Below are positions 1-64,000 of a DNA stretch of 64,000 nt, one piece after another (the stretch's first letter is position 1; each line of letters starts with the position of its first letter). The DNA is from Kitasatospora sp. NBC_01250 (GTDB lineage: Bacteria; Actinomycetota; Actinomycetes; Streptomycetales; Streptomycetaceae), in contig NZ_CP108476.1 in the NCBI RefSeq assembly GCF_036226465.1, positions 4,712,001-4,776,000 of the forward strand. Direction: 5' to 3'. Position numbers and translations under genes: made by a program. The notes under the pieces were generated by a model, which did not search any database, was not told where the DNA came from, and saw only the letters and a list, made by a program, of their open reading frames with translations.

Positions 1-241
1 GCGTCCTCACGAGAACGTTACCCAGCGGGCGCTCTTGGCGCGCCTGCGCTAGGACGTCCTACTTGTTCCGACCTGGGTGGGATCGGACCGGGCTCACAGC
101 TCGCGCCGGCGGGTGCCGTCAGGACACCTGCGCACGCTATCCGGGCAGCGCGTTTCGCGTAAGGGGGTTGATCGGACAGATTTGTGTGGCGGCTGGTGCG
201 GGCGATAGGTCTTCTCTGTGGCGTTATGGGAGTATTTGGCG

Positions 242-904
242 ATGAACGAAAACGGGCGAATCAGGGTTTTCCTGCTCGACGACCACGAGGTGGTCCGCCG
301 TGGGGTGCACGAGCTGCTGTCCGGTGAGACGGACATCGAGGTGGTCGGCGAGGCCGGCACCGCGGCCGAGGCGCTGGCCCGGATCCCCGCCGTCGCCCCC
401 GACGTCGCCGTCCTCGACGTCCGCCTGCCGGACGGCAACGGCGTGGAGGTCTGCCGCGAGGTCCGCTCGCAGCAGCCCGCGATCCGCTGCCTGATGCTCA
501 CCTCGTTCTCCGACGACGAGGCCCTGTTCGACTCGATCATGGCCGGGGCCTCGGGCTACGTGCTCAAGGCGATCCGCGGCACCGACCTGCTCTCGGCCGT
601 GCGCGACGTGGCCGCCGGCAAGTCGCTGCTCGACCCGGTGGCCACCAGCCGGGTGCTGCAGCGGCTGCGCGAGGGCGGCGAGAAGGAGGACGAGAAGCTC
701 GCCCAACTGACCAGGCAGGAGCGGCGGATCCTGGAGCTGATCGGCGAGGGCATGACGAACCGTCAGATCGGCGGCGAGCTGCACCTGGCGGAGAAGACGG
801 TCAAGAACTACGTCTCCAGCCTGCTGGCCAAAATGGGTATGGCCCGACGCACCCAGGCCGCCGCCTACGTGGCCCGGCTCGGCGCGGACCAGCAGCATCA
901 CTAA
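242..904 (+). CDS. NarL/LuxR-family response regulator, DevR/DosR-like
   Basis: DNA-binding response regulator of 220 aa. The receiver domain (about residues 8-125) carries the acidic pair DDH at 13-15, the likely phospho-acceptor Asp59 in VLDVRLPDG, the Thr of LMLTSF and the Lys of YVLKAI. The C-terminal LuxR-type helix-turn-helix (about 155-215) contains LTRQERRILELIGEGMTNRQ and LAEKTVKNYVSSLL. Overall sequence resembles the DevR/DosR group. No histidine kinase lies next to it, so its partner is probably elsewhere or off the left edge. I chose ATG 242 because GGGAG lies 9 nt upstream. An in-frame GTG at 218 would add eight residues including a TTA (bldA-type) codon and has no ribosome site. 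Bases 1-241 show no other gene. Confidence 0.93.
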   Translation: MNENGRIRVFLLDDHEVVRRGVHELLSGETDIEVVGEAGTAAEALARIPAVAPDVAVLDVRLPDGNGVEVCREVRSQQPAIRCLMLTSFSDDEALFDSIMAGASGYVLKAIRGTDLLSAVRDVAAGKSLLDPVATSRVLQRLREGGEKEDEKLAQLTRQERRILELIGEGMTNRQIGGELHLAEKTVKNYVSSLLAKMGMARRTQAAAYVARLGADQQHH

Positions 905-1025
905 CCGTCCCACCAGCGGTTGGTTAACGCACCGTCAGCGATCATGACCATCGGCACGGTGCTCACAACCGGGCAATTTCCGCCATCGGCGCCTCGCCCG
1001 GCCCGCCCGGCTACGATGACGGAGC

Positions 1026-2165
1026 GTGATTGACCGTCAACTCCTCTCCGCGCCAACCATCCTTACCGGCAAGCCGGTTGACCATGATCCGGACATCCTC
1101 GTCCACGCTCCGGACGGTCCGGACGCCGCCGCGCCGCCGGTGGGCACCCTCAGCCCGCCGGTCCCGCACGAGGTGCTGGCCCGGGTGCTGCGCGGCTACG
1201 CCGCCGGCCGGCTGCTCGCGGCCGAGCCGGTGGCCGAGGGCCTGCTCAACCGCGGCTACCGGGTCACCACCCACCGCGGGTGCTACTTCCTCAAGTGCTA
1301 CGTGGACCAGGCCACCGCCACCCGCGCCGCGATCGCGGCCCAGCACCTGGCCACCACCGCACTGGCCGAGCGCGGCCTGCCGGTGCCGGCCCCGCTGGCC
1401 GACCGGGACGGCCACACCGTCACCGACCACGAGGGCCGCCACTTCGCGCTCTACCCCTGGGTGGCGGGGCGGCACCGCACCGGGGCCGAGCTGGACCTGT
1501 CGCAGTCCGCCGCACTCGGCACGCTCCTCGCCGAACTGCACGGCGCACTCGAGGAGATCTGCGCCCTGGTCACCCAGCCGGCCGAACTGCCCAGCGCCGA
1601 GCCCGAGGAGACCGCCGAACTGATCGGGCAGCTGCGCACGCTGGCCGCCGGGCACCGCCCGTACGGCCCGTTCGAGCACCTCGCCGAAGAACGGCTGGCC
1701 GAGCGCGCCGAGTTGCTGGCCGCCCACCGCCACCGTCGGCCCGCACCAGCGGAGTTCGGCCGCTGCGGCTGGGTGCACGGCGACTTCCACGGCCTCAACC
1801 TGCTGTACCGCGGCGGCCGGGTCGCGGGCGTGCTCGACTGGGACCGGCTGCGGGTGCGCCCGCGCGCCGAGGAGGCGGTGCGGGCCGCCACGCTGATCTT
1901 CAACGACCCGGTCACCGGCGAGCTGGACCTGGCCCGGGTGCGCCAGTACGCGCGCGGCTACCGGGCCGCCTGCGGCGCCGACCGCGCGGAGCTGGCGCTG
2001 GCCGTGCACCGGGTCTGGTGGGAGCGGCTCAACGACTTCTGGATGCTCCAGTGGCGCTACCAGCGCGCCGACCCGCGCGCCGACCCGCTCTTCCCGGCAG
2101 CCGCCGGACAGACGGTCTGGTGGTGCCAGGAGTACGAGCAGGTCCTCGACGCGTTCGTGAACTGA
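1026..2165 (+). CDS. Aminoglycoside phosphotransferase-fold (APH/choline kinase-like) protein
   Basis: A 379-aa protein with the APH kinase-like fold. The Brenner motif HGDFHGLNLL (about residue 250) and the metal-binding DWDRL (about 271) are both intact, so it is probably an active small-molecule kinase. The family phosphorylates aminoglycosides, choline, homoserine and other hydroxyls; nothing here identifies the substrate, and resistance should not be assumed. The start is uncertain: GTG 1026 gives the longest frame, but GGAG sits only 1 nt before it. A five-codon frame beginning at ATG 1016 overlaps this start. The gene ends 6 bp from the convergent kinase gene. Confidence 0.85.
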   Translation: MIDRQLLSAPTILTGKPVDHDPDILVHAPDGPDAAAPPVGTLSPPVPHEVLARVLRGYAAGRLLAAEPVAEGLLNRGYRVTTHRGCYFLKCYVDQATATRAAIAAQHLATTALAERGLPVPAPLADRDGHTVTDHEGRHFALYPWVAGRHRTGAELDLSQSAALGTLLAELHGALEEICALVTQPAELPSAEPEETAELIGQLRTLAAGHRPYGPFEHLAEERLAERAELLAAHRHRRPAPAEFGRCGWVHGDFHGLNLLYRGGRVAGVLDWDRLRVRPRAEEAVRAATLIFNDPVTGELDLARVRQYARGYRAACGADRAELALAVHRVWWERLNDFWMLQWRYQRADPRADPLFPAAAGQTVWWCQEYEQVLDAFVN

Positions 2166-2171
2166 CGGGCG

Positions 2172-4094
2172 TCAGTTCGGGGAGGCCGGCGCGCTCGCGT
2201 GCCCGCCGGTGCTGCCGCCGATGACACCCGCCGGCGGCGAGACCGGCGTGCTGCCACTGCCACCGGTACCACCGCCGGTGCCGCCGCCCGTGCCACCGCC
2301 GGTACCCCCACCCGTGCCACCACCGGTGCTGCCGGTCGGCTGCCCGGTGCCCGTGCTCCCGCCGGACGGCTGACCGGTGACCGTGCTCCCGCCGGACGGC
2401 TGCCCGGTGACCGTGCTGCCCCCGGACGGCTGCCCGGTGACCGTGCTGCCCCCGGACGGCTGCCCGGTGACCGGCGCGCTCGAGCGCGGCGGCCGGTAGC
2501 TCGGCTGGTAGCTCGGCTGCGACGGCTCGGTGGGCGGCTGGTACGGCGTGCGGGAGCGGCTCGGGCTCAGGCTCGGCGTGGGGCTCGGGCTGAGCGTGCT
2601 CGGCGAGTCGGACGGCGAGTCGGACGGCGAGGCCGCGTTGCTGGGCGCCACCGGGTTCACGACGCTGCCCCCGCCGCCACCGCCACCGCCGCCGGTGGAC
2701 GCCACCGCGATGCCGACCCCGGCCGCCAGCACCAGCACCACACCGGCCACCCAGGCCAGCGCCTTGCGCCGGCCGCCGGGACGCGGCTGCTCCTCGTAGC
2801 CGCCGCCGTAGCCGTCACCACTGCCGCCGTTGCCGCCACCGCCCGCGCCGCCGTACGGCGTGGCCGGGGTCTGGTAGCCGCCCGCCGTGGCGCCGTAGGG
2901 CAGCACGGCGGTCTGGTCGGCGGGCCGGCCGGCGCCGGCGGCCCCGAAGACCGCCGTGACGGCGGTCCCCTGGCCCGGCGTGCCGTCGTAGCCCGACTGC
3001 CCGAAGCCGCCGAGCTGCGCGGTGGGGTAGCCGCCCGCGCCGTGCATCTCGCGCAGCGCGTGCTGGACGTGGGCGCGGAACTCGTCCGCGCTCTGGAACC
3101 GCTCGTCCGGGTTCTTCGCCAGCGAGCGCAGCACCAGCTCGTCCAGCTGCCACGGCACCCGGTTGTTGGCCTGCGAGGGCGGCACCGGCGCGTCCTGGAC
3201 GTGCTGGTAGACCACCGAGAGCGGGGTGTCGCCGGTGAACGGCGGGCGCAGCGTCAGCAGCTCGTAGAGCATGCAGCCGGCCGCGTACAGGTCGGAGCGG
3301 TGGTCCACCGGCTTGCCCAGCGCCTGCTCGGGCGAGAGGTACTGCGGGGTGCCCATCACCATGCCGGTCTGGGTCATGGTGCTGGCCGCGCCGTCGAGCG
3401 CGCGGGCGATGCCGAAGTCCATCACCTTGACCGCGCCGGCGGTCGTGATGATCACGTTCGCGGGCTTGATGTCCCGGTGCACGATGCCGTGGCGGTGGCT
3501 GTAGTCCAGCGCCTCCAGCACCCCGGCGATGATGATCAGCGCCTGGTCGACCGGCGGCGCCTCCTCGTCCACCAGCAGCTCGCGGACGGTCTTGCCCTCC
3601 ACCAGCTCCATCACGATGTACGGGGTGGACTCCCCGCCCACCAGCTCCTCGCCGGTGTCGTAGACCGCGACGATCGAGTGGTGGTTGAGCGAGGCCACCG
3701 AGTGCGCCTCACGGGTGAACCGCAGCCGGGACACCTCGTCCTGGGCCAGCTCGGGACGGAGCAGCTTGACCGCGACCTGGCGGCCCAGCCGCACGTCCTG
3801 GGCGGCCAGCACCTCGGCCATGCCGCCGCGGCCCAGCCGGTGGGTCAGCCGGTAGCGGCCGTCGCCGAGGGTGCCGAGCGCGGCGGCGATGCCGCGGCCC
3901 GGGGTGCTCGGACCGCCGTACGGCTGGCTCTGGGGGCGGCCGACCGTGGTCTGCTCGGGGTCGTAGTCGGACGGCTTCTCGTCCGACGCGCCCCGCTCGT
4001 AGGGGTAGTCGCGCTCGTGCTCGGGACCGGGACCGGCGCCGGGGGCAGGGGTGAACTCACCCTCGCCGTCGCCCGGCTCGTGCGTCTGTGCCAT
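2172..4094 (-). CDS. Membrane Ser/Thr protein kinase (PknB-like) with disordered repeat tail
   Basis: Eukaryotic-type Ser/Thr kinase of 640 aa. The kinase domain occupies about residues 80-350: glycine loop LGRGGMAEV (about 90), VAVKLL lysine, catalytic HRDIKPAN (about 206), DFGIA. Then come a Gly/Pro-rich juxtamembrane linker, one transmembrane helix near residue 448, and a Gly/Ser/Pro/Thr-rich extracellular tail with no PASTA domains. The tail has about five near-identical 10-residue repeats of the type GGSTVTGQPS, encoded by 30-bp DNA repeats at about 2340-2480, then a GGGT run. ATG 4094 is preceded by GGGAG. A second kinase lies directly upstream on the same strand, 139 bp away. The kinase is known to act in the cytoplasm; the tail could contact the cell wall, which is inference. 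Confidence 0.93.
   Translation of the reverse strand: MAQTHEPGDGEGEFTPAPGAGPGPEHERDYPYERGASDEKPSDYDPEQTTVGRPQSQPYGGPSTPGRGIAAALGTLGDGRYRLTHRLGRGGMAEVLAAQDVRLGRQVAVKLLRPELAQDEVSRLRFTREAHSVASLNHHSIVAVYDTGEELVGGESTPYIVMELVEGKTVRELLVDEEAPPVDQALIIIAGVLEALDYSHRHGIVHRDIKPANVIITTAGAVKVMDFGIARALDGAASTMTQTGMVMGTPQYLSPEQALGKPVDHRSDLYAAGCMLYELLTLRPPFTGDTPLSVVYQHVQDAPVPPSQANNRVPWQLDELVLRSLAKNPDERFQSADEFRAHVQHALREMHGAGGYPTAQLGGFGQSGYDGTPGQGTAVTAVFGAAGAGRPADQTAVLPYGATAGGYQTPATPYGGAGGGGNGGSGDGYGGGYEEQPRPGGRRKALAWVAGVVLVLAAGVGIAVASTGGGGGGGGGSVVNPVAPSNAASPSDSPSDSPSTLSPSPTPSLSPSRSRTPYQPPTEPSQPSYQPSYRPPRSSAPVTGQPSGGSTVTGQPSGGSTVTGQPSGGSTVTGQPSGGSTGTGQPTGSTGGGTGGGTGGGTGGGTGGGTGGSGSTPVSPPAGVIGGSTGGHASAPASPN
2340..2480. 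repeat. 30-bp direct repeats encoding the kinase tail
   Basis: Four to five near-identical 30-bp units in the 3' part of the Ser/Thr kinase gene. Each encodes one 10-residue GGSTVTGQPS-like repeat. Copy number could vary between strains by slippage or recombination. Confidence 0.8.
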
Positions 4095-4233
4095 TACTCC
4101 CTCGCCCCGGGCCGACGCTCTGGTCGCGGTCGCCCTTTCGATTCGCTCCCCGAGAACGCTACCGCCAATGGCGCCCGCACCCCGAATGCGTCCGGCTGCC
4201 GGAGAGCGGGCAGCCCGGTGCGTGTCCGCGCCG

Positions 4234-5670
4234 TTACGCCAGGTCCTGCGACGGCCCGGCGGCCCGGTCGAGGTGGCTGACCTGGGCGGGCACCGCCGGC
4301 TGGCCACTGGTGTCGGTGCTGCTCTTGGCCACGATCGCGATGATGATGACCATCAGAACGATCACGCCGATGATCACGCCGATCACCACCAGCGCCGTCG
4401 AGCAGCCGTTGTTGTTGGCCCGCACCGGCTGCGGCGGCGCGTACGGGACGGCCTGCGGCATCGGCGCGGGCGTGGGCGCCTGCTGCGGGAAGGCCGGCGG
4501 CGTCCGGTAGGCCTGCGGCGCCGGGGTCTGGTACGGCTGCTGGTAGGGCTGCGGGGCCGGGGTGCTCGGCCCGGGCCCATAGGCCGGCGGCGGGGTCTGC
4601 GGCCCGTACGGGCCGGCCACCGGCTGCGGCTGGTAGGGCTGGTGCACCTGCGGGCCGGGGGTGTTGATGTCCCCGCCGACCGGCGGGAAGTTGGTCAGCG
4701 AGCTGGAGGCGTGGGTGGCCCGCGGCCCCTCGCTGATCACCAGCGGGGAGGCGGCCAGCGAGGCGCCGCCGCTCTTCTCCCCGCTCGCCACCCGCTCCAC
4801 CTCGTCGCGCATGGTCTGCGCGGTGGGGAAGCGGTGCGCGGGGTCCTTGCGCAGCGAACGGGCCACCAGCGCGTCCACCGCCGGGGTCACCGCGCGGTTC
4901 AGGCTGGAGGGGGCCGGCGGCTGCTCCTGCACGTGCTTGTAGGCGATGGAGAACGGCGAGTCCCCGTCGAACGGGAGCTGGCCGGTGAGCAGTTCGAAGA
5001 GCATGCAGCCGACCGAGTAGAGGTCGGAGCGGGCGTCCACGCTCTTGCCCAGCGCCTGCTCGGGCGAGAGGTACTGCGGGGTGCCGACCACCATGCCGGT
5101 CTGGGTCATCGAGGTCACCCCCGACTGCATGGCCCGGGCGATGCCGAAGTCCATCACCTTGACCTCGCCCTTGGTGTTCACCATGACGTTGCCGGGCTTG
5201 ATGTCGCGGTGCACCAGGCCCTGGTCGTGCGAGGTGTCCAGGGCGGCCAGCACCGCGCTGGTGATCTTCAGCGCCTGGTCGGCGGGCATCGCGCCGTGCT
5301 CGGCGATCGCCTGGTTGAGCACGTCGCGCAGCGAGTGGCCCTCGACGTACTCCATGACGATGTAGGGGGTGGTGGCACCGTCCGGTGCCACCTCCTCGCC
5401 GGTGTCGTGGACCGCGACGATGTTGGGGTGCTGGAGGCGGGCGACGGCCTGCGCCTCGCGCCGGAAGCGCTCGCGGAAGGACTGCTCCCGGCCCAGCTCG
5501 GTGTGCAGCGTCTTCACTGCGACGTTGCGGCCGAGCACGTTGTCGTAGGCCAGGTGGACCGAGGCCATACCGCCCTCGCCCAGCAGCCGCTGCAGGACAT
5601 ACCGCCCGTGGCCCAGCGAGGTGAGCTGCCCCTGCGACTGGTCCACTCCGGTGCTGCCGTCCTCGCTCAT
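4234..5670 (-). CDS. Membrane Ser/Thr protein kinase (PknB-like)
   Basis: Second eukaryotic-type Ser/Thr kinase, 478 aa. The kinase domain is about residues 22-290, with glycine loop LLGEGGMAS (about 32), VAVKTL lysine, HRDIKPGN (about 155) and DFGIA, all intact. A long Pro/Gln/Tyr-rich cytoplasmic linker precedes a single very hydrophobic helix around residue 437, and only about 30 residues lie outside; no sensor domain is present. Its activation loop reads SMTQTGMVVGTPQYLSPEQA, nearly the same as in the neighbouring kinase, which suggests duplication or cross-phosphorylation. I chose ATG 5670 (GCAGAGGACC upstream) over an in-frame ATG 126 nt further out. The bpa gene lies upstream on the same strand. 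Confidence 0.93.
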   Translation of the reverse strand: MSEDGSTGVDQSQGQLTSLGHGRYVLQRLLGEGGMASVHLAYDNVLGRNVAVKTLHTELGREQSFRERFRREAQAVARLQHPNIVAVHDTGEEVAPDGATTPYIVMEYVEGHSLRDVLNQAIAEHGAMPADQALKITSAVLAALDTSHDQGLVHRDIKPGNVMVNTKGEVKVMDFGIARAMQSGVTSMTQTGMVVGTPQYLSPEQALGKSVDARSDLYSVGCMLFELLTGQLPFDGDSPFSIAYKHVQEQPPAPSSLNRAVTPAVDALVARSLRKDPAHRFPTAQTMRDEVERVASGEKSGGASLAASPLVISEGPRATHASSSLTNFPPVGGDINTPGPQVHQPYQPQPVAGPYGPQTPPPAYGPGPSTPAPQPYQQPYQTPAPQAYRTPPAFPQQAPTPAPMPQAVPYAPPQPVRANNNGCSTALVVIGVIIGVIVLMVIIIAIVAKSSTDTSGQPAVPAQVSHLDRAAGPSQDLA

Positions 5671-5842
5671 GGTCCTCTGCTTCCCCCTCGGCGGGCCTGC
5701 GACAGGGGTCAGGGTATCGGCTGCGCCGTCGCGCACCGTCACCGCGCCCAGGTGCACCACCGGGGTGCGCCGACGGTGTCCGAACGGCCCGGGCACGGCC
5801 GGTCGCCGCGCCCGGGAACCCGCACGGTCACGGGGCCGGCGG

Positions 5843-6472
5843 CTACAGGTAGGGGCCCGAGCGCATGCCGCGCCCCTCGCCCGGGTCCTCGAACTCCTGG
5901 TCCGGCGGCACGCTGCCCGGCGGCAGCGCGCGGCGCATCTGCTCCAGCTGGGCCCGGGCGGCCATCTGCTGGGCGAAGAGCGCGGTCTGGATCCCGTGGA
6001 AGAGCCCCTCCAGCCAGCCGACGAGCTGGGCCTGGGCGATCCGCAGCTCGGCCTCGGTGGGGATGGTGTCCTCGGTGAACGGCAGCGAGAGCCGCTCCAG
6101 CTCCTCCACCAGCTCCGGCGCCAGCCCGAGTTCCAGCTCCTTGATCGAGCTGGCGTGGATGTCCTTCAAGCGGGCCCGGCTGGCCTCGTCGAGGGGAGCC
6201 GCGCGGACCTCCTCCAGCAGCTGCTTGATCATGCTGCCGATCCGCATCACCTTGGCGGGCTGCTCGACCATCTCGGTCACCGGCAGCTCGCGGTGCTCCC
6301 CGTCCTCGCCGGTGCGGCCGAAGACCCGGCCCTGGGCGCCGGGCGCGCCGCCGATCGCCATGCCGTCCGGGCCCACGATCAGTACCTGCTGCAGGTGGTC
6401 GTCCGACGGCCCGGTCGGTCCCGTCGATCCCTGGTACGGCTCGTGCTCGGGCCGTTCGTTCGGCTTCGTCAT
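5843..6472 (-). CDS. bpa: Bacterial proteasome activator Bpa/PafE (DUF2587 family)
   Basis: A 209-aa protein with the full family signature: VIGPDGMA-like N-terminus, EQPAKVMRIGSMIKQLLEEV, a basic/acidic helical bundle, and WLEGLFHGIQTALFAQQMAA near the C-terminus. The known actinobacterial homologue forms a dodecameric ring that opens the 20S proteasome gate without ATP, using a C-terminal Tyr-Leu tail. Here the protein ends in GPYL, so the gate-opening tail is present. ATG 6472 has AAAGAG upstream; an in-frame ATG 36 nt earlier is less likely. Proteasome core genes are not in this window. It lies upstream of two Ser/Thr kinase genes on the same strand, 172 bp from the nearer one. Confidence 0.92.
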   Translation of the reverse strand: MTKPNERPEHEPYQGSTGPTGPSDDHLQQVLIVGPDGMAIGGAPGAQGRVFGRTGEDGEHRELPVTEMVEQPAKVMRIGSMIKQLLEEVRAAPLDEASRARLKDIHASSIKELELGLAPELVEELERLSLPFTEDTIPTEAELRIAQAQLVGWLEGLFHGIQTALFAQQMAARAQLEQMRRALPPGSVPPDQEFEDPGEGRGMRSGPYL

Positions 6473-6562
6473 AGCTCTTTCATATGCTCCGGCCGGTGAG
6501 GGGGTCAACCGACCTTGGTCCCGGCGGCCGTGGCCCCGCCCCCGGGCCCCGGCCGCCGCCGG

Positions 6563-7681
6563 TCAGCCGCGGCGCAGCCGCAGCCCCACCATCCCCAGCC
6601 CGAGGCCGATCAGCACCAGCCCGGTACCGAGGACGAGCACCAGCGTGGCCGGGTCCCGCAGGGTCACCATGACGGTGGCGACCGTGGCGGCCTGCTGGGC
6701 TGGCGTGGTGGCGGCGACGGGAGCCGGGGTGTCCGCGGGCGCCAGCGGGTCCGTCACGGTGCCGGGCGGCGTCGCCGGCACCAGGGCGGGCGCGTCCGGG
6801 GCGCCCGGCAGGTCGGCGGGGACATCGGCAGGGGCATCGGCGGAGGCATCGGCAGGGGCGTCGGCGGGGAGATCGGCGGGGGTGCCGGTGGCGGAACCGG
6901 CCCCGGCCTCGCTGGGAGCGGCACCCGGGTCGTCGGCCCGGACGTCGCCCGGGTCGTCCTGGGCAGCGCCCGTCGGCGGGTCGGCGGGCGGCGCGGCCGC
7001 GGGGAGCACCGCGGCGCCGGTGGGGCGGCAGGTCGCCGCATCGGCGGTGGGGGACGTCGTCCCGGTACCGGTGGTGGGCCCGCCCGGGGACGGGGACGCG
7101 GTGGGCCGCGGCGTCGGCCGGGCGCCGGTGCTCGCCGCAGCGGTGGGCGTGGCGGTCCGGGGCGGGCTCGCGGCCGGCCCCCAGGACTGCGCCCTGCTCG
7201 GCGACGGGGGCGGCGCCGAGGTGGCCGGCCGGGTCGCGGTCGGCGGCTGCGCGCCGACCGGCCGGGCCTCGCCCGTCGCGCCGTCCGGATCGCCGCGGGT
7301 CGGGCTCGCGGCCGGGCTCCGGTCGCCGTCCGGGTCGGGCGCCGCGGCCGTCCCAGCCGCGGCCGGTGCCGACTCGGGTGCCGGTCGCGGCTGCTCGGAC
7401 GCCAGGCCGGCGGTGACGGCGGCCGGCTGCGCGACCGCGCCGCTGGCCGCCGCCTGCGCGGTGGCCGACGGCAGCACGAGGGAGAGCAGCACCGGCGCCG
7501 TCAGCCCCGCGCCTGCGGCGAGCCTGGCGGTGCGCCGCACGGCCCCGCGGCTTCGGCAGAGGGCCGATCGGCAGCGGACGGTACGGGAGAGGAGACCGGA
7601 GCGGGTCGCGCGGCAGACCCGGCGGGTGCGTGCGGCGGCGTAACGCGAGAGCGGGGACGACGAGAGCGAGGGCTTGGCCAC
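6563..7681 (-). CDS. Secreted Ala/Pro-rich protein with C-terminal membrane anchor
   Basis: I do not recognise this 372-aa protein as a known family. A long Arg-rich N-terminus (about residues 1-50) leads into a signal-peptide-like segment, LTAPVLLSLVLPSATAQAAA. The middle is low complexity, rich in Ala, Pro, Asp and Thr, with repeats of the type DASADAPADVPADLPG. The C-terminus is a single hydrophobic helix ending in LRLRRG, the layout of a tail-anchored surface protein. There is no LPXTG or LAXTG motif, so sortase attachment is unlikely. GTG 7681 was chosen because GGAAGGA lies upstream; a longer frame starting at 7789 lacks a ribosome site. Confidence 0.7.
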   Translation of the reverse strand: MAKPSLSSSPLSRYAAARTRRVCRATRSGLLSRTVRCRSALCRSRGAVRRTARLAAGAGLTAPVLLSLVLPSATAQAAASGAVAQPAAVTAGLASEQPRPAPESAPAAAGTAAAPDPDGDRSPAASPTRGDPDGATGEARPVGAQPPTATRPATSAPPPSPSRAQSWGPAASPPRTATPTAAASTGARPTPRPTASPSPGGPTTGTGTTSPTADAATCRPTGAAVLPAAAPPADPPTGAAQDDPGDVRADDPGAAPSEAGAGSATGTPADLPADAPADASADAPADVPADLPGAPDAPALVPATPPGTVTDPLAPADTPAPVAATTPAQQAATVATVMVTLRDPATLVLVLGTGLVLIGLGLGMVGLRLRRG

Positions 7682-7813
7682 GGACGACGGTCCTTCCGAC
7701 GGCCGGTGCCCGGGGGCTCCGGCGGCGGGACAGCTCCGGACCAGCGTCACACAGACCGCCGAGCCGGGCATGTCGGCCGTCCGTGGCACCGCTCCCGCGG
7801 GCCGGCGGCAGCC

Positions 7814-8308
7814 TCAGTCGTGGCCGGGCAGCGCCAGCCAGTCCGCCCAGGAGATGTCGCGCCCCAGGCAGCGCGGCTGCGCGAACGGCCAGTCGGCGCC
7901 GATCCAGGACGGGACGAGGGCGTCCAGCGCCGCCTCGATCTCGCCGCCGACCAGCTCGTCCACCACCCACCAGGAGATCTCGGCGTCGGAGCCCGGCTTC
8001 TCGGGCGGATCGATGTAGACGCAGCCCAGCAGCGCGGTCTCCGCGGTGTCCAGCAGCGCGTAGTTGAAGGACTGGTGGGCCGCGATCTCGGCCTCGTGCC
8101 GGGCCAGGTCGGCCCGGTCCGCCTCGTAGGTCATGGTGGCCGCCGGCCAGCCCCAGGCCGGCCCGTAGACGGACCAGAGGCGCTCGCGCGAACCCATCAC
8201 CGCCGGGTAGTCGATCTCGGTGTCGGCCGCCTTGATCGGGCGCAGGTGGTAGCCGTCGAGGACGGGCACGTGGACAGGGTGGACGAACTCCGCGGGCAGC
8301 CAGGTCAT
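7814..8308 (-). CDS. GNAT-like N-acetyltransferase
   Basis: A 164-aa protein resembling small cytoplasmic acyltransferases of the GNAT superfamily. The central strand AETALLGCVYIDPPE and the following ISWWVVDEL fit the beta4-beta5 region of the fold. The acetyl-CoA P-loop is degenerate compared with canonical R/QxxGxG/A, so the acyl-transfer activity is likely but unproven. The substrate is unknown. The gene stands alone between a surface-protein gene and a small lipoprotein gene, all on the minus strand. Confidence 0.75.
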   Translation of the reverse strand: MTWLPAEFVHPVHVPVLDGYHLRPIKAADTEIDYPAVMGSRERLWSVYGPAWGWPAATMTYEADRADLARHEAEIAAHQSFNYALLDTAETALLGCVYIDPPEKPGSDAEISWWVVDELVGGEIEAALDALVPSWIGADWPFAQPRCLGRDISWADWLALPGHD

Positions 8309-8369
8309 AGCGCCGGACAGTACCCGCGCGCGGGGCCGGGCCCCAGGGGTTTTCCGGCCGCAGGCCGGC

Positions 8370-8771
8370 TCAGCCGGACACGCAGGCCTTGCCCAGCTCC
8401 CCCGCCGCGTCCGTGACCGGCGACAGGTCGGGCTGCCGGTCGTGGGCGAGACCGTCCTGGGCGTTGCGGATCGCCTCGGTCAGCTTGTCGACCGCGCTGT
8501 TCAGGTCGGCGTGGGCACCCTTGCCGCCGATCTTCTTCACGTCGTCCTGCAGCTTGTGCAGCGCGTCGGCGGTGTGCCGGCGGCGGCTCGCTTCGGTCAA
8601 CTGCCCGACGTTGAGGGCGGAGTCCTTCAGGTCCTGGACGTCGCCGGTGACGCTGATGGCCGTCTTGCCGCAGTCGCGCGCGTTGTCGACGTTGTTGCAG
8701 CCCGCGATGGCCGGGACAGCGAGGAACAGCGTGGACACGGCCACCGCCGGCCGGTGCAGCCTGATCCGCAT
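8370..8771 (-). CDS. Small lipoprotein of unknown function
   Basis: A 133-aa predicted lipoprotein. The N-terminus is Arg-rich, followed by a hydrophobic stretch and the lipobox VPAIAGC, so Cys22 would be lipidated and start the mature protein. The mature part has two further Cys (near the start of the mature chain and close to the C-terminus) and is predicted mostly helical. ATG 8771 was chosen because GGGGGAG lies 7 nt upstream; an in-frame ATG at 8819 has no comparable site. No known family recognised. It is probably attached to the outer face of the membrane. Confidence 0.75.
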   Translation of the reverse strand: MRIRLHRPAVAVSTLFLAVPAIAGCNNVDNARDCGKTAISVTGDVQDLKDSALNVGQLTEASRRRHTADALHKLQDDVKKIGGKGAHADLNSAVDKLTEAIRNAQDGLAHDRQPDLSPVTDAAGELGKACVSG

Positions 8772-8886
8772 GACGACTCTCCCCCTGGACGAGAACCTTG
8801 CCCCACTCCCCTGACCCATCAACACCTTTCGCCTGTCGCAAGGCTCCTGACCCTGCGTCGATTCCGTGCGGCCGCCGGGCACGGCG

Positions 8887-9831
8887 TCAGCGCATCGCCT
8901 TCGAACGCCAGTAGCCGAACTGGTCCAGCGGTTCGCCGTCCAGCTGCCACGGCCAGGGCGTCACCGTCTCGCCGATCAGCTCGAAGGTCCGGGTCGCCTC
9001 GCGGACCCGGCCGGCCTGGACCAGGGCGTAGGCCAGCAGGTTGAGATCGGCCAGGGCGCCCGCGTGCTGCAGCCGGTCGGGGCCGGTCCAGTCGGTCAGG
9101 GCGCGCTCCAGGGCCGCGTTCGCGCGGGCGTGCGACCACTGGCGGCGGGCCAGCAGCGCCTCCACCCCGCCCTTGGCGGTGATGCGCTCGTACTCCTCGA
9201 CCAGCGAGGTCAGTTCCACCCCCACCGCCGGCGCCGTCGCGGGGATCCCGGAGCGGACCGCGTCCACGAAGTCCAGCTGGTGGCTGCGCGATCCGCACTC
9301 CTCCGGCGAGAGGTAGTGCAGCATCTGCAGGTGCGCCTCGCGGTGCCAGGCGTCGCGGGCGGTCACCTCGTGCCAGACCTCGAAGACGTCCCGCGAGTCG
9401 GCGCGCAGCAGCCGCAGCATCGCGAGCAGGACCACCCAGGGGGTCGGGTCGTTCGGCTTGGCGGCAGCCGCCCGGTGGCAGTGGTCGGCGGTGGCCCGGG
9501 CGTCCTCCATCGTGCCCCGGCGGCGGCCGCGCACCAGCTCGACCCAGGCGTCGAAGACCAGCGCGTCCGCGCTGCGCGGCTGCCGCTGCCGCCAGGAGCG
9601 GGCCAGCCCGGAGTGCGCGGCGGCCTCGGCGAGCACGGCGCACCGGTGGGCCCGCCGGTCCCAGTCGGCTCCGGCCTCCTTGAGGACCCGCTCCACCTGG
9701 TCGATCTGGATCTCGCTCTGGCCCGGCATCGGGGGCGAGTCCAGCTGTCGGCGCACCTGGCCGAGCTTGACGTCATCGAGTTCCGGCAGCATGCGCGGCC
9801 CGGAACTCCGAAATCTTCGAAGGATCGACAT
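8887..9831 (-). CDS. Hypothetical cytoplasmic protein, TPR-like helical
   Basis: A 314-aa protein, Ala/Arg/Leu-rich and predicted almost entirely helical, with no signal peptide or membrane helix. Its segments (for example SADALVFDAWVELVRG, and NLLAYALVQAGRVREATRTF near the end) look like tetratricopeptide-type helical hairpins. Trp-containing blocks such as TPWVVLLAML and FEVWHEV are consistent with a scaffold. I cannot assign a function. It stands alone with about 175 bp upstream. Confidence 0.75.
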   Translation of the reverse strand: MSILRRFRSSGPRMLPELDDVKLGQVRRQLDSPPMPGQSEIQIDQVERVLKEAGADWDRRAHRCAVLAEAAAHSGLARSWRQRQPRSADALVFDAWVELVRGRRRGTMEDARATADHCHRAAAAKPNDPTPWVVLLAMLRLLRADSRDVFEVWHEVTARDAWHREAHLQMLHYLSPEECGSRSHQLDFVDAVRSGIPATAPAVGVELTSLVEEYERITAKGGVEALLARRQWSHARANAALERALTDWTGPDRLQHAGALADLNLLAYALVQAGRVREATRTFELIGETVTPWPWQLDGEPLDQFGYWRSKAMR

Positions 9832-10006
9832 TGGCGCAGCCTAGGGCGCGCGCGCAGTCCCAGACAGACCTCGGCCGCAGCTCCGAGGGAATCGTTATTC
9901 GCCGGTCGGCGCGGGGTGACCGTACCGCCTCGTACCGCGACCCGGGAGCGCCGCAGCGCCCCCGGACCGGCCCCGAGCGCGGGCCGGCTCCGCCCTCGCG
10001 CGGACC

Positions 10007-11212
10007 TCACGTCCAGAGCTGGTCGCCCAGGCTCCCGCCCGGTGCGGCGCCGGGCAGGACGTAGGCGACGGCCGAGGCCTGGTGCTCCAGGAAGGGGGTG
10101 AGGGCGTCGCGGCCGGCCAGCCGGTTCTGGACCCGGCTGAACTGGGCGGGGTCGCGCATGAAGGCGCAGAAGAGCAGGCCGCGGTCGGCCGGGCCGTCGT
10201 CGTAGCTGTAGCTGCGGCGGAGCATCCGGGCGCCGCCGTCGAGCCGCGGGCTGGTCAGGCGGACGTGGGCGGTGGCGGGGATGACGTAGGAGCCGTCGGG
10301 GTTCTTGGCGTAGATGTCCGGGTCGTCGTGCTCGGCGGTGCCGGTCAGCGGGACGCCGTCGCGGGCACGGCGGCCGATCACCAGGTCGCGCTGGTTCCCG
10401 GGCAGGGCCGCGAAGCCGGCGACGTCCATCCGGATCCTGCGGTAGACCAGGACGGTGCCGTTCAGGTGGACCCCGGGCGGGCCCCAGACCCAGCTCTCGT
10501 CCGCCGCGGCGTCCGGATTGGCGGTGCCGTCCTTGAAGCCGAACAGGTTGCGCGCAGTGGTGCCCGGGGCCGTGACCGGCAGGAAGCCGGACTGCGTCCA
10601 GCGGGGCACGGCGCCGGCGGCGTGTGCGGCCGTGCCCACGAGTTCGGCGACGACGGTCAGGGTCCACCGGTCGGCCGCGCAGAGCTGGACGAGGAGGTCG
10701 CCGCCGCCGCGGGCCGGGTCGAGGCGATCACCGGGGAAGGGCGGCAACTCGGCCAGTGCGGCAGGGACGTTGAGGCCGAGCCGGGTGGCGAGAGCCGGAC
10801 CGACGCCGACCAGCGAGGTGAGCCGGCTCGCGCCGCCGCCCTGCAGCCGTGGGTCCGACGGTGCGTCACCGGCCGTGTCGGACAGGGTGCTTGTCAGCGC
10901 GCCGAGCACGGCGCGCAGGGTCTGCCGGTCGGCGGCCGGGGAGGTCTGCGGGAGGTCGAGCGCGAGCAGCTGGGTGGCCGGCTGCGCGGGAGCCGTCACC
11001 CCCGCCTGCCGGGCGCCGTGGAACGCGATCGCGGCCTCGGCCGGCAGGGCGCCGGGGCGCCCGGATCTCCGTTCGTCGCGGGCCAGTTCGTCGCCTGCCG
11101 CACCGAGCCCGGCGGCGAGCAGGGCTCCGGCGGCGAGCAGCGCCCGGCGTCGTACCGGCCCGGTCGCGGCGGGTGCGGCCGGATCCTGCGCATTTCCCGA
11201 TTCGGTGGGCAT
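10007..11212 (-). CDS. Dyp-type heme peroxidase, Tat-exported (EfeB-like)
   Basis: A 401-aa dye-decolourising peroxidase. The N-terminus has a twin-arginine-type signal, VRRRALLAAGALLAAG. The family signature GFKDGT (about residue 222; catalytic distal Asp) and the proximal heme His in ATAHVRLTSP (about 315) are present, as is the C-terminal FCAFMRDP strand. The EfeB subgroup uses H2O2 and can act on porphyrins and dyes; an iron-uptake role needs efeU/efeO, which are absent here. ATG 11212 has no good Shine-Dalgarno. The start lies only 30 bp from that of the divergent beta-helix lipoprotein gene. Confidence 0.92.
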   Translation of the reverse strand: MPTESGNAQDPAAPAATGPVRRRALLAAGALLAAGLGAAGDELARDERRSGRPGALPAEAAIAFHGARQAGVTAPAQPATQLLALDLPQTSPAADRQTLRAVLGALTSTLSDTAGDAPSDPRLQGGGASRLTSLVGVGPALATRLGLNVPAALAELPPFPGDRLDPARGGGDLLVQLCAADRWTLTVVAELVGTAAHAAGAVPRWTQSGFLPVTAPGTTARNLFGFKDGTANPDAAADESWVWGPPGVHLNGTVLVYRRIRMDVAGFAALPGNQRDLVIGRRARDGVPLTGTAEHDDPDIYAKNPDGSYVIPATAHVRLTSPRLDGGARMLRRSYSYDDGPADRGLLFCAFMRDPAQFSRVQNRLAGRDALTPFLEHQASAVAYVLPGAAPGGSLGDQLWT

Positions 11213-11242
11213 GCGGCTATTGGAGACGATAGAACTCCTGTC

Positions 11243-12586
11243 ATGCAAACCCTGTCTGCGAAGCGTCCGTTGAGCTGTTCGACGGTGCGGGCGGCGGCGC
11301 TGCGGTGGCTGCCGGTGCTGGCCGTCTCGGTCGCGCTGACGGCCACCGGGTGCTCCTCGGCGGGGCCGCGGCATCCGGCCGGCACCGTGCTGCGGGTGCC
11401 GCAGGACTTCCACACGGTGCAGCAGGCGGTGGACGTCGCTCGCGAGGGCGACACGGTGCTGATCGGCCCCGGTGTGTACCGGGAGAGCGTGCACGTCACC
11501 AGGCCCCGCGTGGTGCTGCGCGGAACGGACCGCAACACGGTGGTGTTCGACGGCGGCGTGCGCCTGGTCAACGGCATCACCGTGACCGGTGCCGGCTCGG
11601 TGGTGGAGAACGTCACCGTGCACGGCTACCTCGCCAACGGCGTGCTCTTCACCGGCGTCACCGACCAGCAGCTGCAGCAGCGCGGCGCCGGCGGTTCGGC
11701 GTACAACCCGCTGGACACCGCCCGCTTCCCGGCGGTCCAGGGCTTCCGGGCGACCCGGGTGACGGCCTACGACAACGGCCTCTACGGCATCTACGCCTTC
11801 GACGCACACGGCGGCGTGATCGAGGACTCCTACGCCTCCGGGCAGGCCGACTCCGGCATCTACGTCGGCCAGTGCCGGCCCTGCGACACCCTGGTGCGCG
11901 GCAACACCATGGAGCGCAACGCGGTCGGCATCGAACTGACCAACGCCTCGGAGGGCTTGTCGGTGCTGGGCAACCGGGTCGCCGGCAACCGGGTCGGCGT
12001 CACCGTCAACTCCAACGACCTGGAGGCCCTGGCCCCGCAGCACGGCGCGGTGATCGCGGGCAACGTGGTCGCCGACAACAACGCCGCCGACACCCCCGAG
12101 CAGGCGGACGGCGCCTTCGGCATCGGGATCGGCATCGGCGGCGGCACCGGGAACCGCGTGCAGCGCAACCTGGTCCAGGGCAACCAGGCGGTCGGCGTGG
12201 TCGTCACCGACCCGCCGGGGCACCCGGCGAGCGGCAACAGCATCGAGGACAACCACGTCACCGGCAACGGCACGGACCTCGCCCTGGCCGCGGCCGCCCC
12301 CGACAACTGCTTCAGCGGCAACCAGCCCGCCACCCAGAGCCCGGACGGCCTGGAGGGCCTCGCCGGCTGCGGCGCCGGCGCGCGGGGCGCGCTGCCCGCC
12401 GGGCGGACGACGCCGGTGCAGGCGCCGCCGGGCGTTCCGTTCAGCCAGGTGCCGGCCCCGCCCGCCCAGCCGACCATGCCCGACCCGACGGCCGCGGCGG
12501 CCCCGGCCACCGGCCTGCCGGGGGCCGTCGATCCGGACGCCTACCCGCTCCCGACGGACGCCACCGCCGTGCCCGGCGGGCACTGA
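11243..12586 (+). CDS. Secreted right-handed parallel beta-helix lipoprotein
   Basis: A 447-aa exported protein. The hydrophobic signal segment ends in a lipobox, VALTATGCSS, so it is probably anchored at the outer membrane face by Cys. The rest is a pectate-lyase/NosD-type beta helix: TVQQAVDVAREGDTVLIGPG, then repeated strands such as SVVENVTVHGY, GVIEDSYASG, NTMERNAVGIELTN and GNSIEDNHVTGNG. Such folds bind or cut polysaccharides, or assist metal insertion in NosD; the activity here is unknown. The C-terminal 70 residues are Pro/Ala-rich. ATG 11243 has no strong ribosome site (a GGAG lies about 17 nt upstream). Confidence 0.85.
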   Translation: MQTLSAKRPLSCSTVRAAALRWLPVLAVSVALTATGCSSAGPRHPAGTVLRVPQDFHTVQQAVDVAREGDTVLIGPGVYRESVHVTRPRVVLRGTDRNTVVFDGGVRLVNGITVTGAGSVVENVTVHGYLANGVLFTGVTDQQLQQRGAGGSAYNPLDTARFPAVQGFRATRVTAYDNGLYGIYAFDAHGGVIEDSYASGQADSGIYVGQCRPCDTLVRGNTMERNAVGIELTNASEGLSVLGNRVAGNRVGVTVNSNDLEALAPQHGAVIAGNVVADNNAADTPEQADGAFGIGIGIGGGTGNRVQRNLVQGNQAVGVVVTDPPGHPASGNSIEDNHVTGNGTDLALAAAAPDNCFSGNQPATQSPDGLEGLAGCGAGARGALPAGRTTPVQAPPGVPFSQVPAPPAQPTMPDPTAAAAPATGLPGAVDPDAYPLPTDATAVPGGH

Positions 12587-12597
12587 CGGACCGTCAG
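12583..12597. terminator. Short palindrome at convergent gene ends
   Basis: CTGACGG-A-CCGTCAG, 7-bp arms with a 1-nt centre, spanning the stop codon of the beta-helix gene. It lies in the 28-bp gap before the convergent hypothetical gene. It could be a weak terminator; too short to be sure. Confidence 0.35.
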
Positions 12598-12614
12598 GCT
12601 GGTCGCCTCGACGG

Positions 12615-13439
12615 TCAGTCGGTGTCCCAGGGCGCCTCGGGGAGCTTCGCACCGGCGTCGTGTCCGGCGAACTCCACGGTGGTGGGGGTCCCCAGGCCCG
12701 GCATCCGCATCGTCACCCGCCCCAGGCCGCCGTTGGCGTCGACCCAGTAGGTGAGCGGCGACCGGCCGCCGTCGGACCCCGTCCCGGGCGTGCTGCCCTG
12801 GGCGCGCGGCCCGGCGAACCGGTCGTAGCTGCGGCCGTCGATCCGGTCGCGGCCCAGCCAGCGGGCTCCGGACTGGGCGAGCAGCAGCGGGTTGTCGGGC
12901 CGGTCCGCACCCAGCCCCATCAGCAACTGGAGCCCGGCGTCCAGCGGATCGGCCGTGTAGGGGCGCGGGGACCAGCCCGAGCGCGGGATGTGCTCGGCCT
13001 GCTGCCAGGGCGGCCCGGGGTCGCCCGGCGGGACGGGAGCCAGCCCCAGGCCGTCGTCGTCCCAGACGATCAGGCCGTGGTCGAGCGCTCCGGCTCCGGC
13101 TGCGGAGGCTGCGCCGGTCCCGGTGGTCTCGTAGCTGCCAGCCGCCCGGTGGCTGCGGTAGTCCACCACCCCGCTCACGCGGACCACCACCGTGCCGCCC
13201 TCGTCGGCGGTGAGGGTCACCGCGACCGGGCTGGCCTGGTAGAGGTTCAGCCGCGACAGCGCCAGCTGGGACGCCTCGTCCATGGTCACCGGGCGCGCGG
13301 TGGCCTCCCCGGACAGGGCCCGGTAGCCGACCAGGCCGCCCGCCACGGTGCCGCACACCGCGACCGCGATCAGTGCTCTGAGCCAGTGCCTACGACGCGG
13401 CGCAGCCGTCCGCCCGTCGCTCTTCGTCTTGCGCGCCAT
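12615..13439 (-). CDS. Hypothetical membrane-anchored exported protein
   Basis: A 274-aa protein with a basic N-terminus and one hydrophobic helix, LRALIAVAVCGTVAGGLVGY (about residues 19-38), acting as signal anchor; the remainder is extracytoplasmic. It has a Trp/Pro-rich middle and a C-terminal strand-rich region (YDRFAG, SPLTYWVDANGG, GRVTMRMPG) that resembles outer-leaflet lipid- or ligand-binding domains, but I do not recognise a family. ATG 13439 follows GGGAGGG. It is downstream of the LAFTG surface-protein gene, from which a strong hairpin separates it. Confidence 0.72.
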   Translation of the reverse strand: MARKTKSDGRTAAPRRRHWLRALIAVAVCGTVAGGLVGYRALSGEATARPVTMDEASQLALSRLNLYQASPVAVTLTADEGGTVVVRVSGVVDYRSHRAAGSYETTGTGAASAAGAGALDHGLIVWDDDGLGLAPVPPGDPGPPWQQAEHIPRSGWSPRPYTADPLDAGLQLLMGLGADRPDNPLLLAQSGARWLGRDRIDGRSYDRFAGPRAQGSTPGTGSDGGRSPLTYWVDANGGLGRVTMRMPGLGTPTTVEFAGHDAGAKLPEAPWDTD

Positions 13440-13474
13440 GCGGTCGCCCTCCCTGGTCGGTTGGTCCAACGGTC

Positions 13475-13511
13475 GGGCGGGCCCGCGGACCAGTGGTCCA
13501 CGGGCCCGCCC
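13475..13511 (-). terminator. Terminator hairpin after the LAFTG surface protein
   Basis: Long inverted repeat: 11-bp outer arms (GGGCGGGCCCG, 13475-13485, against 13501-13511), one mismatch, then a 6-bp inner arm GGACCA with a single central base. It begins 27 bp past the stop of the minus-strand surface-protein gene. There is no T-run, as usual in streptomycetes. Confidence 0.85.
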
Positions 13512-13538
13512 AGGGGCAGCGCTGTACCGGCCCCGGAC

Positions 13539-16406
<2,868 letters not shown>

Positions 16407-16608
16407 CCCCTGCTCTCATCGTTCAGAAGGGAGCCGATGCCCGAACTCGTATGGGATTGCATGAGAGTTGGCGGAAAACCGCCTGGGGGCGAGCTTAGAG
16501 GCGATCTGAGCAAGATCGTGGCGGAACGGCGAACTCGGGTTCCACTAACTCATCGTCCAGTGAACCCGGTTACATGTGATGCACAGCCGAACACCGTCCT
16601 CTCATGAA

Positions 16609-16642
16609 GCTGTCCCGCACCCCGGAGCGGGTGCGGGACAGC
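16609..16642 (-). terminator. Perfect 14-bp stem terminator after the quinone oxidoreductase
   Basis: GCTGTCCCGCACCC, a 6-nt loop CGGAGC, then its exact complement. It begins 25 bp downstream of the minus-strand oxidoreductase stop codon, the expected place for a terminator. Nothing on the plus strand needs it. Confidence 0.93.
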
Positions 16643-16666
16643 GTCGATCGCGGACGGGTGGATCCG

Positions 16667-17644
16667 TCACACCTGCAGGACGATCTTCCCCACCTGCTCC
16701 CCCGCCTCCAGCGCCCGGTGCGCCTCGCCGGCATCGGTCAGCGGCAGCACCCGGTCGATCACCGGCTTCACCACGCCCGACTCCACCAGCGGCCACACGT
16801 GCTCGCGCACCGCCGCCACGATCGCCGCCTTCTCCGCCAGCGGACGCGGGCGCAGCGAGGTGGCCACCACCGCGCCGCGCTTGGCCAGCAGCTTGCCCAG
16901 GTCCAACTCACCGGTGCGGCCGCCCTGCAGACCGATGATCACCAGTCGCCCCGCCATCGCCAGCGCGTCCACGTTCCGCTGCAGGTACTTGGCGCCCATG
17001 ATGTCCAGGATCACGTCCACCCCGTGGCCGCCGGTGGCCTCGCCGACCGCCGCCACGAAGTCCTGCTCGCGGTAGTTGATCCCCACGTCCGCGCCCAGCT
17101 CCTTGCAGCGCGCCAGCTTCTTGGCGCTGCCCGCGGTCACGATCACCTTGGCGCCGACCGCCTTCGCCAGCTGGATCGCCAGCGACCCGATCCCGCTCGC
17201 GCCGCCGTGCAGCAGCACGGTCTCGCCCGGGCGCAGGTGGGCGACCATGAAGACGTTGGACCAGACGGTGGCGGCCACCTCGGGCAGCGCGGCGGCGGCC
17301 ACCAGGCCCAGGCCCCGGGGCACCGGCAGGAGTTGGCCCACCGGGACAGCGACCTTCTGGGCGTAGCCGCCGCCGGCCAGCAGCGCGCAGACCTCGTCGC
17401 CGACCGCCCAGCCGGAGACCCCGGGGCCGAGCGCCGCGATCTTGCCCGAGCACTCCAGGCCCGGATAGGGCGAGGCGCCGGGCGGCGGGTTGTAGCTGCC
17501 CTGGCGCTGGAGGGTGTCCGCGCGGTTGACGGCGGTGGCGGCGACCTCGACCAGGACCTCGCCCTCGCCGGGGACCGGGTCCTCCACCTCGGCCCAGACG
17601 AGCGCTTCGGGACCGCCGGGCTCGGGAATCGTGATTGCGTACAT
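16667..17644 (-). CDS. Zinc-independent NAD(P)H quinone oxidoreductase (PIG3/MDR family)
   Basis: A 325-aa medium-chain reductase. The N-terminal GroES-like domain includes NRADTLQRQGSYNPPPGAS and YPGLECSG; the Rossmann domain has the nucleotide loop HGGASGIGSLAIQLAK and GLQGGRTGELDL. These are typical of the TP53I3/PIG3-like quinone oxidoreductases, which reduce quinones with NADPH and lack the catalytic zinc ligands. Cytoplasmic. ATG 17644 was chosen because the family begins at MYAITI; the longer frame reads out of the intergenic region. It is monocistronic and ends at a strong terminator. Confidence 0.92.
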   Translation of the reverse strand: MYAITIPEPGGPEALVWAEVEDPVPGEGEVLVEVAATAVNRADTLQRQGSYNPPPGASPYPGLECSGKIAALGPGVSGWAVGDEVCALLAGGGYAQKVAVPVGQLLPVPRGLGLVAAAALPEVAATVWSNVFMVAHLRPGETVLLHGGASGIGSLAIQLAKAVGAKVIVTAGSAKKLARCKELGADVGINYREQDFVAAVGEATGGHGVDVILDIMGAKYLQRNVDALAMAGRLVIIGLQGGRTGELDLGKLLAKRGAVVATSLRPRPLAEKAAIVAAVREHVWPLVESGVVKPVIDRVLPLTDAGEAHRALEAGEQVGKIVLQV

Positions 17645-17732
17645 GCGTCCGACGCTACCCGGCCGCCCCGGCGCGCGGGCCTTCGCCACCCGCGCCGGGG
17701 CGGAGTTCCTCCTGCGGGCCCTGGGGCGGTCG

Positions 17733-19802
17733 CTACGGGAGCGGGGTGGGCGCCGCCAGGTAGGACTGGGTCCGGGTCACCCAGTAGCCGAAGTCGCCCG
17801 GCCCGCTCTGGTCGGTGCCCGAGGTCTCCGGCACCCCGTAGGTGCTGCTCCCGGTGCCCGCGCCGAACAGCACCGCCACCACCCCGGCCGTGGCCGCCTC
17901 CGGCAGGTGGGAGCCCCAGCTGACGGTGGATCCGTTCACCGACACCTTCGGGTCACCGCCCGGGTTGGCGCCGTAGAAGGCCAGGTCGTTGCCGCTGCTG
18001 GTGAAGGAGTCGCCGTAGAAGAAGGTCGAGGCCGAGTCCTCGTTCTCCTCCGCGGTGGTGTTGTCCAGGTCGGGGAAGCGGCCGGAGGCGTTGAAGTACG
18101 TGGGGCTGGGCGTGAGCGTGGAGTTGAGGTGGCCGACCGCGATCTGCCACAGCACCGCCGGCAGGCCCAGCGACTGACGGATCGTCTGGACGTAGAGCAG
18201 GTAGTTGCTCCAGTGCGCGGCGTTGAGGTAGCGCACGTCGGCGGCGGGGTTCGGGTCGTGCAGGATCCCGAAGTCCTGGCCCCACTGGTCGAAGGCGACG
18301 AAGTCCGCGCGGTAGCCGATGTCGGCGCTCTGCAGGAACGCGGCGACCTGGTCGCCGGTGGCGGTCACCGACTGGCGGCCGGCGCTCCAGCCCATCGTGT
18401 CGGTGTCCTTCAACGCGTCGCGCACGCCCCAGGTGTTGACCTGCCACCCGACGAAGGCCGACGGGTCGTACTTCTTGATGGTGTAGTCGATCGCCTCGAC
18501 CAGGCCCTTGAGGTTGTCGCCGAAGGCCGGGTCCGAGCCGCCGGCCAGCACCCCGGCCGCGTAGGCGGCGCTGGTGGCGGCGGGCATCCGGCTCGCGTCC
18601 CCGCCGTACTGGGCGGCGTAGTTCTGCTGCAGGTAGCCGAGCATGTCCGGCTCGACCACCCAGCCCACCGGCTTGCCGGGCGCCGCGGCGTTCGCCGCGC
18701 TCGCCGCGTTCTTCAGCGCCTGGAAGTACGTGGTCAGCCAGCTGCTGCTCTGCATGTTGGTGTAGTCGACGCTGGTGCCGTCGATGTTGCCGTTCATCCC
18801 GTACTCGACCATGACCGGGGTCATGCCCAGCCGGGCGGAGTGCTGGACCATCGTGGTGGTGGTCGCCGCCCAGTTCGGGAAGTCGTTGCCGACCAGGTAC
18901 TCGTAGCCGTAGTCCGGCAGCTTCCCGTGCGAGGCCAGGCCGTTGAAGAAGCTGTCGACGCTGCCGCCCGGCGTGTAGACGCTGCCGATCGCCAGGTAGG
19001 ACGGGTGCCAGGAGGAGCCGACCGGCCCGCCGCCGCTCGGCGTACTGGCGGTGACCGGAGCGCTGGGCGCGGACTCGTGGCCGGCCGCGTCCAGCGCGGT
19101 GACCGTGTAGCTGTGGCTGCTGCCCGCGGCCAGGCCGGTGACGGTGGCCGCGGTGGTGCTGCTGGTCGCCACCACCGCCGAGCCCTCGTAGACCCGGTAG
19201 GAGACGGCGGCCGAGCCGGTGGCCGGCTCGCTCCAGGTCAGTGCGATGCTGGCGGGCGTGGTCGCCGAGACCGCGAGGCCGGTGGGGGTGGCCGGCGACT
19301 GGGCGGGGCCGCCGCCCGGTCCGGTCAGCGAGACGTCGTCGGCGTCGTAGGTGCCCTCGCCGTACCAGCCGTGCAGGTAGAGGGTGACCGAGGTGGTCGA
19401 GGCGTCGGTGGTGAAGCTGGTGGTCAGCTGCTGCCAGCCGTTGGTGCCCGGCGTCCAGGTCGAACTCTGGCCGTTCGCCCCGAGGTAGACGTAGGAGCCC
19501 TGGACGTAGGCGGAGAGCGTGTAGGTCGAGTCGGGCTGCACGGCGACGGTCTGGGTGCACTGGGCGTCGTCACTGGCACTGGCCGCACCGGCCAGGGCGT
19601 GACTGCCCGCGTGCACCGGCGAGCCGACCACGCTCGCGGTGCCCGGGTCACAGCTCCAGCCGGTCAGATCTCCGCTCTCGAAGCCGGAGTTGACGACCAG
19701 ATTGGTGGCATCGGCCTGCGCCGGACTGCTCAGCGCGAGCGTGCCGCCCGCTAAGAGTGCTGCCGAACCAAGCATGGCGACAAGGGAGTTGGGCTTGCGC
19801 AC
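17733..19802 (-). CDS. Secreted modular protein: carbohydrate-binding module, FN3, and large C-terminal domain
   Basis: A 689-aa exported protein. The signal peptide is residues 1-31 (ending SSPAQA). A CBM4/9-like jelly-roll follows (about 34-165: NLVVNSGFESGDLTGW, YDADDVSLTG), then one fibronectin type III domain (about 170-255), then a 420-residue C-terminal domain with an alternating helix/strand pattern suggesting a TIM-barrel hydrolase. Acidic candidates are in GWVVEPDMLGY and VAFDQWGQDFG. I cannot place the last domain in a known glycoside hydrolase family. GTG 19802 has GGAGGA upstream. It probably acts outside the cell on a polysaccharide. Confidence 0.83.
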   Translation of the reverse strand: MRKPNSLVAMLGSAALLAGGTLALSSPAQADATNLVVNSGFESGDLTGWSCDPGTASVVGSPVHAGSHALAGAASASDDAQCTQTVAVQPDSTYTLSAYVQGSYVYLGANGQSSTWTPGTNGWQQLTTSFTTDASTTSVTLYLHGWYGEGTYDADDVSLTGPGGGPAQSPATPTGLAVSATTPASIALTWSEPATGSAAVSYRVYEGSAVVATSSTTAATVTGLAAGSSHSYTVTALDAAGHESAPSAPVTASTPSGGGPVGSSWHPSYLAIGSVYTPGGSVDSFFNGLASHGKLPDYGYEYLVGNDFPNWAATTTTMVQHSARLGMTPVMVEYGMNGNIDGTSVDYTNMQSSSWLTTYFQALKNAASAANAAAPGKPVGWVVEPDMLGYLQQNYAAQYGGDASRMPAATSAAYAAGVLAGGSDPAFGDNLKGLVEAIDYTIKKYDPSAFVGWQVNTWGVRDALKDTDTMGWSAGRQSVTATGDQVAAFLQSADIGYRADFVAFDQWGQDFGILHDPNPAADVRYLNAAHWSNYLLYVQTIRQSLGLPAVLWQIAVGHLNSTLTPSPTYFNASGRFPDLDNTTAEENEDSASTFFYGDSFTSSGNDLAFYGANPGGDPKVSVNGSTVSWGSHLPEAATAGVVAVLFGAGTGSSTYGVPETSGTDQSGPGDFGYWVTRTQSYLAAPTPLP

Positions 19803-19941
19803 GGAGTCCTCCGGTGGGGGGCGGCGGGGTGCTGCGAAGCGTACGGTCCCGACAATGGACTAGACCTATAAGGCAGTCAAGGGTTCCGGATCACTTCACC
19901 GGCCGCCCACCGCAGCCGCCCGCGCACGCGGTCGTCTCGCA

Positions 19942-19960
19942 ATCTGACGGACAGTCAGAT
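19942..19960. promoter_or_regulatory. Candidate operator palindrome upstream of fchA-folD
   Basis: ATCTGAC-GGACA-GTCAGAT, a perfect 7-bp inverted repeat with a 5-bp spacer, 43 bp before the fchA start. The spacing fits a dimeric regulator. The 11-mer GACAGTCAGAT also occurs upstream of ino1 (45231-45241). The regulator is unknown. Confidence 0.45.
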
Positions 19961-20003
19961 ATGCCAGAATGCCGGAACCGACCCACTGTGAGGAAGAGCC
20001 GCC

Positions 20004-20624
20004 GTGCGCGACGAGACGATCAGCGATTTCCTGGGCCGACTGGCCGACCGGATCCCCGCACCCGGAGGCGGCGCGTCAGCCGCCCTGCAGGCCGCGCAGG
20101 CGGCGGCGCTGCTGGCCATGGTGGCCCGCTACAGCACCGGCGAGAAGTACGCGGCGCACGAGGCCGTGGTGGAGCGGATCATCCGGGAGAGCGACGCACT
20201 GCGCGAGCGCGCCCTCACCCTGGCCGAGCAGGACGCCGCCGCGTTCGGCGCGGTGACCGACGCCTACCGGCTGCCCAAGGACGACGAGGCCGCCAGGGCC
20301 GCCCGCTCGGCCGCCATCGGCCGGGCGCTGGTCGGCGCCGCCCGCCCGCCCGCCGAGGTGATCACCGCCGCGCTGGACGCCGTGGAGCTGGCCGAGACGC
20401 TGCTGCCGATCGGCAACCCCAATGTGATCACCGACATCGCCGCCGCCGCCGAGGCGGCCCGCGCCGCGGCCACCACCGCCCGGGTCAACGTGGAGGTCAA
20501 CCTCGGCGGCATCCGCGAGGAGCGCACCCGCGAGGCGCTGCTGGCCGACACCGCCCGGGTGGACGAGATCGCCGCCCGCGCCGAGCAGGTCACCGCTGCG
20601 GTCCGGGCGGAGCTCGCCAAGTGA
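20004..20624 (+). CDS. fchA: Methenyltetrahydrofolate cyclohydrolase, FchA/cyclodeaminase family
   Basis: A 206-aa protein of the formiminotransferase-cyclodeaminase superfamily, matching stand-alone FchA in length. Family features: PAPGGGASAALQAAQAAALL near the N-terminus, the long helical core, and LLPIGNPNVITDI (about residue 133). The enzyme interconverts 5,10-methenyl-THF and 10-formyl-THF; the cyclodeaminase reaction is the alternative, but no formiminotransferase is nearby. GTG 20004 has AGGAAG upstream. The stop codon overlaps the folD start (GTGA), so the two are translationally coupled, and the FolD partner appears to lack cyclohydrolase activity. Confidence 0.82.
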   Translation: MRDETISDFLGRLADRIPAPGGGASAALQAAQAAALLAMVARYSTGEKYAAHEAVVERIIRESDALRERALTLAEQDAAAFGAVTDAYRLPKDDEAARAARSAAIGRALVGAARPPAEVITAALDAVELAETLLPIGNPNVITDIAAAAEAARAAATTARVNVEVNLGGIREERTREALLADTARVDEIAARAEQVTAAVRAELAK

Positions 20625-21466
20625 GCGCCACCGTTCTCTCCGGCACCGCACTGGCCGCCTCGATCCGGGCCGAGGCCGCCGCCCGCGCCGGGGAGCTGGC
20701 CGCCGCGGGGCGCCGGCCGCACCTCGCCGTGGTCACCGCCACCGACGACGGGTCGAGCGCCTGGTACGTGCGCTCGATCCAGCGCGCGGCGCTGAAGACC
20801 GGCCTGGAGTGCACCGTCCACGACCTGGGTGCGGACGCCGCACCGCAGGCGATCCGCGAGCGGTTGACCGGGCTCAGCGCCGATCCGCTGGTGCACGGCC
20901 TGATGCTGCAGACCCCGCTGCCGGCCGGCACCACCCTGGAGGAGCTGGCCTCGGCGATCGCCTTCGAGAAGGACGTCGACGGCGCCAACCCGCTCTCGCT
21001 GGGCCGCCTGGCCAGCGGTCTGCCGGCCTTCGCCCCGGCCACCGCCGAGGCCGTGGTCGCCCTGCTCGACCACTACAAGGTGCCGCTGAGCGGCCGTCAG
21101 GCCGTGGTGGTGGGCCGCTCCACCGTGGTCGGCAAGCCCGCCGCGCACCTGCTGCTGGACCGCGACGCCACGGTGACGGTCTGCCACTCGCGCACCGCCG
21201 ACCTGGCCGCGGTGACCGGCACCGCCGAGGTACTGGTGGCCGCGGTGGGCCGGCCCGGACTGATCACGGCCGACCACGTGCGCCCCGGCGCGGTGGTGAT
21301 CGACGTCGGGACCAACCCCACGCCCGAGGGCGGGCTGGTCGGCGACGTGGCCCCCGGGGCGGCCGAGCGGGCGGGCGCGCTGACCCCGGTGCCCGGCGGG
21401 GTGGGACCGGTGACCACCGCACTGCTGCTGCGGCACACGGTGCTGGCCGCCGACCGGGCCGGCTGA
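20621..21466 (+). CDS. folD: FolD-like methylenetetrahydrofolate dehydrogenase lacking the catalytic lysine
   Basis: A 281-aa FolD homologue with the usual two-domain layout: LMLQTPLPAG (conserved Gln), EKDVDG, the Rossmann motif VVVGRSTVVGKPAAHLLL, and the C-terminal PVPGGVGPVTTALLL. The family normally has YVxxK, where the Lys drives the cyclohydrolase step. Here the segment reads WYVRSIQRAA, so Ile53 (codon at 20777) replaces it; the next two basic residues are Gln and Arg. By analogy with Lys mutants of the human enzyme it should retain dehydrogenase but lose cyclohydrolase activity, the missing step being supplied by the coupled fchA. It ends 10 bp from the convergent channel gene. Confidence 0.9.
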   Translation: MSATVLSGTALAASIRAEAAARAGELAAAGRRPHLAVVTATDDGSSAWYVRSIQRAALKTGLECTVHDLGADAAPQAIRERLTGLSADPLVHGLMLQTPLPAGTTLEELASAIAFEKDVDGANPLSLGRLASGLPAFAPATAEAVVALLDHYKVPLSGRQAVVVGRSTVVGKPAAHLLLDRDATVTVCHSRTADLAAVTGTAEVLVAAVGRPGLITADHVRPGAVVIDVGTNPTPEGGLVGDVAPGAAERAGALTPVPGGVGPVTTALLLRHTVLAADRAG

Positions 21467-21476
21467 GAGCCGTCCC

Positions 21477-22559
21477 TCAGGACGCCGAGGCCGAGCGCGC
21501 GATGGTGATCACCCGGTCGGTGAGCTGGAGCGTGGCGGCCTCCGGGTCGGCGAAGTCGAGCACCCGCCGGCCGCGCACCACCGCGACCACCAGGTCCGGG
21601 CAGGCCCGCGGGCTCTGCCCGGCCTCGGCCCGGGTGACCGGGCGCTCGACCACGTCCAGGCCCCGGCCGTAGGTCAGCAGGTCCTCCATCACCGCGCCCG
21701 CGTTCGGGCTGAGCATCGACATGCCCAGCAGCCGCCCGGCCGAACTGGAGCTGGTCACCACGACGTCGGCCCCGCTCTGCCGCAGCAGCGGGGCGTTCTC
21801 GTCCTCCCGGACGGCGGCGACCACGGTGGCCGACTTGTTCAACTGGCGGGCCGTCAGGGTGACCAGCACCGCCGTGTCGTCGCGCTCGGTGGCCACCACC
21901 ACCTGGGCGGCCCTCGGCACCTCGGCGCGCAGCAGCGTCTCCGTCCTGGTGGCGTCGCCCACCACGCCCACCAGGCCGTCCAGGGTGGCCTGTTCGATGA
22001 CCCGGCGCTGCGGGTCCACCACCACGACCGCCTCCTTGGCCATCCCCTGGCCGAGCAGGGTCTGGACCGCGCTGCGCCCCTTGGTCCCGTAACCGACGAT
22101 CACGGCGTGGTCGTGCACCTGGGACCTCCAGCGTCCGATCCGCCACTGCCGGCGGGTCCGTTCGGCCAGCACCTCCAGGGTGGTGCCGACCAAGATGATC
22201 AGGAAGACCACCCGCAGCGGGGTGATCACCAGGATGTTGGCCAGCCGCGCGCCGTCGCTGACCGGGGTGATGTCGCCGTAGCCGGTGGTGGAGAGGGTGA
22301 CGGTCGCGTAGTAGGCGGCGTCCAGGAAGCTCAGCCTGGCGTGGGCGTTGTCGTGGTAGCCGTCCCGGTCCAGCCGGACGATCAACGCGGTGGCGAACAG
22401 CACCGCGAGCGCGATCGCGACCCGCAGCGCGACCTGCCGCAGCGGCGGCGCGCTGCCCCGGGCCGGCAGCTCGATCCGGCTGCCCGTCTCGCCGTCGGTG
22501 TCCTGGGCACGCCCGGCAGCGCGACGAGGCCCGCGCGGGCGCTGGTCACCGTTGGTCAT
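21477..22559 (-). CDS. Two-TM potassium channel with RCK/TrkA-N domain
   Basis: A 360-aa Kch-type channel. It has a short cytoplasmic N-terminus, TM1 (VALRVAIALAVLFATALIV), a pore helix with selectivity filter TTGYGD (about residue 95), TM2 (LVITPLRVVFLIILVGTTL), then a cytoplasmic RCK domain whose nucleotide-binding loop is VIVGYGTKGRSAV (about 158), and a TrkA-C-like end. It should form a ligand-gated tetrameric K+ channel. ATG 22559 is the natural start; the longer frame to the right is shadow sequence over moeA. The ribosome site is weak. Confidence 0.92.
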   Translation of the reverse strand: MTNGDQRPRGPRRAAGRAQDTDGETGSRIELPARGSAPPLRQVALRVAIALAVLFATALIVRLDRDGYHDNAHARLSFLDAAYYATVTLSTTGYGDITPVSDGARLANILVITPLRVVFLIILVGTTLEVLAERTRRQWRIGRWRSQVHDHAVIVGYGTKGRSAVQTLLGQGMAKEAVVVVDPQRRVIEQATLDGLVGVVGDATRTETLLRAEVPRAAQVVVATERDDTAVLVTLTARQLNKSATVVAAVREDENAPLLRQSGADVVVTSSSSAGRLLGMSMLSPNAGAVMEDLLTYGRGLDVVERPVTRAEAGQSPRACPDLVVAVVRGRRVLDFADPEAATLQLTDRVITIARSASAS

Positions 22560-22621
22560 CCGACCAGCATGCGGGGCCCGGCGGCGGGCGCCCGGGAGGC
22601 CGCGGGCGTGTGTCGTGCCGG

Positions 22622-23869
22622 TCAGCCCGGTACGCCCAGCAGCTCCACCCGCTCCCCCGCCGCCACCCCGCCCGGCGGGACGACCGCCAGCGCCTCGGCG
22701 AGCGCCAGCCCGCGCAGCATCGCCGGGCCGTCGAAGGCCAGCGGCACCGGACCGTCCTCGGTCAGGCGCACCGGCAGCAGCCGGGTGTCGCCGGGGTGCC
22801 CCGCCAGCCCCCGCACCGCCTTGACCCAGCGGCCCGGCTGCACCTCGCGCCCGCTGCCGGCGTGCAGCAGCGGCAGCGCCAGCGTGACGGTGCCCGCCAC
22901 GGCGGCCAGCGGGTTGCCGGGCAGCCCGACCAGGTGGCGGACCCGCCCGTCCGGGCCGGCCGGCGGCAGCTCCGCGAGCAGCATCGGGTGCCCGGGCCGG
23001 ACCGCGACGCCGTCCACCAGCAGCCGGGCGCCGGCCTCGGCCAGCGCCGTGTGCAGGAAGTCGGCCGGGCCCGCGGCCGTGCCGCCGGTGGTGATGATCA
23101 GCTCGGCCGGCGAGCGGCGCACCGCGTCCCGCAGCAGCGCGAAGTCGTCGCGCACCGCGCACTGGCCGATCAGCTCGGCGCCCGAGGCCCGCAGCCACGG
23201 CTGCAGCATCGGTCCGAGCGCGTCCCGGACCAGGCCGGGGCCCGGCAGACCGGCCGCCACCACCTCGTCGCCGAGCACCAGCAGCTCCACGGTCGGCGGG
23301 CGGCCCACCGTCAGCCGGTCGTAGCCGCAGGCGGCGGCCAGGCCGAGGACGGCCGCGGTGACCGGTGTCCCGGCGGGCAGCAGGTCCTCACCGCGCCGGC
23401 ACTCCTGGGCCCGGGGCCGCACGTCCTGCCCGGGGGCCAGCGGGCCGGGGCCGGTGGGGTGCAGCGTCCCGGCGCCCCGGGTCGGGTGCGCCACCCGGCC
23501 GTGCTCCCGGCGCAGCACCGCGGTGGCGCCGGGCGGCAGTTGCGCGCCGGTGGCGATCTCGGTGGCCCAGCCGTCGGCCAGCGGCGGCGGGGTCCGGCCC
23601 GCCAGCACGCGCCCGGCCAGCCGCCACGGGCCGGGGCCGGCCACCGCCCAGCCGTCCATCGCCGAGGTGTCGAAGGCGGGCAGGTCGGTGAGCGCGGCGA
23701 GCGGCCCGGCCAGGGTGTGGCCGAGCGCCGCGGCGAGGTCCAGCTCCAGGACCGGCCGCGGCAGCCGGGCGGCGGCCCGCCGGGCGATCGCGCGGGCCTG
23801 CGGCCACGGGGCGACCGGGGTGGGGGTGGCCGTCCCGGCGGCGCCGATCGGCGGGGCGGAGGCGTTCAC
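22622..23869 (-). CDS. moeA: Molybdopterin molybdenumtransferase MoeA
   Basis: A 415-aa MoeA family protein. Family features are PAFDTSAMDGWAV, the insert domain with ATGAQLPPGATAVLRREHG, the MoCF-biosynthesis domain with ELLVLGDEV, ELIITTGGTAAGPADF, and GLPGNPLAAVAGT. MoeA inserts molybdate into adenylyl-molybdopterin. The usual GGVSVG-type loop reads GGTAAG here, a modest divergence. GTG 23869 overlaps the stop of the upstream DUF6457 gene (GTGA), so it is translationally coupled. Together with mobA it forms a small molybdenum-cofactor cluster. Confidence 0.9.
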   Translation of the reverse strand: MNASAPPIGAAGTATPTPVAPWPQARAIARRAAARLPRPVLELDLAAALGHTLAGPLAALTDLPAFDTSAMDGWAVAGPGPWRLAGRVLAGRTPPPLADGWATEIATGAQLPPGATAVLRREHGRVAHPTRGAGTLHPTGPGPLAPGQDVRPRAQECRRGEDLLPAGTPVTAAVLGLAAACGYDRLTVGRPPTVELLVLGDEVVAAGLPGPGLVRDALGPMLQPWLRASGAELIGQCAVRDDFALLRDAVRRSPAELIITTGGTAAGPADFLHTALAEAGARLLVDGVAVRPGHPMLLAELPPAGPDGRVRHLVGLPGNPLAAVAGTVTLALPLLHAGSGREVQPGRWVKAVRGLAGHPGDTRLLPVRLTEDGPVPLAFDGPAMLRGLALAEALAVVPPGGVAAGERVELLGVPG

Positions 23870-24144
23870 GGCTGGTCGGCCGCCGTCGCGTCGGCCGCCG
23901 ACCGTGCCACCCACCGCTCGGCCAGCGCGGTGACCTGCCGCACGGCCTCGGTGACCGCGCCGGGGCCACCGCCGCGGGCGGCCGCGGCGTAGCCGACCAG
24001 GAAGGTGGTCAGCGGTGCGGCCGGGCGCTCCACCCCGTGCGCGACCACCCTCGCGAGGTCGAGCAGCTCCCGCAGGTCGGCCTCCGGGTCGATGCCCAGC
24101 TCGGCCGCCGCCTCGGTCATCCAGTCGTTCAGCGTGCGTTCCAT
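23866..24144 (-). CDS. DUF6457 family small protein
   Basis: A 92-aa, all-helical cytoplasmic protein: residues such as LNDWMTEAAAELGIDPEADL and LLDLARVVAHGVERPAAPLTTF match the small DUF6457 proteins that occur beside moeA or mobA in actinobacteria. No catalytic motif. Its conserved place between mobA and moeA, and its overlap with the moeA start, suggest an accessory role in molybdenum-cofactor handling; that is inference. Confidence 0.82.
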   Translation of the reverse strand: MERTLNDWMTEAAAELGIDPEADLRELLDLARVVAHGVERPAAPLTTFLVGYAAAARGGGPGAVTEAVRQVTALAERWVARSAADATAADQP

Positions 24145-24241
24145 GGTGAACCATGCTGCCGCACACGGCGGCGCCAGGCCCCGCCGTGGTGTTGCGCGGG
24201 GGAGATGTTTCGCTCACCGGGGTGTGCGGAGCGCGATGGAC

Positions 24242-24895
24242 TCACCCCTCCACCGCCCGCCCCGGCGTCCGCTGTGCCCCGCGCTCCTCGGCCCGGCGGC
24301 GGGCGCGCGCGAGGTCCTCCCAGGTGTCGCAGTCCTGCGACACCCCGTCAGGATCGGCCAGCCGCACCGTGCGCAGGCCGCCGACCAGCCGGCGCAGCGG
24401 CCGCCCTGCCGGGTCGCCCAGCGCCGCCAGCGCCGCGCGCAGCGGCGCGGCCCGGTAGGCGGCGGCCAGCGGCTGGTCCCGGCCCTCGGCGTCCACCAGC
24501 ACCGCGGCCTGCGGGTGCGCGGCGCCGTCCGCGGCGACCGCGGCGGCCAGCACCCGCACCGTGCGCGCGTCCAGGAAGGGCAGGTCGGCGGCGAGCAGCA
24601 GCACCACCGGCGCACCCAGCGCGGGCTCGGCCAGAGCGGCCGCGACGGCGGCCACCGGGCCGCCGCCGGGCGGGTCCTCCCTGGTCCAGCGCGGTGCGCC
24701 GGTCGTCTCCGGGTGCGTGCCCCGGGGCCCGACCACCACCGTGGTGTCCGCCGCCGCGCAGGCACCCAGCACCCGGTCCAGCAGGCTGCGCCCGCCGACC
24801 GTCAGCCGCGGCTTGTCGACGCCGCCGAGCCGGCGGGCGGCACCGCCGGCCAGCACGATCGCGTCGAAGGGCGTGGGCGTGGGGCCACTGGTCAT
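24242..24895 (-). CDS. mobA: Molybdenum cofactor guanylyltransferase MobA-like
   Basis: A 217-aa nucleotidyltransferase. The N-terminal nucleotide-binding loop LAGGAARRLGGVDKP is the MobA signature, followed by LLLAADLPFL (metal-binding Asp) and the C-terminal DCDTWEDL motif. The family adds GMP to Mo-molybdopterin. The protein is near the usual length. A closely related CTP:cofactor transferase cannot be excluded. 97 bp separate it from the DUF6457 gene downstream, so moeA may be transcribed from here or from its own promoter. Confidence 0.85.
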   Translation of the reverse strand: MTSGPTPTPFDAIVLAGGAARRLGGVDKPRLTVGGRSLLDRVLGACAAADTTVVVGPRGTHPETTGAPRWTREDPPGGGPVAAVAAALAEPALGAPVVLLLAADLPFLDARTVRVLAAAVAADGAAHPQAAVLVDAEGRDQPLAAAYRAAPLRAALAALGDPAGRPLRRLVGGLRTVRLADPDGVSQDCDTWEDLARARRRAEERGAQRTPGRAVEG

Positions 24896-24922
24896 GGGGC
24901 CAGTATCGGGCCTTGCGGCGGC

Positions 24923-25900
24923 TCAGCCCTCGGCCGCCGCCTCGTCCTCCCCGACGGCCCCGGCCGAGTCCTCCCCGCTGGCCGCCCCCGCCGCATCGCC
25001 CTCGCCCGCCGCCACCCGCGCGGTGTGCGCCGACGCCGCCGCCGCCAGCACCGGCGGCAGGGTCAGCTCGCCGTACCGCTCGCCGACCGCCGCGATCAGG
25101 CCCTCGGGGTCCCCCGGGTGCGCGGCCAGCAGCCGGTCGTAGTCCTGCAGGTACTCCCCGGTGAAGGCGAGCACCCGGCCCGCGTCGTCGTCCTGGTCCG
25201 GCGCCCGGTGGCCGGCGATCACCCGGGTCACGTCCAGCTCGGCGAGCCGGCCCAGGTTGCGGATCCAGGCGGTGCGCTGCTCGGTGCTGGTGTCGGCGGT
25301 CCAGACGTGGGTGCCGTTGAAGACCAGGTCGCCGGCGATCACCGTGCGCGAACCGGGCACGTGCACCACGGTCGAGGTGTCGCAGTCGCCCTGGCCCAGG
25401 TAGAGCACCCGGATCAGCTGGCGGTCGATCATCAGCGGCTGCGGACGCAGCGGGCGGGGCAGCACCGGGTTCTCGGGGATGTCGTCCCCGTACACCGGGC
25501 GCCACTGCCGGACCTTGGCGGCGGCCGTGGCGGCGATGGCGGCCACCACCTGCGGGGCCGCCAGCACGTGCGCCTGCGGGAAGAGCCGCAGCACCTCCTC
25601 GACCCCGAAGTAGTGGTCGGGGTGCGGGTGGGTGATCACCACGGCCAGCAGGTTGCGGCCCTTGCCGGCGATCCACTCGGCCAGTTCGCGACCGGCGCTG
25701 CGGGTCAGCTGGGCGTCGACCAGGATCGCGTCCCGGGCCCCGATGACCAGGCTGGAGGTGGCGAAGAAGGCCGACTCGGGGCCGGTGAAGACCTCGATCG
25801 CCAGCGGTGGCCCGGGGCGCCCGGCCGCCTCGGCGCCCACCGGGGCGACGCCGTTGCCGCTCCCCTCGGCGTGCTCCTGCGGCGGTGGCGACGACGTCAC
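24923..25900 (-). CDS. MBL-fold metallo-hydrolase
   Basis: A 325-aa metallo-beta-lactamase-fold protein. The dinuclear metal motif THPHPDHYFG (about residue 92) is intact, followed by GQGDCDTSTVVHVPGSRTVIAGDLVFNG-type ligands (His and Asp) and the last His in VIAGHRAPDQ. The substrate is unknown; the order of elements resembles lactonase/SoxH-like hydrolases. No signal peptide. The C-terminal 40 residues are Ala/Glu/Gly-rich and probably disordered. I chose GTG 25900 because GGGAGAG lies 5 nt before it; a frame from 26014 lacks support. Confidence 0.85.
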   Translation of the reverse strand: MTSSPPPQEHAEGSGNGVAPVGAEAAGRPGPPLAIEVFTGPESAFFATSSLVIGARDAILVDAQLTRSAGRELAEWIAGKGRNLLAVVITHPHPDHYFGVEEVLRLFPQAHVLAAPQVVAAIAATAAAKVRQWRPVYGDDIPENPVLPRPLRPQPLMIDRQLIRVLYLGQGDCDTSTVVHVPGSRTVIAGDLVFNGTHVWTADTSTEQRTAWIRNLGRLAELDVTRVIAGHRAPDQDDDAGRVLAFTGEYLQDYDRLLAAHPGDPEGLIAAVGERYGELTLPPVLAAAASAHTARVAAGEGDAAGAASGEDSAGAVGEDEAAAEG

Positions 25901-26062
25901 TGGCTCTCCCTGGTCCGACGGCCCCCGCGCCCCACCGGGCGGGGGCGCTGTCGGCACCAGCATGGAAGCGGACCCCCCGCACCGCCCGGCAGGCGCGCCC
26001 GGGCGGGTGAGCACGCGCCCGGCGCCGGCACGGTCCGTCGCCCCCCGCGCGACGGGCCGTCA

Positions 26063-26079
26063 GCCGCCCGCCGGGCGGC
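26063..26079 (-). terminator. Hairpin downstream of the azoreductase
   Basis: GCCGCCCG-C-CGGGCGGC, an 8-bp inverted repeat with a single central base, within 20-35 bp of the azoR stop. It is flanked by two copies of GACGGGCCGTCA (26051 and 26088). A plausible terminator for the minus-strand gene. Confidence 0.6.
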
Positions 26080-26095
26080 GGCGGTCGACGGGCCG

Positions 26096-26755
26096 TCAGA
26101 CGGCGACCGGCTGCGCCAGCCGCTCGGCCAGCGCCCGGCCCTTGGCCGCCGCCTGCTCGAGGGCCTGCGTCTTGGAGGCGTCCGCCAGCTCGATGAACTC
26201 GGCCATCGCCGGGTTGACCCGGGCCAGCGTCAGCTCGGCGACCACCAGGTCGACCTCCGCGCCGAGCAGCCCGGTCAGCGCCTTCTCCAGGTAGCTGGTG
26301 GCGAACTCGAAGGGCTCGCGCGGGGTGCCGGGCCCGTACGCTCCGCCGCGCGAGACGACCACGGTGATCGGCTTGCCGGCGACCGTGCCGCCCTCGCCAC
26401 CGGTGCGGCCGAACTGCACCACCTGGTCCAGCCAGGCCTTGAGCGAGGACGGGATGCCGAAGTTGTACATCGGCGCGCTGATCAGCACGGCGTCGGCCTG
26501 CTCCAGCTCGGTGATCAGCTCCTCGCGCAGCGCCACGGCGGCCCGCTGCTCCTCGGTGTACCCCTCGGGAGCGCTGTACTGGGCGGTGATGGCGGCGGCG
26601 CTCAGGTGCGGCACCTGGCTGACGGCGAGGTCGCGGTGGACCACCGTGCCGTCCGGGTGAGCCGCCTGCCACTCCTGGCGGAAGGTCGCCGCGACCTCAC
26701 GCGAGACCGAGCCCTGGGTCATGGCCGACGAGTCGATGTGCAGCAGCGTGGACAT
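26096..26755 (-). CDS. azoR: FMN-dependent NADH-azoreductase (AzoR)
   Basis: A 219-aa flavodoxin-fold reductase. It has the N-terminal LLHIDSSAMTQGSVSREVA phosphate-binding region, the flavin loop SAPMYNFGIPSSLKAWLDQV (typical of AzoR), and VVVSRGGAYG. The enzyme reduces azo compounds and quinones using NADH and bound FMN, as a homodimer in the cytoplasm. ATG 26755 has GGAGGGA upstream. It is divergently transcribed from an HxlR regulator, the usual arrangement for quinone/aldehyde-responsive control. Confidence 0.94.
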   Translation of the reverse strand: MSTLLHIDSSAMTQGSVSREVAATFRQEWQAAHPDGTVVHRDLAVSQVPHLSAAAITAQYSAPEGYTEEQRAAVALREELITELEQADAVLISAPMYNFGIPSSLKAWLDQVVQFGRTGGEGGTVAGKPITVVVSRGGAYGPGTPREPFEFATSYLEKALTGLLGAEVDLVVAELTLARVNPAMAEFIELADASKTQALEQAAAKGRALAERLAQPVAV

Positions 26756-26775
26756 GGCAGTCCCTCCATACCTTG

Positions 26776-26844
26776 CGATAGTCACTGCCGTTTCATCGGC
26801 AGCTGGTAATAACGTAGCAGCTTACTTTTCTGCAGTCACTATCG
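26776..26844. promoter_or_regulatory. Inverted operator pair between azoR and the HxlR gene
   Basis: Two 13-bp sites face each other across the 141-bp divergent gap: CGATAGTCACTGC at 26776-26788 and GCAGTCACTATCG at 26832-26844. They match as an inverted pair at 12 of 13 positions. Each contains the small palindrome AGTCACT. The layout fits binding by the HxlR dimer controlling both directions. Confidence 0.65.
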
Positions 26845-26896
26845 GATGGTCGTAGTCTGGAGGCATGGGTGAGCCAGGACGCGGCCGGAGGCGGAC

Positions 26897-27301
26897 ATGA
26901 CGCAGGTGGAGCAGAACACCGAGGTGCCGTCCGCGGTGGAGCTGTGCGCCGCGGCGGCGGTATCGGCGGCCGGCCCGTGCAGCGGCGCCGACGAGGCGCT
27001 CACCCGGGTCTTCACGCTGCTGGGAAAGCGCTGGTCAGGGCTGGTGGTCGCGGTCCTCAGCTACCAGCCCGCGTACTTCTCCGAGCTGCGCCGGGCGATC
27101 CCGGGGATCAGCGAACGGATGCTCTCCGACCGGCTGACCGAGCTGGCCGAGGCCAAGCTGGTGCTCCGGCAGGTGGACGAGGGCCCGCCGCTGCGGGTGC
27201 GCTACGAGCTCACCGAGGCGGGCCGGGCGCTGCGCCCGGCCCTCGACGAGCTGCGCAACTGGGCCGCCACCCACCTGCCCGAGACCCCGCCGCCCTGCTG
27301 A
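26897..27301 (+). CDS. HxlR-family winged-helix regulator
   Basis: A 134-aa transcription factor. The HxlR winged helix spans about residues 40-130: LLGKRWSGLVVAVL, FSELRRAIPGISERMLSDRL (recognition helix) and YELTEAGRALRPAL. It has Cys residues (CAAA at 17, CSG near 28, Cys at the C-terminus), which in some HxlR regulators sense reactive electrophiles or disulfide stress. It is probably a repressor of the divergent azoreductase gene and of itself. Confidence 0.93.
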   Translation: MTQVEQNTEVPSAVELCAAAAVSAAGPCSGADEALTRVFTLLGKRWSGLVVAVLSYQPAYFSELRRAIPGISERMLSDRLTELAEAKLVLRQVDEGPPLRVRYELTEAGRALRPALDELRNWAATHLPETPPPC

Positions 27302-27356
27302 ACCCGACGCAGTACGGCGCGGACCTGCCACAGTACGAGCCGTCCGCGGACGGCCT

Positions 27357-28661
27357 TCACGGCTGCCGGACGAAGCCCAGCTCGGTCCAGCGCACGCCGC
27401 CCCGCCCGTGCAGGTCCGCGCGCTCGTCCTGGTGCACCGGGCGCAGTCCGAGTTCGGCCGCCTGGGCCAGGACCTCCGCCGTCGGCACCGCGAACATCCG
27501 CCGCCCGGCCGGCACCGGCCCCTGCCGCACCGTCATCAGCAGCGTGCCGCCGGGCGCGAGCAGCCCGGCCACGGTGCGCATCGCCGCGGCCCGCTCGCGC
27601 GGGGCGAGGTGCATCCAGACCGCGGTGAGCATGATCAGGTCGTAGCGCTCGCCCGCCGCCCCGAGCCGGGGCAGCTCCGGCAGCGCGTCGTCCACCCAGC
27701 GCACCGTGCTGCCGGCGTGCTGCCGCCCGGCGTGCGCGCGCAGCGCGGCGGTCGGCTCCACGGCGGTGACCGTGTGCCCCAGGCGGGCCAGCGCGGCGGC
27801 GTCCCGGCCGGTCCCGGCGCCCACGTCCAGCACCCGGGACGGCGTGGCCGGCAGCAGGTGCAGCATCCCGCGGTGCACCTGCTCGAAGCCGACCTCCTCG
27901 TACTGGTCGGCCAGCGCCGCAGCCGCCTCGGTGTAGCCGGCGGTGCCCGCGGCACCCGCCCCACCGGCCGGCTCCCAGGCGGCCAGCAGCCCCGGCAGCT
28001 CGCGCATGTCGTGGAAGTCCCGGGCGCCCTCCGCCGCCAGCCGCTCGGCCGGGGTCAGCCCGCCGGCGTAGCCGAGCACCCGCATCCCGGCCGCGCGGGC
28101 CGCCCGCACCCCGGCCGTGCTGTCCTCGACCACCACGCAGGCCTGGGGGCGCACGCCCATCCGGGCAGCCGCGTGCAGGAACAGGTCCGGGGCCGGCTTG
28201 CCCTGGGCGACCTCGGTGGCGCTGAAGATCCGACCGTCGAAGTAGTCGTACAGGCCGGTGTGCCCCAGCGTGTGACGCATCTTCTGGTGGCCGCCGCTGG
28301 AGGCGACACAGGTCGGCAGGCGCAGCGCGGCCAGCGCCTGCTCGATGCCGTCGACCGCGGTCAGCCCCTCGTCCACCGCGATCCGGTGCCGCTCCTCGAA
28401 GCGGCGCTGCCACTCGGCGGCCACCGGCTCGCCCAGGCGCTCGGCCACCTGTTCGCCGATCGAGGCGGTGGAACGGCCGACGAACCGGTCGATCACCTCC
28501 GCCTCGGTCAGCGCCCAGCCCAGCTCGGCGCCGACGGCGACCTGCGCCCGGACGGCGATCGGCTCGCTGTCCACCAGGACGCCGTCACAGTCGAAGATGA
28601 CCAGCTCGACGGGGAGTTCATCGACGGGCTCAAGTTGCTCACGGTCCATTCCCGCACCCAT
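27357..28661 (-). CDS. HAD phosphatase fused to a SAM-dependent methyltransferase
   Basis: A 434-aa two-domain fusion. Residues about 15-225 are a HAD-IA hydrolase of the beta-phosphoglucomutase-like group: nucleophile motif FDCDGVLVDSEP (about 24), VASSGGH, GKPAPDLF and VVEDSTAG. After an Ala/Gly linker, about 245-430 form a class I methyltransferase: VLDVGAGTGRDAAALARLG (about 282) and LLAPGGTLLMTVRQG. Both domains keep their catalytic or cofactor motifs. ATG 28661 (GGGGGA 4 nt upstream) was chosen over an ATG four codons later. The substrate is unknown; fusion implies that dephosphorylation and methylation act on related molecules, which is inference. Confidence 0.85.
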   Translation of the reverse strand: MGAGMDREQLEPVDELPVELVIFDCDGVLVDSEPIAVRAQVAVGAELGWALTEAEVIDRFVGRSTASIGEQVAERLGEPVAAEWQRRFEERHRIAVDEGLTAVDGIEQALAALRLPTCVASSGGHQKMRHTLGHTGLYDYFDGRIFSATEVAQGKPAPDLFLHAAARMGVRPQACVVVEDSTAGVRAARAAGMRVLGYAGGLTPAERLAAEGARDFHDMRELPGLLAAWEPAGGAGAAGTAGYTEAAAALADQYEEVGFEQVHRGMLHLLPATPSRVLDVGAGTGRDAAALARLGHTVTAVEPTAALRAHAGRQHAGSTVRWVDDALPELPRLGAAGERYDLIMLTAVWMHLAPRERAAAMRTVAGLLAPGGTLLMTVRQGPVPAGRRMFAVPTAEVLAQAAELGLRPVHQDERADLHGRGGVRWTELGFVRQP

Positions 28662-28810
28662 CTGATCCCCCGTCACCGGCGTTGCGTCCGGGCTGCGGAC
28701 CGCAGCCAAGAACTGCCGATCCTAGCCACAGCACTCCGCTCCTCAGCGGCCCCGGCCGCTGACAGGCTTCTTCCCACCAGCGCGAACACCAAGAAAGGTA
28801 GGGCACCCCC

Positions 28811-28930
28811 ATGAGCACCCCGCCGAGCACCCGGCAGACCGCCTTCGAGATCACCGTCGCCGACGCCCGGATCCCCCGCCGGGTGTCCGGCAGCGGGCCG
28901 CGCCTGGTCCTGGTCCACGGCACCCGGTGA
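28811..28930 (+). pseudogene. Truncated alpha/beta hydrolase remnant
   Basis: A 39-codon frame beginning ATG 28811 (AAAGGTAGGG upstream). Its product reads like the first two strands of an alpha/beta hydrolase and stops immediately after LVLVHGTR, the HG oxyanion-hole motif. No catalytic Ser, Asp or His follows: 15 bp later the convergent sigma-factor gene ends. The start and ribosome site look intact, so this is a 3' deletion remnant, not random sequence. Confidence 0.7.
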
Positions 28931-28945
28931 GCGCCGCCTGCCGCT

Positions 28946-30241
28946 TCAGCCGGCGGCCTGCGCGCAGGCCGCCGCCCGGCCCAGCAGCACCGCCCGTTCG
29001 CGCTCGTTGCGGGTGAGCGCCGCCGCCCGCTCGAACTCGGCGCGGGCCTCGGCCGGGCGGCCGAGCTTGGCCAGCAGGTCGCCGCGGACGGCGGGCAGCA
29101 GGTGGTAGCCGCGCAGCGTCGGCTCATCGGTCAGCTGGTCGAGCAGCGCCAGGCCGGTGGCCGGACCGAACGCCATGCCAAGCGCCACCGCGCGGTTCAG
29201 CTCCACCACCGGGGACGGCGCCCGGTGGGCCAGCGCCTCGTACAGCGCCGCGATCCGGACCCAGTCGGTCTGCTCGGCGGTGGCCGCCCGCGCGTGGCAG
29301 GCGGCGATCGCGGCCTGCAGCGCGTACGGCCCCGGCCGGCCCGCGGCCAGCTCCTCGGCCCGCCCCAGCGCCGTCAGACCGCGGTGGATCAGCAGCTGGT
29401 CCCAGCGGCCCCGGTCCTGGTCGAGCAGCAGCACCGGCGCACCGTCCGGTCCGCTGCGCGCCGCCGAGCGGGAGGCCTGGATCTCCATCAGCGCGACCAG
29501 TCCGTGCACCTCGGGCTCGGCGGGCATCAGCGCGGCCAGCACCCGGCCCAGCCGCAGCGCGTCCTCGCAGAGACCGGGCCGCATCCAGTCGTCCCCGGCC
29601 GTCGCCGCATACCCCTCGTTGAAGATCAGGTAGATGACCTCCAGGACCGAGTCCAGCCGCCCGGCCAGCTCCGCACCGCTCGGCACCTCGAACGGCACCT
29701 CGGCCCGGGCCAGTGTCCGCTTGGCCCGCACGATCCGCTGCGCGAGGGTGGCCTCCGGGACCAGGAACGCCCGCGCGATCTCGTCCGTGGTCAGGCCGCC
29801 CAGCAGCCGCAGGGTCAGCGCCACCCGCGCCTCGGTGGCGAGCACCGGGTGGCAGGCGGTGAAGACCAGCCGCAGCAGGTCGTCCTCGATCTCCTCGGCC
29901 TGCTCGGCGAGCTGCTCGGGCCCCGGGGCCGGCCGGCCGGCCAGCTCGGGGCCGAACCGGTCGAGTTTGCCGGCCAGCCGCTGCTCGCGGCGCACCAGGT
30001 CGATCGCCCGCCGCCGCGCGGTGGTCATCAGCCAGGCACCGGGGTTGCGCGGCACGCCCTCGGCGGGCCACTGCTCCAGCGCGGCCACCAGCGCGTCCTG
30101 GGCCAGCTCCTCGGCCAGGTCCAGGTCACGGACGATCCGGGTGAGCCCCGCGATCAGCCGCGGCGACTCCATCCGCCACACGGCGGCCACCGTGCGGTGC
30201 GCCGGGTCGTCCTCGGGGTGCCGTACCTGGGTACTCGTCAC
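28946..30241 (-). CDS. ECF sigma factor with long C-terminal extension (ECF42 type)
   Basis: A 431-aa sigma factor. Region 2 (about residues 15-85) includes RLIAGLTRIVRDLDLAEELA and NPGAWLMTTARRRAIDLVRR; region 4 (about 115-175) includes TLRLLGGLTTDEIARAFLVP and TLAQRIVRAKRTL. The remaining 250 residues are a TPR-like/DUF6596 domain (for example YLIFNEGYAATAGDDW). This layout with an adjacent DGPF gene is the ECF42 group, in which the C-terminal extension, not an anti-sigma factor, controls activity. GTG 30241 follows GGGGAG. The targets usually include the DGPF gene itself. Confidence 0.92.
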   Translation of the reverse strand: MTSTQVRHPEDDPAHRTVAAVWRMESPRLIAGLTRIVRDLDLAEELAQDALVAALEQWPAEGVPRNPGAWLMTTARRRAIDLVRREQRLAGKLDRFGPELAGRPAPGPEQLAEQAEEIEDDLLRLVFTACHPVLATEARVALTLRLLGGLTTDEIARAFLVPEATLAQRIVRAKRTLARAEVPFEVPSGAELAGRLDSVLEVIYLIFNEGYAATAGDDWMRPGLCEDALRLGRVLAALMPAEPEVHGLVALMEIQASRSAARSGPDGAPVLLLDQDRGRWDQLLIHRGLTALGRAEELAAGRPGPYALQAAIAACHARAATAEQTDWVRIAALYEALAHRAPSPVVELNRAVALGMAFGPATGLALLDQLTDEPTLRGYHLLPAVRGDLLAKLGRPAEARAEFERAAALTRNERERAVLLGRAAACAQAAG

Positions 30242-30324
30242 GGCTCCCCATCAGAGCAGCGGCGGCCGGGGCGCCGCAAACCCGGCCCGCGACGCCCCGG
30301 CCCGCGATGCCCCCGCCCGGTCCG

Positions 30325-30756
30325 CTACCGCTCGGCCGCCTGCCGCTCCACCTCCTCGCGCAGCGCCTTCTCCCGCTCCACCGCGTCCGGCGGCAGCACC
30401 TCGGCGGGGAAGTCGGTGGGCTCGAAGATCTGCCGCAGCTCCAGCACCCCGCCCTCGCCGAACGGCACCCGGCTGGCCCACTGCACGGCCTCCTCGCGCG
30501 ACTTGACCTGGATCACCCAGTAGCCCGCGATCAGCTCCTTGGCCTCCGCGAACGGGCCGTCGGTCACCGTCGGCTTCCCGCCGGGCCAGGTCACCCGGAA
30601 GCCCTTCTCGCTCGGGTGCAGCCCGTCGGCGGCCAGCAGCACGCCGGCCTTCACCAGCTCCTCGTTGTACCGGCTCATCTCCGCGAACACCTCCGGCGGC
30701 GGCAGCACGCCCGCCTCGGTGTTCTCGTCGGCCCGTACCAGCATCATGTAGCGCAT
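30325..30756 (-). CDS. DGPF/YCII-related domain protein, partner of the ECF sigma factor
   Basis: A 143-aa dimeric ferredoxin-like protein of the YCII-related superfamily. It contains the eponymous TVTDGPFAEAKELIAGYWVI motif and begins MRYMMLVRAD. It is encoded 83 bp upstream of the ECF sigma gene on the same strand, the conserved ECF42 arrangement. Its biochemical role is not established. It is probably transcribed by the neighbouring sigma factor. Confidence 0.92.
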   Translation of the reverse strand: MRYMMLVRADENTEAGVLPPPEVFAEMSRYNEELVKAGVLLAADGLHPSEKGFRVTWPGGKPTVTDGPFAEAKELIAGYWVIQVKSREEAVQWASRVPFGEGGVLELRQIFEPTDFPAEVLPPDAVEREKALREEVERQAAER

Positions 30757-30781
30757 CTCGCCGGCTCCTTCTCGGTCGCCA

Positions 30782-30814
30782 CGGGTTGGGGGTCCCTCCC
30801 CCAGCCTTCACCCG
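30782..30814. terminator. G-rich hairpin in the DGPF-dnaB gap
   Basis: GGTTGGGGG-TCCCT-CCCCCAGCC, a nine-pair stem with one G-T pair, with outer GGG...CCC. Similar G/C-run hairpins are common between streptomycete genes. It may be the terminator of dnaB, now separated from it by the inserted element at 30894-31014. Confidence 0.5.
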
Positions 30815-30893
30815 TGCGTCGAACGGGAGCGCGCCGGATCGACAGCCCGGGTGAACTTTTTTCGAGAAGTCCCACAGCCGGGCAGGGCAGGGC

Positions 30894-31014
30894 CTAGGAG
30901 TCTGATGAAGATCTTGAAAACGCGCCCGGCTTGCACCAGTTCGACCTGATTGACATTTACTGGCAATCTGTCGCAAATCGGGCGGTCAGAGCAAGATCTT
31001 CAAGAGACTCCTAG
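30894..31014. mobile_element. 121-bp MITE-like element with 23-bp terminal inverted repeats, abutting the dnaB stop
   Basis: Terminal inverted repeats at 30894-30916 and 30992-31014 match at 21 of 23 positions (CTAGGAGTCTNNTGAAGATCTTG). The interior is only about 75 bp, lower in GC than its surroundings, and non-coding, so any mobility would need a transposase elsewhere. The ends are flanked by CTAG (or TA), which may be the target duplication; CTAG at the right end contains the dnaB stop TAG. The family cannot be fixed; IS5- or IS630-type targets (YTAR or TA) fit. Confidence 0.72.
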
Positions 31015-32597
31015 TCGCGCGTCATGTCCACGAAGCGCGAGTAGTGGCCCTGGAACGCCACCGTGATGGTCGCCGTCGGGCCGTTTCGGTGCTTGGCCAC
31101 GATCAGGTCGGCCTCGCCCGCGCGGGGGGACTCCTTCTCGTAGGCGTCCTCGCGGTGGAGCAGGATGACCATGTCGGCGTCCTGCTCGATCGAGCCCGAC
31201 TCACGCAGGTCGGAGACCATCGGCTTCTTGTCGGTGCGCTGCTCGGGACCACGGTTCAGCTGGGACAGCGCGATCACCGGGACCTCCAGCTCCTTCGCCA
31301 GCAGCTTCAGGTTTCGCGACATGTCGGAGACCTCCTGCTGGCGGCTCTCGGCCCGCCGCGAGCCGCCGGACTGCATCAGCTGGAGGTAGTCGATGACCAC
31401 CAGCTTGAGGTCCTGCCGCTGCTTCAGCCGCCGGCACTTGGCGCGGATCTCCATCATCGACAGGTTCGGCGAGTCGTCGATGTAGAGCGGCGCGGCGGTG
31501 ACGTCGGGCATCCGCCGGGCCACCCGGGTCCAGTCGTCGTCGGTCATGTTGCCCGAGCGCATGTGGTGCAGCGCCACCCGCGCCTCGGCCGACAGCAGAC
31601 GCATGGCGATCTCGTTGCGCCCCATTTCGAGCGAGAAGATCACGCTCGGCAGCCCGTTGGTGATCGAACAGGCCCGCGAGAAGTCCAGCGCCAGGGTCGA
31701 CTTGCCCATCGCGGGACGGGCCGCGATGACGATCATCTGACCGGGGTGCAGGCCGTTGGTGAGCGCGTCGAGGTCGGCGAAGCCGGTCGGGACGCCGGAC
31801 ATCTGGCCCTGCCGGGAGCCGATCGCCTCGATCTCGTCGAGCGCGCCCTCCATGATGTCGGCGAGCGGGGCGTAGTCCTCGCTGGTGCGCTGCTCGGTGA
31901 CGGCGTAGATCTCGGCCTGGGCGGCGTTGACGATCTCGTCCACGTCGCCCTCGGCGGCGTAGCCCATGCCGGCGATCCGGGTGCCGGCCTCCACCAGGCG
32001 GCGCAGCACGGCGCGCTCGTGGACGATCTCCGCGTAGTACTCGGCGTTGGCGGCGGTGGGGACGGAGTTGACCAGGGTGTGCAGGTAGCCGGGGCCGCCG
32101 ACCCGGGTGAGCTCGCCGCGCTTGGTCAGCTCGCTGGCCACCGTGATCGGGTCGGCCGGCTCGCCGCGGGCGTAGAGGTCGAGGATCGCGCTGTGGATCA
32201 GCTCGTGGGCCGGGCGGTAGTAGTCGATCGGCTTCAGGACCTCGACCACGTCCGCGATGGCGTCCTTGGAGAGCAGCATGCCGCCGAGGACCGACTGCTC
32301 GGCCGGGATGTCCTGCGGCGGGACCCGCTCGAAGCCCTCCACGGCGCCGTCCCGGCCGGCCTCGCGGTCGCCGTCCTTGTCGCGCTTGCGGAAGTCCTTG
32401 CGGAACTCGCCCTTACCGCCGCCCGCCGCCTCCTTGCCGCGGCCGCGGGAGACCGGCAGGCGGTCGCCGGGGCTGTCGGGGAACCCGTCGCCGGAGCCAC
32501 CGGGTGCGAACGAGGGTCCGAAGGCGTCGTCGGACGGCTGCCAGTCGTCCTCCGGGGGCGGCGGTACGTCGTGGTCGTCGTACTGGGGGCCGGTCAC
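31011..32597 (-). CDS. dnaB: Replicative DNA helicase DnaB
   Basis: A 528-aa DnaB helicase. After a disordered Asp/Pro/Gly-rich N-terminus (about residues 1-105), the N-domain starts at VPPQDIPAEQSVLGGMLL. The RecA-like domain has Walker A ARPAMGKST (about residue 296), Walker B LVVIDYLQLM, and the C-terminal REDAYEKESPRAGEADLI, as in all DnaB. No intein. It unwinds DNA at the replication fork as a hexamer. GTG 32597 is preceded by GGGGAA; the long N-terminus is usual in streptomycetes. The stop codon lies on the end of a MITE-like element. It is divergent from the MATE gene; the shared upstream region holds DnaA boxes. Confidence 0.96.
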   Translation of the reverse strand: MTGPQYDDHDVPPPPEDDWQPSDDAFGPSFAPGGSGDGFPDSPGDRLPVSRGRGKEAAGGGKGEFRKDFRKRDKDGDREAGRDGAVEGFERVPPQDIPAEQSVLGGMLLSKDAIADVVEVLKPIDYYRPAHELIHSAILDLYARGEPADPITVASELTKRGELTRVGGPGYLHTLVNSVPTAANAEYYAEIVHERAVLRRLVEAGTRIAGMGYAAEGDVDEIVNAAQAEIYAVTEQRTSEDYAPLADIMEGALDEIEAIGSRQGQMSGVPTGFADLDALTNGLHPGQMIVIAARPAMGKSTLALDFSRACSITNGLPSVIFSLEMGRNEIAMRLLSAEARVALHHMRSGNMTDDDWTRVARRMPDVTAAPLYIDDSPNLSMMEIRAKCRRLKQRQDLKLVVIDYLQLMQSGGSRRAESRQQEVSDMSRNLKLLAKELEVPVIALSQLNRGPEQRTDKKPMVSDLRESGSIEQDADMVILLHREDAYEKESPRAGEADLIVAKHRNGPTATITVAFQGHYSRFVDMTRD

Positions 32598-32788
32598 GCG
32601 TGTTCCCCGTTCAGCAAGCGGTGCGAGTGTGGTGCGAAGGTGCGGTGGCCTGGTCGGGCGGACGCGGACACGGTCCGGGCCACCTCCTTCATACGCCACG
32701 CGGCCGACGGAACGGCTGCCCGGGTCGGGGCACGGCGCGTCGGATGAGCGACCACGCTAAGGGGCGATCGGGCCTCGGACCAACACGG

Positions 32789-32877
32789 TTATCCACAGGG
32801 GGTGTGGATGGATGGCCCATCACTGTGGACAACTGCCCGAAACCTGTGCACAAGCATGTGGAAGGTCCTGTGGATAA
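32789..32877. promoter_or_regulatory. Cluster of four DnaA boxes upstream of dnaB
   Basis: Within the 428-bp gap between dnaB and the MATE gene: TTATCCACA at 32789-32797, TGTGGACAA (minus-strand TTGTCCACA, the streptomycete consensus) at 32824-32832, TGTGCACAA at 32845-32853, and TGTGGATAA at 32869-32877. Weaker matches lie at 32803 and 32855. Four boxes in 89 bp are far above chance in DNA of this GC content. There is no dnaA/dnaN and no oriC-like array of about 19 boxes, so a DnaA-controlled promoter or titration site is more likely than an origin. The rest of the gap holds only the MATE promoter. Confidence 0.8.
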
Positions 32878-32989
32878 CCACACGATCGGCCTGGTGTCAA
32901 CTCGCTGACCTGCGAGGAGTCTTTCCACCGGCTGTGCATGAGAAATACTTCACACAGCCCGGACGGCCTCTCGTAATGGCCGTAGCTGC

Positions 32990-33019
32990 TTGTGCTACTT
33001 ACTAACGGTTGGCTACCGT
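32990..33019 (+). promoter_or_regulatory. Candidate promoter of the MATE gene, leaderless start
   Basis: TTGTGC (32990-32995), 18-bp spacer, TACCGT (33014-33019). The predicted start of transcription falls at about 33026, which is the ATG itself, and no ribosome site precedes that ATG. This fits a leaderless message. Confidence 0.5.
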
Positions 33020-33025
33020 GTCCGC

Positions 33026-34393
33026 ATGACCGGTGGCCCCACGACCGCGCCCGCCCCCGAGGCCCCCAAGGCCGCGCGGGCCGACCGCCGCCGCCACGAC
33101 CGCGAGATCCTGGCGCTGGCGGTGCCCGCCTTCGGCGCGCTGGTCGCCGAGCCGCTCTTCCTGCTCGGCGACTCGGCGATCGTCGGCCACCTCGGCACCG
33201 CCCAGCTGGCCGGCCTCGGCGTGGCCGGCGCCGCGCTCACCACGCTCACCGGGGTCTTCGTCTTCCTCGCCTACGCCACCACCGCCGCCGTCGCCCGCCG
33301 GATCGGCGCCGGGGACCGCAGGGCGGCCGTCCAGCAGGGCATCGACGGCATCTGGCTGGCCCTGCTGCTCGCGGTGCCCGTCGCACTGCTCGCACTCGCC
33401 CTGGCCCCGCAGCTGGCCCGGCTGCTCGGCGCCTCCGCCACCGCCGCGCCGTACGCGGTCACCTATCTGCGGATCAGCACGCTGGGCATCCCGGCGATGC
33501 TGATGGTGCTGGCCGCCACCGGGGTGCTGCGCGGGCTGCAGGACACCCGGACACCGCTGCTGGTGGCCGTCGGCGGCTTCGCCGCCAACCTCTGCCTCAA
33601 CCTCACCCTGGTCTACGGCGCCGGCCTCGGGGTGGCCGGCTCGGCCTGGGGCACGGTGCTGGCGCAGAACGCGATGGCGGCCGTCTACCTGGCCGTGGTG
33701 GTCCGCGGCGCCCGCCGCGAGGGCGCTGTGCTGCGCCCCGACGCGGCCGGCATCCGGGCCTGCGCCCGGGCCGGCGGGCCGCTGATGATCCGCACCCTGA
33801 GCCTGCGGGCGGTGCTGCTGCTGGCCACCGCGGTGGCGGCGCGACTGGGCGACCGGGAGCTGGCGGCCCACCAGATAGCGATGGCGCTGTGGAGCTTCCT
33901 CGCCTACGCGCTGGACGCGATCGCGATCGCCGGGCAGGCGACAATCGGCCGCTACCTGGGGGCCGGCGACCGCGCGGGAGCCAGGGCCCAGGCCCGGCGG
34001 ATGGTCGAGTGGGGGCTGGCCGCCGGTGTGCTGCTCGGCGTGCTGGTGGTGGCAGCCCGGCCGCTGTACGTCCCGCTCTTCAGCGCCGATCCCGGCGTGA
34101 AGTCCCAGCTGGCCGCCGTGCTGCTGCTGGTCGCACTGACCCAGCCGGCCTCGGGTCCGGTCTTCGTGCTGGACGGGGTGCTGACCGGCGCGGGCGACGG
34201 CGGCTACCTGGCCTGGGCGATGCTGGGCACCCTGGCCGCCTTCGCACCGGCGGCCCTGGCCGCGCTGCACCTGGGCTGGGGCCTGGCCGGGCTCTGGTGG
34301 GCGCTGAACCTCTTCATCCTGGTCCGCTGCGCGTTCCTGGTCGCCCGGCTGCGCACCGGCCGCTGGCTGGTCACCGGCGCCGTCCGGGCCTGA
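33026..34393 (+). CDS. MATE-family exporter (DinF-like)
   Basis: A 455-aa integral membrane protein with about 12 helices in two related halves: LALAVPAFGALVAEPLFLLGDSAIVGHLG in the first and LRAVLLLATAVAARLGDRELAAHQIAM in the second match the DinF branch of MATE transporters. These export drugs or metabolites using Na+ or H+ gradients. The start at ATG 33026 lacks a Shine-Dalgarno and appears leaderless. It sits between dnaB and rplI, facing away from dnaB, a position kept in other streptomycetes. Confidence 0.92.
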   Translation: MTGGPTTAPAPEAPKAARADRRRHDREILALAVPAFGALVAEPLFLLGDSAIVGHLGTAQLAGLGVAGAALTTLTGVFVFLAYATTAAVARRIGAGDRRAAVQQGIDGIWLALLLAVPVALLALALAPQLARLLGASATAAPYAVTYLRISTLGIPAMLMVLAATGVLRGLQDTRTPLLVAVGGFAANLCLNLTLVYGAGLGVAGSAWGTVLAQNAMAAVYLAVVVRGARREGAVLRPDAAGIRACARAGGPLMIRTLSLRAVLLLATAVAARLGDRELAAHQIAMALWSFLAYALDAIAIAGQATIGRYLGAGDRAGARAQARRMVEWGLAAGVLLGVLVVAARPLYVPLFSADPGVKSQLAAVLLLVALTQPASGPVFVLDGVLTGAGDGGYLAWAMLGTLAAFAPAALAALHLGWGLAGLWWALNLFILVRCAFLVARLRTGRWLVTGAVRA

Positions 34394-34461
34394 CCCACCG
34401 CCGCCCTGACCCGCCGCCGCCCCGAGCCGCCGCACGAGCCCGACGACCAACCGCACAAAAG

Positions 34462-34504
34462 CCGGCGGGCCGGCCCTCCCGCGTGGGGAGGACCGGCCCG
34501 CCGG
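34462..34504. terminator. Bidirectional terminator between the MATE gene and rplI
   Basis: CCGGCGGGCCGG-CCCTCCC, loop GCGT, then the complementary arm (one unpaired base). It lies in the convergent gap of 133 bp and can serve both genes. Confidence 0.9.
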
Positions 34505-34526
34505 TCGTGCGTTACCGCGACCTGTG

Positions 34527-34973
34527 TCAGGCAGCGACGACGGCGACGTCGAGGTTGGCCTGGACGTCGGCGTGCAGCTTGACGGTCACCTTGTGGGTGC
34601 CCACGGTCTTGATCGGCGAGGCGATCGAGACGGCGCGCTTGTCCACCACCGGGCCGCCGGCGGCCTTGACGGCCTCGACGACGTCGGCCTGGGTGACCGA
34701 GCCGAACAGGCGGCCGGCCTCGCCGGAGCGAACGGCCAGCTTGACCTGCAGGCCCTCGAGCTTGCCCTTGAACTCGTTGGCAGCCTCGAGGGTCTGGATC
34801 TCGTGCACCTTGCGGGCACGACGGATCGCGTCGACGTCCTTCTGGCCACCCTTGGTCCAGCGGATGGCAAAGCCACGCGGGACCAGGTAGTTGCGGGCGT
34901 AGCCGTCCTTGACCTCGACGACCTCGCCGGCGCCGCCGAGACCCGGCACCTCGTGAGTGAGGATGATCTTCAT
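34527..34973 (-). CDS. rplI: 50S ribosomal protein L9
   Basis: A 148-aa L9: [30 protein letters not shown] is the invariant N-terminal domain (globular RNA-binding), followed by the long connecting helix and the C-terminal domain ending in the [13 protein letters not shown] strand. Last gene of the rpsF-ssb-rpsR-rplI operon; 17 bp separate it from rpsR. It binds 23S rRNA near the L1 stalk. Confidence 0.97.
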
Positions 34974-34990
34974 TACTTGGTCACCCTCTC

Positions 34991-35227
34991 TTAGCGCGCG
35001 GTGCTGGTGTAGGGCAGCAGCGCCATCTCACGGCTGTTCTTCACGGCCGTGGCGACGTCACGCTGGTGCTGGGTGCAGTTGCCGGTGACCCGGCGGGCAC
35101 GGATCTTTCCGCGGTCGGAGATGAACTTCCGCAGCAGGTTCGTGTCCTTGTAGTCAACGTAGTTGACCTTGTCCTTGCAGAAGACGCAAACCTTCTTCTT
35201 AGGCTTGCGAGCAGGCGGCTTCGCCAT
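34991..35227 (-). CDS. rpsR: 30S ribosomal protein S18, zinc-type (C+)
   Basis: A 78-aa S18. [11 protein letters not shown] supplies CxxC and NCTQHQRD supplies a third Cys and a His, so this is the zinc-binding (C+) form. Streptomycetes often keep a Zur-controlled zinc-free copy elsewhere. ATG 35227 has GGAG upstream; an ATG four codons earlier is less likely. S18 pairs with S6 on the 30S platform, and both are encoded in this operon. Confidence 0.97.
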
Positions 35228-35305
35228 GGTGTGCTCCAAATGGGATCACGATCCGGAACCACCCGATGGGGGTGGTGTCCCGGGTCGCACGAAATCTGTC
35301 AGCTC

Positions 35306-35917
35306 TTAGAACGGGGGCTCTTCCGAGTAGCCGCCACCGGACGGGGCACCCCAGCCGCCGCCACCCTGGTTTCCACCAGCGGGCGGGCTGGACGCCCACG
35401 GGTCGTCAGCGGGACCGGACTGGCCGCCGCCGGAGGCGTTGCCGCCCCAGCCGCCGCCACTCTGCTGGCCGCCACCGCCGCCCCAGTTGCCCTGGCCGCC
35501 ACCCTGCTGGCCGCCACCAAAGCCGCCGCCGCCACCGCCCGGCGCACCGGACCGGTTGGCCCGGGTCACCTTGGCGGTCGCCGAGCGCAGGCTCGGGCCG
35601 ACCTCGTCGACCTCGACCTCGAAGACCGTCCGCTTCTCGCCTTCCTTGGTCTCGTAAGACCGCTGGCGCAGTCGGCCCTGCACGATCACGCGCATGCCGC
35701 GCTGCAGCGACTCGGCCACGTTCTCCGCCGGCTGACGCCAGACGTTGCACGTGAGGAAGAGGCTCTCGCCGTCCTTCCACTCGTTCGTCTGACGGTCAAA
35801 GGTGCGGGGGGTGGACGCGATGCGGAACTTCGCGACCGCCGCACCCGAGGGGGTGAAACGCAGCTCGGGGTCGTCGACGAGATTGCCGACGAGGGTGATG
35901 ACGGTCTCGCCTGCCAT
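35306..35917 (-). CDS. ssb: Single-stranded DNA-binding protein SSB
   Basis: A 203-aa SSB. The OB fold covers residues 1-115 ([20 protein letters not shown] and VTRANRSG at its end). A Gly/Gln-rich linker follows, and the acidic tip ends SEEPPF, which recruits partner proteins. It binds single-stranded DNA as a tetramer during replication and repair. In the operon it lies between rpsF and rpsR; a parS site lies just before it. Confidence 0.97.
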
Positions 35918-35953
35918 GGTGTGCTGACCTCTCGGGAGGAGGAGTTCCGTTCA

Positions 35954-35975
35954 GCGATGTTTCACGTGAAACATC
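35954..35975. other. parS: parS site 1, in the rpsF-ssb gap
   Basis: CGATGTTTCACGTGAAACATCG, 22-bp perfect palindrome; the 16-mer core TGTTTCACGTGAAACA is at 35957-35972. It matches the ParB loading site of actinobacteria. It sits inside the ribosomal-protein operon, between rpsF and ssb. Confidence 0.95.
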
Positions 35976-36018
35976 GGACATGAGCCGTCCGGGACTCAAC
36001 AGGAGTCCCAGCGGTGGC

Positions 36019-36309
36019 TCAGTGGGTGTCCGGGCGCAGGACCTTGGTCCGCAGAACCGACTCGCTCAGGGACATCTGGCGGTCGAGCTCCTTGACGACC
36101 TCAGGCGTGGCCTTGAGGTCGATGACCGAGTAGATGCCCTCGGGCTGCTTCTTGATCTCGTACGCCAGGCGGCGACGACCCCAGGTGTCGATCTTCTCAA
36201 CGGTGCCACCGCCGGTGCGGACGACGTTGAGGAAGTTCTCGATCAGGGGGGAGACAGCGCGCTCCTCGACCGAGGGGTCGAGGATGACCATCACCTCGTA
36301 GTGACGCAT
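36019..36309 (-). CDS. rpsF: 30S ribosomal protein S6
   Basis: A 96-aa S6: [19 protein letters not shown] and [20 protein letters not shown] are family signatures. ATG 36309 follows AAAGGAGGTG, a perfect ribosome site. First gene of the rpsF-ssb-rpsR-rplI operon. The leader upstream has several hairpins that may serve in S6-S18 autoregulation. Confidence 0.97.
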
Positions 36310-36440
36310 GGGTAAACCCACCTCCTTTGGACTCAGCGGCCACGGTCTCTCCGTGGCAGGAGGGTTGTACGGCGTCGGCACTGGAGCGCTGCCGACCGCG
36401 GACCACCGTGGTTCGGAACCACGCTAGCCACCGGGTCGGA
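36310..36440 (-). promoter_or_regulatory. Structured leader of the rpsF operon
   Basis: On the transcribed strand the leader can form three hairpins: CGTGGTTC-GAACCACG-type (36407-36423), GTCGGCA/TGCCGAC (36374-36396) and CCACGG/CCGTGG just before the ribosome site. In many bacteria the S6-S18 complex binds a hairpin in the rpsF leader to repress the operon. I cannot confirm the CCG-loop motif here. The 339-bp gap otherwise holds only the promoters of rpsF and of the small membrane-protein gene. Confidence 0.4.
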
Positions 36441-36648
36441 CAGTGGGCCCCCACCAGGCCGGCAGGGGCCGAAACGGCCAGCCGGCGGACATGGGAGGGC
36501 ACAGATACACCAGTGCAGATCGCTCAGCCTACCCGCACCCATCCGGCCGAACAAAACACTCATGGATTGCCGTCGGGTCTCAAGCGGCGCAATCTGGGCA
36601 GAACGGGTACACACACGCAGCGCTCGCCCTCCGCAGGAGGTGGGTTCC

Positions 36649-36954
36649 ATGGCACAGACCATCCGCCGATTCCCCGCGTTCACCCTCAACACCGACGGCC
36701 ACACGCACCCCCGGGAGAACACCCTGGTGGGGCTGACCGTGATCTTCGGCCTGGTGGCCTTCATCACCTCGTTCTGGCACGGCCTCAACATGCTGACCTC
36801 CTGGACGGGGCTGGGCGGCATCGTCACCGGCCTGTGGGGCCAGTTCATCTCCGTCACCACCTCCGAGCGCTTCGTCCTGGTGATCGCACTGGCCGCCTCG
36901 GCGTTCGGCTTCGGCATCGCCCTCGCCCACGGCGGCCTCTTCGGCGGCGTGTAG
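36649..36954 (+). CDS. Small membrane protein of unknown function
   Basis: A 101-aa protein with about three hydrophobic helices (LVGLTVIFGLVAFITSFWHG, GGIVTGLWGQFISVTT, FVLVIALAASAFGFGIALA). The N-terminus is soluble with His/Thr residues. ATG 36649 follows GCAGGAGGTGG. Homologues occupy this position between rpsF and femX in streptomycetes, so it is a conserved but uncharacterised gene. A terminator hairpin at 37013-37039 follows. Confidence 0.85.
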   Translation: MAQTIRRFPAFTLNTDGHTHPRENTLVGLTVIFGLVAFITSFWHGLNMLTSWTGLGGIVTGLWGQFISVTTSERFVLVIALAASAFGFGIALAHGGLFGGV

Positions 36955-37012
36955 CGGCCGGCCCCGGAAGGGCCTCGCACGGTCGGCCACCCGCCCGCGC
37001 ACCGCGCTCAGG

Positions 37013-37039
37013 ACGGCGCTCTCCCCCGGAGGGCGCCGT
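37013..37039 (+). terminator. Terminator hairpin after the small membrane protein
   Basis: ACGGCGC-TCTCC, loop CCC, GGAGG-GCGCCGT: 12-bp stem with one T-G pair, about 60 bp past the stop. Consistent with termination before femX. Confidence 0.7.
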
Positions 37040-37189
37040 TCGCCACGTTCCGCACCCGGTCGCCCGGTTGGCCCTATGGTTCCGTCAGCACGCCGCGCGC
37101 GACCCGCCCGAAACGGAGCAGAAACGGACCATTCGGGCGATAGGGTCACAGAGCAGAGGTCCGTCATCACTCCAAGGAGCATCCCGAGC

Positions 37190-38308
37190 ATGAGCCTGCG
37201 TCTGAGGACGATCACCCGTGAGGAGCACCTCGCCTTTCTGCGCGGCCGTCCCTCGGCCAGCCATATGCAGGTGCCGTCCTGGGGCGAACTGAAGTCGGAG
37301 TGGCGCAGCGAGTCGATCGGCTGGACGGACGCCTCGGGCGCGGTGGTCGGGGTGGGCCTGGTGCTCTACCGGCAGCTGCCCAAGCTCAAGCGCTACCTGG
37401 CCTACCTGCCCGAGGGCCCGGTGATCGACTGGTTCGACCAGGACCTGGAGAGCTGGCTGCGGCCGATGCTGGCGCACCTGAAGGCGCAGGGCGCCTTCTC
37501 CGTGAAGATGGGGCCGCCGGTGGTGATCCGGCGCTGGGAGACGACGACCATCAAGGAGGCGATCTCCGGCGGGCAGGCCAAGCGGCTGCGCGACATCGAG
37601 CCCGACTGGCACGAGCCCCGGGCCTTCGAGCTGGCCGAGCGGCTGCGCCGGTCCGGCTGGCTGCAGGGCGAGGACGGCGGCGCCGGCTTCGGCGACGTGC
37701 AGCCGCGCTACGTCTTCCAGGTGCCGCTGGCGGGCCGGTCGCTGGACGACATCCAGCGCGGCTTCAACCAACTGTGGCGGCGCAACATCAAGAAGGCCGA
37801 GAAGAGCGGCGTCGAGGTGGTCCAGGGCGGCTACGAGGACCTCGCGGTCTTCCACCGGCTCTACGAGGTCACCGCCGAACGCGACCGCTTCACCCCGCGC
37901 CCGCTGGCCTACTTCCAGCGGATGTGGACGGCGTTGACCGCCGAGGACCCCAACCGGATGCGGCTGTACATCGCCTACCTGGACGGCGAACCGCTGGCCG
38001 CCACCACGATGCTCGCCGTCGGCGAGCACGTCTGGTACTCCTACGGCGCCTCGGCCAACCACAAGCGCGAGGTCAAGCCCTCCAACGCGATCCAGTGGCG
38101 GATGATGCGCGACGCGTACGCGCTCGGCGCGAGCGTGTACGACCTGCGCGGGATCAGCGACACGCTGGACGAGGACGACCCGCTGTTCGGGCTGATCCAG
38201 TTCAAGCTGGGTACCGGCGGACAGGCGGCCGAGTACCTGGGCGAGTGGGACTTCCCCTTGAACAAGCTGCTGCACAGGGCGCTCGACATCTACATGTCCC
38301 GGCGCTGA
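37190..38308 (+). CDS. femX: FemX/FemAB-family peptidoglycan bridge aminoacyltransferase
   Basis: A 372-aa Fem ligase with two GNAT-like domains: SASHMQVPSWGELKSEW near the N-terminus, RRNIKKAEKSGVEV (about residue 200), and LYEVTAERDRFTPRPLAYF. It transfers an amino acid from charged tRNA to the lipid II stem Lys/DAP; in streptomycetes the orthologue at this site adds the first Gly. ATG 37190 has AAGGAG upstream. The next gene is an alanine-racemase-like gene, and a class A PBP follows. Confidence 0.92.
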   Translation: MSLRLRTITREEHLAFLRGRPSASHMQVPSWGELKSEWRSESIGWTDASGAVVGVGLVLYRQLPKLKRYLAYLPEGPVIDWFDQDLESWLRPMLAHLKAQGAFSVKMGPPVVIRRWETTTIKEAISGGQAKRLRDIEPDWHEPRAFELAERLRRSGWLQGEDGGAGFGDVQPRYVFQVPLAGRSLDDIQRGFNQLWRRNIKKAEKSGVEVVQGGYEDLAVFHRLYEVTAERDRFTPRPLAYFQRMWTALTAEDPNRMRLYIAYLDGEPLAATTMLAVGEHVWYSYGASANHKREVKPSNAIQWRMMRDAYALGASVYDLRGISDTLDEDDPLFGLIQFKLGTGGQAAEYLGEWDFPLNKLLHRALDIYMSRR

Positions 38309-38372
38309 CGGGCCCCTGCCACGCCGCTGCCGCACCACCGCGCACCACCCGCACCACCCCGGGGAGAGCTCG

Positions 38373-39503
38373 ATGACCCTTTCGCTGTACGTGGACACCG
38401 ACCGCTGGCGGGCGCATCAGCGCGCGGTACTGGCCGAGTTCCCGGGGCTGGTCCCGGTGGCCAAGGGCAACGGCTACGGGTTCGGCAACCGCCGGCTGGC
38501 CCAGGAGGCGGCGCTGCTGGGCACCGGGTGCCTGGCGGTCGGCACCGCGGCCGAGGCCGCCGAACTGCTCCGCGACGGCGGCCACGGCCAGGACGGCGAT
38601 GGCCGGGACCGCGACGGCGACGGCAACGGCGACCGGCCGGGCGGCTTCCCGGGCGAGCTGCTGGTCCTGACGCCGTACCGGGTCGGCGAGGAGGGCGCCG
38701 AGCTGCCGGACGACACGGTGCTGCGGACGGTGGCGGGTGTGGAGGCGCTGCGGGCGCTGTCCCAGGCGCCGGGCCGCCGGCGGGTGGTGGTGGAGTGCAT
38801 GACCAGCATGCGCCGGCACGGCATCGCGCCCGCCGAGCTCGCGCACCTGGCCGAGGCGGCGGCGGCCACGGGCGGGGCGGGGAGCGTGATCGAGGGCTTC
38901 GCGCTGCACCTGCCGCTGGACCGCCCCGACGGTTCCGACCCGGCGGCCGAGATCTCCGCCTGGGTCCAGGCGATCGAGACGGCCGCGCTGCCCGTCGAGC
39001 ACATCTACCTCAGCCACCTGGACGCGGGCGGCATCGCCTGGCTGAACGTCCGCCACCCGGCGACCACCTTCCACTCCCGGATCGGCACCCGGCTCTGGCT
39101 CGGCGAGGTCGAGGCGCTCACCGCCCGGGCCACCGTGCTGGACGTGACGGCGGTCTCCCGCGGCGAGCGCTACGGCTACCGCCAGCACAAGGCCCCCTCC
39201 GACGGCCACCTGCTGGTGGTCTCCGGCGGCACCGCGCACGGGATCGGCCTGCAGGCGCCCACGTACGTGAAGGGCCTGCTGCCCCGCGCCAAGGGGATCG
39301 CCAGGGCCGGGCTGGCCAGCCTCAACCGCACCCTGTCGCCCTACCAGTGGAACGGCCGCCAGCTCTGGTTCGCCGAGCCGCCGCACATGCAGGTGAGCAT
39401 CGTCTTCCTGCCCGGGGAGACCAAGCCCCCGGCCATCGGCGACGAACTGCCGCTCAACGTCCGGCACACCACCACGCACTTCGACCGGCTGGCGGACCGG
39501 TAG
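38373..39503 (+). CDS. Alanine racemase N-terminal-domain protein (PLP, fold III)
   Basis: A 376-aa TIM-barrel PLP enzyme: VAKGNGYGFGNRRLAQEAA carries the PLP Lys (about residue 30), and the C-terminal part includes EHIYLSHLDAGGIAWLN and GTRLWLGEVEAL. A low-complexity DG-rich loop (residues about 68-90) is inserted in the barrel. The C-terminal beta domain of true alanine racemase looks modified and the catalytic Tyr cannot be confirmed, so amino-acid racemisation is likely but the substrate uncertain. It follows femX, suggesting a wall-precursor role. Confidence 0.82.
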   Translation: MTLSLYVDTDRWRAHQRAVLAEFPGLVPVAKGNGYGFGNRRLAQEAALLGTGCLAVGTAAEAAELLRDGGHGQDGDGRDRDGDGNGDRPGGFPGELLVLTPYRVGEEGAELPDDTVLRTVAGVEALRALSQAPGRRRVVVECMTSMRRHGIAPAELAHLAEAAAATGGAGSVIEGFALHLPLDRPDGSDPAAEISAWVQAIETAALPVEHIYLSHLDAGGIAWLNVRHPATTFHSRIGTRLWLGEVEALTARATVLDVTAVSRGERYGYRQHKAPSDGHLLVVSGGTAHGIGLQAPTYVKGLLPRAKGIARAGLASLNRTLSPYQWNGRQLWFAEPPHMQVSIVFLPGETKPPAIGDELPLNVRHTTTHFDRLADR

Positions 39504-39531
39504 GCCCGGGGGTGCCCGGCCGGACTCCCCC

Positions 39532-41115
39532 CTAGGCGCCCGGGGACTGCCCCGGCACGCCGTCCTCCAGCACGTCGGCCTCCGGCTCGTGCCCGAGCCA
39601 GTCGGCGCCCGGCAATGGGGCGAAGGCCGCGTAGGACTCCTGCTCGCGCAGCCGGCGGGCCGCGCCGAGCACGAAGACGTCGGGGGCGAAGTCGAGCACC
39701 CCGCCCGACGGGTCGTCACTGCCGTCCCAGCGCACCGGGTCGCGGTCGGGGCGCAGGATGTCGCGGATCACCTTGACGCAGAGGTAGAGCGTGCCGGCCA
39801 CGTGCAGGATGACGGCGAAGTGGTACCAGTTCTGGCCGATCCCGTGCTGCTTGGAGTCACCGATGAAGGCCAGGTAGGACCAGATGCCGAGGAAGTACAG
39901 CACCTCGCAGGCCTGCCAGATCAGGAAGTCCCGCCAGCGCGGCCGGGCCAGCGCGGCCAGCGGGATCAGCCAGAGCACGTACTGCGGCGAGTACACCTTG
40001 TTGGTGACCACGAAGGCCGCCACGATCAGGAAGACCAGCTGGGCGTAGCGCGGCCGGCGCGGGGCGGACAGGCCCAGCCAGGCGATGCCCAGGAAGCAGG
40101 CGATCAGCAGCGCGGCGATCCAGTTGTTGAGGCCGGCCAGCGACTCGTTGCGGTCCTGCATGAGGATCATCCAGAAGGACCCGAAGTCCTCCTTGCGGGT
40201 CTGGCTGAAGGTGTAGAAGGTGGCCCAGCCGTCCCAGTTGGCGATCATGATCGGGACGTTGACCAGCAGCCAGGCGCCGACCGCGCCGCCGGTGGCCTGC
40301 CAGAACGCCCGCCAGCGACCGGTGCGCCAGCAGAGCACCAGCAGCGGACCGAGCAGCAGCACCGGGTAGAGCTTGGCGGCCGTGGCCAGGCCGATGAACA
40401 CACCGGCCCAGACCGTGCGGTTGGAGGACCAGTAGGCCATCGCGACCGCGGTCAGCGCGACCGCGAGCAGGTCCCAGTTGATCGTGGCGTCCAGTGCCAG
40501 GCAGGGGGCCAGCGCGAAGAGCAGCGCGTCCCAGGGGCGGCGGCGGTGGGTGCGGGTGAGCGCGATCACCGTGACCACCGCGCAGATCAGCAGCATCGCG
40601 GCGTTGACCATCCAGAACCAGCGCTCGCGGTCCTCGATGATGCCGCCGGTGGGGGTCAGCCACCCGGCGATCTGCATGAAGCCGCCGGTCAGGACCGGGT
40701 ACTCCAGGTACTTCATGTCCGGCGTGGGCGAGGGCAGCATGTCCACGTAGGGGTGCAGCCCGGCGGCGAAGCCGCGTGCGGTGTACAGGTGCGGGATGTC
40801 GCTGTAGCACGCGTGGGTGTACTGCGCGGTGGCGCCGAAGAACCAGCCGCTGGTGTAGCAGGGCAGCTTCTGCGCGAGCCCGACGATGTACGTGACGATG
40901 GTGGCCAGCGCCAGGAAGCGGGCCGGGACCCACCAGGAGACGCCGAGCAGGGCGCGCCGGCCGGGCGGGCCGCCGAGCAGTTCGCTGCCGGCCGCCGCGA
41001 CCGGGTCCTCGTCCGCGGGCACGACCACGGTGTTGGGCAGCGGGCCCTGGGCCTGTGCCTCCGCGGACTCGGCGGCGGGGATCTCGTCACGGGTGCTGGA
41101 CGTCATGGCGGACAT
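39532..41115 (-). CDS. GT87-family membrane glycosyltransferase (DUF2029)
   Basis: A 527-aa polytopic protein with about ten hydrophobic helices, for example FLALATIVTYIVGLAQKLP, VFIGLATAAKLYPVLLLGPL and VFLIVAAFVVTNKVYSPQYV. The Asp in LEYPVLTGG-type loops and the YPVLLLGPLLVL element are GT87 features. This GT-C family uses polyprenyl-phosphate sugars (mannose or arabinose) to build surface glycans. Two ATGs three codons apart (41115, 41106) are possible and neither has a clear ribosome site. It ends 28 bp from the convergent racemase-like gene. Confidence 0.85.
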   Translation of the reverse strand: MSAMTSSTRDEIPAAESAEAQAQGPLPNTVVVPADEDPVAAAGSELLGGPPGRRALLGVSWWVPARFLALATIVTYIVGLAQKLPCYTSGWFFGATAQYTHACYSDIPHLYTARGFAAGLHPYVDMLPSPTPDMKYLEYPVLTGGFMQIAGWLTPTGGIIEDRERWFWMVNAAMLLICAVVTVIALTRTHRRRPWDALLFALAPCLALDATINWDLLAVALTAVAMAYWSSNRTVWAGVFIGLATAAKLYPVLLLGPLLVLCWRTGRWRAFWQATGGAVGAWLLVNVPIMIANWDGWATFYTFSQTRKEDFGSFWMILMQDRNESLAGLNNWIAALLIACFLGIAWLGLSAPRRPRYAQLVFLIVAAFVVTNKVYSPQYVLWLIPLAALARPRWRDFLIWQACEVLYFLGIWSYLAFIGDSKQHGIGQNWYHFAVILHVAGTLYLCVKVIRDILRPDRDPVRWDGSDDPSGGVLDFAPDVFVLGAARRLREQESYAAFAPLPGADWLGHEPEADVLEDGVPGQSPGA

Positions 41116-41175
41116 ACTGCCGCACGCGCGCGGTTGGTACGAGGACCGGTCCGGCGCATCCGTGCCGGAAACCGC

Positions 41176-41209
41176 CGAGGGCGGCCCCGCCAGTGCGGGA
41201 CCGCCCTCG
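41176..41209 (-). terminator. Terminator after the penicillin-binding protein
   Basis: CGAGGGCGG-C-CCCGC, loop CAGT, GCGGG-A-CCGCCCTCG: a 14-bp stem with one mismatch, starting about 17 bp past the minus-strand stop. Confidence 0.9.
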
Positions 41210-41226
41210 TCCGTCTGCCTGCTGCC

Positions 41227-44070
41227 TCAGCCCCCGGCAGCGCCGGGGTTCGCCGTGCCGCTGGCCGGGCTGCTCGGGCCTCCGGTGGCACCGCCGGCGC
41301 CACCGCCCCCGCTGTGCGTGGGCTTGGTGGTCGGCGGGGCCGAGGTCTGGCCGCCACCGCCGCAGAACAGGTCCCCGAAGGCACAGGTCGAACCGCCACC
41401 ACCGGGAGCCCCGGTGTTGCCGCCACCGCCGGTACCGCCGCCCCCGGTACCGCCGCCGTTGCCGCCACCGGGCGGCTGCTTGGACGCGGTGGGCTGGCCG
41501 CCGCAGTCCACGCCGGGCAGGCAGGTCTCCGGACCGCCACCGGTCGGCGGCTGGGGCGGAGCCTGGGTGGTGGGCGACGGCGGCGGGGCCTGGCTGCTCG
41601 CCGGGGCACTCGGGGTGGAGCTCGGGGTGGAACTCGGCGAGCTCGACGCCGAGGTGGACGGCGAGGGCGAGGCGGTGCTCGGCGCGCCCGAGGCGTCGAC
41701 CTCCTGGTTGACCGCCGCCGGGTCCGGGAAGTCGGCCACCGGGGTGTTGGCCAACGCGGCCTTCATGTAGTTGGCGAAGATCTCGGTCGGCAGGTCACCA
41801 CCGGCGAACTCGGTCCGACCGCCGGTGCCGACCAGGGACTGCAGCCCGGGGTGGTTGGGGTCCTCGCGGAACATGGTGATGGCCGTGGCCAGCTGCGGGG
41901 TGTAGCCGTCGAACCAGGCCGAGGTGCCCTTGTCGGTGGTACCGGTCTTGCCGGCCACCGGGCGACCGACCGCCAGCGCCTTCTTACCGGTGCCCTTGGC
42001 CACCACGTCCTGCAGGACGCTGGTGATGTTGTCGGCCACCGCCTGGTCGAGCACCGTCTTCGGGGTGGGCTTGGTGAAGGTGCTCAGCGTCCTGTCGCCG
42101 AGCTGCACCTTGGTCACCGGGTACATGTCGGCCTGCTGCCCGCGGGCGGCGAAGACCGAGTAGCCGGAGGCCATCTGGATCGCGCTCGGGGTCGAGGTGC
42201 CGATCGCGAAGGCGGCGGTGCCCTGGTTCTGGACCGGCATGCTCGCCGCGCTCAGGCCCATCTGCTCGGCCAGCTTGGCCACGTTGGATCCGCCGACGTC
42301 CTCACCGAGCTGGACGTAGGGGACGTTGAACGAGTTGATCATGGCGTCGCGCAGGGTCACGTATCCCTGCGGCCCGTCCTCGTCGTTCTTCTGGTGGAAG
42401 ACCGAGCCGTCCTGGTTCTTCACCAGCGAGCCGTCCGGCTGGCGGATGGTGCTCAGGTCGTCGGCGTTGTAGCGGCTGTCCTCGTTGATCCGCAGCGGCT
42501 TGCCGTCCGGCCCCGTCTGGGTCTGCAGGCCGACCTGCATCGCGGTGGCCAGCACGTACGGCTTGAAGGTCGAGCCGACCGGGACACCGGTGGTGTCCGC
42601 GTTGTTGCTGTACTGCCCCTTGTCCTGCCCCGGACCGCCGTAGAGGGCCACCAGCGCGCCGTCCCCGGGGATCACCGAGGCCGCGCCGACCTGGACGTTG
42701 GTGTCGGTGGTGGGGTGCTTGACGGGGTCGAGGTTCTGCTGCTGCATCTGCGCGACGGCCGCGCTCAGCTCGTCGACCTTGTCCTTCTGCAGCGTGGTGT
42801 AGATCTTGTAGCCGCCCCGGCCGAGGGAGGCGTCCGTGATCGTCGGGTCCTTCTGCTCCAGGTACTTGTTGACGGTGGCGACGATGTAGCCGACCTGACC
42901 GGTCATGTTGGTCGCGGTCTGCTGCTTGACCGGCTCGGGCAGGCCGGCCGACAGGCACTGGCTCTGCTGGTCCTTGGTGATGGCCTTGGTCTCCACCATC
43001 TTGCCCAGGATCCACTCCCAGCGGCCGGTGTCCGGCTTGGCCGGGGTGCCGAACATGTTGGCGTGGTTGCTGGCGCTGAGCGAGGGGTCGTAGAGCCCAG
43101 CGCCCTTCAGCAGACCGGCCAGCATCGCACTCTGGCAGACGTTCAGGTCCTTGGCGTCCACGTTGTAGTAGTTGTGGGCGGCGGCCTGGATGCCGTAGGA
43201 CTGGCGTCCGAACCAGCTGGTGTTCAGATAGCCGTCCAGGATGTCGTCCTTGGACATCTTCTGATTGATCTTCAGCGTGATGAAGAACTCCTTGAGCTTG
43301 CGGCTCAGGGTCTGGCTCTGGCTCAGGTAGGCGTTCTTCACGTACTGCTGGGTGATCGTCGAACCACCCTGGGTGGCCTGGCCGGAGGCCATGTTGTACA
43401 TCGCCCGGGCGATGCCCTTGGGGTCGATGCCGGGGTCGGTCCGGAAGCTCTCGTTCTCGGCCGCGATCACCGCGTCCTGCATCGACTTGTTGATGTCCCC
43501 GATCGGGACGACCTGCCGGGTCAGGCTGCCCGTGCTGGTCATCTCCGAGCCGTCGGCCCAGTAATAGGTGTTGGGCGCGTTGTTCACCATGTCCTTGAGC
43601 GCCGGCACCGTCGTCATCGCGTACGCGGTGCCGACCGCGGCGACACCGCCGCCGAAGAAGATCAGGAAGACCGACAGCAGCTGCTTCCACGAGGGCAGCC
43701 AGCGCCGCACCCCGCTCTTGCCCCAGCGCGGGTAGTCGATGAACCGCTTCTTGCCCGGCGGCTTGGCCCCCGCACCCCGGCCGTCCCGGCCACCGCCGCC
43801 GCCCGGACCGCCGCCCTTGCGACCGCCGCCGCCCTTCTGGGCCGCCTTGCGCATCTCGGCGCGGGTCATCCGCGGCTGCTGGGCCGTCTCCCGCATCGCC
43901 TGCGGGCCCCGCGGACCCGCGGGCCGGGCCGCACGCGGCCGCCCCGGGGTGTCGTAGGACGGCGCGCCTTCAGGCGCAGAGCCGTAGGCGTACGGGCGTT
44001 GGTCGTTCGGTCGGCCGGGCGGCTGCTCGTCGCCGCCCGAGTTCGCCGACCGGCGCCGGTGTTCGCTCAT
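41227..44070 (-). CDS. Bifunctional class A penicillin-binding protein (transglycosylase/transpeptidase)
   Basis: A 947-aa class A PBP. It has a Gly/Arg/Pro-rich cytoplasmic N-terminus (residues 1-120), one TM helix (about 137), a GT51 domain (catalytic Glu in AAENESFRTD, about 205; GGSTITQQYVKNAYL), and a transpeptidase domain with SxxK in VGSTFKP (about 498) and KTGTT (about 706). After the enzyme domain comes a Pro/Ser/Gly-rich tail of about 150 residues. It polymerises and cross-links peptidoglycan outside the membrane. ATG 44070 has GGAG 10 nt upstream. Divergent from padR across a 415-bp gap. Confidence 0.95.
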   Translation of the reverse strand: MSEHRRRSANSGGDEQPPGRPNDQRPYAYGSAPEGAPSYDTPGRPRAARPAGPRGPQAMRETAQQPRMTRAEMRKAAQKGGGGRKGGGPGGGGGRDGRGAGAKPPGKKRFIDYPRWGKSGVRRWLPSWKQLLSVFLIFFGGGVAAVGTAYAMTTVPALKDMVNNAPNTYYWADGSEMTSTGSLTRQVVPIGDINKSMQDAVIAAENESFRTDPGIDPKGIARAMYNMASGQATQGGSTITQQYVKNAYLSQSQTLSRKLKEFFITLKINQKMSKDDILDGYLNTSWFGRQSYGIQAAAHNYYNVDAKDLNVCQSAMLAGLLKGAGLYDPSLSASNHANMFGTPAKPDTGRWEWILGKMVETKAITKDQQSQCLSAGLPEPVKQQTATNMTGQVGYIVATVNKYLEQKDPTITDASLGRGGYKIYTTLQKDKVDELSAAVAQMQQQNLDPVKHPTTDTNVQVGAASVIPGDGALVALYGGPGQDKGQYSNNADTTGVPVGSTFKPYVLATAMQVGLQTQTGPDGKPLRINEDSRYNADDLSTIRQPDGSLVKNQDGSVFHQKNDEDGPQGYVTLRDAMINSFNVPYVQLGEDVGGSNVAKLAEQMGLSAASMPVQNQGTAAFAIGTSTPSAIQMASGYSVFAARGQQADMYPVTKVQLGDRTLSTFTKPTPKTVLDQAVADNITSVLQDVVAKGTGKKALAVGRPVAGKTGTTDKGTSAWFDGYTPQLATAITMFREDPNHPGLQSLVGTGGRTEFAGGDLPTEIFANYMKAALANTPVADFPDPAAVNQEVDASGAPSTASPSPSTSASSSPSSTPSSTPSAPASSQAPPPSPTTQAPPQPPTGGGPETCLPGVDCGGQPTASKQPPGGGNGGGTGGGGTGGGGNTGAPGGGGSTCAFGDLFCGGGGQTSAPPTTKPTHSGGGGAGGATGGPSSPASGTANPGAAGG

Positions 44071-44344
44071 AGTCCAGTAACTCCTAGGCCAGGCACGGAC
44101 GCCTGTAGACAGGATCCACTTCCGATGCCCGCAACCCGCCCTAGGCGGGGATCAGGCCGCTGCCCAGGTGGTGGTCCTCGTGCACACGCGACAGCGTACG
44201 CATGCCTGATGAGTCATCAATCGGGCATTTGCGTACAAGAGCCGTGAAAGGGCAACAGATCATTACATGGCCGTTGCCAAGAACTCCCGGGTCGGCCTTC
44301 TCCTGGGGCTTCGGTGAGACCTGGCTGGGAGCGCTGCGTGCTCT

Positions 44345-44360
44345 TGTGATCACATTCACC
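44345..44360. promoter_or_regulatory. Crp/FNR-type binding site in the PBP-padR gap
   Basis: TGTGA-N6-TCACC, nine of ten half-site bases matching the Crp consensus (TGTGA-N6-TCACA); the spacer TCACAT also makes a nested TGTGATCACA palindrome. It lies 285 bp upstream of the PBP start and directly upstream of the padR promoter. Crp is known in streptomycetes. Confidence 0.5.
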
Positions 44361-44370
44361 CGTGCCCCTC

Positions 44371-44424
44371 TTGCCCCAATCGTGACCTCCGCCTATCGTT
44401 CTCGATATATCGAGTCGATACATC
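44371..44424 (+). promoter_or_regulatory. padR promoter with overlapping PadR operator
   Basis: Promoter: TTGCCC (44371-44376), 17-bp spacer, TATCGT (44394-44399), so transcription would start near 44406. Operator: GATATATCGA-G-TCGATACATC (44404-44424), a dyad matching at nine of ten positions and overlapping a perfect CTCGATATATCGAG (44401-44414). AT-rich ATC/GAT dyads of this kind are typical PadR sites, and the position over +1 implies autorepression. The rest of the 415-bp gap shows nothing else clear. Confidence 0.7.
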
Positions 44425-44485
44425 GCAGCGGCATAGCCGGTCGCGAGGTACCGGCGACCGAGGCATCGAAGGGAGGTCGGACCGC

Positions 44486-45169
44486 GTGAGCAGACGCTCA
44501 GGAGTGCTGGAATTCGCCGTCCTCGGCCTCCTGCACGACGCCCCGATGCACGGCTATGAGCTGCGCAAACGCCTCAACGTGCTGCTCGGCTCGTTCCGCG
44601 CCTTCTCCTACGGCACGCTGTACCCGTGCCTGAAGAGCCTGGTCGCCCAGGGCTTCCTGGTCGAGGACAACCCGGACACCGAGTACGTCCCGGCCACGGC
44701 GCTGAACGGCAAGCGGTCGAAGATCGTCTACCGGCTCTCCGCGGACGGCAAGCAGCGCTTCGAGGAGCTGCTCGCCGACTCGGGCCCGGACGCCTGGGAG
44801 GACGAGCACTTCGGAGTGCACTTCGCCTTCTTCGGTCAGACCGACCGGGCGGTGCGGATGCGCGTCCTGGAGGGCCGCCGCAGTCGCCTCGAGGAGCGCC
44901 TGGAGCGGATGCGCAGCTCGATCGCCCGCACCCGCGAGCGGTTCGACGACTACACGCTCGAACTGCAGCGGCACGGTCTGGAGTCGGTGGAGCGCGAGGT
45001 CCGCTGGCTGAACGAGTTGATCGAGACCGAGCGGGCCAACCGGACCGGGCGCACCGCCGCCCCGCCGGGCAGAACCGCCGTACCACAGTCTTCGGACGGC
45101 CGTGGCGACGAGGACGGATCCCCCCTTCCGTCCCGGCCACCGCACGACCGCCCGGGGCACTCCGCCTAG
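44486..45169 (+). CDS. PadR-family transcriptional regulator
   Basis: A 227-aa PadR (subfamily 1) protein. The winged helix is at residues 5-90 (LEFAVLGLLHDAPMHGYELR, GTLYPCLKSLVAQGFL, KIVYRLSADGKQRFEELL), with a coiled C-terminal dimerisation region of about 80 residues and a disordered tail. GTG 44486 follows GGGAGGT. It sits directly upstream of ino1; the padR-ino1 pair is conserved in actinobacteria including mycobacteria, where the PadR is thought to control inositol synthesis. Its own promoter carries a clear operator. Confidence 0.94.
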   Translation: MSRRSGVLEFAVLGLLHDAPMHGYELRKRLNVLLGSFRAFSYGTLYPCLKSLVAQGFLVEDNPDTEYVPATALNGKRSKIVYRLSADGKQRFEELLADSGPDAWEDEHFGVHFAFFGQTDRAVRMRVLEGRRSRLEERLERMRSSIARTRERFDDYTLELQRHGLESVEREVRWLNELIETERANRTGRTAAPPGRTAVPQSSDGRGDEDGSPLPSRPPHDRPGHSA

Positions 45170-45230
45170 GAGTGCCGCCGCCGCGTCCGCCTGGCGCCAC
45201 GCAGCGGAAGTGGGCGCAGTGCGCCCGTCA

Positions 45231-45241
45231 GACAGTCAGAT
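45231..45241. promoter_or_regulatory. GACAGTCAGAT motif upstream of ino1
   Basis: Shares 11 identical bases with the palindrome upstream of fchA (19950-19960) and contains a CAGACAGTCAG direct repeat. It lies 64 bp before the ino1 start. A candidate regulator site, weakly supported. Confidence 0.3.
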
Positions 45242-45304
45242 GAGAAGCAGGACGAGGACCGCCGGTCTCCGGCGGACCTCACGAGATCACAGGGAGCAAC
45301 CGGA

Positions 45305-46387
45305 ATGGGTTCGGTTCGCGTAGCCATCGTGGGCGTGGGCAACTGCGCCGCGTCGCTGGTGCAGGGTGTCGAGTTCTACAAGGACGCCGACCCGGCCGGT
45401 AAGGTCCCCGGCCTGATGCACGTGCAGTTCGGCGAGTACCACGTCAAGGACGTGGAGTTCGTCGCCGCGTTCGACGTCGACGCCAAGAAGGTCGGCTTCG
45501 ACCTGGCCGACGCCATCGGCGCCAGCGAGAACAACACCATCAAGATCTGCGACGTGCCGCCGACCGGCGTCACCGTGCAGCGTGGCCACACCCTCGACGG
45601 CCTCGGCAAGTACTACCTCGAGACCATCGAGCAGTCCGCCGAGGAGCCGGTCGACGTGGTGCAGGTCCTGAAGGACCGCCAGGTCGACGTCCTCGTCTGC
45701 TACCTGCCCGTCGGTTCCGAGGACGCTGCCAAGTTCTACGCGCAGTGCGCCATCGACGCCAAGGTCGCCTTCGTGAACGCCCTGCCGGTGTTCATCGCGG
45801 GCACCAAGGAGTGGGCGGACAAGTTCACCGAGGCCGGCGTGCCGATCGTCGGTGACGACATCAAGTCGCAGGTGGGCGCCACCATCACGCACCGCGTGAT
45901 GGCGAAGCTCTTCGAGGACCGCGGTGTCCTCCTCGAGCGCACCATGCAGCTGAACGTCGGCGGCAACATGGACTTCAAGAACATGCTCGAGCGTGACCGC
46001 CTCGAGTCCAAGAAGATCTCGAAGACCCAGGCCGTCACCTCCCAGGTCCGTGACCGTGAGCTGGGCGCGAAGAACGTCCACATCGGCCCGTCGGACTACG
46101 TCGCCTGGCTCGACGACCGCAAGTGGGCGTACGTCCGCCTCGAGGGTCGCGCCTTCGGCAACGTGCCGCTGAACCTGGAGTACAAGCTCGAGGTCTGGGA
46201 CTCCCCGAACTCCGCCGGTGTCATCATCGACGCCGTCCGGGCCGCGAAGATCGCCAAGGACCGCGGCATCGGTGGCCCGATCCTGTCGGCCTCCTCGTAC
46301 TTCATGAAGTCGCCGCCGGTGCAGTACTTCGACGACGAGGCGCGGGAGAACGTCGAGAAGTTCATCCGCGGTGAGGTCGAGCGCTGA
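45305..46387 (+). CDS. ino1: myo-Inositol-1-phosphate synthase
   Basis: A 360-aa short actinobacterial MIPS. It has the N-terminal NAD loop [17 protein letters not shown], the catalytic domain with [16 protein letters not shown], and [13 protein letters not shown]. It turns glucose-6-phosphate into inositol-1-phosphate using bound NAD+; the product feeds mycothiol and phosphatidylinositol synthesis. Codon use and length (about 360 aa) are those of the family. The stop TGA is also the first three bases of a triplicated 32-bp repeat. Confidence 0.97.
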
Positions 46388-46487
46388 GCGCAGCGAAGCC
46401 TGCGAGCTATGAAGGCTGAGCGCAGCGAAGCCTGCGAGCTATGAAGGCTGAGCGCAGCGAAGCCTGCGAGCTATGAAGGCTGAGCGC
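46385..46487. repeat. Three tandem 32-bp repeats after ino1
   Basis: Three identical 32-bp units (46385-46416, 46417-46448, 46449-46480) and a 7-bp partial copy. Unit 1 begins with the ino1 stop TGA. Within each unit is ATGA: reading from one ATG to the next TGA gives an 11-codon mini-frame ([11 protein letters not shown]) whose stop overlaps the next ATG. No spacer, so it is not CRISPR. Function unknown. Confidence 0.92.
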
Positions 46488-46512
46488 TGAGCAAGCGGGT
46501 TGACCCCCGCAC

Positions 46513-46558
46513 CATGACGGTGGCCGATGTTTCACGTGAAACATCGGCCACCGTCATG
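46513..46558. other. parS: parS site 2, centre of a 46-bp perfect palindrome
   Basis: The core TGTTTCACGTGAAACA (46528-46543) is extended symmetrically on both sides, so bases 46513-46558 are a perfect palindrome with no loop. It lies in the ino1-MFS gap. The same sequence could act as a hairpin terminator for ino1 transcripts. Confidence 0.95.
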
Positions 46559-46571
46559 ACACCCTGAGCAC

Positions 46572-47909
46572 GTGGCGATCACCCGACGGCAGGCCCCGGC
46601 TCCCAGCACGCCCGACACCGACCGTGCCTCGCTCGGCTCGCTGCTGCGCTCCCGGGACTTTCGCCGACTGCTGGCCGCCCGGCTGCTCTCCCAACTCTCC
46701 GACGGCGTCTTCCAGGTCTCCCTGGCCTCGTACGTGATCTTCTCCCCGGAGCACCAGTCCTCCCCCGCCGACATCGCCTCCATGCTCGCGGTGCTGCTGC
46801 TGCCGTTCTCGGTGATCGGCCCGTTCGCCGGGGTGCTGCTGGACCGCTGGCGCCGCCGCCAGGTGCTCTACCTCGGCAACCTGGCCCGCTTCGGCCTCGG
46901 CCTGGCGACCGCCGGGCTGCTCCTCGGCCAGGTGCCCGAGTGGCTCTTCTTCGCCTCCGCGCTGCTGGTGACGGCGCTCAACCGGTTCATCCTGGCCGGA
47001 CTCTCGGCCGCGTTGCCCCGCGTCGTGGCACCGGCCCAACTGGTCACCGCCAACGCCCTCTCCCCCACCGCGGGAACCGTCGCGGCTGCCTGCGGCGGTG
47101 GCATCGGCTTCCTCTTCCACCAGGTGATGGCGCCCGGACCACGGGCCGACGCCGCTCTCGTCACGCTGGCCGCCGTGCTCTACCTGGCCGCCGCGCTCGC
47201 CGCCCACCGGATGGCCCCCGACCTGCTCGGCCCCGAGCACCACCCCGACCGCCCCGACCTGCGTGCGGCCCTCGGCCAGGCCGGCCGGTCACTGGTCGAC
47301 GGCGTGCGCCACCTCGTCAAGGAGAGCCGGCCCGCCGTGCACGCGCTCGCCGCGGTGACCGCGGCGCGGTTCTGCTACGGCGTCCTGATCGTCACGGTGC
47401 TCATGCTCTCCCGCTACACCTTCAACGACCCGGCCGACAGTCAGGCCGGGCTCGCCACCCTGGGCACGGCGCTCGGCTTCTCGGCGGTCGGCTTCTTCCT
47501 GGCCGCCGTGGTCAGCCCCTGGTTCACCCGGCGGCTCGGGCTCACCGGCTGGATGGTCGCCTGCCTCGGCTCGGCCGCCCTCTTCGTCCCGGCACTGGGC
47601 CTCTTCTTCGACACCGGCCCGGTGATGGCCGCTGCGCTGCTGCTCGGTGTGGTCACCCAGGGCAGCAAGATCTGCGCGGACACCATCGTGCAGAACGCGG
47701 TCGAGGACGACTACCGGGGGCGGGTCTTCGCCCTCTACGACGTGCTGTTCAACGTCGCCTTCGTCGCAGCCGCCGGCGTCACCGCGCTGGTGCTGCCGTT
47801 GAACGGACGTTCCGTGGGCGTACTGCTCGGTGTCGCCGCGGTCTACGCGCTGAGCGCCGCGCTCTACGCCCGGGCCGGTCGGCGCACACCGCCGCCCGGG
47901 CCCCGGTGA
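46572..47909 (+). CDS. MFS transporter
   Basis: A 445-aa major-facilitator protein with about 12 helices. Between helices 2 and 3 is the signature GVLLDRWRRRQVLY, matching the MFS A-motif, and the second half has VVSPWFTRRLGLTGWMVACL. It resembles drug/metabolite exporters, with an unknown substrate. GTG 46572 has no strong ribosome site and starts 13 bp after the parS palindrome. Confidence 0.88.
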   Translation: MAITRRQAPAPSTPDTDRASLGSLLRSRDFRRLLAARLLSQLSDGVFQVSLASYVIFSPEHQSSPADIASMLAVLLLPFSVIGPFAGVLLDRWRRRQVLYLGNLARFGLGLATAGLLLGQVPEWLFFASALLVTALNRFILAGLSAALPRVVAPAQLVTANALSPTAGTVAAACGGGIGFLFHQVMAPGPRADAALVTLAAVLYLAAALAAHRMAPDLLGPEHHPDRPDLRAALGQAGRSLVDGVRHLVKESRPAVHALAAVTAARFCYGVLIVTVLMLSRYTFNDPADSQAGLATLGTALGFSAVGFFLAAVVSPWFTRRLGLTGWMVACLGSAALFVPALGLFFDTGPVMAAALLLGVVTQGSKICADTIVQNAVEDDYRGRVFALYDVLFNVAFVAAAGVTALVLPLNGRSVGVLLGVAAVYALSAALYARAGRRTPPPGPR

Positions 47910-48013
47910 CCGGGGACACGGCGACTCGCTAGGGTACGTCCGCACCAACGAGTTGACGTTTTCGCTCCACTTCCGCCGCCCCTCGGCCGTCGTGCCATCC
48001 TCGGAGAGCCGTC

Positions 48014-49201
48014 GTGAGCAATCCGCCCCAGCCGCCGAACCCGAACATCCCACCGCCACCGCCGAATCCGCCGAGCGTTCCCGCGCCGCCGGCTTCCGCG
48101 CCCGCGGCCGTGACACCCGCGGAGCCCGCACCGGCCGACCCGACGCTCGTCGACGCGACGCCCGTCGACAGCACGCCCGTCGACGCCACCCCGCCGGCCC
48201 CGGCCGCACAGCCCCCGGCCGCGCAGCCGCCGACCGCCGTGCTCCCGCCGCCGGTCTTCGCCCAGCCGACGCCGACACCGCCCCCCGCCCAGGCCCCGGC
48301 GCAGCCACCGGCCGCGCCGAACCCCTACGCGGTGCCGAACCCGTATGCCGCGCCGAGTGCGTACGCCAGCCCGAACCCGTACGGCACACCGGCCTTCGCG
48401 ACGGCGTACGGCTACCCGGGCCCCGGGATGCCGGACACGCCCGCCGTCTGCCGGGTGTGCGGCGGCTTCCCGGCGGTGGACGTCACGGTGCGCGGCCACC
48501 AAGGCGTGATCGTGCTGTGGAAGTTCCCCAGCCGTCCCGGCCCGTACTGCCAGGTCTGCGGCACCGCGACGGTCCGTGAGATGGCGCAGCGGACCCTGGT
48601 GCGCGGCTGGTGGGCCGTCCTCTCGCCGCTCTTCACCCTGATCACGCTGCTGCGCACCCGGGCCGCCTATCAGAAGATCCGTCAGCTCCCGCCACCCGCG
48701 CCGGGAACCCACGGTCCGCAGCTGGACCCCGGCACCCCGCTCACCAAGCGCGGTGCGATCTGGATGCTGCTGCTGCCGGTGGCCTCGGTGGCGGCCTGCA
48801 TCACGCTGCTGGTGCTGCTGGTCTCCGGCGCGAACGGCGACGACTCGGGGCCGGCCGGCCGCTCGGTGATCACCGCGAACGGCGGCGACTGCCTGCGCGA
48901 CGCCCATGGCTCGCTGGGTCAGCCCGACGCCCATCCGGACGTCACCGTGCTCCCCTGCAGCAGTTCCAAGGCGCAGTACCGGGTGCTCGCCAAGGTGGCC
49001 ACCGTGGACGACCCACAGGGCGCCTGTTCCGGTTACCACGCCGCCACCTCCTGGCTCCTGCACAAGGACGGCGGCGCCAGCTTCGCCCTCTGCCTGGCCG
49101 CGAAGGACGCCCCCGACGCCCCCGACGCCCCCGACGGCTCCTCCGGCACCACTGGTTCGACCGGTTCGACCGACTCGACCGGTTCGGGCACCAGCGTCTG
49201 A
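48014..49201 (+). CDS. Pro-rich membrane protein with zinc-ribbon-like motif (LppU-like)
   Basis: A 395-aa protein. Residues 1-135 are Pro/Ala/Thr-rich and disordered. Then two CxxC pairs (VCRVCGGF about 145, YCQVCGTA about 178) suggest a small zinc ribbon, one TM helix lies near residue 258 (IWMLLLPVASVAACITLLVL), and an exported domain follows with four Cys (GGDCLRDAHG, VLPCSSSKAQYRVLAK). The end resembles LppU-type lipoprotein domains. The C-terminus is a Ser/Thr/Gly tail. The role is unknown; the gene keeps this position beside cca in streptomycetes. GTG 48014 follows GGAGAG. Confidence 0.78.
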   Translation: MSNPPQPPNPNIPPPPPNPPSVPAPPASAPAAVTPAEPAPADPTLVDATPVDSTPVDATPPAPAAQPPAAQPPTAVLPPPVFAQPTPTPPPAQAPAQPPAAPNPYAVPNPYAAPSAYASPNPYGTPAFATAYGYPGPGMPDTPAVCRVCGGFPAVDVTVRGHQGVIVLWKFPSRPGPYCQVCGTATVREMAQRTLVRGWWAVLSPLFTLITLLRTRAAYQKIRQLPPPAPGTHGPQLDPGTPLTKRGAIWMLLLPVASVAACITLLVLLVSGANGDDSGPAGRSVITANGGDCLRDAHGSLGQPDAHPDVTVLPCSSSKAQYRVLAKVATVDDPQGACSGYHAATSWLLHKDGGASFALCLAAKDAPDAPDAPDGSSGTTGSTGSTDSTGSGTSV

Positions 49202-49213
49202 CGGACCGTCCGT

Positions 49214-49241
49214 GGGCCGCGGTGGTACGCCACCGCGGCCC
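49214..49241. terminator. Perfect bidirectional terminator
   Basis: GGGCCGCGGTGG, loop TACG, CCACCGCGGCCC: 12-bp perfect stem in the 47-bp convergent gap between the LppU-like gene and cca. Serves both strands. Confidence 0.95.
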
Positions 49242-49248
49242 GGGCGGG

Positions 49249-50760
49249 TCAGTTCCCCCGCTGCTCCTGCGCCCACCACTGCTCGAGCGCCGCCACCGCC
49301 GCCTCGTGCTCCATCGGGCCGTGCTCCAGGCGCAGCTCCAGCAGGTGCTTGTAGGCCTTGCCGATCACCGGGCCCGGCGCCAGGCCGAGCAGCTCCATGA
49401 TCTGGTTGCCGTCAAGCGCGGGCCGGATCGAGTCCAGTTCCTCCTGCTCCTTCAGCTGGGCGATCCGCTCCTCCAGACCGTCATAGGTCCGCGACAGGGT
49501 CGCGGCCTTCCGCTTGTTGCGGGTGGTGCAGTCGGAGCGGGTCAGCTTGTGCAGCCGCTCCAGCAGCGGGCCCGCGTCGGTGACGTAGCGGCGCACCGCG
49601 GAGTCGGTCCATTCGCCGCCGCCGTAGCCGTGGAACCGCAGGTGCAGCTCGACCAGGCGCGAGACGTCGTCGATCAGCTCCTTGGAGTACTTCAGCTCCC
49701 GCATCCGCTTGCGGGTGAGCTTGGCACCGACCATCTCGTGGTGGTGGAAGGAGACCCGGCCGTCCGACTCGAAGCGGCGGGTGCGCGGCTTGCCGATGTC
49801 GTGCAGCAGCGCGGCCAGTCGCAGCGTCAGGTCGGGGCCGTCCTGCTCCAGCGCGATCGCCTGCTCGAGCACGGTGAGCGAGTGCTCGTAGACGTCCTTG
49901 TGGCGGTGGTGCTCGTCCTCCTCCAGCCGCAGGGCGGGCAGCTCGGGCAGCACGTGGTCGGCCAGCCCGGTCTCCACCAGCAGTCGCAGGCCCTGCACCG
50001 GGTACTCGGCCGTCAGCAGCTTGTTCAGCTCGGCCTGGACCCGCTCGGCGGACACGATGGTGATCCGCTCGGCCATCGCCGTCATGGCCGCCACCACCTC
50101 GGGGGCGGGCGTGAAGTCCAGCTGGGCGGCGAACCGGGCGGCACGCATCATCCGCAGCGGGTCGTCGGAGAACGACTCCTCGGGCGTGGCCGGCGTGCGC
50201 AGGACCCTGGCCTCCAGGTCCTCCAGCCCGTGGTGCGGGTCGACGAAGCCGCGCCCCGGCAGGTCGACCGCCATCGCGTTGACCGTGAAGTCCCGGCGGA
50301 CCAGGTCCTGCTCGATCGTGTCGCCGTAGGTGACCTCGGGCTTGCGCGAGGTGCGGTCGTAGGCCTCGCTGCGGTAGGTGGTGATCTCGATCAGGAAGCT
50401 GCCGGTCGGCGTGTCCTTGCGGGCACCGACCGTGCCGAAGGCGATGCCGACGTCCCACACCGCGTCCGCCCAGCCCTTGACCAGCTTGAGCACCTGCCCC
50501 GGCCGGGCGTCGGTGGTGAAGTCCAGGTCGTTGCCGAGCCGGCCGAGCAGCGCGTCGCGCACCGACCCACCCACCAGGGCCAGCCGGAAGCCGGCTTCCT
50601 GGAACCGCCGGGCGATCTCGTCCGCGACCGGGGAGACCCGGAGCAGCTCCTGCAGCCCCCGTGTCTGGGCCTCGCTCAGGCCTGGCAGGGCCGCGGCAGG
50701 GCCGGTGGCCTGGGCAGGAGCGGCAGCGGGGGCGGCGGTGGGTTCATTGGCGTTGGGCAC
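49249..50760 (-). CDS. cca: CCA tRNA nucleotidyltransferase
   Basis: A 503-aa class II nucleotidyltransferase: LALVGGSVRDALLG (about residue 65) and DLDFTTDARPGQ give the catalytic head, DFTVNAMAV and the neck follow, and an HD domain is present (LAALLHDIGKPRT, about 318). It adds or repairs the CCA end of tRNAs; a poly(A) polymerase activity is the known alternative for close relatives. GTG 50760 was chosen from family length; no strong ribosome site is visible. Divergent from the DUF6049 gene across 236 bp. Confidence 0.93.
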   Translation of the reverse strand: MPNANEPTAAPAAAPAQATGPAAALPGLSEAQTRGLQELLRVSPVADEIARRFQEAGFRLALVGGSVRDALLGRLGNDLDFTTDARPGQVLKLVKGWADAVWDVGIAFGTVGARKDTPTGSFLIEITTYRSEAYDRTSRKPEVTYGDTIEQDLVRRDFTVNAMAVDLPGRGFVDPHHGLEDLEARVLRTPATPEESFSDDPLRMMRAARFAAQLDFTPAPEVVAAMTAMAERITIVSAERVQAELNKLLTAEYPVQGLRLLVETGLADHVLPELPALRLEEDEHHRHKDVYEHSLTVLEQAIALEQDGPDLTLRLAALLHDIGKPRTRRFESDGRVSFHHHEMVGAKLTRKRMRELKYSKELIDDVSRLVELHLRFHGYGGGEWTDSAVRRYVTDAGPLLERLHKLTRSDCTTRNKRKAATLSRTYDGLEERIAQLKEQEELDSIRPALDGNQIMELLGLAPGPVIGKAYKHLLELRLEHGPMEHEAAVAALEQWWAQEQRGN

Positions 50761-50996
50761 GGCACACAAGGGTACGTGCCCGAGCCGGTCGGCAGCCCGC
50801 TCCTTTTTCCGGTGCCGATCACCTCCCGACCCCGCCCATCCCAAGGCCCGCAACACTGCGGGCCCGGCAGCGTCGTTACCATGCCGGTGGGACCGATGGT
50901 CCGCCGAGGGCGCGAGCCCGACACCGCGCGTGGTCGCGGGGGCGGCGCGGACCGAAGCGAAGACGACCGCGAACCAGAACGGCGAGGACGAAGCGC

Positions 50997-53411
50997 GTGG
51001 GCGAGCCAGCACGGCACACCGAGGGTCCCCGCAGGTCGGAGCGCGCTTCCCGGCGGTTGACCCGGGCGCTGCGGTCCACCGCGGTGGTCGCCGGCACGCT
51101 CGCGCTGCTCGGCGCCGCCGGCGTGGTGCCGGCCCTCGCCGCGCCGGCCCAGCCGGGGCTGGCCGCGGTCTCGCCCGATTTCCCGGTCACAGTCACCATC
51201 TCCAGCGTCCAGCCCCCGGCCCCCACCGCCGGCGACTCGCTGCAGATCTCCGGCACCGTCACCAACAGCGGCTCGACCCCGCTCAAGGCCGCGCAGGTGG
51301 GCCTGTCACTGGGGCGCGGCTCGACGCCGCTGGCGAACCGCTACGCGATCGGCACGATGCTCGCCAGGACCGACCCGGCCAGCGCCGACGGCAAGCCGCT
51401 GGCCGCCCCGGTGAGCCCGGTGGGCGACCTGGCGCCCGGCGCCAGCACCGCGTTCCACCTGCCCCCGGTGGCGATAAGCGACCTGAAGCTCGACCCGAGC
51501 GAGGGGAGCGCGGTCTACGAGCTGGCGGTGCAGGTGCAGGCCGGCACCAACGACGACCCCGCGTCGCACGAGGTCGGTATCGCCCGCAGCGTGCTGCCGT
51601 ACTTCTCCGACCCCAAGGACGTCCCGCAGAAGACCCAGGTCGCCACGGTGTGGCCGCTCACCCACCAGGCCGAGCTGGTCACCCAGACCCTGGACACCGA
51701 CCAGAGCCCGGTCCTGCGGGACGACAGCCTGGCCACCGACCTCGCGCCGAACGGACGGCTCGGCCAGCTGCTCAGCCTCGGCGAGCAGATCCCCTCGCTG
51801 ACCTGGGTGATCGACCCGGCGCTGCTGGACGCCGTGACCGCGATGACCAAGCCCTACCGGGTGCAGCTGCCCGGCCACAGCGGCGAGCCCGCCCACAGCG
51901 ACAACACCGTCGCCGGCACCGGCACCGCAGTGGCCACCCACTGGCTGGACGAGCTGCGCCACGCCGTCACGCAGAAGGGCGACGAGGTGGTCGCCCTGCC
52001 GTACGGCGATCCCGACCTCGCCTCGATCGCGCACAACGGCAGCGGCCTGAGCGGGCTGAGCACCGTGCTGGGCAAGGCGCAGGTGGCCGGGCAGGTGACC
52101 GTCGAGGGCCGGCTGATGGTCGACCCGGTGGGCGACATCGCCTGGCCCTACCAGGGCGCACTGGACCCGCAGACCGCCCAGGTCGCCCAGCAGCTGGGCG
52201 GCTCGAAGATCATCGTGAGCAGCGCGAGCGTCAGCGATCCGCAGCTGTCCTACACCCCGAACGCGGCCCGGCCGCTGCCGAACGGCCAGACCGCCCTGGT
52301 CGCCGACAGCACCATCGCGGACCTGTTCGCGAACGACCTCGCCACCCCCGAGGCCAGGTCCGCGGCCGAGCAGCGGTTCCTCGCCGAGACGCTGGCGATG
52401 ACCCGGCAGCAGCCCAGCACCCAGCGCACCCTGCTGGTCATGCCGCCGCGCAACCTCACCGCGCAGAGCGCGCAGACCCTGCAGGACGCGCTGCTCAAGA
52501 GCGGCCAGTGGACCAACCCGGTGACGCTGGACACGGTGGCCGGCACCCCCGCCGACCCCGCGACCGCCGACACCACGGTGCAGCCCGCCGACGCCTACCC
52601 CGCCGCCCTGCGCGCCGGCGAACTGCCGAGCAGCAACCTCGGACAGGTGGCCGACGTGCAGGGTCAGATGGACCTGCTGCTGCAGATCCTGACCAACCCG
52701 GGGCGGGTCAGCAGCCCGTTCAGCGCCGCCATGATGAGCTCGGTCTCCACCTCCTGGCGCACCGACGCCAAGGCCGGCGACGACTACCGCACCAATGTCT
52801 CCAAGAACATGGGGCAGCTGGTCAACGCCGTCAGTATCCCGAAGAAGAGCAACAAGATCACGCTCGCGGGCAACGAGGGCGTCCTGCAGGTCAGCGTCAA
52901 GAACGACCTGACCCAGCCGGTGATCAACCTCGAACTGCGGCTCACCTCCAACCAGCCCTACCGGGTGAGCGTCAGCAAGCCGCAGAACATCTCGCTGAGC
53001 AGCGCGCAGAGCGTCTCGGCCAAGTTCCTCGCGCAGGCCCAGGGCAACGGCGTGGTGCAGATGACCGCCCAGCTGTACACGGTGGGGCCCAACCCGCAGC
53101 CGTACGGCGAACCGGTGAAGTTCTCGGTCGAGGTCAGCCAGGTGCCCAACGGCGTCTGGTGGGTGGTCGGGGCCGGTGTCCTGCTGGTGCTGCTGGCCGG
53201 GCTGCGGTTCTTCCTGCAGCGCCGCAAGCGCAAGGGCGAGCCGGACGACGACCCGGACGCGCCGCTGGTCGACCCCGACGCACCGGACGGAGCCGGCGAG
53301 GCGCTCGACGCCGAGGACGGGCCGGACAGCCGGCCGTCGGCCGACGGCGGAACGAACCCGTCCGAATCGGACAGCCGACCGACCCCCGAAGGGACCGCGG
53401 CGCACCCCTAG
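50997..53411 (+). CDS. DUF6049 family exported membrane protein
   Basis: An 804-aa protein: Arg-rich signal peptide (residues 1-49, ending VPALAAPAQ), an immunoglobulin-like domain (FPVTVTISSVQPPAPTAGD, LQISGTVTNSGSTPL), a long alpha/beta region (YFSDPKDVPQKTQVATVWPL, LLSLGEQIPSLTWVIDPALL), a second Ig-like domain (VKNDLTQPVINLELRL), one TM helix (about 721, VVGAGVLLVLLAGLRFFL) and a short acidic cytoplasmic tail. The family always lies just upstream of murJ in actinobacteria, including mycobacteria, so a link with lipid II flipping or the envelope is likely but unproven. GTG 50997 follows GAGGACG. Confidence 0.88.
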   Translation: MGEPARHTEGPRRSERASRRLTRALRSTAVVAGTLALLGAAGVVPALAAPAQPGLAAVSPDFPVTVTISSVQPPAPTAGDSLQISGTVTNSGSTPLKAAQVGLSLGRGSTPLANRYAIGTMLARTDPASADGKPLAAPVSPVGDLAPGASTAFHLPPVAISDLKLDPSEGSAVYELAVQVQAGTNDDPASHEVGIARSVLPYFSDPKDVPQKTQVATVWPLTHQAELVTQTLDTDQSPVLRDDSLATDLAPNGRLGQLLSLGEQIPSLTWVIDPALLDAVTAMTKPYRVQLPGHSGEPAHSDNTVAGTGTAVATHWLDELRHAVTQKGDEVVALPYGDPDLASIAHNGSGLSGLSTVLGKAQVAGQVTVEGRLMVDPVGDIAWPYQGALDPQTAQVAQQLGGSKIIVSSASVSDPQLSYTPNAARPLPNGQTALVADSTIADLFANDLATPEARSAAEQRFLAETLAMTRQQPSTQRTLLVMPPRNLTAQSAQTLQDALLKSGQWTNPVTLDTVAGTPADPATADTTVQPADAYPAALRAGELPSSNLGQVADVQGQMDLLLQILTNPGRVSSPFSAAMMSSVSTSWRTDAKAGDDYRTNVSKNMGQLVNAVSIPKKSNKITLAGNEGVLQVSVKNDLTQPVINLELRLTSNQPYRVSVSKPQNISLSSAQSVSAKFLAQAQGNGVVQMTAQLYTVGPNPQPYGEPVKFSVEVSQVPNGVWWVVGAGVLLVLLAGLRFFLQRRKRKGEPDDDPDAPLVDPDAPDGAGEALDAEDGPDSRPSADGGTNPSESDSRPTPEGTAAHP

Positions 53412-53508
53412 GGCACCGTGCCGAAAGCCGGGATCGGGCCGCTGGTGATGAGACAGTAGGTCCTTGAGATCTCTCGGAGACGGCCGGACCGACCAGCGAT
53501 GAGGTGGC

Positions 53509-55956
53509 ATGAGCGAGCGGAGCACGGGGGTCCCCCCGGCCGCGGGCGGGGGCGGCGGAAGGTCGGTCCCGCCGGCCGAGGAGCACGCGCCCACGGCGGC
53601 CGAGGAGAGCGACTGGTACCTCACCGAGACCTTCGCGCGCGACCCGTTCGCCACCGACCCGTACGCGACGCCTGACGGCCCGGGTCCGTACCACCGGGCC
53701 GAAGCGGAACCGAGCGGCCCGGAAGCGGGCACCCCCGCATCGCAGGCCCCGGAAGCGCAGGCCCCGGCGGGCGACGGCGACCCCGCCGAGGAGCCCGCGC
53801 CCCCCGCCGCGGCACCCACCGCACGGAAGCGGCAGAAGCGCCGTGACAGGGCCGCGGAGCCGCCGGACGAGCCCGCGGTGCCCGCCTCCCGCTGGGCCCG
53901 CCAGGCGGCCGCCACGCCCGCCCCCGCGGTGCCCAGCACCGTCCCTGCCACCGAACCCGGGAGCGAGGCCGAGGCCGAGCCCGCGGGCGGCTCGCCCCGG
54001 GACACCGGGAGCACCGAGTACGTGGGCGTGGACGACCTGTTCGCCGCCGCCTACCCGACCGGCGAGGTGTCACGGCGGCCCTTCGTCCCGGTCATCGAGT
54101 TCGACCCGCCGCTCAGCCCCGAGGAGACCGCGCTGCGGGAGGCCGCCGCGGAGTCCGGGTCCGACCTGCCGTTCACCTTCGACCTCCCGGACGGGCCCGA
54201 GGAGCCGGACCGGGCCGCCGCGGCGGAGCCGGCCCAGCCGGACGAGCAGGACGAGCAGGACCGGCCCGAGGAGCCCGAGAAGCCCACCGAAGCGCCCGCC
54301 ACCTCGGGCGGCGGCAAGGTCGCGAGCCTGCTCGGCTCCAGCGCGATCATGGCCGCCGGCACCCTGGTCTCCCGGGGCACCGGCTTCCTGCGCACCATGG
54401 TGATCGCCGCCGCGATCGGCGTCGGCACCATGGGCGACTCCTACTCCGCCGCCAACACGCTGCCCACCCTGCTCTACATCCTGATCGGCGGCGGCGCGCT
54501 GAACGCCGTCTTCGTGCCGCAGCTGGTCCGCAGCATGAAGCAGGACCAGGACGGCGGCACCGCCTACGCCAACCGCCTGCTCACCCTGGTGATGGTGGGC
54601 CTGGCCGGGGTGGTCTTCGTGGCCGTGCTGGCCGCCCCGCTGCTGGTCCAGCTGATCTCGCACTCGCTGATGAGCGGTCAGGCCAGCGCGGACAGCACGG
54701 TGGCCCTGGCCCGCTACTGCCTGCCGACCATCTTCTTCATGGGCATGCACGTGGTGATGGGCCAGATCCTCAACGCCCGCGGCCGGTTCGGCGCCATGAT
54801 GTGGACCCCGGTCCTGAACAACGTCGTGGTGATCTTCACCTTCGCGATGTACCTGTGGGTCTTCGGCACCTTCCAGCACAGCCGGGTCACCCCCGAGAGC
54901 ATCTCCCCCGAGGGGCTGCGGCTGCTGGGCCTGGGCACCATGCTGGGCCTGGCCGTCCAGGCGCTGGCGATGCTCCCCTACCTGCGCGCGGCCGACTTCC
55001 ACTTCCGGCCGCGCTTCGACTGGCGCGGGCACGGCCTGGGCAAGGCCGCCCGGCTGGCCAAGTGGACCTTCCTCTTCGTGCTGGCCAACCAGGCCGGCTA
55101 CCTGGTCGTCACCCAGCTGGCCACCGCGGCCGGCAGCCGGGCCGCCGCGCACGGCTACCTCGGGGTGGGCCTGGCCGCGTACTCCAACGCGCTGCTGATC
55201 TGGCAGCTGCCGATGGCGGTGATCACCGTCTCGGTGATGAGCGCCGTGCTGCCCAGGCTCTCCCGCTCGGCCGCCGACGGCGACCCCGGTGCGGTGCGCG
55301 ACGACCTCTCGTACGGGCTGCGCACCTCGGCGGTGGCGATCGTGCCCGCCGCCTTCCTCTTCCTCGCACTCGGCCCGCAGATCGGCGGCGCCATCTACGG
55401 CCTGGGCAACGGCGGCAGCGCGGCGCACGGCACCACGGCGGTCGGCTTCATGCTCTCCGCCTTCGCACTCGGCCTGATCCCCTACTCGGTGCAGTACGTG
55501 CTGCTGCGCGGTTTCTACGCCTACGAGGACACCCGCACCCCGTTCTCCAACACCGTCTGGGTGGCCGTCACCCAGGCCGCGACCGCACTGGTCTGCTTCC
55601 TGCTGCTGCCCGCCCAGTGGGCGGTCACCGGGATGGCGCTGGGCTACGGCGCCTCGTACGTGGTGGGCGTGGCGGTCGCGCTGCCCAAGCTCAAGCAGCG
55701 GATCGGCGGACTGGACACCGCGCGGATCGCCAAGACCTACGTGCGGCTGGCGCTCGCCTGCCTGCCGGCCGCGGTGGTCGGCCTGCTGCTGTCGCTCGTG
55801 CTGCGCAGTCTGCTGGACGGCTGGACCGGTAGCGTGATGACCGTGCTGGTGGCCGGCGCCGGGCAGGTGGCGGTCTTCCTCGCGGTCGCCCGGCGGCTGC
55901 GGATCGAGGAACTGACCACGGTGATCGGCATGGTCCGCGGTCGCCTTGGCCGTTGA
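53509..55956 (+). CDS. murJ: Lipid II flippase MurJ (MviN)
   Basis: An 815-aa protein. Residues 1-265 are a cytoplasmic, disordered acidic/Pro-rich extension. The transporter follows, about 14 helices starting at LLGSSAIMAAGTLVSRGTGF, with NTLPTLLYILIGGGALNAVFV, conserved RAADFHFRPRFDW, and YALLRGFYAYEDTRTP-like signatures of MOP-fold flippases. It moves lipid II across the membrane for wall synthesis. ATG 53509 follows GAGGTGGC. The mycobacterial orthologue has the pseudokinase fused to its C-terminus; here that domain is the next gene. Confidence 0.95.
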   Translation: MSERSTGVPPAAGGGGGRSVPPAEEHAPTAAEESDWYLTETFARDPFATDPYATPDGPGPYHRAEAEPSGPEAGTPASQAPEAQAPAGDGDPAEEPAPPAAAPTARKRQKRRDRAAEPPDEPAVPASRWARQAAATPAPAVPSTVPATEPGSEAEAEPAGGSPRDTGSTEYVGVDDLFAAAYPTGEVSRRPFVPVIEFDPPLSPEETALREAAAESGSDLPFTFDLPDGPEEPDRAAAAEPAQPDEQDEQDRPEEPEKPTEAPATSGGGKVASLLGSSAIMAAGTLVSRGTGFLRTMVIAAAIGVGTMGDSYSAANTLPTLLYILIGGGALNAVFVPQLVRSMKQDQDGGTAYANRLLTLVMVGLAGVVFVAVLAAPLLVQLISHSLMSGQASADSTVALARYCLPTIFFMGMHVVMGQILNARGRFGAMMWTPVLNNVVVIFTFAMYLWVFGTFQHSRVTPESISPEGLRLLGLGTMLGLAVQALAMLPYLRAADFHFRPRFDWRGHGLGKAARLAKWTFLFVLANQAGYLVVTQLATAAGSRAAAHGYLGVGLAAYSNALLIWQLPMAVITVSVMSAVLPRLSRSAADGDPGAVRDDLSYGLRTSAVAIVPAAFLFLALGPQIGGAIYGLGNGGSAAHGTTAVGFMLSAFALGLIPYSVQYVLLRGFYAYEDTRTPFSNTVWVAVTQAATALVCFLLLPAQWAVTGMALGYGASYVVGVAVALPKLKQRIGGLDTARIAKTYVRLALACLPAAVVGLLLSLVLRSLLDGWTGSVMTVLVAGAGQVAVFLAVARRLRIEELTTVIGMVRGRLGR

Positions 55957-56162
55957 CCGCCCATCAGTTTGTCCACCTACTGGCCGGTAGTGCACCCGGT
56001 GAAACCGGTTGGCCCCGTCAGCGGTCGTCCGGGGGTGGGAAGAGTGGGCACAATTGTCTTCGAATGACTTGGTCTGCAGACCCGGGTCCCCGCCTGTCCG
56101 CCTCCCGGCGACACGCCGGCGGGGGTGCCGGACCGGGCGCTACAAGGGGAGGCAGGACGACG

Positions 56163-58178
56163 GTGGCTGATCGCACCAAGGATCGCACCAAGGCAGTCGT
56201 CGAGCGGGCGGCGGCCAAGACGCCGGTCGAGTCCCCGAACGAGGCCACCGGCGAGATCACCGCCCCGCTCTCCGCCGACGAGATCGCCGCGGAGCTGGCC
56301 GACCGGCCGGTCGGCGGCAAGCGCGGCGCGGACGGCGGGTCGGCTGCCACCCAGGTGATGCCGCTGCCCGCCGGCGCGAACAGCGCCACTCAGGTGCTGC
56401 CGGTACCTGCCGACGCGAACGGCGCCACCCAGGTGCTGCCGGTACCCGGCGCCGACCAGGCTCCGGCCGAGGATCCCGCCGACGAGCCGGAGACCGGCGC
56501 CGAACCCGATGCCGGGGCCGGCCTCGACGCCGGCGCCGACCTCGATGCCGGGGCCGACCTCGACGCCGCGGCCGAGCCGGATCCCGTCCAGGACGCCGAG
56601 GCGCCCGACGACCACTTCCCGGTCCCGGAGCGCCACAGCGGCGACAAGATCGCGGGGCGCTACCGGCTGGAGGAGCGCATCTCCCAGTCGACGGCCTTCA
56701 GCAGCTGGCGGGCCGTGGACGAGAAGCTGCGCCGCGCGGTCGGCGTCCACCTGCTCGCGGCCGGCAGCAAGCGCGCCGAGGGCGTGCTGGCCGCCGCCCG
56801 CTCCGCGGCCCTGCTCGGTGACCCGCGCTTCGTCCAGGTGCTGGACGCGGTCCAGGAGGGCGAGCTGGTCTACGTGATCCGGGAGTGGCTGCCGGACGCC
56901 ACCGACCTGGCCACGCTGCTCGCCCCGGGCCCGATGGAGCCCTACGACGCCTACCAGATGGCCCGTCAGCTCACCGACGCCATCGCCGCCGCGCACCGCA
57001 GTGGCCGTTCCCACCTGCGGCTGACCCCGCGCTGCGTGCTGCGCACCGACACCGGCCAGTACCGGATCAACGGGGTCGCGGTCGACGCGGCGCTGCGCGG
57101 ACTGCCCGACCAGGACGCCGAGCTGACGGACACCCGGGCGATCGGCACCCTGCTGTACGCCGCGCTCACCCACCACTGGCCGCACCCGGAGAACCGCTAC
57201 GGGCTCCCCGGCCTGCCCGAGGGCGGCACGCTGGCCCCGCCGGAGCAGCTGCGGCCCGAGGTCCACCAGGGCCTGGCCGAGCTGGCGGTGCGGGTCCTGT
57301 CGGATCCGCCGCCGCGCGGCCTGACCCCGATCACCTCGCCGGCCGCGCTGGCCAAGGAGATCGCGCTGCTGCCCAAGATCCGGCAGCCCGCACCCGAGCA
57401 GCCGGGCCCCGAACGCACCGCTCCCCGCTACCCGGCACCGCCGCGCCCGGACAACCGCACCCAGGTGCTGCGGACCGTGCCGCCGGGCGGGCACCGCCCC
57501 GCCCCCGCTCCGTTCGCGCCGCCGCCGGCCCCCGTCGCGCCAGCTCCCCGGCCGGGCCGCCGCCGGGCCAGGCGAGTGCTCCAGTGGACGGTCTCCGTGG
57601 TGCTGCTGGCCGCGATCGGCTACGGCTCCTGGGAGTTGGCCGGTCGCCTGGGGACCACGACGCAGAAGCAGGCGCTCGGCACCACCGGTGGCGCCGGCGT
57701 GGTCTCCTCGGCCTCGCCCTCCGCCAAGCCGGTCACGGCGCTGCAGATCTCGCAGATCCAGTCGTTCAACCCGTTCGGCAGCGGCCCGATGCACCCGGAG
57801 CTGATCTCCGAGATCAACAGCGGCAGCCCGAACGGCGCCTGGCAGACCCAGGGCTACTACTCCGATCTGCCCACCATCGGCCACGGCACCGGCCTGCTGG
57901 TCGACCTGGGCTCGGCCAAGTCGGTCAGCTCGGTCGAGGTCCAGTTCCTCGGCACCACCAGCGCCGAACTGCGGGTGCCCAGCGCCACCGGCGGCAGTGC
58001 CCCGACCACCCTCGACGACTTCGGCCAGCCGCTGGCCAAGGCCAGCGGGACCGACGCCCAGTTCCAGCTGACCTCGCCGGTCACCTCCCGCTACCTCTTG
58101 ATCTGGCTGACCAGCCTCCCCAAGGATAGGGACGGCAGTTACCGCGGCCAGGTGTCCGAGATCAAGGTCTCCGGCTGA
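56163..58178 (+). CDS. MurJ-associated membrane pseudokinase
   Basis: A 671-aa protein. After an acidic disordered N-terminus with Asp/Ala repeats, a protein-kinase fold occupies about residues 165-410 (GRYRLEERISQSTAFSSW). The catalytic HRD is replaced by HLRLTPRCV and the DFG region reads NGVAVDAA, and the glycine loop lacks its glycines: it is a pseudokinase. One TM helix near 480 is followed by an exported domain that resembles a discoidin-like fold. In mycobacteria the equivalent domain of MviN, when phosphorylated, recruits an FHA protein to control wall synthesis. Here it is a separate gene beside murJ. GTG 56163 follows GGGGAGG. Confidence 0.88.
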   Translation: MADRTKDRTKAVVERAAAKTPVESPNEATGEITAPLSADEIAAELADRPVGGKRGADGGSAATQVMPLPAGANSATQVLPVPADANGATQVLPVPGADQAPAEDPADEPETGAEPDAGAGLDAGADLDAGADLDAAAEPDPVQDAEAPDDHFPVPERHSGDKIAGRYRLEERISQSTAFSSWRAVDEKLRRAVGVHLLAAGSKRAEGVLAAARSAALLGDPRFVQVLDAVQEGELVYVIREWLPDATDLATLLAPGPMEPYDAYQMARQLTDAIAAAHRSGRSHLRLTPRCVLRTDTGQYRINGVAVDAALRGLPDQDAELTDTRAIGTLLYAALTHHWPHPENRYGLPGLPEGGTLAPPEQLRPEVHQGLAELAVRVLSDPPPRGLTPITSPAALAKEIALLPKIRQPAPEQPGPERTAPRYPAPPRPDNRTQVLRTVPPGGHRPAPAPFAPPPAPVAPAPRPGRRRARRVLQWTVSVVLLAAIGYGSWELAGRLGTTTQKQALGTTGGAGVVSSASPSAKPVTALQISQIQSFNPFGSGPMHPELISEINSGSPNGAWQTQGYYSDLPTIGHGTGLLVDLGSAKSVSSVEVQFLGTTSAELRVPSATGGSAPTTLDDFGQPLAKASGTDAQFQLTSPVTSRYLLIWLTSLPKDRDGSYRGQVSEIKVSG

Positions 58179-58267
58179 TTGCGGCGCCGGGCCGCCACAG
58201 GGGCTCCCGGTCGCGCATGAGGCCCACCGGCACCTGAGCGCGACCAGGGCACCCGAGGGGCAGGCAG

Positions 58268-59104
58268 ATGGCAGGACCGGCGCGACCAGAGCCGCCCGAG
58301 ACCGGCGAGCAGAGCGACGCCGAGCTGCTGGCCCGGCACGTCGCCGGGGACCAGGCGGCCTTCGGCCGGCTGGTGCACCGTCACCGGGACCGCCTGTGGG
58401 CGGTCGCCCTGCGCACCCTGGGCGACCGCGAGGAGGCCGCCGACGCGCTGCAGGACGCCCTGGTCTCGGCGCTGCGCGCCGCGCACACCTTCCAGGGCCG
58501 CTCGGCCGTCACCACCTGGCTGCACCGGATCGTGGTCAACGCCTGTCTCGACCGGGCCCGGCGGGCCAACAGCCGACGGGCCGGTTCGCTGGACGAGGAG
58601 CCGGGCCGGCTCGACACCCTGGTGCCCGCCGCCGAACCCACCGACGCCCTGGTGCTCCGGCACGAGCTGCGCCGGGAGCTCGGCGCGGCCCTGGCCGAGC
58701 TGCCGGCCGAGCAGCGGGCCGCACTGGTCCTGGTCGACATGCAGGGCTACCCGGTGGCCGAGGCCGCCGAGCTGCTGGGCGTCCCGGTGGGCACGGTGAA
58801 GAGCCGCTGCGCCCGGGGCCGGGCCCGGCTGCTGCCGCTGGTGCGCCACCTGCGGGCGGACGCCGAACCGGGCGACGGCCCGCAGCGCACCGCCGCGGGT
58901 GATGTTTCACGTGAAACGCCGCCCGGCACGCCCTCGGCCGGCCCACCCCCGAGCGCGCGGGAGGCCGGGCGAGGGGCCGCGCGGGAGCCCGGGCCGCCGA
59001 CTGGACCGCCGGGGAACCGGCCGGGCCCCGCATCCGTCCCATCGCGGGGCCCTGGCATCCCCGCCCAAGAGCCGAGCCTGGAAGGAGACGCGACGCCCCG
59101 ATGA
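58268..59104 (+). CDS. sigM: ECF sigma factor SigM
   Basis: A 278-aa ECF sigma factor. Region 2 is FGRLVHRHRDRLWAVALRTL with VTTWLHRIVVNACLDRARR; region 4 is LAELPAEQRAALVLVDMQGY with LLGVPVGTVKSRCARGRARL. A disordered Pro/Ala/Gly-rich tail of about 70 residues follows, longer than usual, and codons 213-217 of it (VSRET) are encoded by a parS site. ATG 58268 has GGGGCAGG upstream. The next gene, a zinc-binding anti-sigma factor, overlaps by ATGA. By synteny this is streptomycete SigM. Confidence 0.92.
   Translation: MAGPARPEPPETGEQSDAELLARHVAGDQAAFGRLVHRHRDRLWAVALRTLGDREEAADALQDALVSALRAAHTFQGRSAVTTWLHRIVVNACLDRARRANSRRAGSLDEEPGRLDTLVPAAEPTDALVLRHELRRELGAALAELPAEQRAALVLVDMQGYPVAEAAELLGVPVGTVKSRCARGRARLLPLVRHLRADAEPGDGPQRTAAGDVSRETPPGTPSAGPPPSAREAGRGAAREPGPPTGPPGNRPGPASVPSRGPGIPAQEPSLEGDATPR
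58904..58917. other. parS: parS site 3, inside sigM
   Basis: GTTTCACGTGAAAC, exact 14-mer core, flanked asymmetrically, lying in the 3' tail of the sigM coding sequence. It encodes VSRET in the reading frame. Confidence 0.95.
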
Positions 59105-60093
59105 CGAACCAGACCCCCGACCCCGTCGAGTCGGCGCCGAGCGCCTCCCATCCCGGCGTCGACCAGCTGGCCGACCTGCACGAGGACCTGCTGGGTGCCG
59201 AGGAGGCCGCCGCCCTGCGGAGCCACCTCGCCGACTGCGAGGAGTGTTCGGAGACCCTGGCGGCGCTGGCCGAGCTGACCGGCCTGCTGGCCGCTGATCC
59301 GCCACCGGCGATGCCGGCGGACGTCGCCCAGCGCCTCGACGCCGCGATCGCCGCCGCGATCGCCGAGCCGGCACCGGCCGACAACCACGCGGTGCCCAGC
59401 ACCCCGAAGAGCAGCACCGCACCCGCCAAGGCGACCAGCACCCCGAAGAGCAGCACCGCACCCGGCAGGGTGGCCGGCACCGCGCCGCCCGGCACCGCGC
59501 GCCAGCACACCGGCCCCGGGCGGCCCCGGCCGCGTCGGAGCCGGGTCCGGCTGCTGGCCGCCGCGGTCGCCTGCCTCGCGGTCCTGGGCGGCGGCACCGC
59601 GGCCGTCCTGGCGGGCCTCGCCAGCACCGCGGACCGCTCCGCGAACGACGCCTCCGCGGCCGGCCACCCGGCTGCCTCGTACGCCGTCCCGAGTACCTCG
59701 GCGCCGCAGGGCGGCACCAGCGCATCGCCGTTCACCCCGGCCGGTCCCGCGTTCACCGCGAGCGGTCTGCCCGACCAGCTCCGGACCCTGCTGCCCGCCG
59801 CTTCCGGCAACCTGCCGCACGCCAGCAGCGAGCAGGCCGCACCCGACCACGCCTCCCCCGCCACGGCCCCGCTGCCCGTCTGCGTCGAGTCCGCCGTCGC
59901 CGGACACCAGGGCGAGCAGCCGCTACTGGTGACGCACGGCAGCTTCCAGGGCGCGCCGGTGGACGTCTACGTCTTCCGGATCAGCGACGATCCGGCGCAC
60001 CTGGACGTCTTTCTGCTCGCCGCCGGCTGCGCCACCACCACCCCCAACTCCCCCGCCACGGTTCGCCTCCAGGAGGAGATCCCGGCCCACTGA
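59101..60093 (+). CDS. Anti-sigma factor for SigM (ZAS-type)
   Basis: A 330-aa membrane anti-sigma factor. The N-terminal zinc-binding anti-sigma domain has HLADCEECSE (HxxxCxxC, about residue 41), then a Pro/Ser/Thr-rich linker with a STPKSSTAP repeat pair, one TM helix (VRLLAAAVACLAVLGGGTAA, about 160), and an exported domain with two Cys. ATG 59101 overlaps the sigM stop codon (ATGA), so the pair is translationally coupled. It should hold SigM inactive at the membrane. Confidence 0.88.
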   Translation: MTNQTPDPVESAPSASHPGVDQLADLHEDLLGAEEAAALRSHLADCEECSETLAALAELTGLLAADPPPAMPADVAQRLDAAIAAAIAEPAPADNHAVPSTPKSSTAPAKATSTPKSSTAPGRVAGTAPPGTARQHTGPGRPRPRRSRVRLLAAAVACLAVLGGGTAAVLAGLASTADRSANDASAAGHPAASYAVPSTSAPQGGTSASPFTPAGPAFTASGLPDQLRTLLPAASGNLPHASSEQAAPDHASPATAPLPVCVESAVAGHQGEQPLLVTHGSFQGAPVDVYVFRISDDPAHLDVFLLAAGCATTTPNSPATVRLQEEIPAH

Positions 60094-60151
60094 CCACGCC
60101 CGCGCCGCCGCCACGGCCGTCCGACGGGCGGCCGCTGGTACACCAGGAGCT

Positions 60152-60178
60152 GGGAATGCGCGACACTGGTGAGTCGTT
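60152..60178 (+). promoter_or_regulatory. SigR-type promoter of trxB
   Basis: GGGAAT (60152-60157), 18-bp spacer, GTT (60176-60178), an exact match to the consensus for the thiol-stress sigma factor SigR. It lies 72 bp before the trxB start. The streptomycete trxBA operon is a known SigR target. Confidence 0.85.
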
Positions 60179-60249
60179 GTCCCGGGCGGCGGAGCAGGAC
60201 CGCCACCCTCCCCGCCTGGCGCGGGTCGCGATGCGAACCAGGAGATGCA

Positions 60250-61224
60250 GTGAGCGACGTCCGTAACGTGATCATCATCGGTTCCGGCCCCGCCGGTTAC
60301 ACGGCAGCGCTCTACACCGCGCGCGCTTCCCTCAAGCCGCTGGTCTTCGAAGGGGCCGTCACCGCCGGTGGCGCCCTGATGAACACCACCGAGGTGGAGA
60401 ACTTCCCCGGCTTCCGGGACGGCATCATGGGCCCCGAGCTCATGGACAACATGCGCGGACAGGCCGAGCGCTTCGGCGCCGAGCTGGTCCCGGACGACAT
60501 CGTCGCGGTCGACCTCACCGGTGACATCAAGACCGTCACCGACTCCGAGGGCGTCGTGCACCGGGCCCACGCCGTGATCGTCACCACCGGTTCCCAGCAC
60601 CGCAAGCTCGGCCTGCCCCGGGAGGACGCGCTCTCCGGCCGCGGTGTCTCCTGGTGCGCCACCTGCGACGGCTTCTTCTTCAAGGACCAGGACATCGCGG
60701 TGGTCGGCGGCGGTGACACCGCCCTGGAGGAGGCCACCTTCCTCTCCCGCTTCGCCAAGTCCGTCACCGTCGTGCACCGCCGGGCCGAGCTGCGCGCCTC
60801 CAAGGCGATGCAGGAGCGTGCCTTCGCCGACCCGAAGATCAGCTTCGCCTGGGACAGCGCCGTCGAGGCCGTCCACGGCGACCCGAAGCTGACCGGTGTG
60901 ACCCTGCGCGACACCACCACCGGCGAGCTGCGCGAGCTGCCGGTCACCGGCCTGTTCATCGCGATCGGCCACGACCCGCGCACCGAGCTCTTCAAGGGCC
61001 AGCTGGAGCTGGACGCCGAGGGCTACCTCAAGGTGGAGTCCCCCACCACCCGCACCAACATCCCCGGTGTCTTCGGCGCCGGCGACGTGGTCGACCACAC
61101 CTACCGCCAGGCGATCACCGCGGCCGGTACCGGCTGCGCCGCCGCCCTGGACGCCGAGCGCTACCTGGCCCACCTGGCCGACGCGGCCGGCAAGGAGAGC
61201 GAGACCGCCGCCGTCGCGGTCTGA
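60250..61224 (+). CDS. trxB: Thioredoxin reductase
   Basis: A 324-aa flavoprotein. It has the N-terminal FAD motif [14 protein letters not shown], redox centre WCATCDG (Cys136/Cys139), NADPH loop [15 protein letters not shown], and the C-terminal FAD motif [10 protein letters not shown]. It reduces thioredoxin with NADPH. GTG 60250 follows AGGAG. trxA follows after 131 bp containing a parS site. Confidence 0.97.
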
Positions 61225-61243
61225 CCTCCCGGCACCATCCCCT

Positions 61244-61279
61244 CGCAGCCAGGTGTTTCACGTGAAACGCCCGGCTGCG
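61244..61279. other. parS: parS site 4, in the trxB-trxA gap
   Basis: GTTTCACGTGAAAC at 61255-61268, inside a larger imperfect palindrome: CGCAGCC at 61244-61250 pairs with GGCTGCG at 61273-61279. The structure sits 20 bp after the trxB stop, so it may also form a hairpin in the message. Confidence 0.93.
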
Positions 61280-61355
61280 AAACAGAATCCCCCGCTCCGT
61301 TGTTGTCCCTTTCGGAGCACCCAGCACCACCCCGCATGCGACCTTAGGAGTTCCC

Positions 61356-61700
61356 GTGGCCGGCGCCACCATAACCGTCACCGACGCGACCTTCGAGAGC
61401 GACGTCCTCAACAGCGACAAGCCCGTGATCGTGGACTTCTGGGCCGAATGGTGCGGCCCCTGCCGTCAGGTCGCCCCCGTGCTGGAGGCCGTCGCCGAGG
61501 AGTACGGCGACCAGCTCACCATTGCCAAGCTCAACGTCGACGAGAACCAGGCCGTCCCCGCGCAGTACGGCATCGTCTCGATCCCGACCATGAACGTCTA
61601 CGTCAAGGGCGAGCTCGTCAAGAGCATCGTCGGCGCCAAGCCCAAGGCCGCCCTGCTGCGCGACCTCGACGGCATCATCACGGTGAAGCCGGTCGGCTGA
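61356..61700 (+). CDS. trxA: Thioredoxin
   Basis: A 114-aa thioredoxin: [20 protein letters not shown] has the redox pair Cys33/Cys36, and [13 protein letters not shown] has the cis-Pro. It reduces protein disulfides in the cytoplasm. GTG 61356 follows TAGGAG. It may be transcribed with trxB from the SigR promoter. Confidence 0.97.
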
Positions 61701-61717
61701 GCCGACGGCAGCACGGA

Positions 61718-61750
61718 CGAGAGGGCGGCCCCATCGGGGCCGCCCTCTCG
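61718..61750. terminator. Perfect 15-bp stem terminator after trxA
   Basis: CGAGAGGGCGGCCCC, loop ATC, and its exact complement. It lies in the convergent gap between trxA and the acetyltransferase gene, so it can work both ways. Confidence 0.95.
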
Positions 61751-61773
61751 CGTTGCCGGCCGGACCGACCGCG

Positions 61774-62391
61774 TCAGAACGGGCGCAGTGCGGGCTCCTT
61801 GCGCCCGGCGCCGAGCAGCCGCTCCAGCGCCCCCTCCGCACCGCCCTTCCAGGAGACGGTGGCGCGCGCCTCCAGCCGCAGCCGTGGGTAGCGGTGGTGC
61901 GGGCGCACCGTCTTGAACCCGACCGCCAGCAGGTGCTCGGCCGGCAGCAGGCAGCTCGGCCGATCGCCGCCCGCCGCCCCGAAGGCCTCGATCGCCCGGA
62001 AGCCCCGCCCCAGCAGGTCCTTCGCGACCGCCTGCACCAGCACCCTTCCGATGCCCTGTCCCTGGTAGCCCGGCAGCACCCGACTCATCATCAGCTGCAC
62101 GGCGTCCGGGGAGACCGGACTGGTCGGGAAGGACTGCGAGCGCGGCACGTAGGCCGGTGGCGCGTAGAGCACGAACCCGGCCGGCTCCTGGTCGACGTAG
62201 ACCAGCCGGCCACAGGACCCCCACTCCAGCAGCGCCGCGGAGATCCACCCCTCCTTCTCCGCCCCCGCCTTCCCGCTGTCCACCGCCTCCCGGCCGCGCA
62301 CCGGATCGAGCTCCCAGAAGACACAGGAGCGGCAGGGCGCGGGCAGATCCCCCAGGTTGTCCAGTGTCAGGGGGACGATCCTGCGACCCAT
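61774..62391 (-). CDS. GNAT-family acetyltransferase of the par locus
   Basis: A 205-aa protein. The N-terminus has a CxxC-like pair, LPAPCRSCVFWELDP, and the GNAT acetyl-CoA loop is LPGYQGQGIGRVLVQAV (about residue 107). This gene lies between parB and trxA in streptomycetes. Its substrate is unknown. ATG 62391 follows GAGGAGGTG. Confidence 0.88.
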   Translation of the reverse strand: MGRRIVPLTLDNLGDLPAPCRSCVFWELDPVRGREAVDSGKAGAEKEGWISAALLEWGSCGRLVYVDQEPAGFVLYAPPAYVPRSQSFPTSPVSPDAVQLMMSRVLPGYQGQGIGRVLVQAVAKDLLGRGFRAIEAFGAAGGDRPSCLLPAEHLLAVGFKTVRPHHRYPRLRLEARATVSWKGGAEGALERLLGAGRKEPALRPF

Positions 62392-62479
62392 GCGGCACAC
62401 CTCCTCGTTCGGTTCCTCCCCCGGGGGCGAGGGCCAACCAGTCCGACCGGCGCGCTCCTCCCCCAGGACCCGTACAGAC

Positions 62480-62521
62480 ACCGGTGGGTGCATGTTTCAC
62501 GTGAAACATGCACCCACCGGT
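62480..62521. other. parS: parS site 5, centre of a 42-bp perfect palindrome
   Basis: The core TGTTTCACGTGAAACA (62493-62508) lies inside a perfect 42-bp palindrome (62480-62521) with no loop. It lies 56 bp past the parB stop on the minus strand and is well placed to be the parB terminator as well as its binding site. Confidence 0.96.
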
Positions 62522-62577
62522 CCAGCATGCCCGTCTCGGCCGAGCCGCACAGCAGCGGGCACAGGCCCCGAGCGGGC

Positions 62578-63657
62578 TCAGCTCTGCGAGAGCCGCAGCC
62601 CGTCCTCCCCTGGCGCCAGGCTGTCCAGGATCCGGTTGAGGTCGTCCACCGAGGCGAACTCCAGGACCACCTTGCCCTTGCCCAGCTTGCCACCCCGCTG
62701 CGAGACCTCGACCTTCACCCGGGTGTCGAACCGGTCGGAGAGCCGACCCGCCAGGTCGTTGAAGGCCGGGGAGAGGATCTTGCCCGCCTTGGGGCCCACC
62801 GGACGCGGCTTCTCCTGCGGCTCCAGCAGCTTCACCATCTCCTCGGTGCTGCGCACCGAGAGCCCCTCCGCGATGATCCGCTTGGCCAGCTGCTCCTGCT
62901 GCCACTCGGCCGCGACCCCGAGCAGCGCCCGGGCGTGACCGGCGGTCAGCACCCCGGCGGCCACCCGGCGCTGCACCGCCGAGGAGAGCTTGAGCAGCCG
63001 CAGCGTATTGGAGAGGTGCGAACGCGAGCGGCCGATCCGGTCCGCCAGCTCGTCCTGGGTGCAGCCGAACTCCTCCAGCAGCTGCTGGTAGGCGGCGGCC
63101 TCCTCCAGCGGGTTCAGCTCCGCCCGGTGCAGGTTCTCCAGCAGCGCTTCCAGCAGCAGCTTGTCGTCCTCGGTGGCCCGCACGATCGCCGGGATCCGCT
63201 CCAGCCCGGCCTCCTGGGAGGCGCGCCAGCGCCGCTCACCCATGATCAGCTCGTAGCGCTCCGGACCCACCTGACGGACCACCACCGGCTGGAGCAGACC
63301 CACCTCCTTGATCGAGGTGACCAGCTCCTCCAGCTTCTCCTCGTCGAACACCTTGCGGGGCTGCGCCGGATTGGGCGTGATCGCGTCCAGCGGCAGCTCG
63401 GCGAAGCGCACGCCCTCCACCGGCACCAGCTCCGGGCGCGCGCTCGAAGCCACCCGCGCCGCCACCGTGCCGCGCCCCGCCGGCAGCACCGGCACCGCGC
63501 TGGGCGACACCGCTCCGGTCTCCAGCACCGCCGCGCCACCGGGCGCCACCGGCCTGTCGGCGGCGGCGGTCGTGGCCGCCGTCCCGGGAGCCGCCGACGC
63601 ACCGGCCGCCGGAATCAGCGCACCCAGCCCACGACCCAGACCCCTGCGACCACTCAC
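62578..63657 (-). CDS. parB: Chromosome-partitioning protein ParB
   Basis: A 359-aa ParB. Near the N-terminus is GRRGLGRGLGALIPAAG (ParA-stimulating motif); an Ala/Pro linker follows, then the CTPase/ParB-Srx domain with GERRWRASQEAGLERIPAIV (about residue 141) and ENLHRAELNPLEEAAAY, a helix-turn-helix (TQDELADRIGRSRSHLSNTL, about 204) that reads parS, and a C-terminal dimerisation domain. It loads at parS and slides as a CTP-gated clamp to organise origin regions. GTG 63657 overlaps the parA stop, so the two are coupled. Confidence 0.97.
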   Translation of the reverse strand: MSGRRGLGRGLGALIPAAGASAAPGTAATTAAADRPVAPGGAAVLETGAVSPSAVPVLPAGRGTVAARVASSARPELVPVEGVRFAELPLDAITPNPAQPRKVFDEEKLEELVTSIKEVGLLQPVVVRQVGPERYELIMGERRWRASQEAGLERIPAIVRATEDDKLLLEALLENLHRAELNPLEEAAAYQQLLEEFGCTQDELADRIGRSRSHLSNTLRLLKLSSAVQRRVAAGVLTAGHARALLGVAAEWQQEQLAKRIIAEGLSVRSTEEMVKLLEPQEKPRPVGPKAGKILSPAFNDLAGRLSDRFDTRVKVEVSQRGGKLGKGKVVLEFASVDDLNRILDSLAPGEDGLRLSQS

Positions 63658-64000
63658 CGATTGCCCTCCATCGTGCTGTGCTGTGCCGTCGGCGTCGCCT
63701 GCGCGCCGATCGTGTGCCGGTGCTGTCCCACCGCGTCCAACGCCTCGGCCGCCGCCTGCTCCACCGCGGTGGCCGGGCCCTCCAGGCCGACCGCCCGCAG
63801 CGCCAGTTCCCGCGCCGCCTCCAGGTAGGAGAGCGCGCCGGTGGAGCCGGGATCGTAGGTGAGCACCGTCTGCCCGTAGCTCGGTGCCTCCGAGATGCGC
63901 ACCGAACGCGGGATCGCGGTCCGCAGCACCTCCGTGGTGAAGTGGTTGCGCACCTCCTGCGCGACCTGGGCGGCCAGCCTGGTCCGCGCGTCGTACATGG
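63654..64000 (-). CDS. parA: Chromosome-partitioning ATPase ParA (3' part; 5' end outside window)
   Basis: The last 115 codons of ParA/Soj; the beginning, including the Walker A motif, lies beyond the right edge. MYDARTRLAAQVAQEV, NHFTTEVLRTAIPRSVRISE and APSYGQTVLTYDPGSTGALS are typical of the C-terminal part of the MinD/ParA ATPase. It drives ParB-parS complexes apart. The stop TGA overlaps the parB GTG (GTGA). Confidence 0.95.
   Translation of the reverse strand, partial: MYDARTRLAAQVAQEVRNHFTTEVLRTAIPRSVRISEAPSYGQTVLTYDPGSTGALSYLEAARELALRAVGLEGPATAVEQAAAEALDAVGQHRHTIGAQATPTAQHSTMEGNR

Follow-up and report, generated by a model that had tools for sequence, protein, structure and literature searches.

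The window, a stretch of 64,000 nucleotides from the single-contig, 9.0-Mb genome of Kitasatospora sp. NBC_01250, carries two overlapping genes on its forward strand. The upstream gene (20004..20624, GTG start) encodes a 206-amino-acid protein of the FTCD_C family (PF04961), a predicted methenyl-tetrahydrofolate (methenyl-THF) cyclohydrolase referred to here as FchA-like. The downstream gene (20621..21466, GTG start) encodes a 281-amino-acid FolD homologue without the catalytic lysine, predicted to act solely as an NADP-dependent methylene-THF dehydrogenase. The two genes share the four nucleotides GTGA (20621..20624), so that the folD start lies inside the fchA stop, an arrangement that suggests translational coupling. 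The open frame of folD extends back to 19757, and the start was placed at 20621 because homologues start there. A search for a riboswitch at the pair returned no Rfam match in the window at the gathering threshold. Downstream, on the reverse strand (21477-24895), lie genes for an ion-channel/TrkA-N protein, MoeA, a DUF6457 protein, and a MobA-like NTP transferase. This molybdenum-cofactor group adjoins the C1 genes and is mostly kept at syntenic Kitasatospora loci.

Residues of the two proteins and their predicted roles

The window FolD passes the gathering thresholds of both Pfam domains (PF00763, 89.9 bits against 32.8, and PF02882, 189.5 bits against 27), matches the solved FolD structure 6v6y with an E-value of 3.4e-63, and finds the yeast enzyme 1EDZ as a remote sequence match (E 5.5e-5). 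Thirty FolD-type families in NCBIfam match at E ≤ 0.001; the matching models carry the name 'bifunctional', and the 25 of them that were listed all score below their own cut-offs, the best reaching 289.6 of 421 bits. Bifunctional FolD requires the lysine of the YxxxK motif. The window protein reads AWYVRSIQRA here, that is Y49-V-R-S-I53, with isoleucine encoded by ATC (20777..20779) where FolD has its cyclohydrolase lysine, as the preliminary description had noted. That description also took the other FolD signatures to be intact and the overlapping upstream gene to be of FchA/cyclodeaminase type, and both points hold. In an alignment with 146 homologues from the surveyed loci, the window protein retains Tyr49 (20765..20767), the substrate-site tyrosine of YxxxK, Gln97 (20909..20911), the partner of the lysine in canonical FolD, the K-D-V-D120-G segment with the folate-binding Asp120 (20978..20980), and PGGVGP. 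Tyr49, Gln97, and Asp120 are invariant across 13 aligned members of the clade. Arg166 (21116..21118) and Ser190 (21188-21190) are invariant among 13 aligned orthologues as well, and they presumably occupy the positions of the NADP phosphate contacts in human MTHFD1. All of these codons are on the forward strand.

The window FolD and the Bombyx enzyme happen to share their residue numbering; in the latter, Tyr49, Lys53, Gln97, and Asp120 correspond to the active-site set of human MTHFD1 (PMC6443876). Comparison with four orthologues gave dN/dS values of 0.20-0.32, so folD is under purifying selection, which was seen on the fchA-like gene as well; together with the intact frame, these values rule out a pseudogene. 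A chance substitution or sequencing error at residue 53 was likewise discarded because isoleucine or leucine is fixed across the relatives described below.

The same position has been altered in Escherichia coli FolD. There, the K54N variant retained ∼19% of its dehydrogenase activity with undetectable cyclohydrolase activity, the strain was viable but grew very slowly, and methenyl-THF hydrolysis can also be spontaneous (PMC5688156). By this precedent, Ile53 predicts a dehydrogenase-only enzyme; K54N is a slow-growing laboratory mutant, whereas Ile53 is natural, fixed, and accompanied by an adjoining FchA. The preliminary description had proposed a split pathway, and a dehydrogenase-only FolD(Ile53) working with a separate cyclohydrolase FchA is the reading best supported by the sequence data, through fixation, co-occurrence, and loss of canonical folD, with a probability of roughly 85%. 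In the activities, cofactor use, and in vivo direction that we infer, FolD(Ile53) would convert 5,10-methylene-THF to 5,10-methenyl-THF, probably with NADP+, without hydrolyzing the product, and the FchA-like protein would convert methenyl-THF to 10-formyl-THF.

The same chemistry could have been kept as an escape from FolD inhibitors, in that a FolD without the lysine could not bind carolacton-type compounds and FchA would cover the lost step. Carolacton binds via K54 through two hydrogen bonds, the residual dehydrogenase activity of K54N is completely insensitive to it, and resistant mutants gave up the cyclohydrolase, as stated in the E. coli study (PMC5688156). The pair in genome G061 (L041 1-6687) also lies ∼3 kb from a 2,228-amino-acid NRPS-like ORF and a thioesterase-like ORF, identified by ORF reading only from ORF-caller lists that contain antisense artefacts and served as leads only. 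The recurrent genomic context of the pair is instead sarcosine and dimethylglycine catabolism, and inhibitor escape is an unlikely reason for its retention.

For the upstream protein, Pfam finds only FTCD_C (171 bits, cut-off 24.5). The NCBIfam FchA model NF045657 matches with an E-value of 2.1e-38, but the score of 131.9 bits is under the equivalog cut-off of 275, and the protein is therefore named FchA-like. This shortfall and the Pfam family name, formiminotransferase-cyclodeaminase, would fit a formimino-THF cyclodeaminase, in which case FolD(Ile) would merely reduce or oxidize its methenyl-THF in histidine or purine breakdown. Yet the closest solved structure is 7vg4, a 'Methenyltetrahydrofolate cyclohydrolase' (E 9.2e-27), ahead of the cyclodeaminases 1o5h (E 2.6e-17) and 1tt9 (E 1.8e-13), and for all 12 aligned actinomycete homologues the FchA model is the sole NCBIfam match at E ≤ 1e-5. 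If the protein were a cyclodeaminase, the six genomes discussed below, which lack both a Lys-FolD and Fhs, would rely on spontaneous hydrolysis. Cyclodeaminase function is accordingly very unlikely.

Fixation of the substitution and linkage to FchA beyond the genus

Among the best 80 of 272 relatives in a named collection, residue 53 of FolD is isoleucine in 75 and leucine in five, and FchA lies upstream on the same strand in all 80. A wider alignment of 146 FolD homologues, three of them fragments, gave the same picture: all 64 FchA-linked sequences with a readable residue are non-Lys, and 74 of the 79 without linked FchA have lysine, the exceptions being L184, L185, L191, L193, and L196. This unlinked set is biased, as 40 of its 79 members were picked among the listed best matches to a canonical query; those 40, half from FchA-bearing genomes and half from genomes without an FchA match (20 each), all have lysine. 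Orthologues with lysine beside the same fchA were sought specifically, and none occurred among the best 80 of 272 relatives or the 64 linked FolDs, which are overlapping sets.

These counts bear on whether FolD(Ile53) might still be bifunctional, with another residue or an altered pocket replacing the lysine and FchA acting as a mere accelerator. Retention of Tyr49, Gln97, and Asp120 would suit such an enzyme, since other Lys-less clades have also lost Gln97 (to Leu or Phe) and partly carry Glu for Asp120, whereas the window's clade keeps both. No basic residue is conserved beside Ile53, however; the clade has R, K, N, G, S, T, A, or M at residue 55 and R, S, G, or N at residue 51. The invariable upstream FchA and the loss of detectable cyclohydrolase in the E. 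coli variant also argue against retained bifunctionality, which is hard to credit on this evidence.

FTCD_C genes turned up in at least 49 of 394 family genomes, with eight candidates scored per genome, and in at least 133 of 396 phylum genomes; both counts are lower bounds. Outside the genus, 36 of 37 family loci were taken, leaving out one in G136 that fell below the cut-off. Thirty of the 36 hold a FolD homologue, and the 29 with a readable residue all have isoleucine or leucine. A FolD at 39-47% identity is also present in each of the 34 genomes behind these loci, so canonical folD has not generally been lost. Fifteen of the 40 phylum loci taken from those listed hold a FolD, none with lysine. 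The FTCD_C gene stands without FolD in the stretch at 25 of the 40 phylum loci and six of the 36 family loci, some of which are cut by contig ends.

A tree of 102 FolDs, built with the trait column removed and with near-duplicates and fragments left out, split the 53 sequences without lysine into two groups. The best tree has two changes, well-supported branches force one, and the three independent pairs give a sign-test p of 1. The association between residue and neighbor therefore reflects one or two ancient, faithfully inherited origins, and many independent lysine losses together with FchA are not supported. Several sequences stand apart from the main pattern. L112 is a long-branch sequence with YVRSI and Gln97 that falls outside the window's clade. 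Genome G176 has, in addition to the Ile type, a second and distant FchA/FolD pair (L085, 38% identity) with YEGRL, Leu for Gln97, and Glu for Asp120. The sole FolD found in each of G621 and G442 (L184 and L185) is of a Leu type, YVNSL, unlinked to the FchA of its genome. G170 (L088) has just fragments of FchA and FolD, both in a single stretch, and the pair is apparently decaying.

Co-occurrence with FchA and loss of canonical folD in Kitasatospora

Close homologues of the window FolD (71-100% identity) occur in 14 of 70 Kitasatospora genomes, all 14 with isoleucine; FTCD_C/FchA was found in exactly these 14 genomes, with no occurrence among the remaining 56. The window's genome also encodes a canonical Lys-FolD with the motif YVRGK (G000:C1:3856045-3856896, reverse strand), 0.88 Mb from the pair, in agreement with the earlier suggestion of a second C1 route beside a normal FolD elsewhere; the pair would here be that second route. 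A canonical FolD (42-44% identity) is found in eight of the 14 pair-bearing genomes, the window's included.

No canonical FolD was found in the other six (G001, G016, G020, G053, G061, and G068; completeness 97-100), among them K. humi RB6PN24 (G016) and K. mediocidica KCTC 9733 (G020). The first genus search for FolD scored 35 candidates per genome, and a repeat with PF02882 scored all candidates; in all six genomes FolD(Ile) alone exceeded the family cut-off, with one extra sub-threshold match of 23.5 bits in G053. The canonical folD locus was then traced via the neighboring gene mdh in the six genomes and in two comparison genomes, G056 (Kitasatospora sp. MAA4) and G063. Canonical folD is present at the mdh locus of both comparison genomes and absent from that of the six. 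Remnants of the gene persist at the deletion site in four of the six. L199 3163-3348 retains both ends of folD, with N- and C-terminal pieces of 39 and 26 residues side by side, and L200 866-928 retains 21 residues of the gene end; the matches at L201 3110-3172 (E 0.004) and L206 778-828 (E 0.026) are weak, and none was seen at L202 or L203. The complete rescan and the reading of the locus counter the possibility that a canonical FolD was overlooked. Apparent stops, one inside the FolD(Ile) gene of G068 and one within the G020 match to PF02882, each proved to be the gene's own last codon.

A search for Fhs found none in the 70 Kitasatospora genomes. PurN was matched in all six genomes, and each also has an open frame for PurH, which Pfam confirmed in two. 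As PurN and PurH are kept and neither canonical folD nor Fhs was found, the demand for 10-formyl-THF persists and FolD(Ile) plus FchA is its only recognizable supply. The pair appears to have replaced the two-in-one FolD in these six related genomes, where it would be the only recognizable 10-formyl-THF route for PurN and PurH. Because methenyl-THF hydrolysis can be spontaneous and the K54N strain is viable, the six genomes are no strict proof of cyclohydrolase activity in FchA.

The FolD of the pair in the six genomes is 71-74% identical to that of the window, and its loci have no flanking genes in common with the window. A window-syntenic locus is nevertheless recognizable in all six by its quinone-oxidoreductase, MoeA, MBL, and HAD neighbors, and it carries fchA without folD (L033-L038). 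This second FchA was considered as a partner for another dehydrogenase and rejected, as it sits without a FolD in 6/6. A further type of FolD is found in nine Kitasatospora genomes without FchA (L017-L024 and L026); it has lysine in the motif YVRMK and 46-49% identity to the window's FolD, and where it lies on large contigs (L020, L021, L023, and L024) it is 0.07-0.62 Mb from the contig end.

Neighboring methyl-group catabolism and comparison with known systems

At 16 of the 80 loci (best 80 of 272 relatives), the pair is flanked by some or all of the genes for sarcosine oxidase, a dimethylglycine-oxidase-like (DMGO-like) protein, serine deaminase, and PurU. Neighbors were searched with tblastn (E ≤ 1e-15) using gene references from L283 and L255. 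This gave 15 loci with DMGO-like genes, 15 with PurU, 14 with L-serine ammonia-lyase, 14 with dihydropteroate synthase, 13 with SoxG, and 13 with true SoxA; 11 of the 80 loci have SoxA, SoxG, SdaA, and PurU all together. Two of the original 15 SoxA matches (L263 and L285; 29% identity) fell on the GCV_T region of the DMGO-like gene and were not counted. Also set aside was a PurU match (37% identity) next to canonical folD in L039, a formyl transferase taken for PurN. In L283 and L255, family models place PurU, SdaA, and dihydropteroate synthase over curated cut-offs, SoxG reaches 120.7 of 143.95 bits in NCBIfam and passes the Pfam cut-off, and SoxA is clipped at the stretch end. The label 'DMGO-like' is our own for a protein with DAO, FAO_M, and GCV_T domains, which no model names.

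The sarcosine-type context is found in Geodermatophilus (7/7), Saccharopolyspora (4/4), Amycolatopsis (2/2), Prauserella (1/1), Modestobacter (1/1), and Streptomyces (1/12). No such neighbors were found within ≤5 kb per side at the remaining 64 of the 80 loci, Kitasatospora included (contig ends truncate some of these stretches), and oxidative use of the pair in the window is therefore an extrapolation. Gene neighborhoods in the flanked relatives suggest that the pair serves the oxidation of methyl-derived C1 units. In these other families, methylene-THF from demethylation would be converted to 10-formyl-THF via the pair, and PurU would then probably yield formate and THF.

Sarcosine clusters of the type glyA-soxBDAG-purU are known from Arthrobacter, where they also include sdaA, and from Corynebacterium (PMC3534580, PMC3691474). 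Their soxA, soxG, sdaA, and purU genes are those that recur beside the pair at the 11 loci noted above. The clusters of the relatives differ by the presence of fchA-folD(Ile) and the DMGO-like gene; the available portions of the Arthrobacter and Corynebacterium reports make no mention of fchA (PMC3534580, PMC3691474).

Separation of the two activities is already known as a principle from Clostridium perfringens and from acetogens. The C. perfringens FolD is reportedly dehydrogenase-only despite its 'bifunctional' annotation, and both FolD and FchA are reported to be required to replace E. coli FolD (Aluri et al. 2016, Microbiology 162:145). As there, the Kitasatospora genome has a separate FolD and an FchA-family gene, in this case linked by the 4-nt overlap; C. 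perfringens is an anaerobe with Fhs, whereas no Fhs was found in Kitasatospora. Yeast Mtd1 (1EDZ) is also reported to be a monofunctional methylene-THF dehydrogenase. Another monofunctional methylene-THF dehydrogenase, is that from Peptostreptococcus productus (PMC6443876). Among acetogens, Acetobacterium woodii and Clostridium autoethanogenum carry fchA and folD in one cluster with fhs, like the window pair in the linkage of the first two genes but with Fhs and in the reductive methyl branch (PMC10472528, PMC10213532). That the actinomycete pair should likewise run reductively, from formate to methylene-THF, is extremely improbable despite this shared enzyme set, given that no Fhs was found in the 70 Kitasatospora genomes searched and that oxidative C1 genes (DMGO-like, sox, and purU) adjoin the pair in some relatives.

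No description of an fchA-folD(Ile) pair in actinomycetes was found in the open-access literature, as covered by best-matching titles and abstract openings. As far as this literature goes, the new elements of the split dehydrogenase and cyclohydrolase are the Fhs-free actinomycete setting, the replacement of lysine by isoleucine or leucine with the other catalytic residues kept, the loss of canonical folD in six genomes, and the link to methyl-group catabolism in relatives. FolD is usually viewed as a single enzyme with two activities, and it is considered a drug target. In this case an entire clade has surrendered one half of FolD, which a second gene probably restores. Six Kitasatospora genomes seem to rely on the split version without Fhs. 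The system offers a natural test of whether coupling both steps in one active site matters, together with a rule for annotation correction that needs one residue and one neighbor gene.

A broader proposal is more tentative and, taken as a whole, rather doubtful. It would have the ancient actinomycete fchA-folD(Ile/Leu) module stand in generally for bifunctional FolD among aerobic bacteria without Fhs, act as a dedicated line for betaine-type methyl oxidation, be insensitive to Lys-anchored FolD inhibitors, and work well enough for at least six species to have deleted canonical folD. Under this proposal, linkage to FchA would predict loss of the lysine in Actinomycetota, and many proteins annotated as 'bifunctional FolD' would be dehydrogenases only. 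An unexpected companion of the fchA-folD(Ile) pair is the dihydropteroate synthase counted above, which is of the folP type and lies beside the pair at L255 5993-6862 and at 13 other loci.
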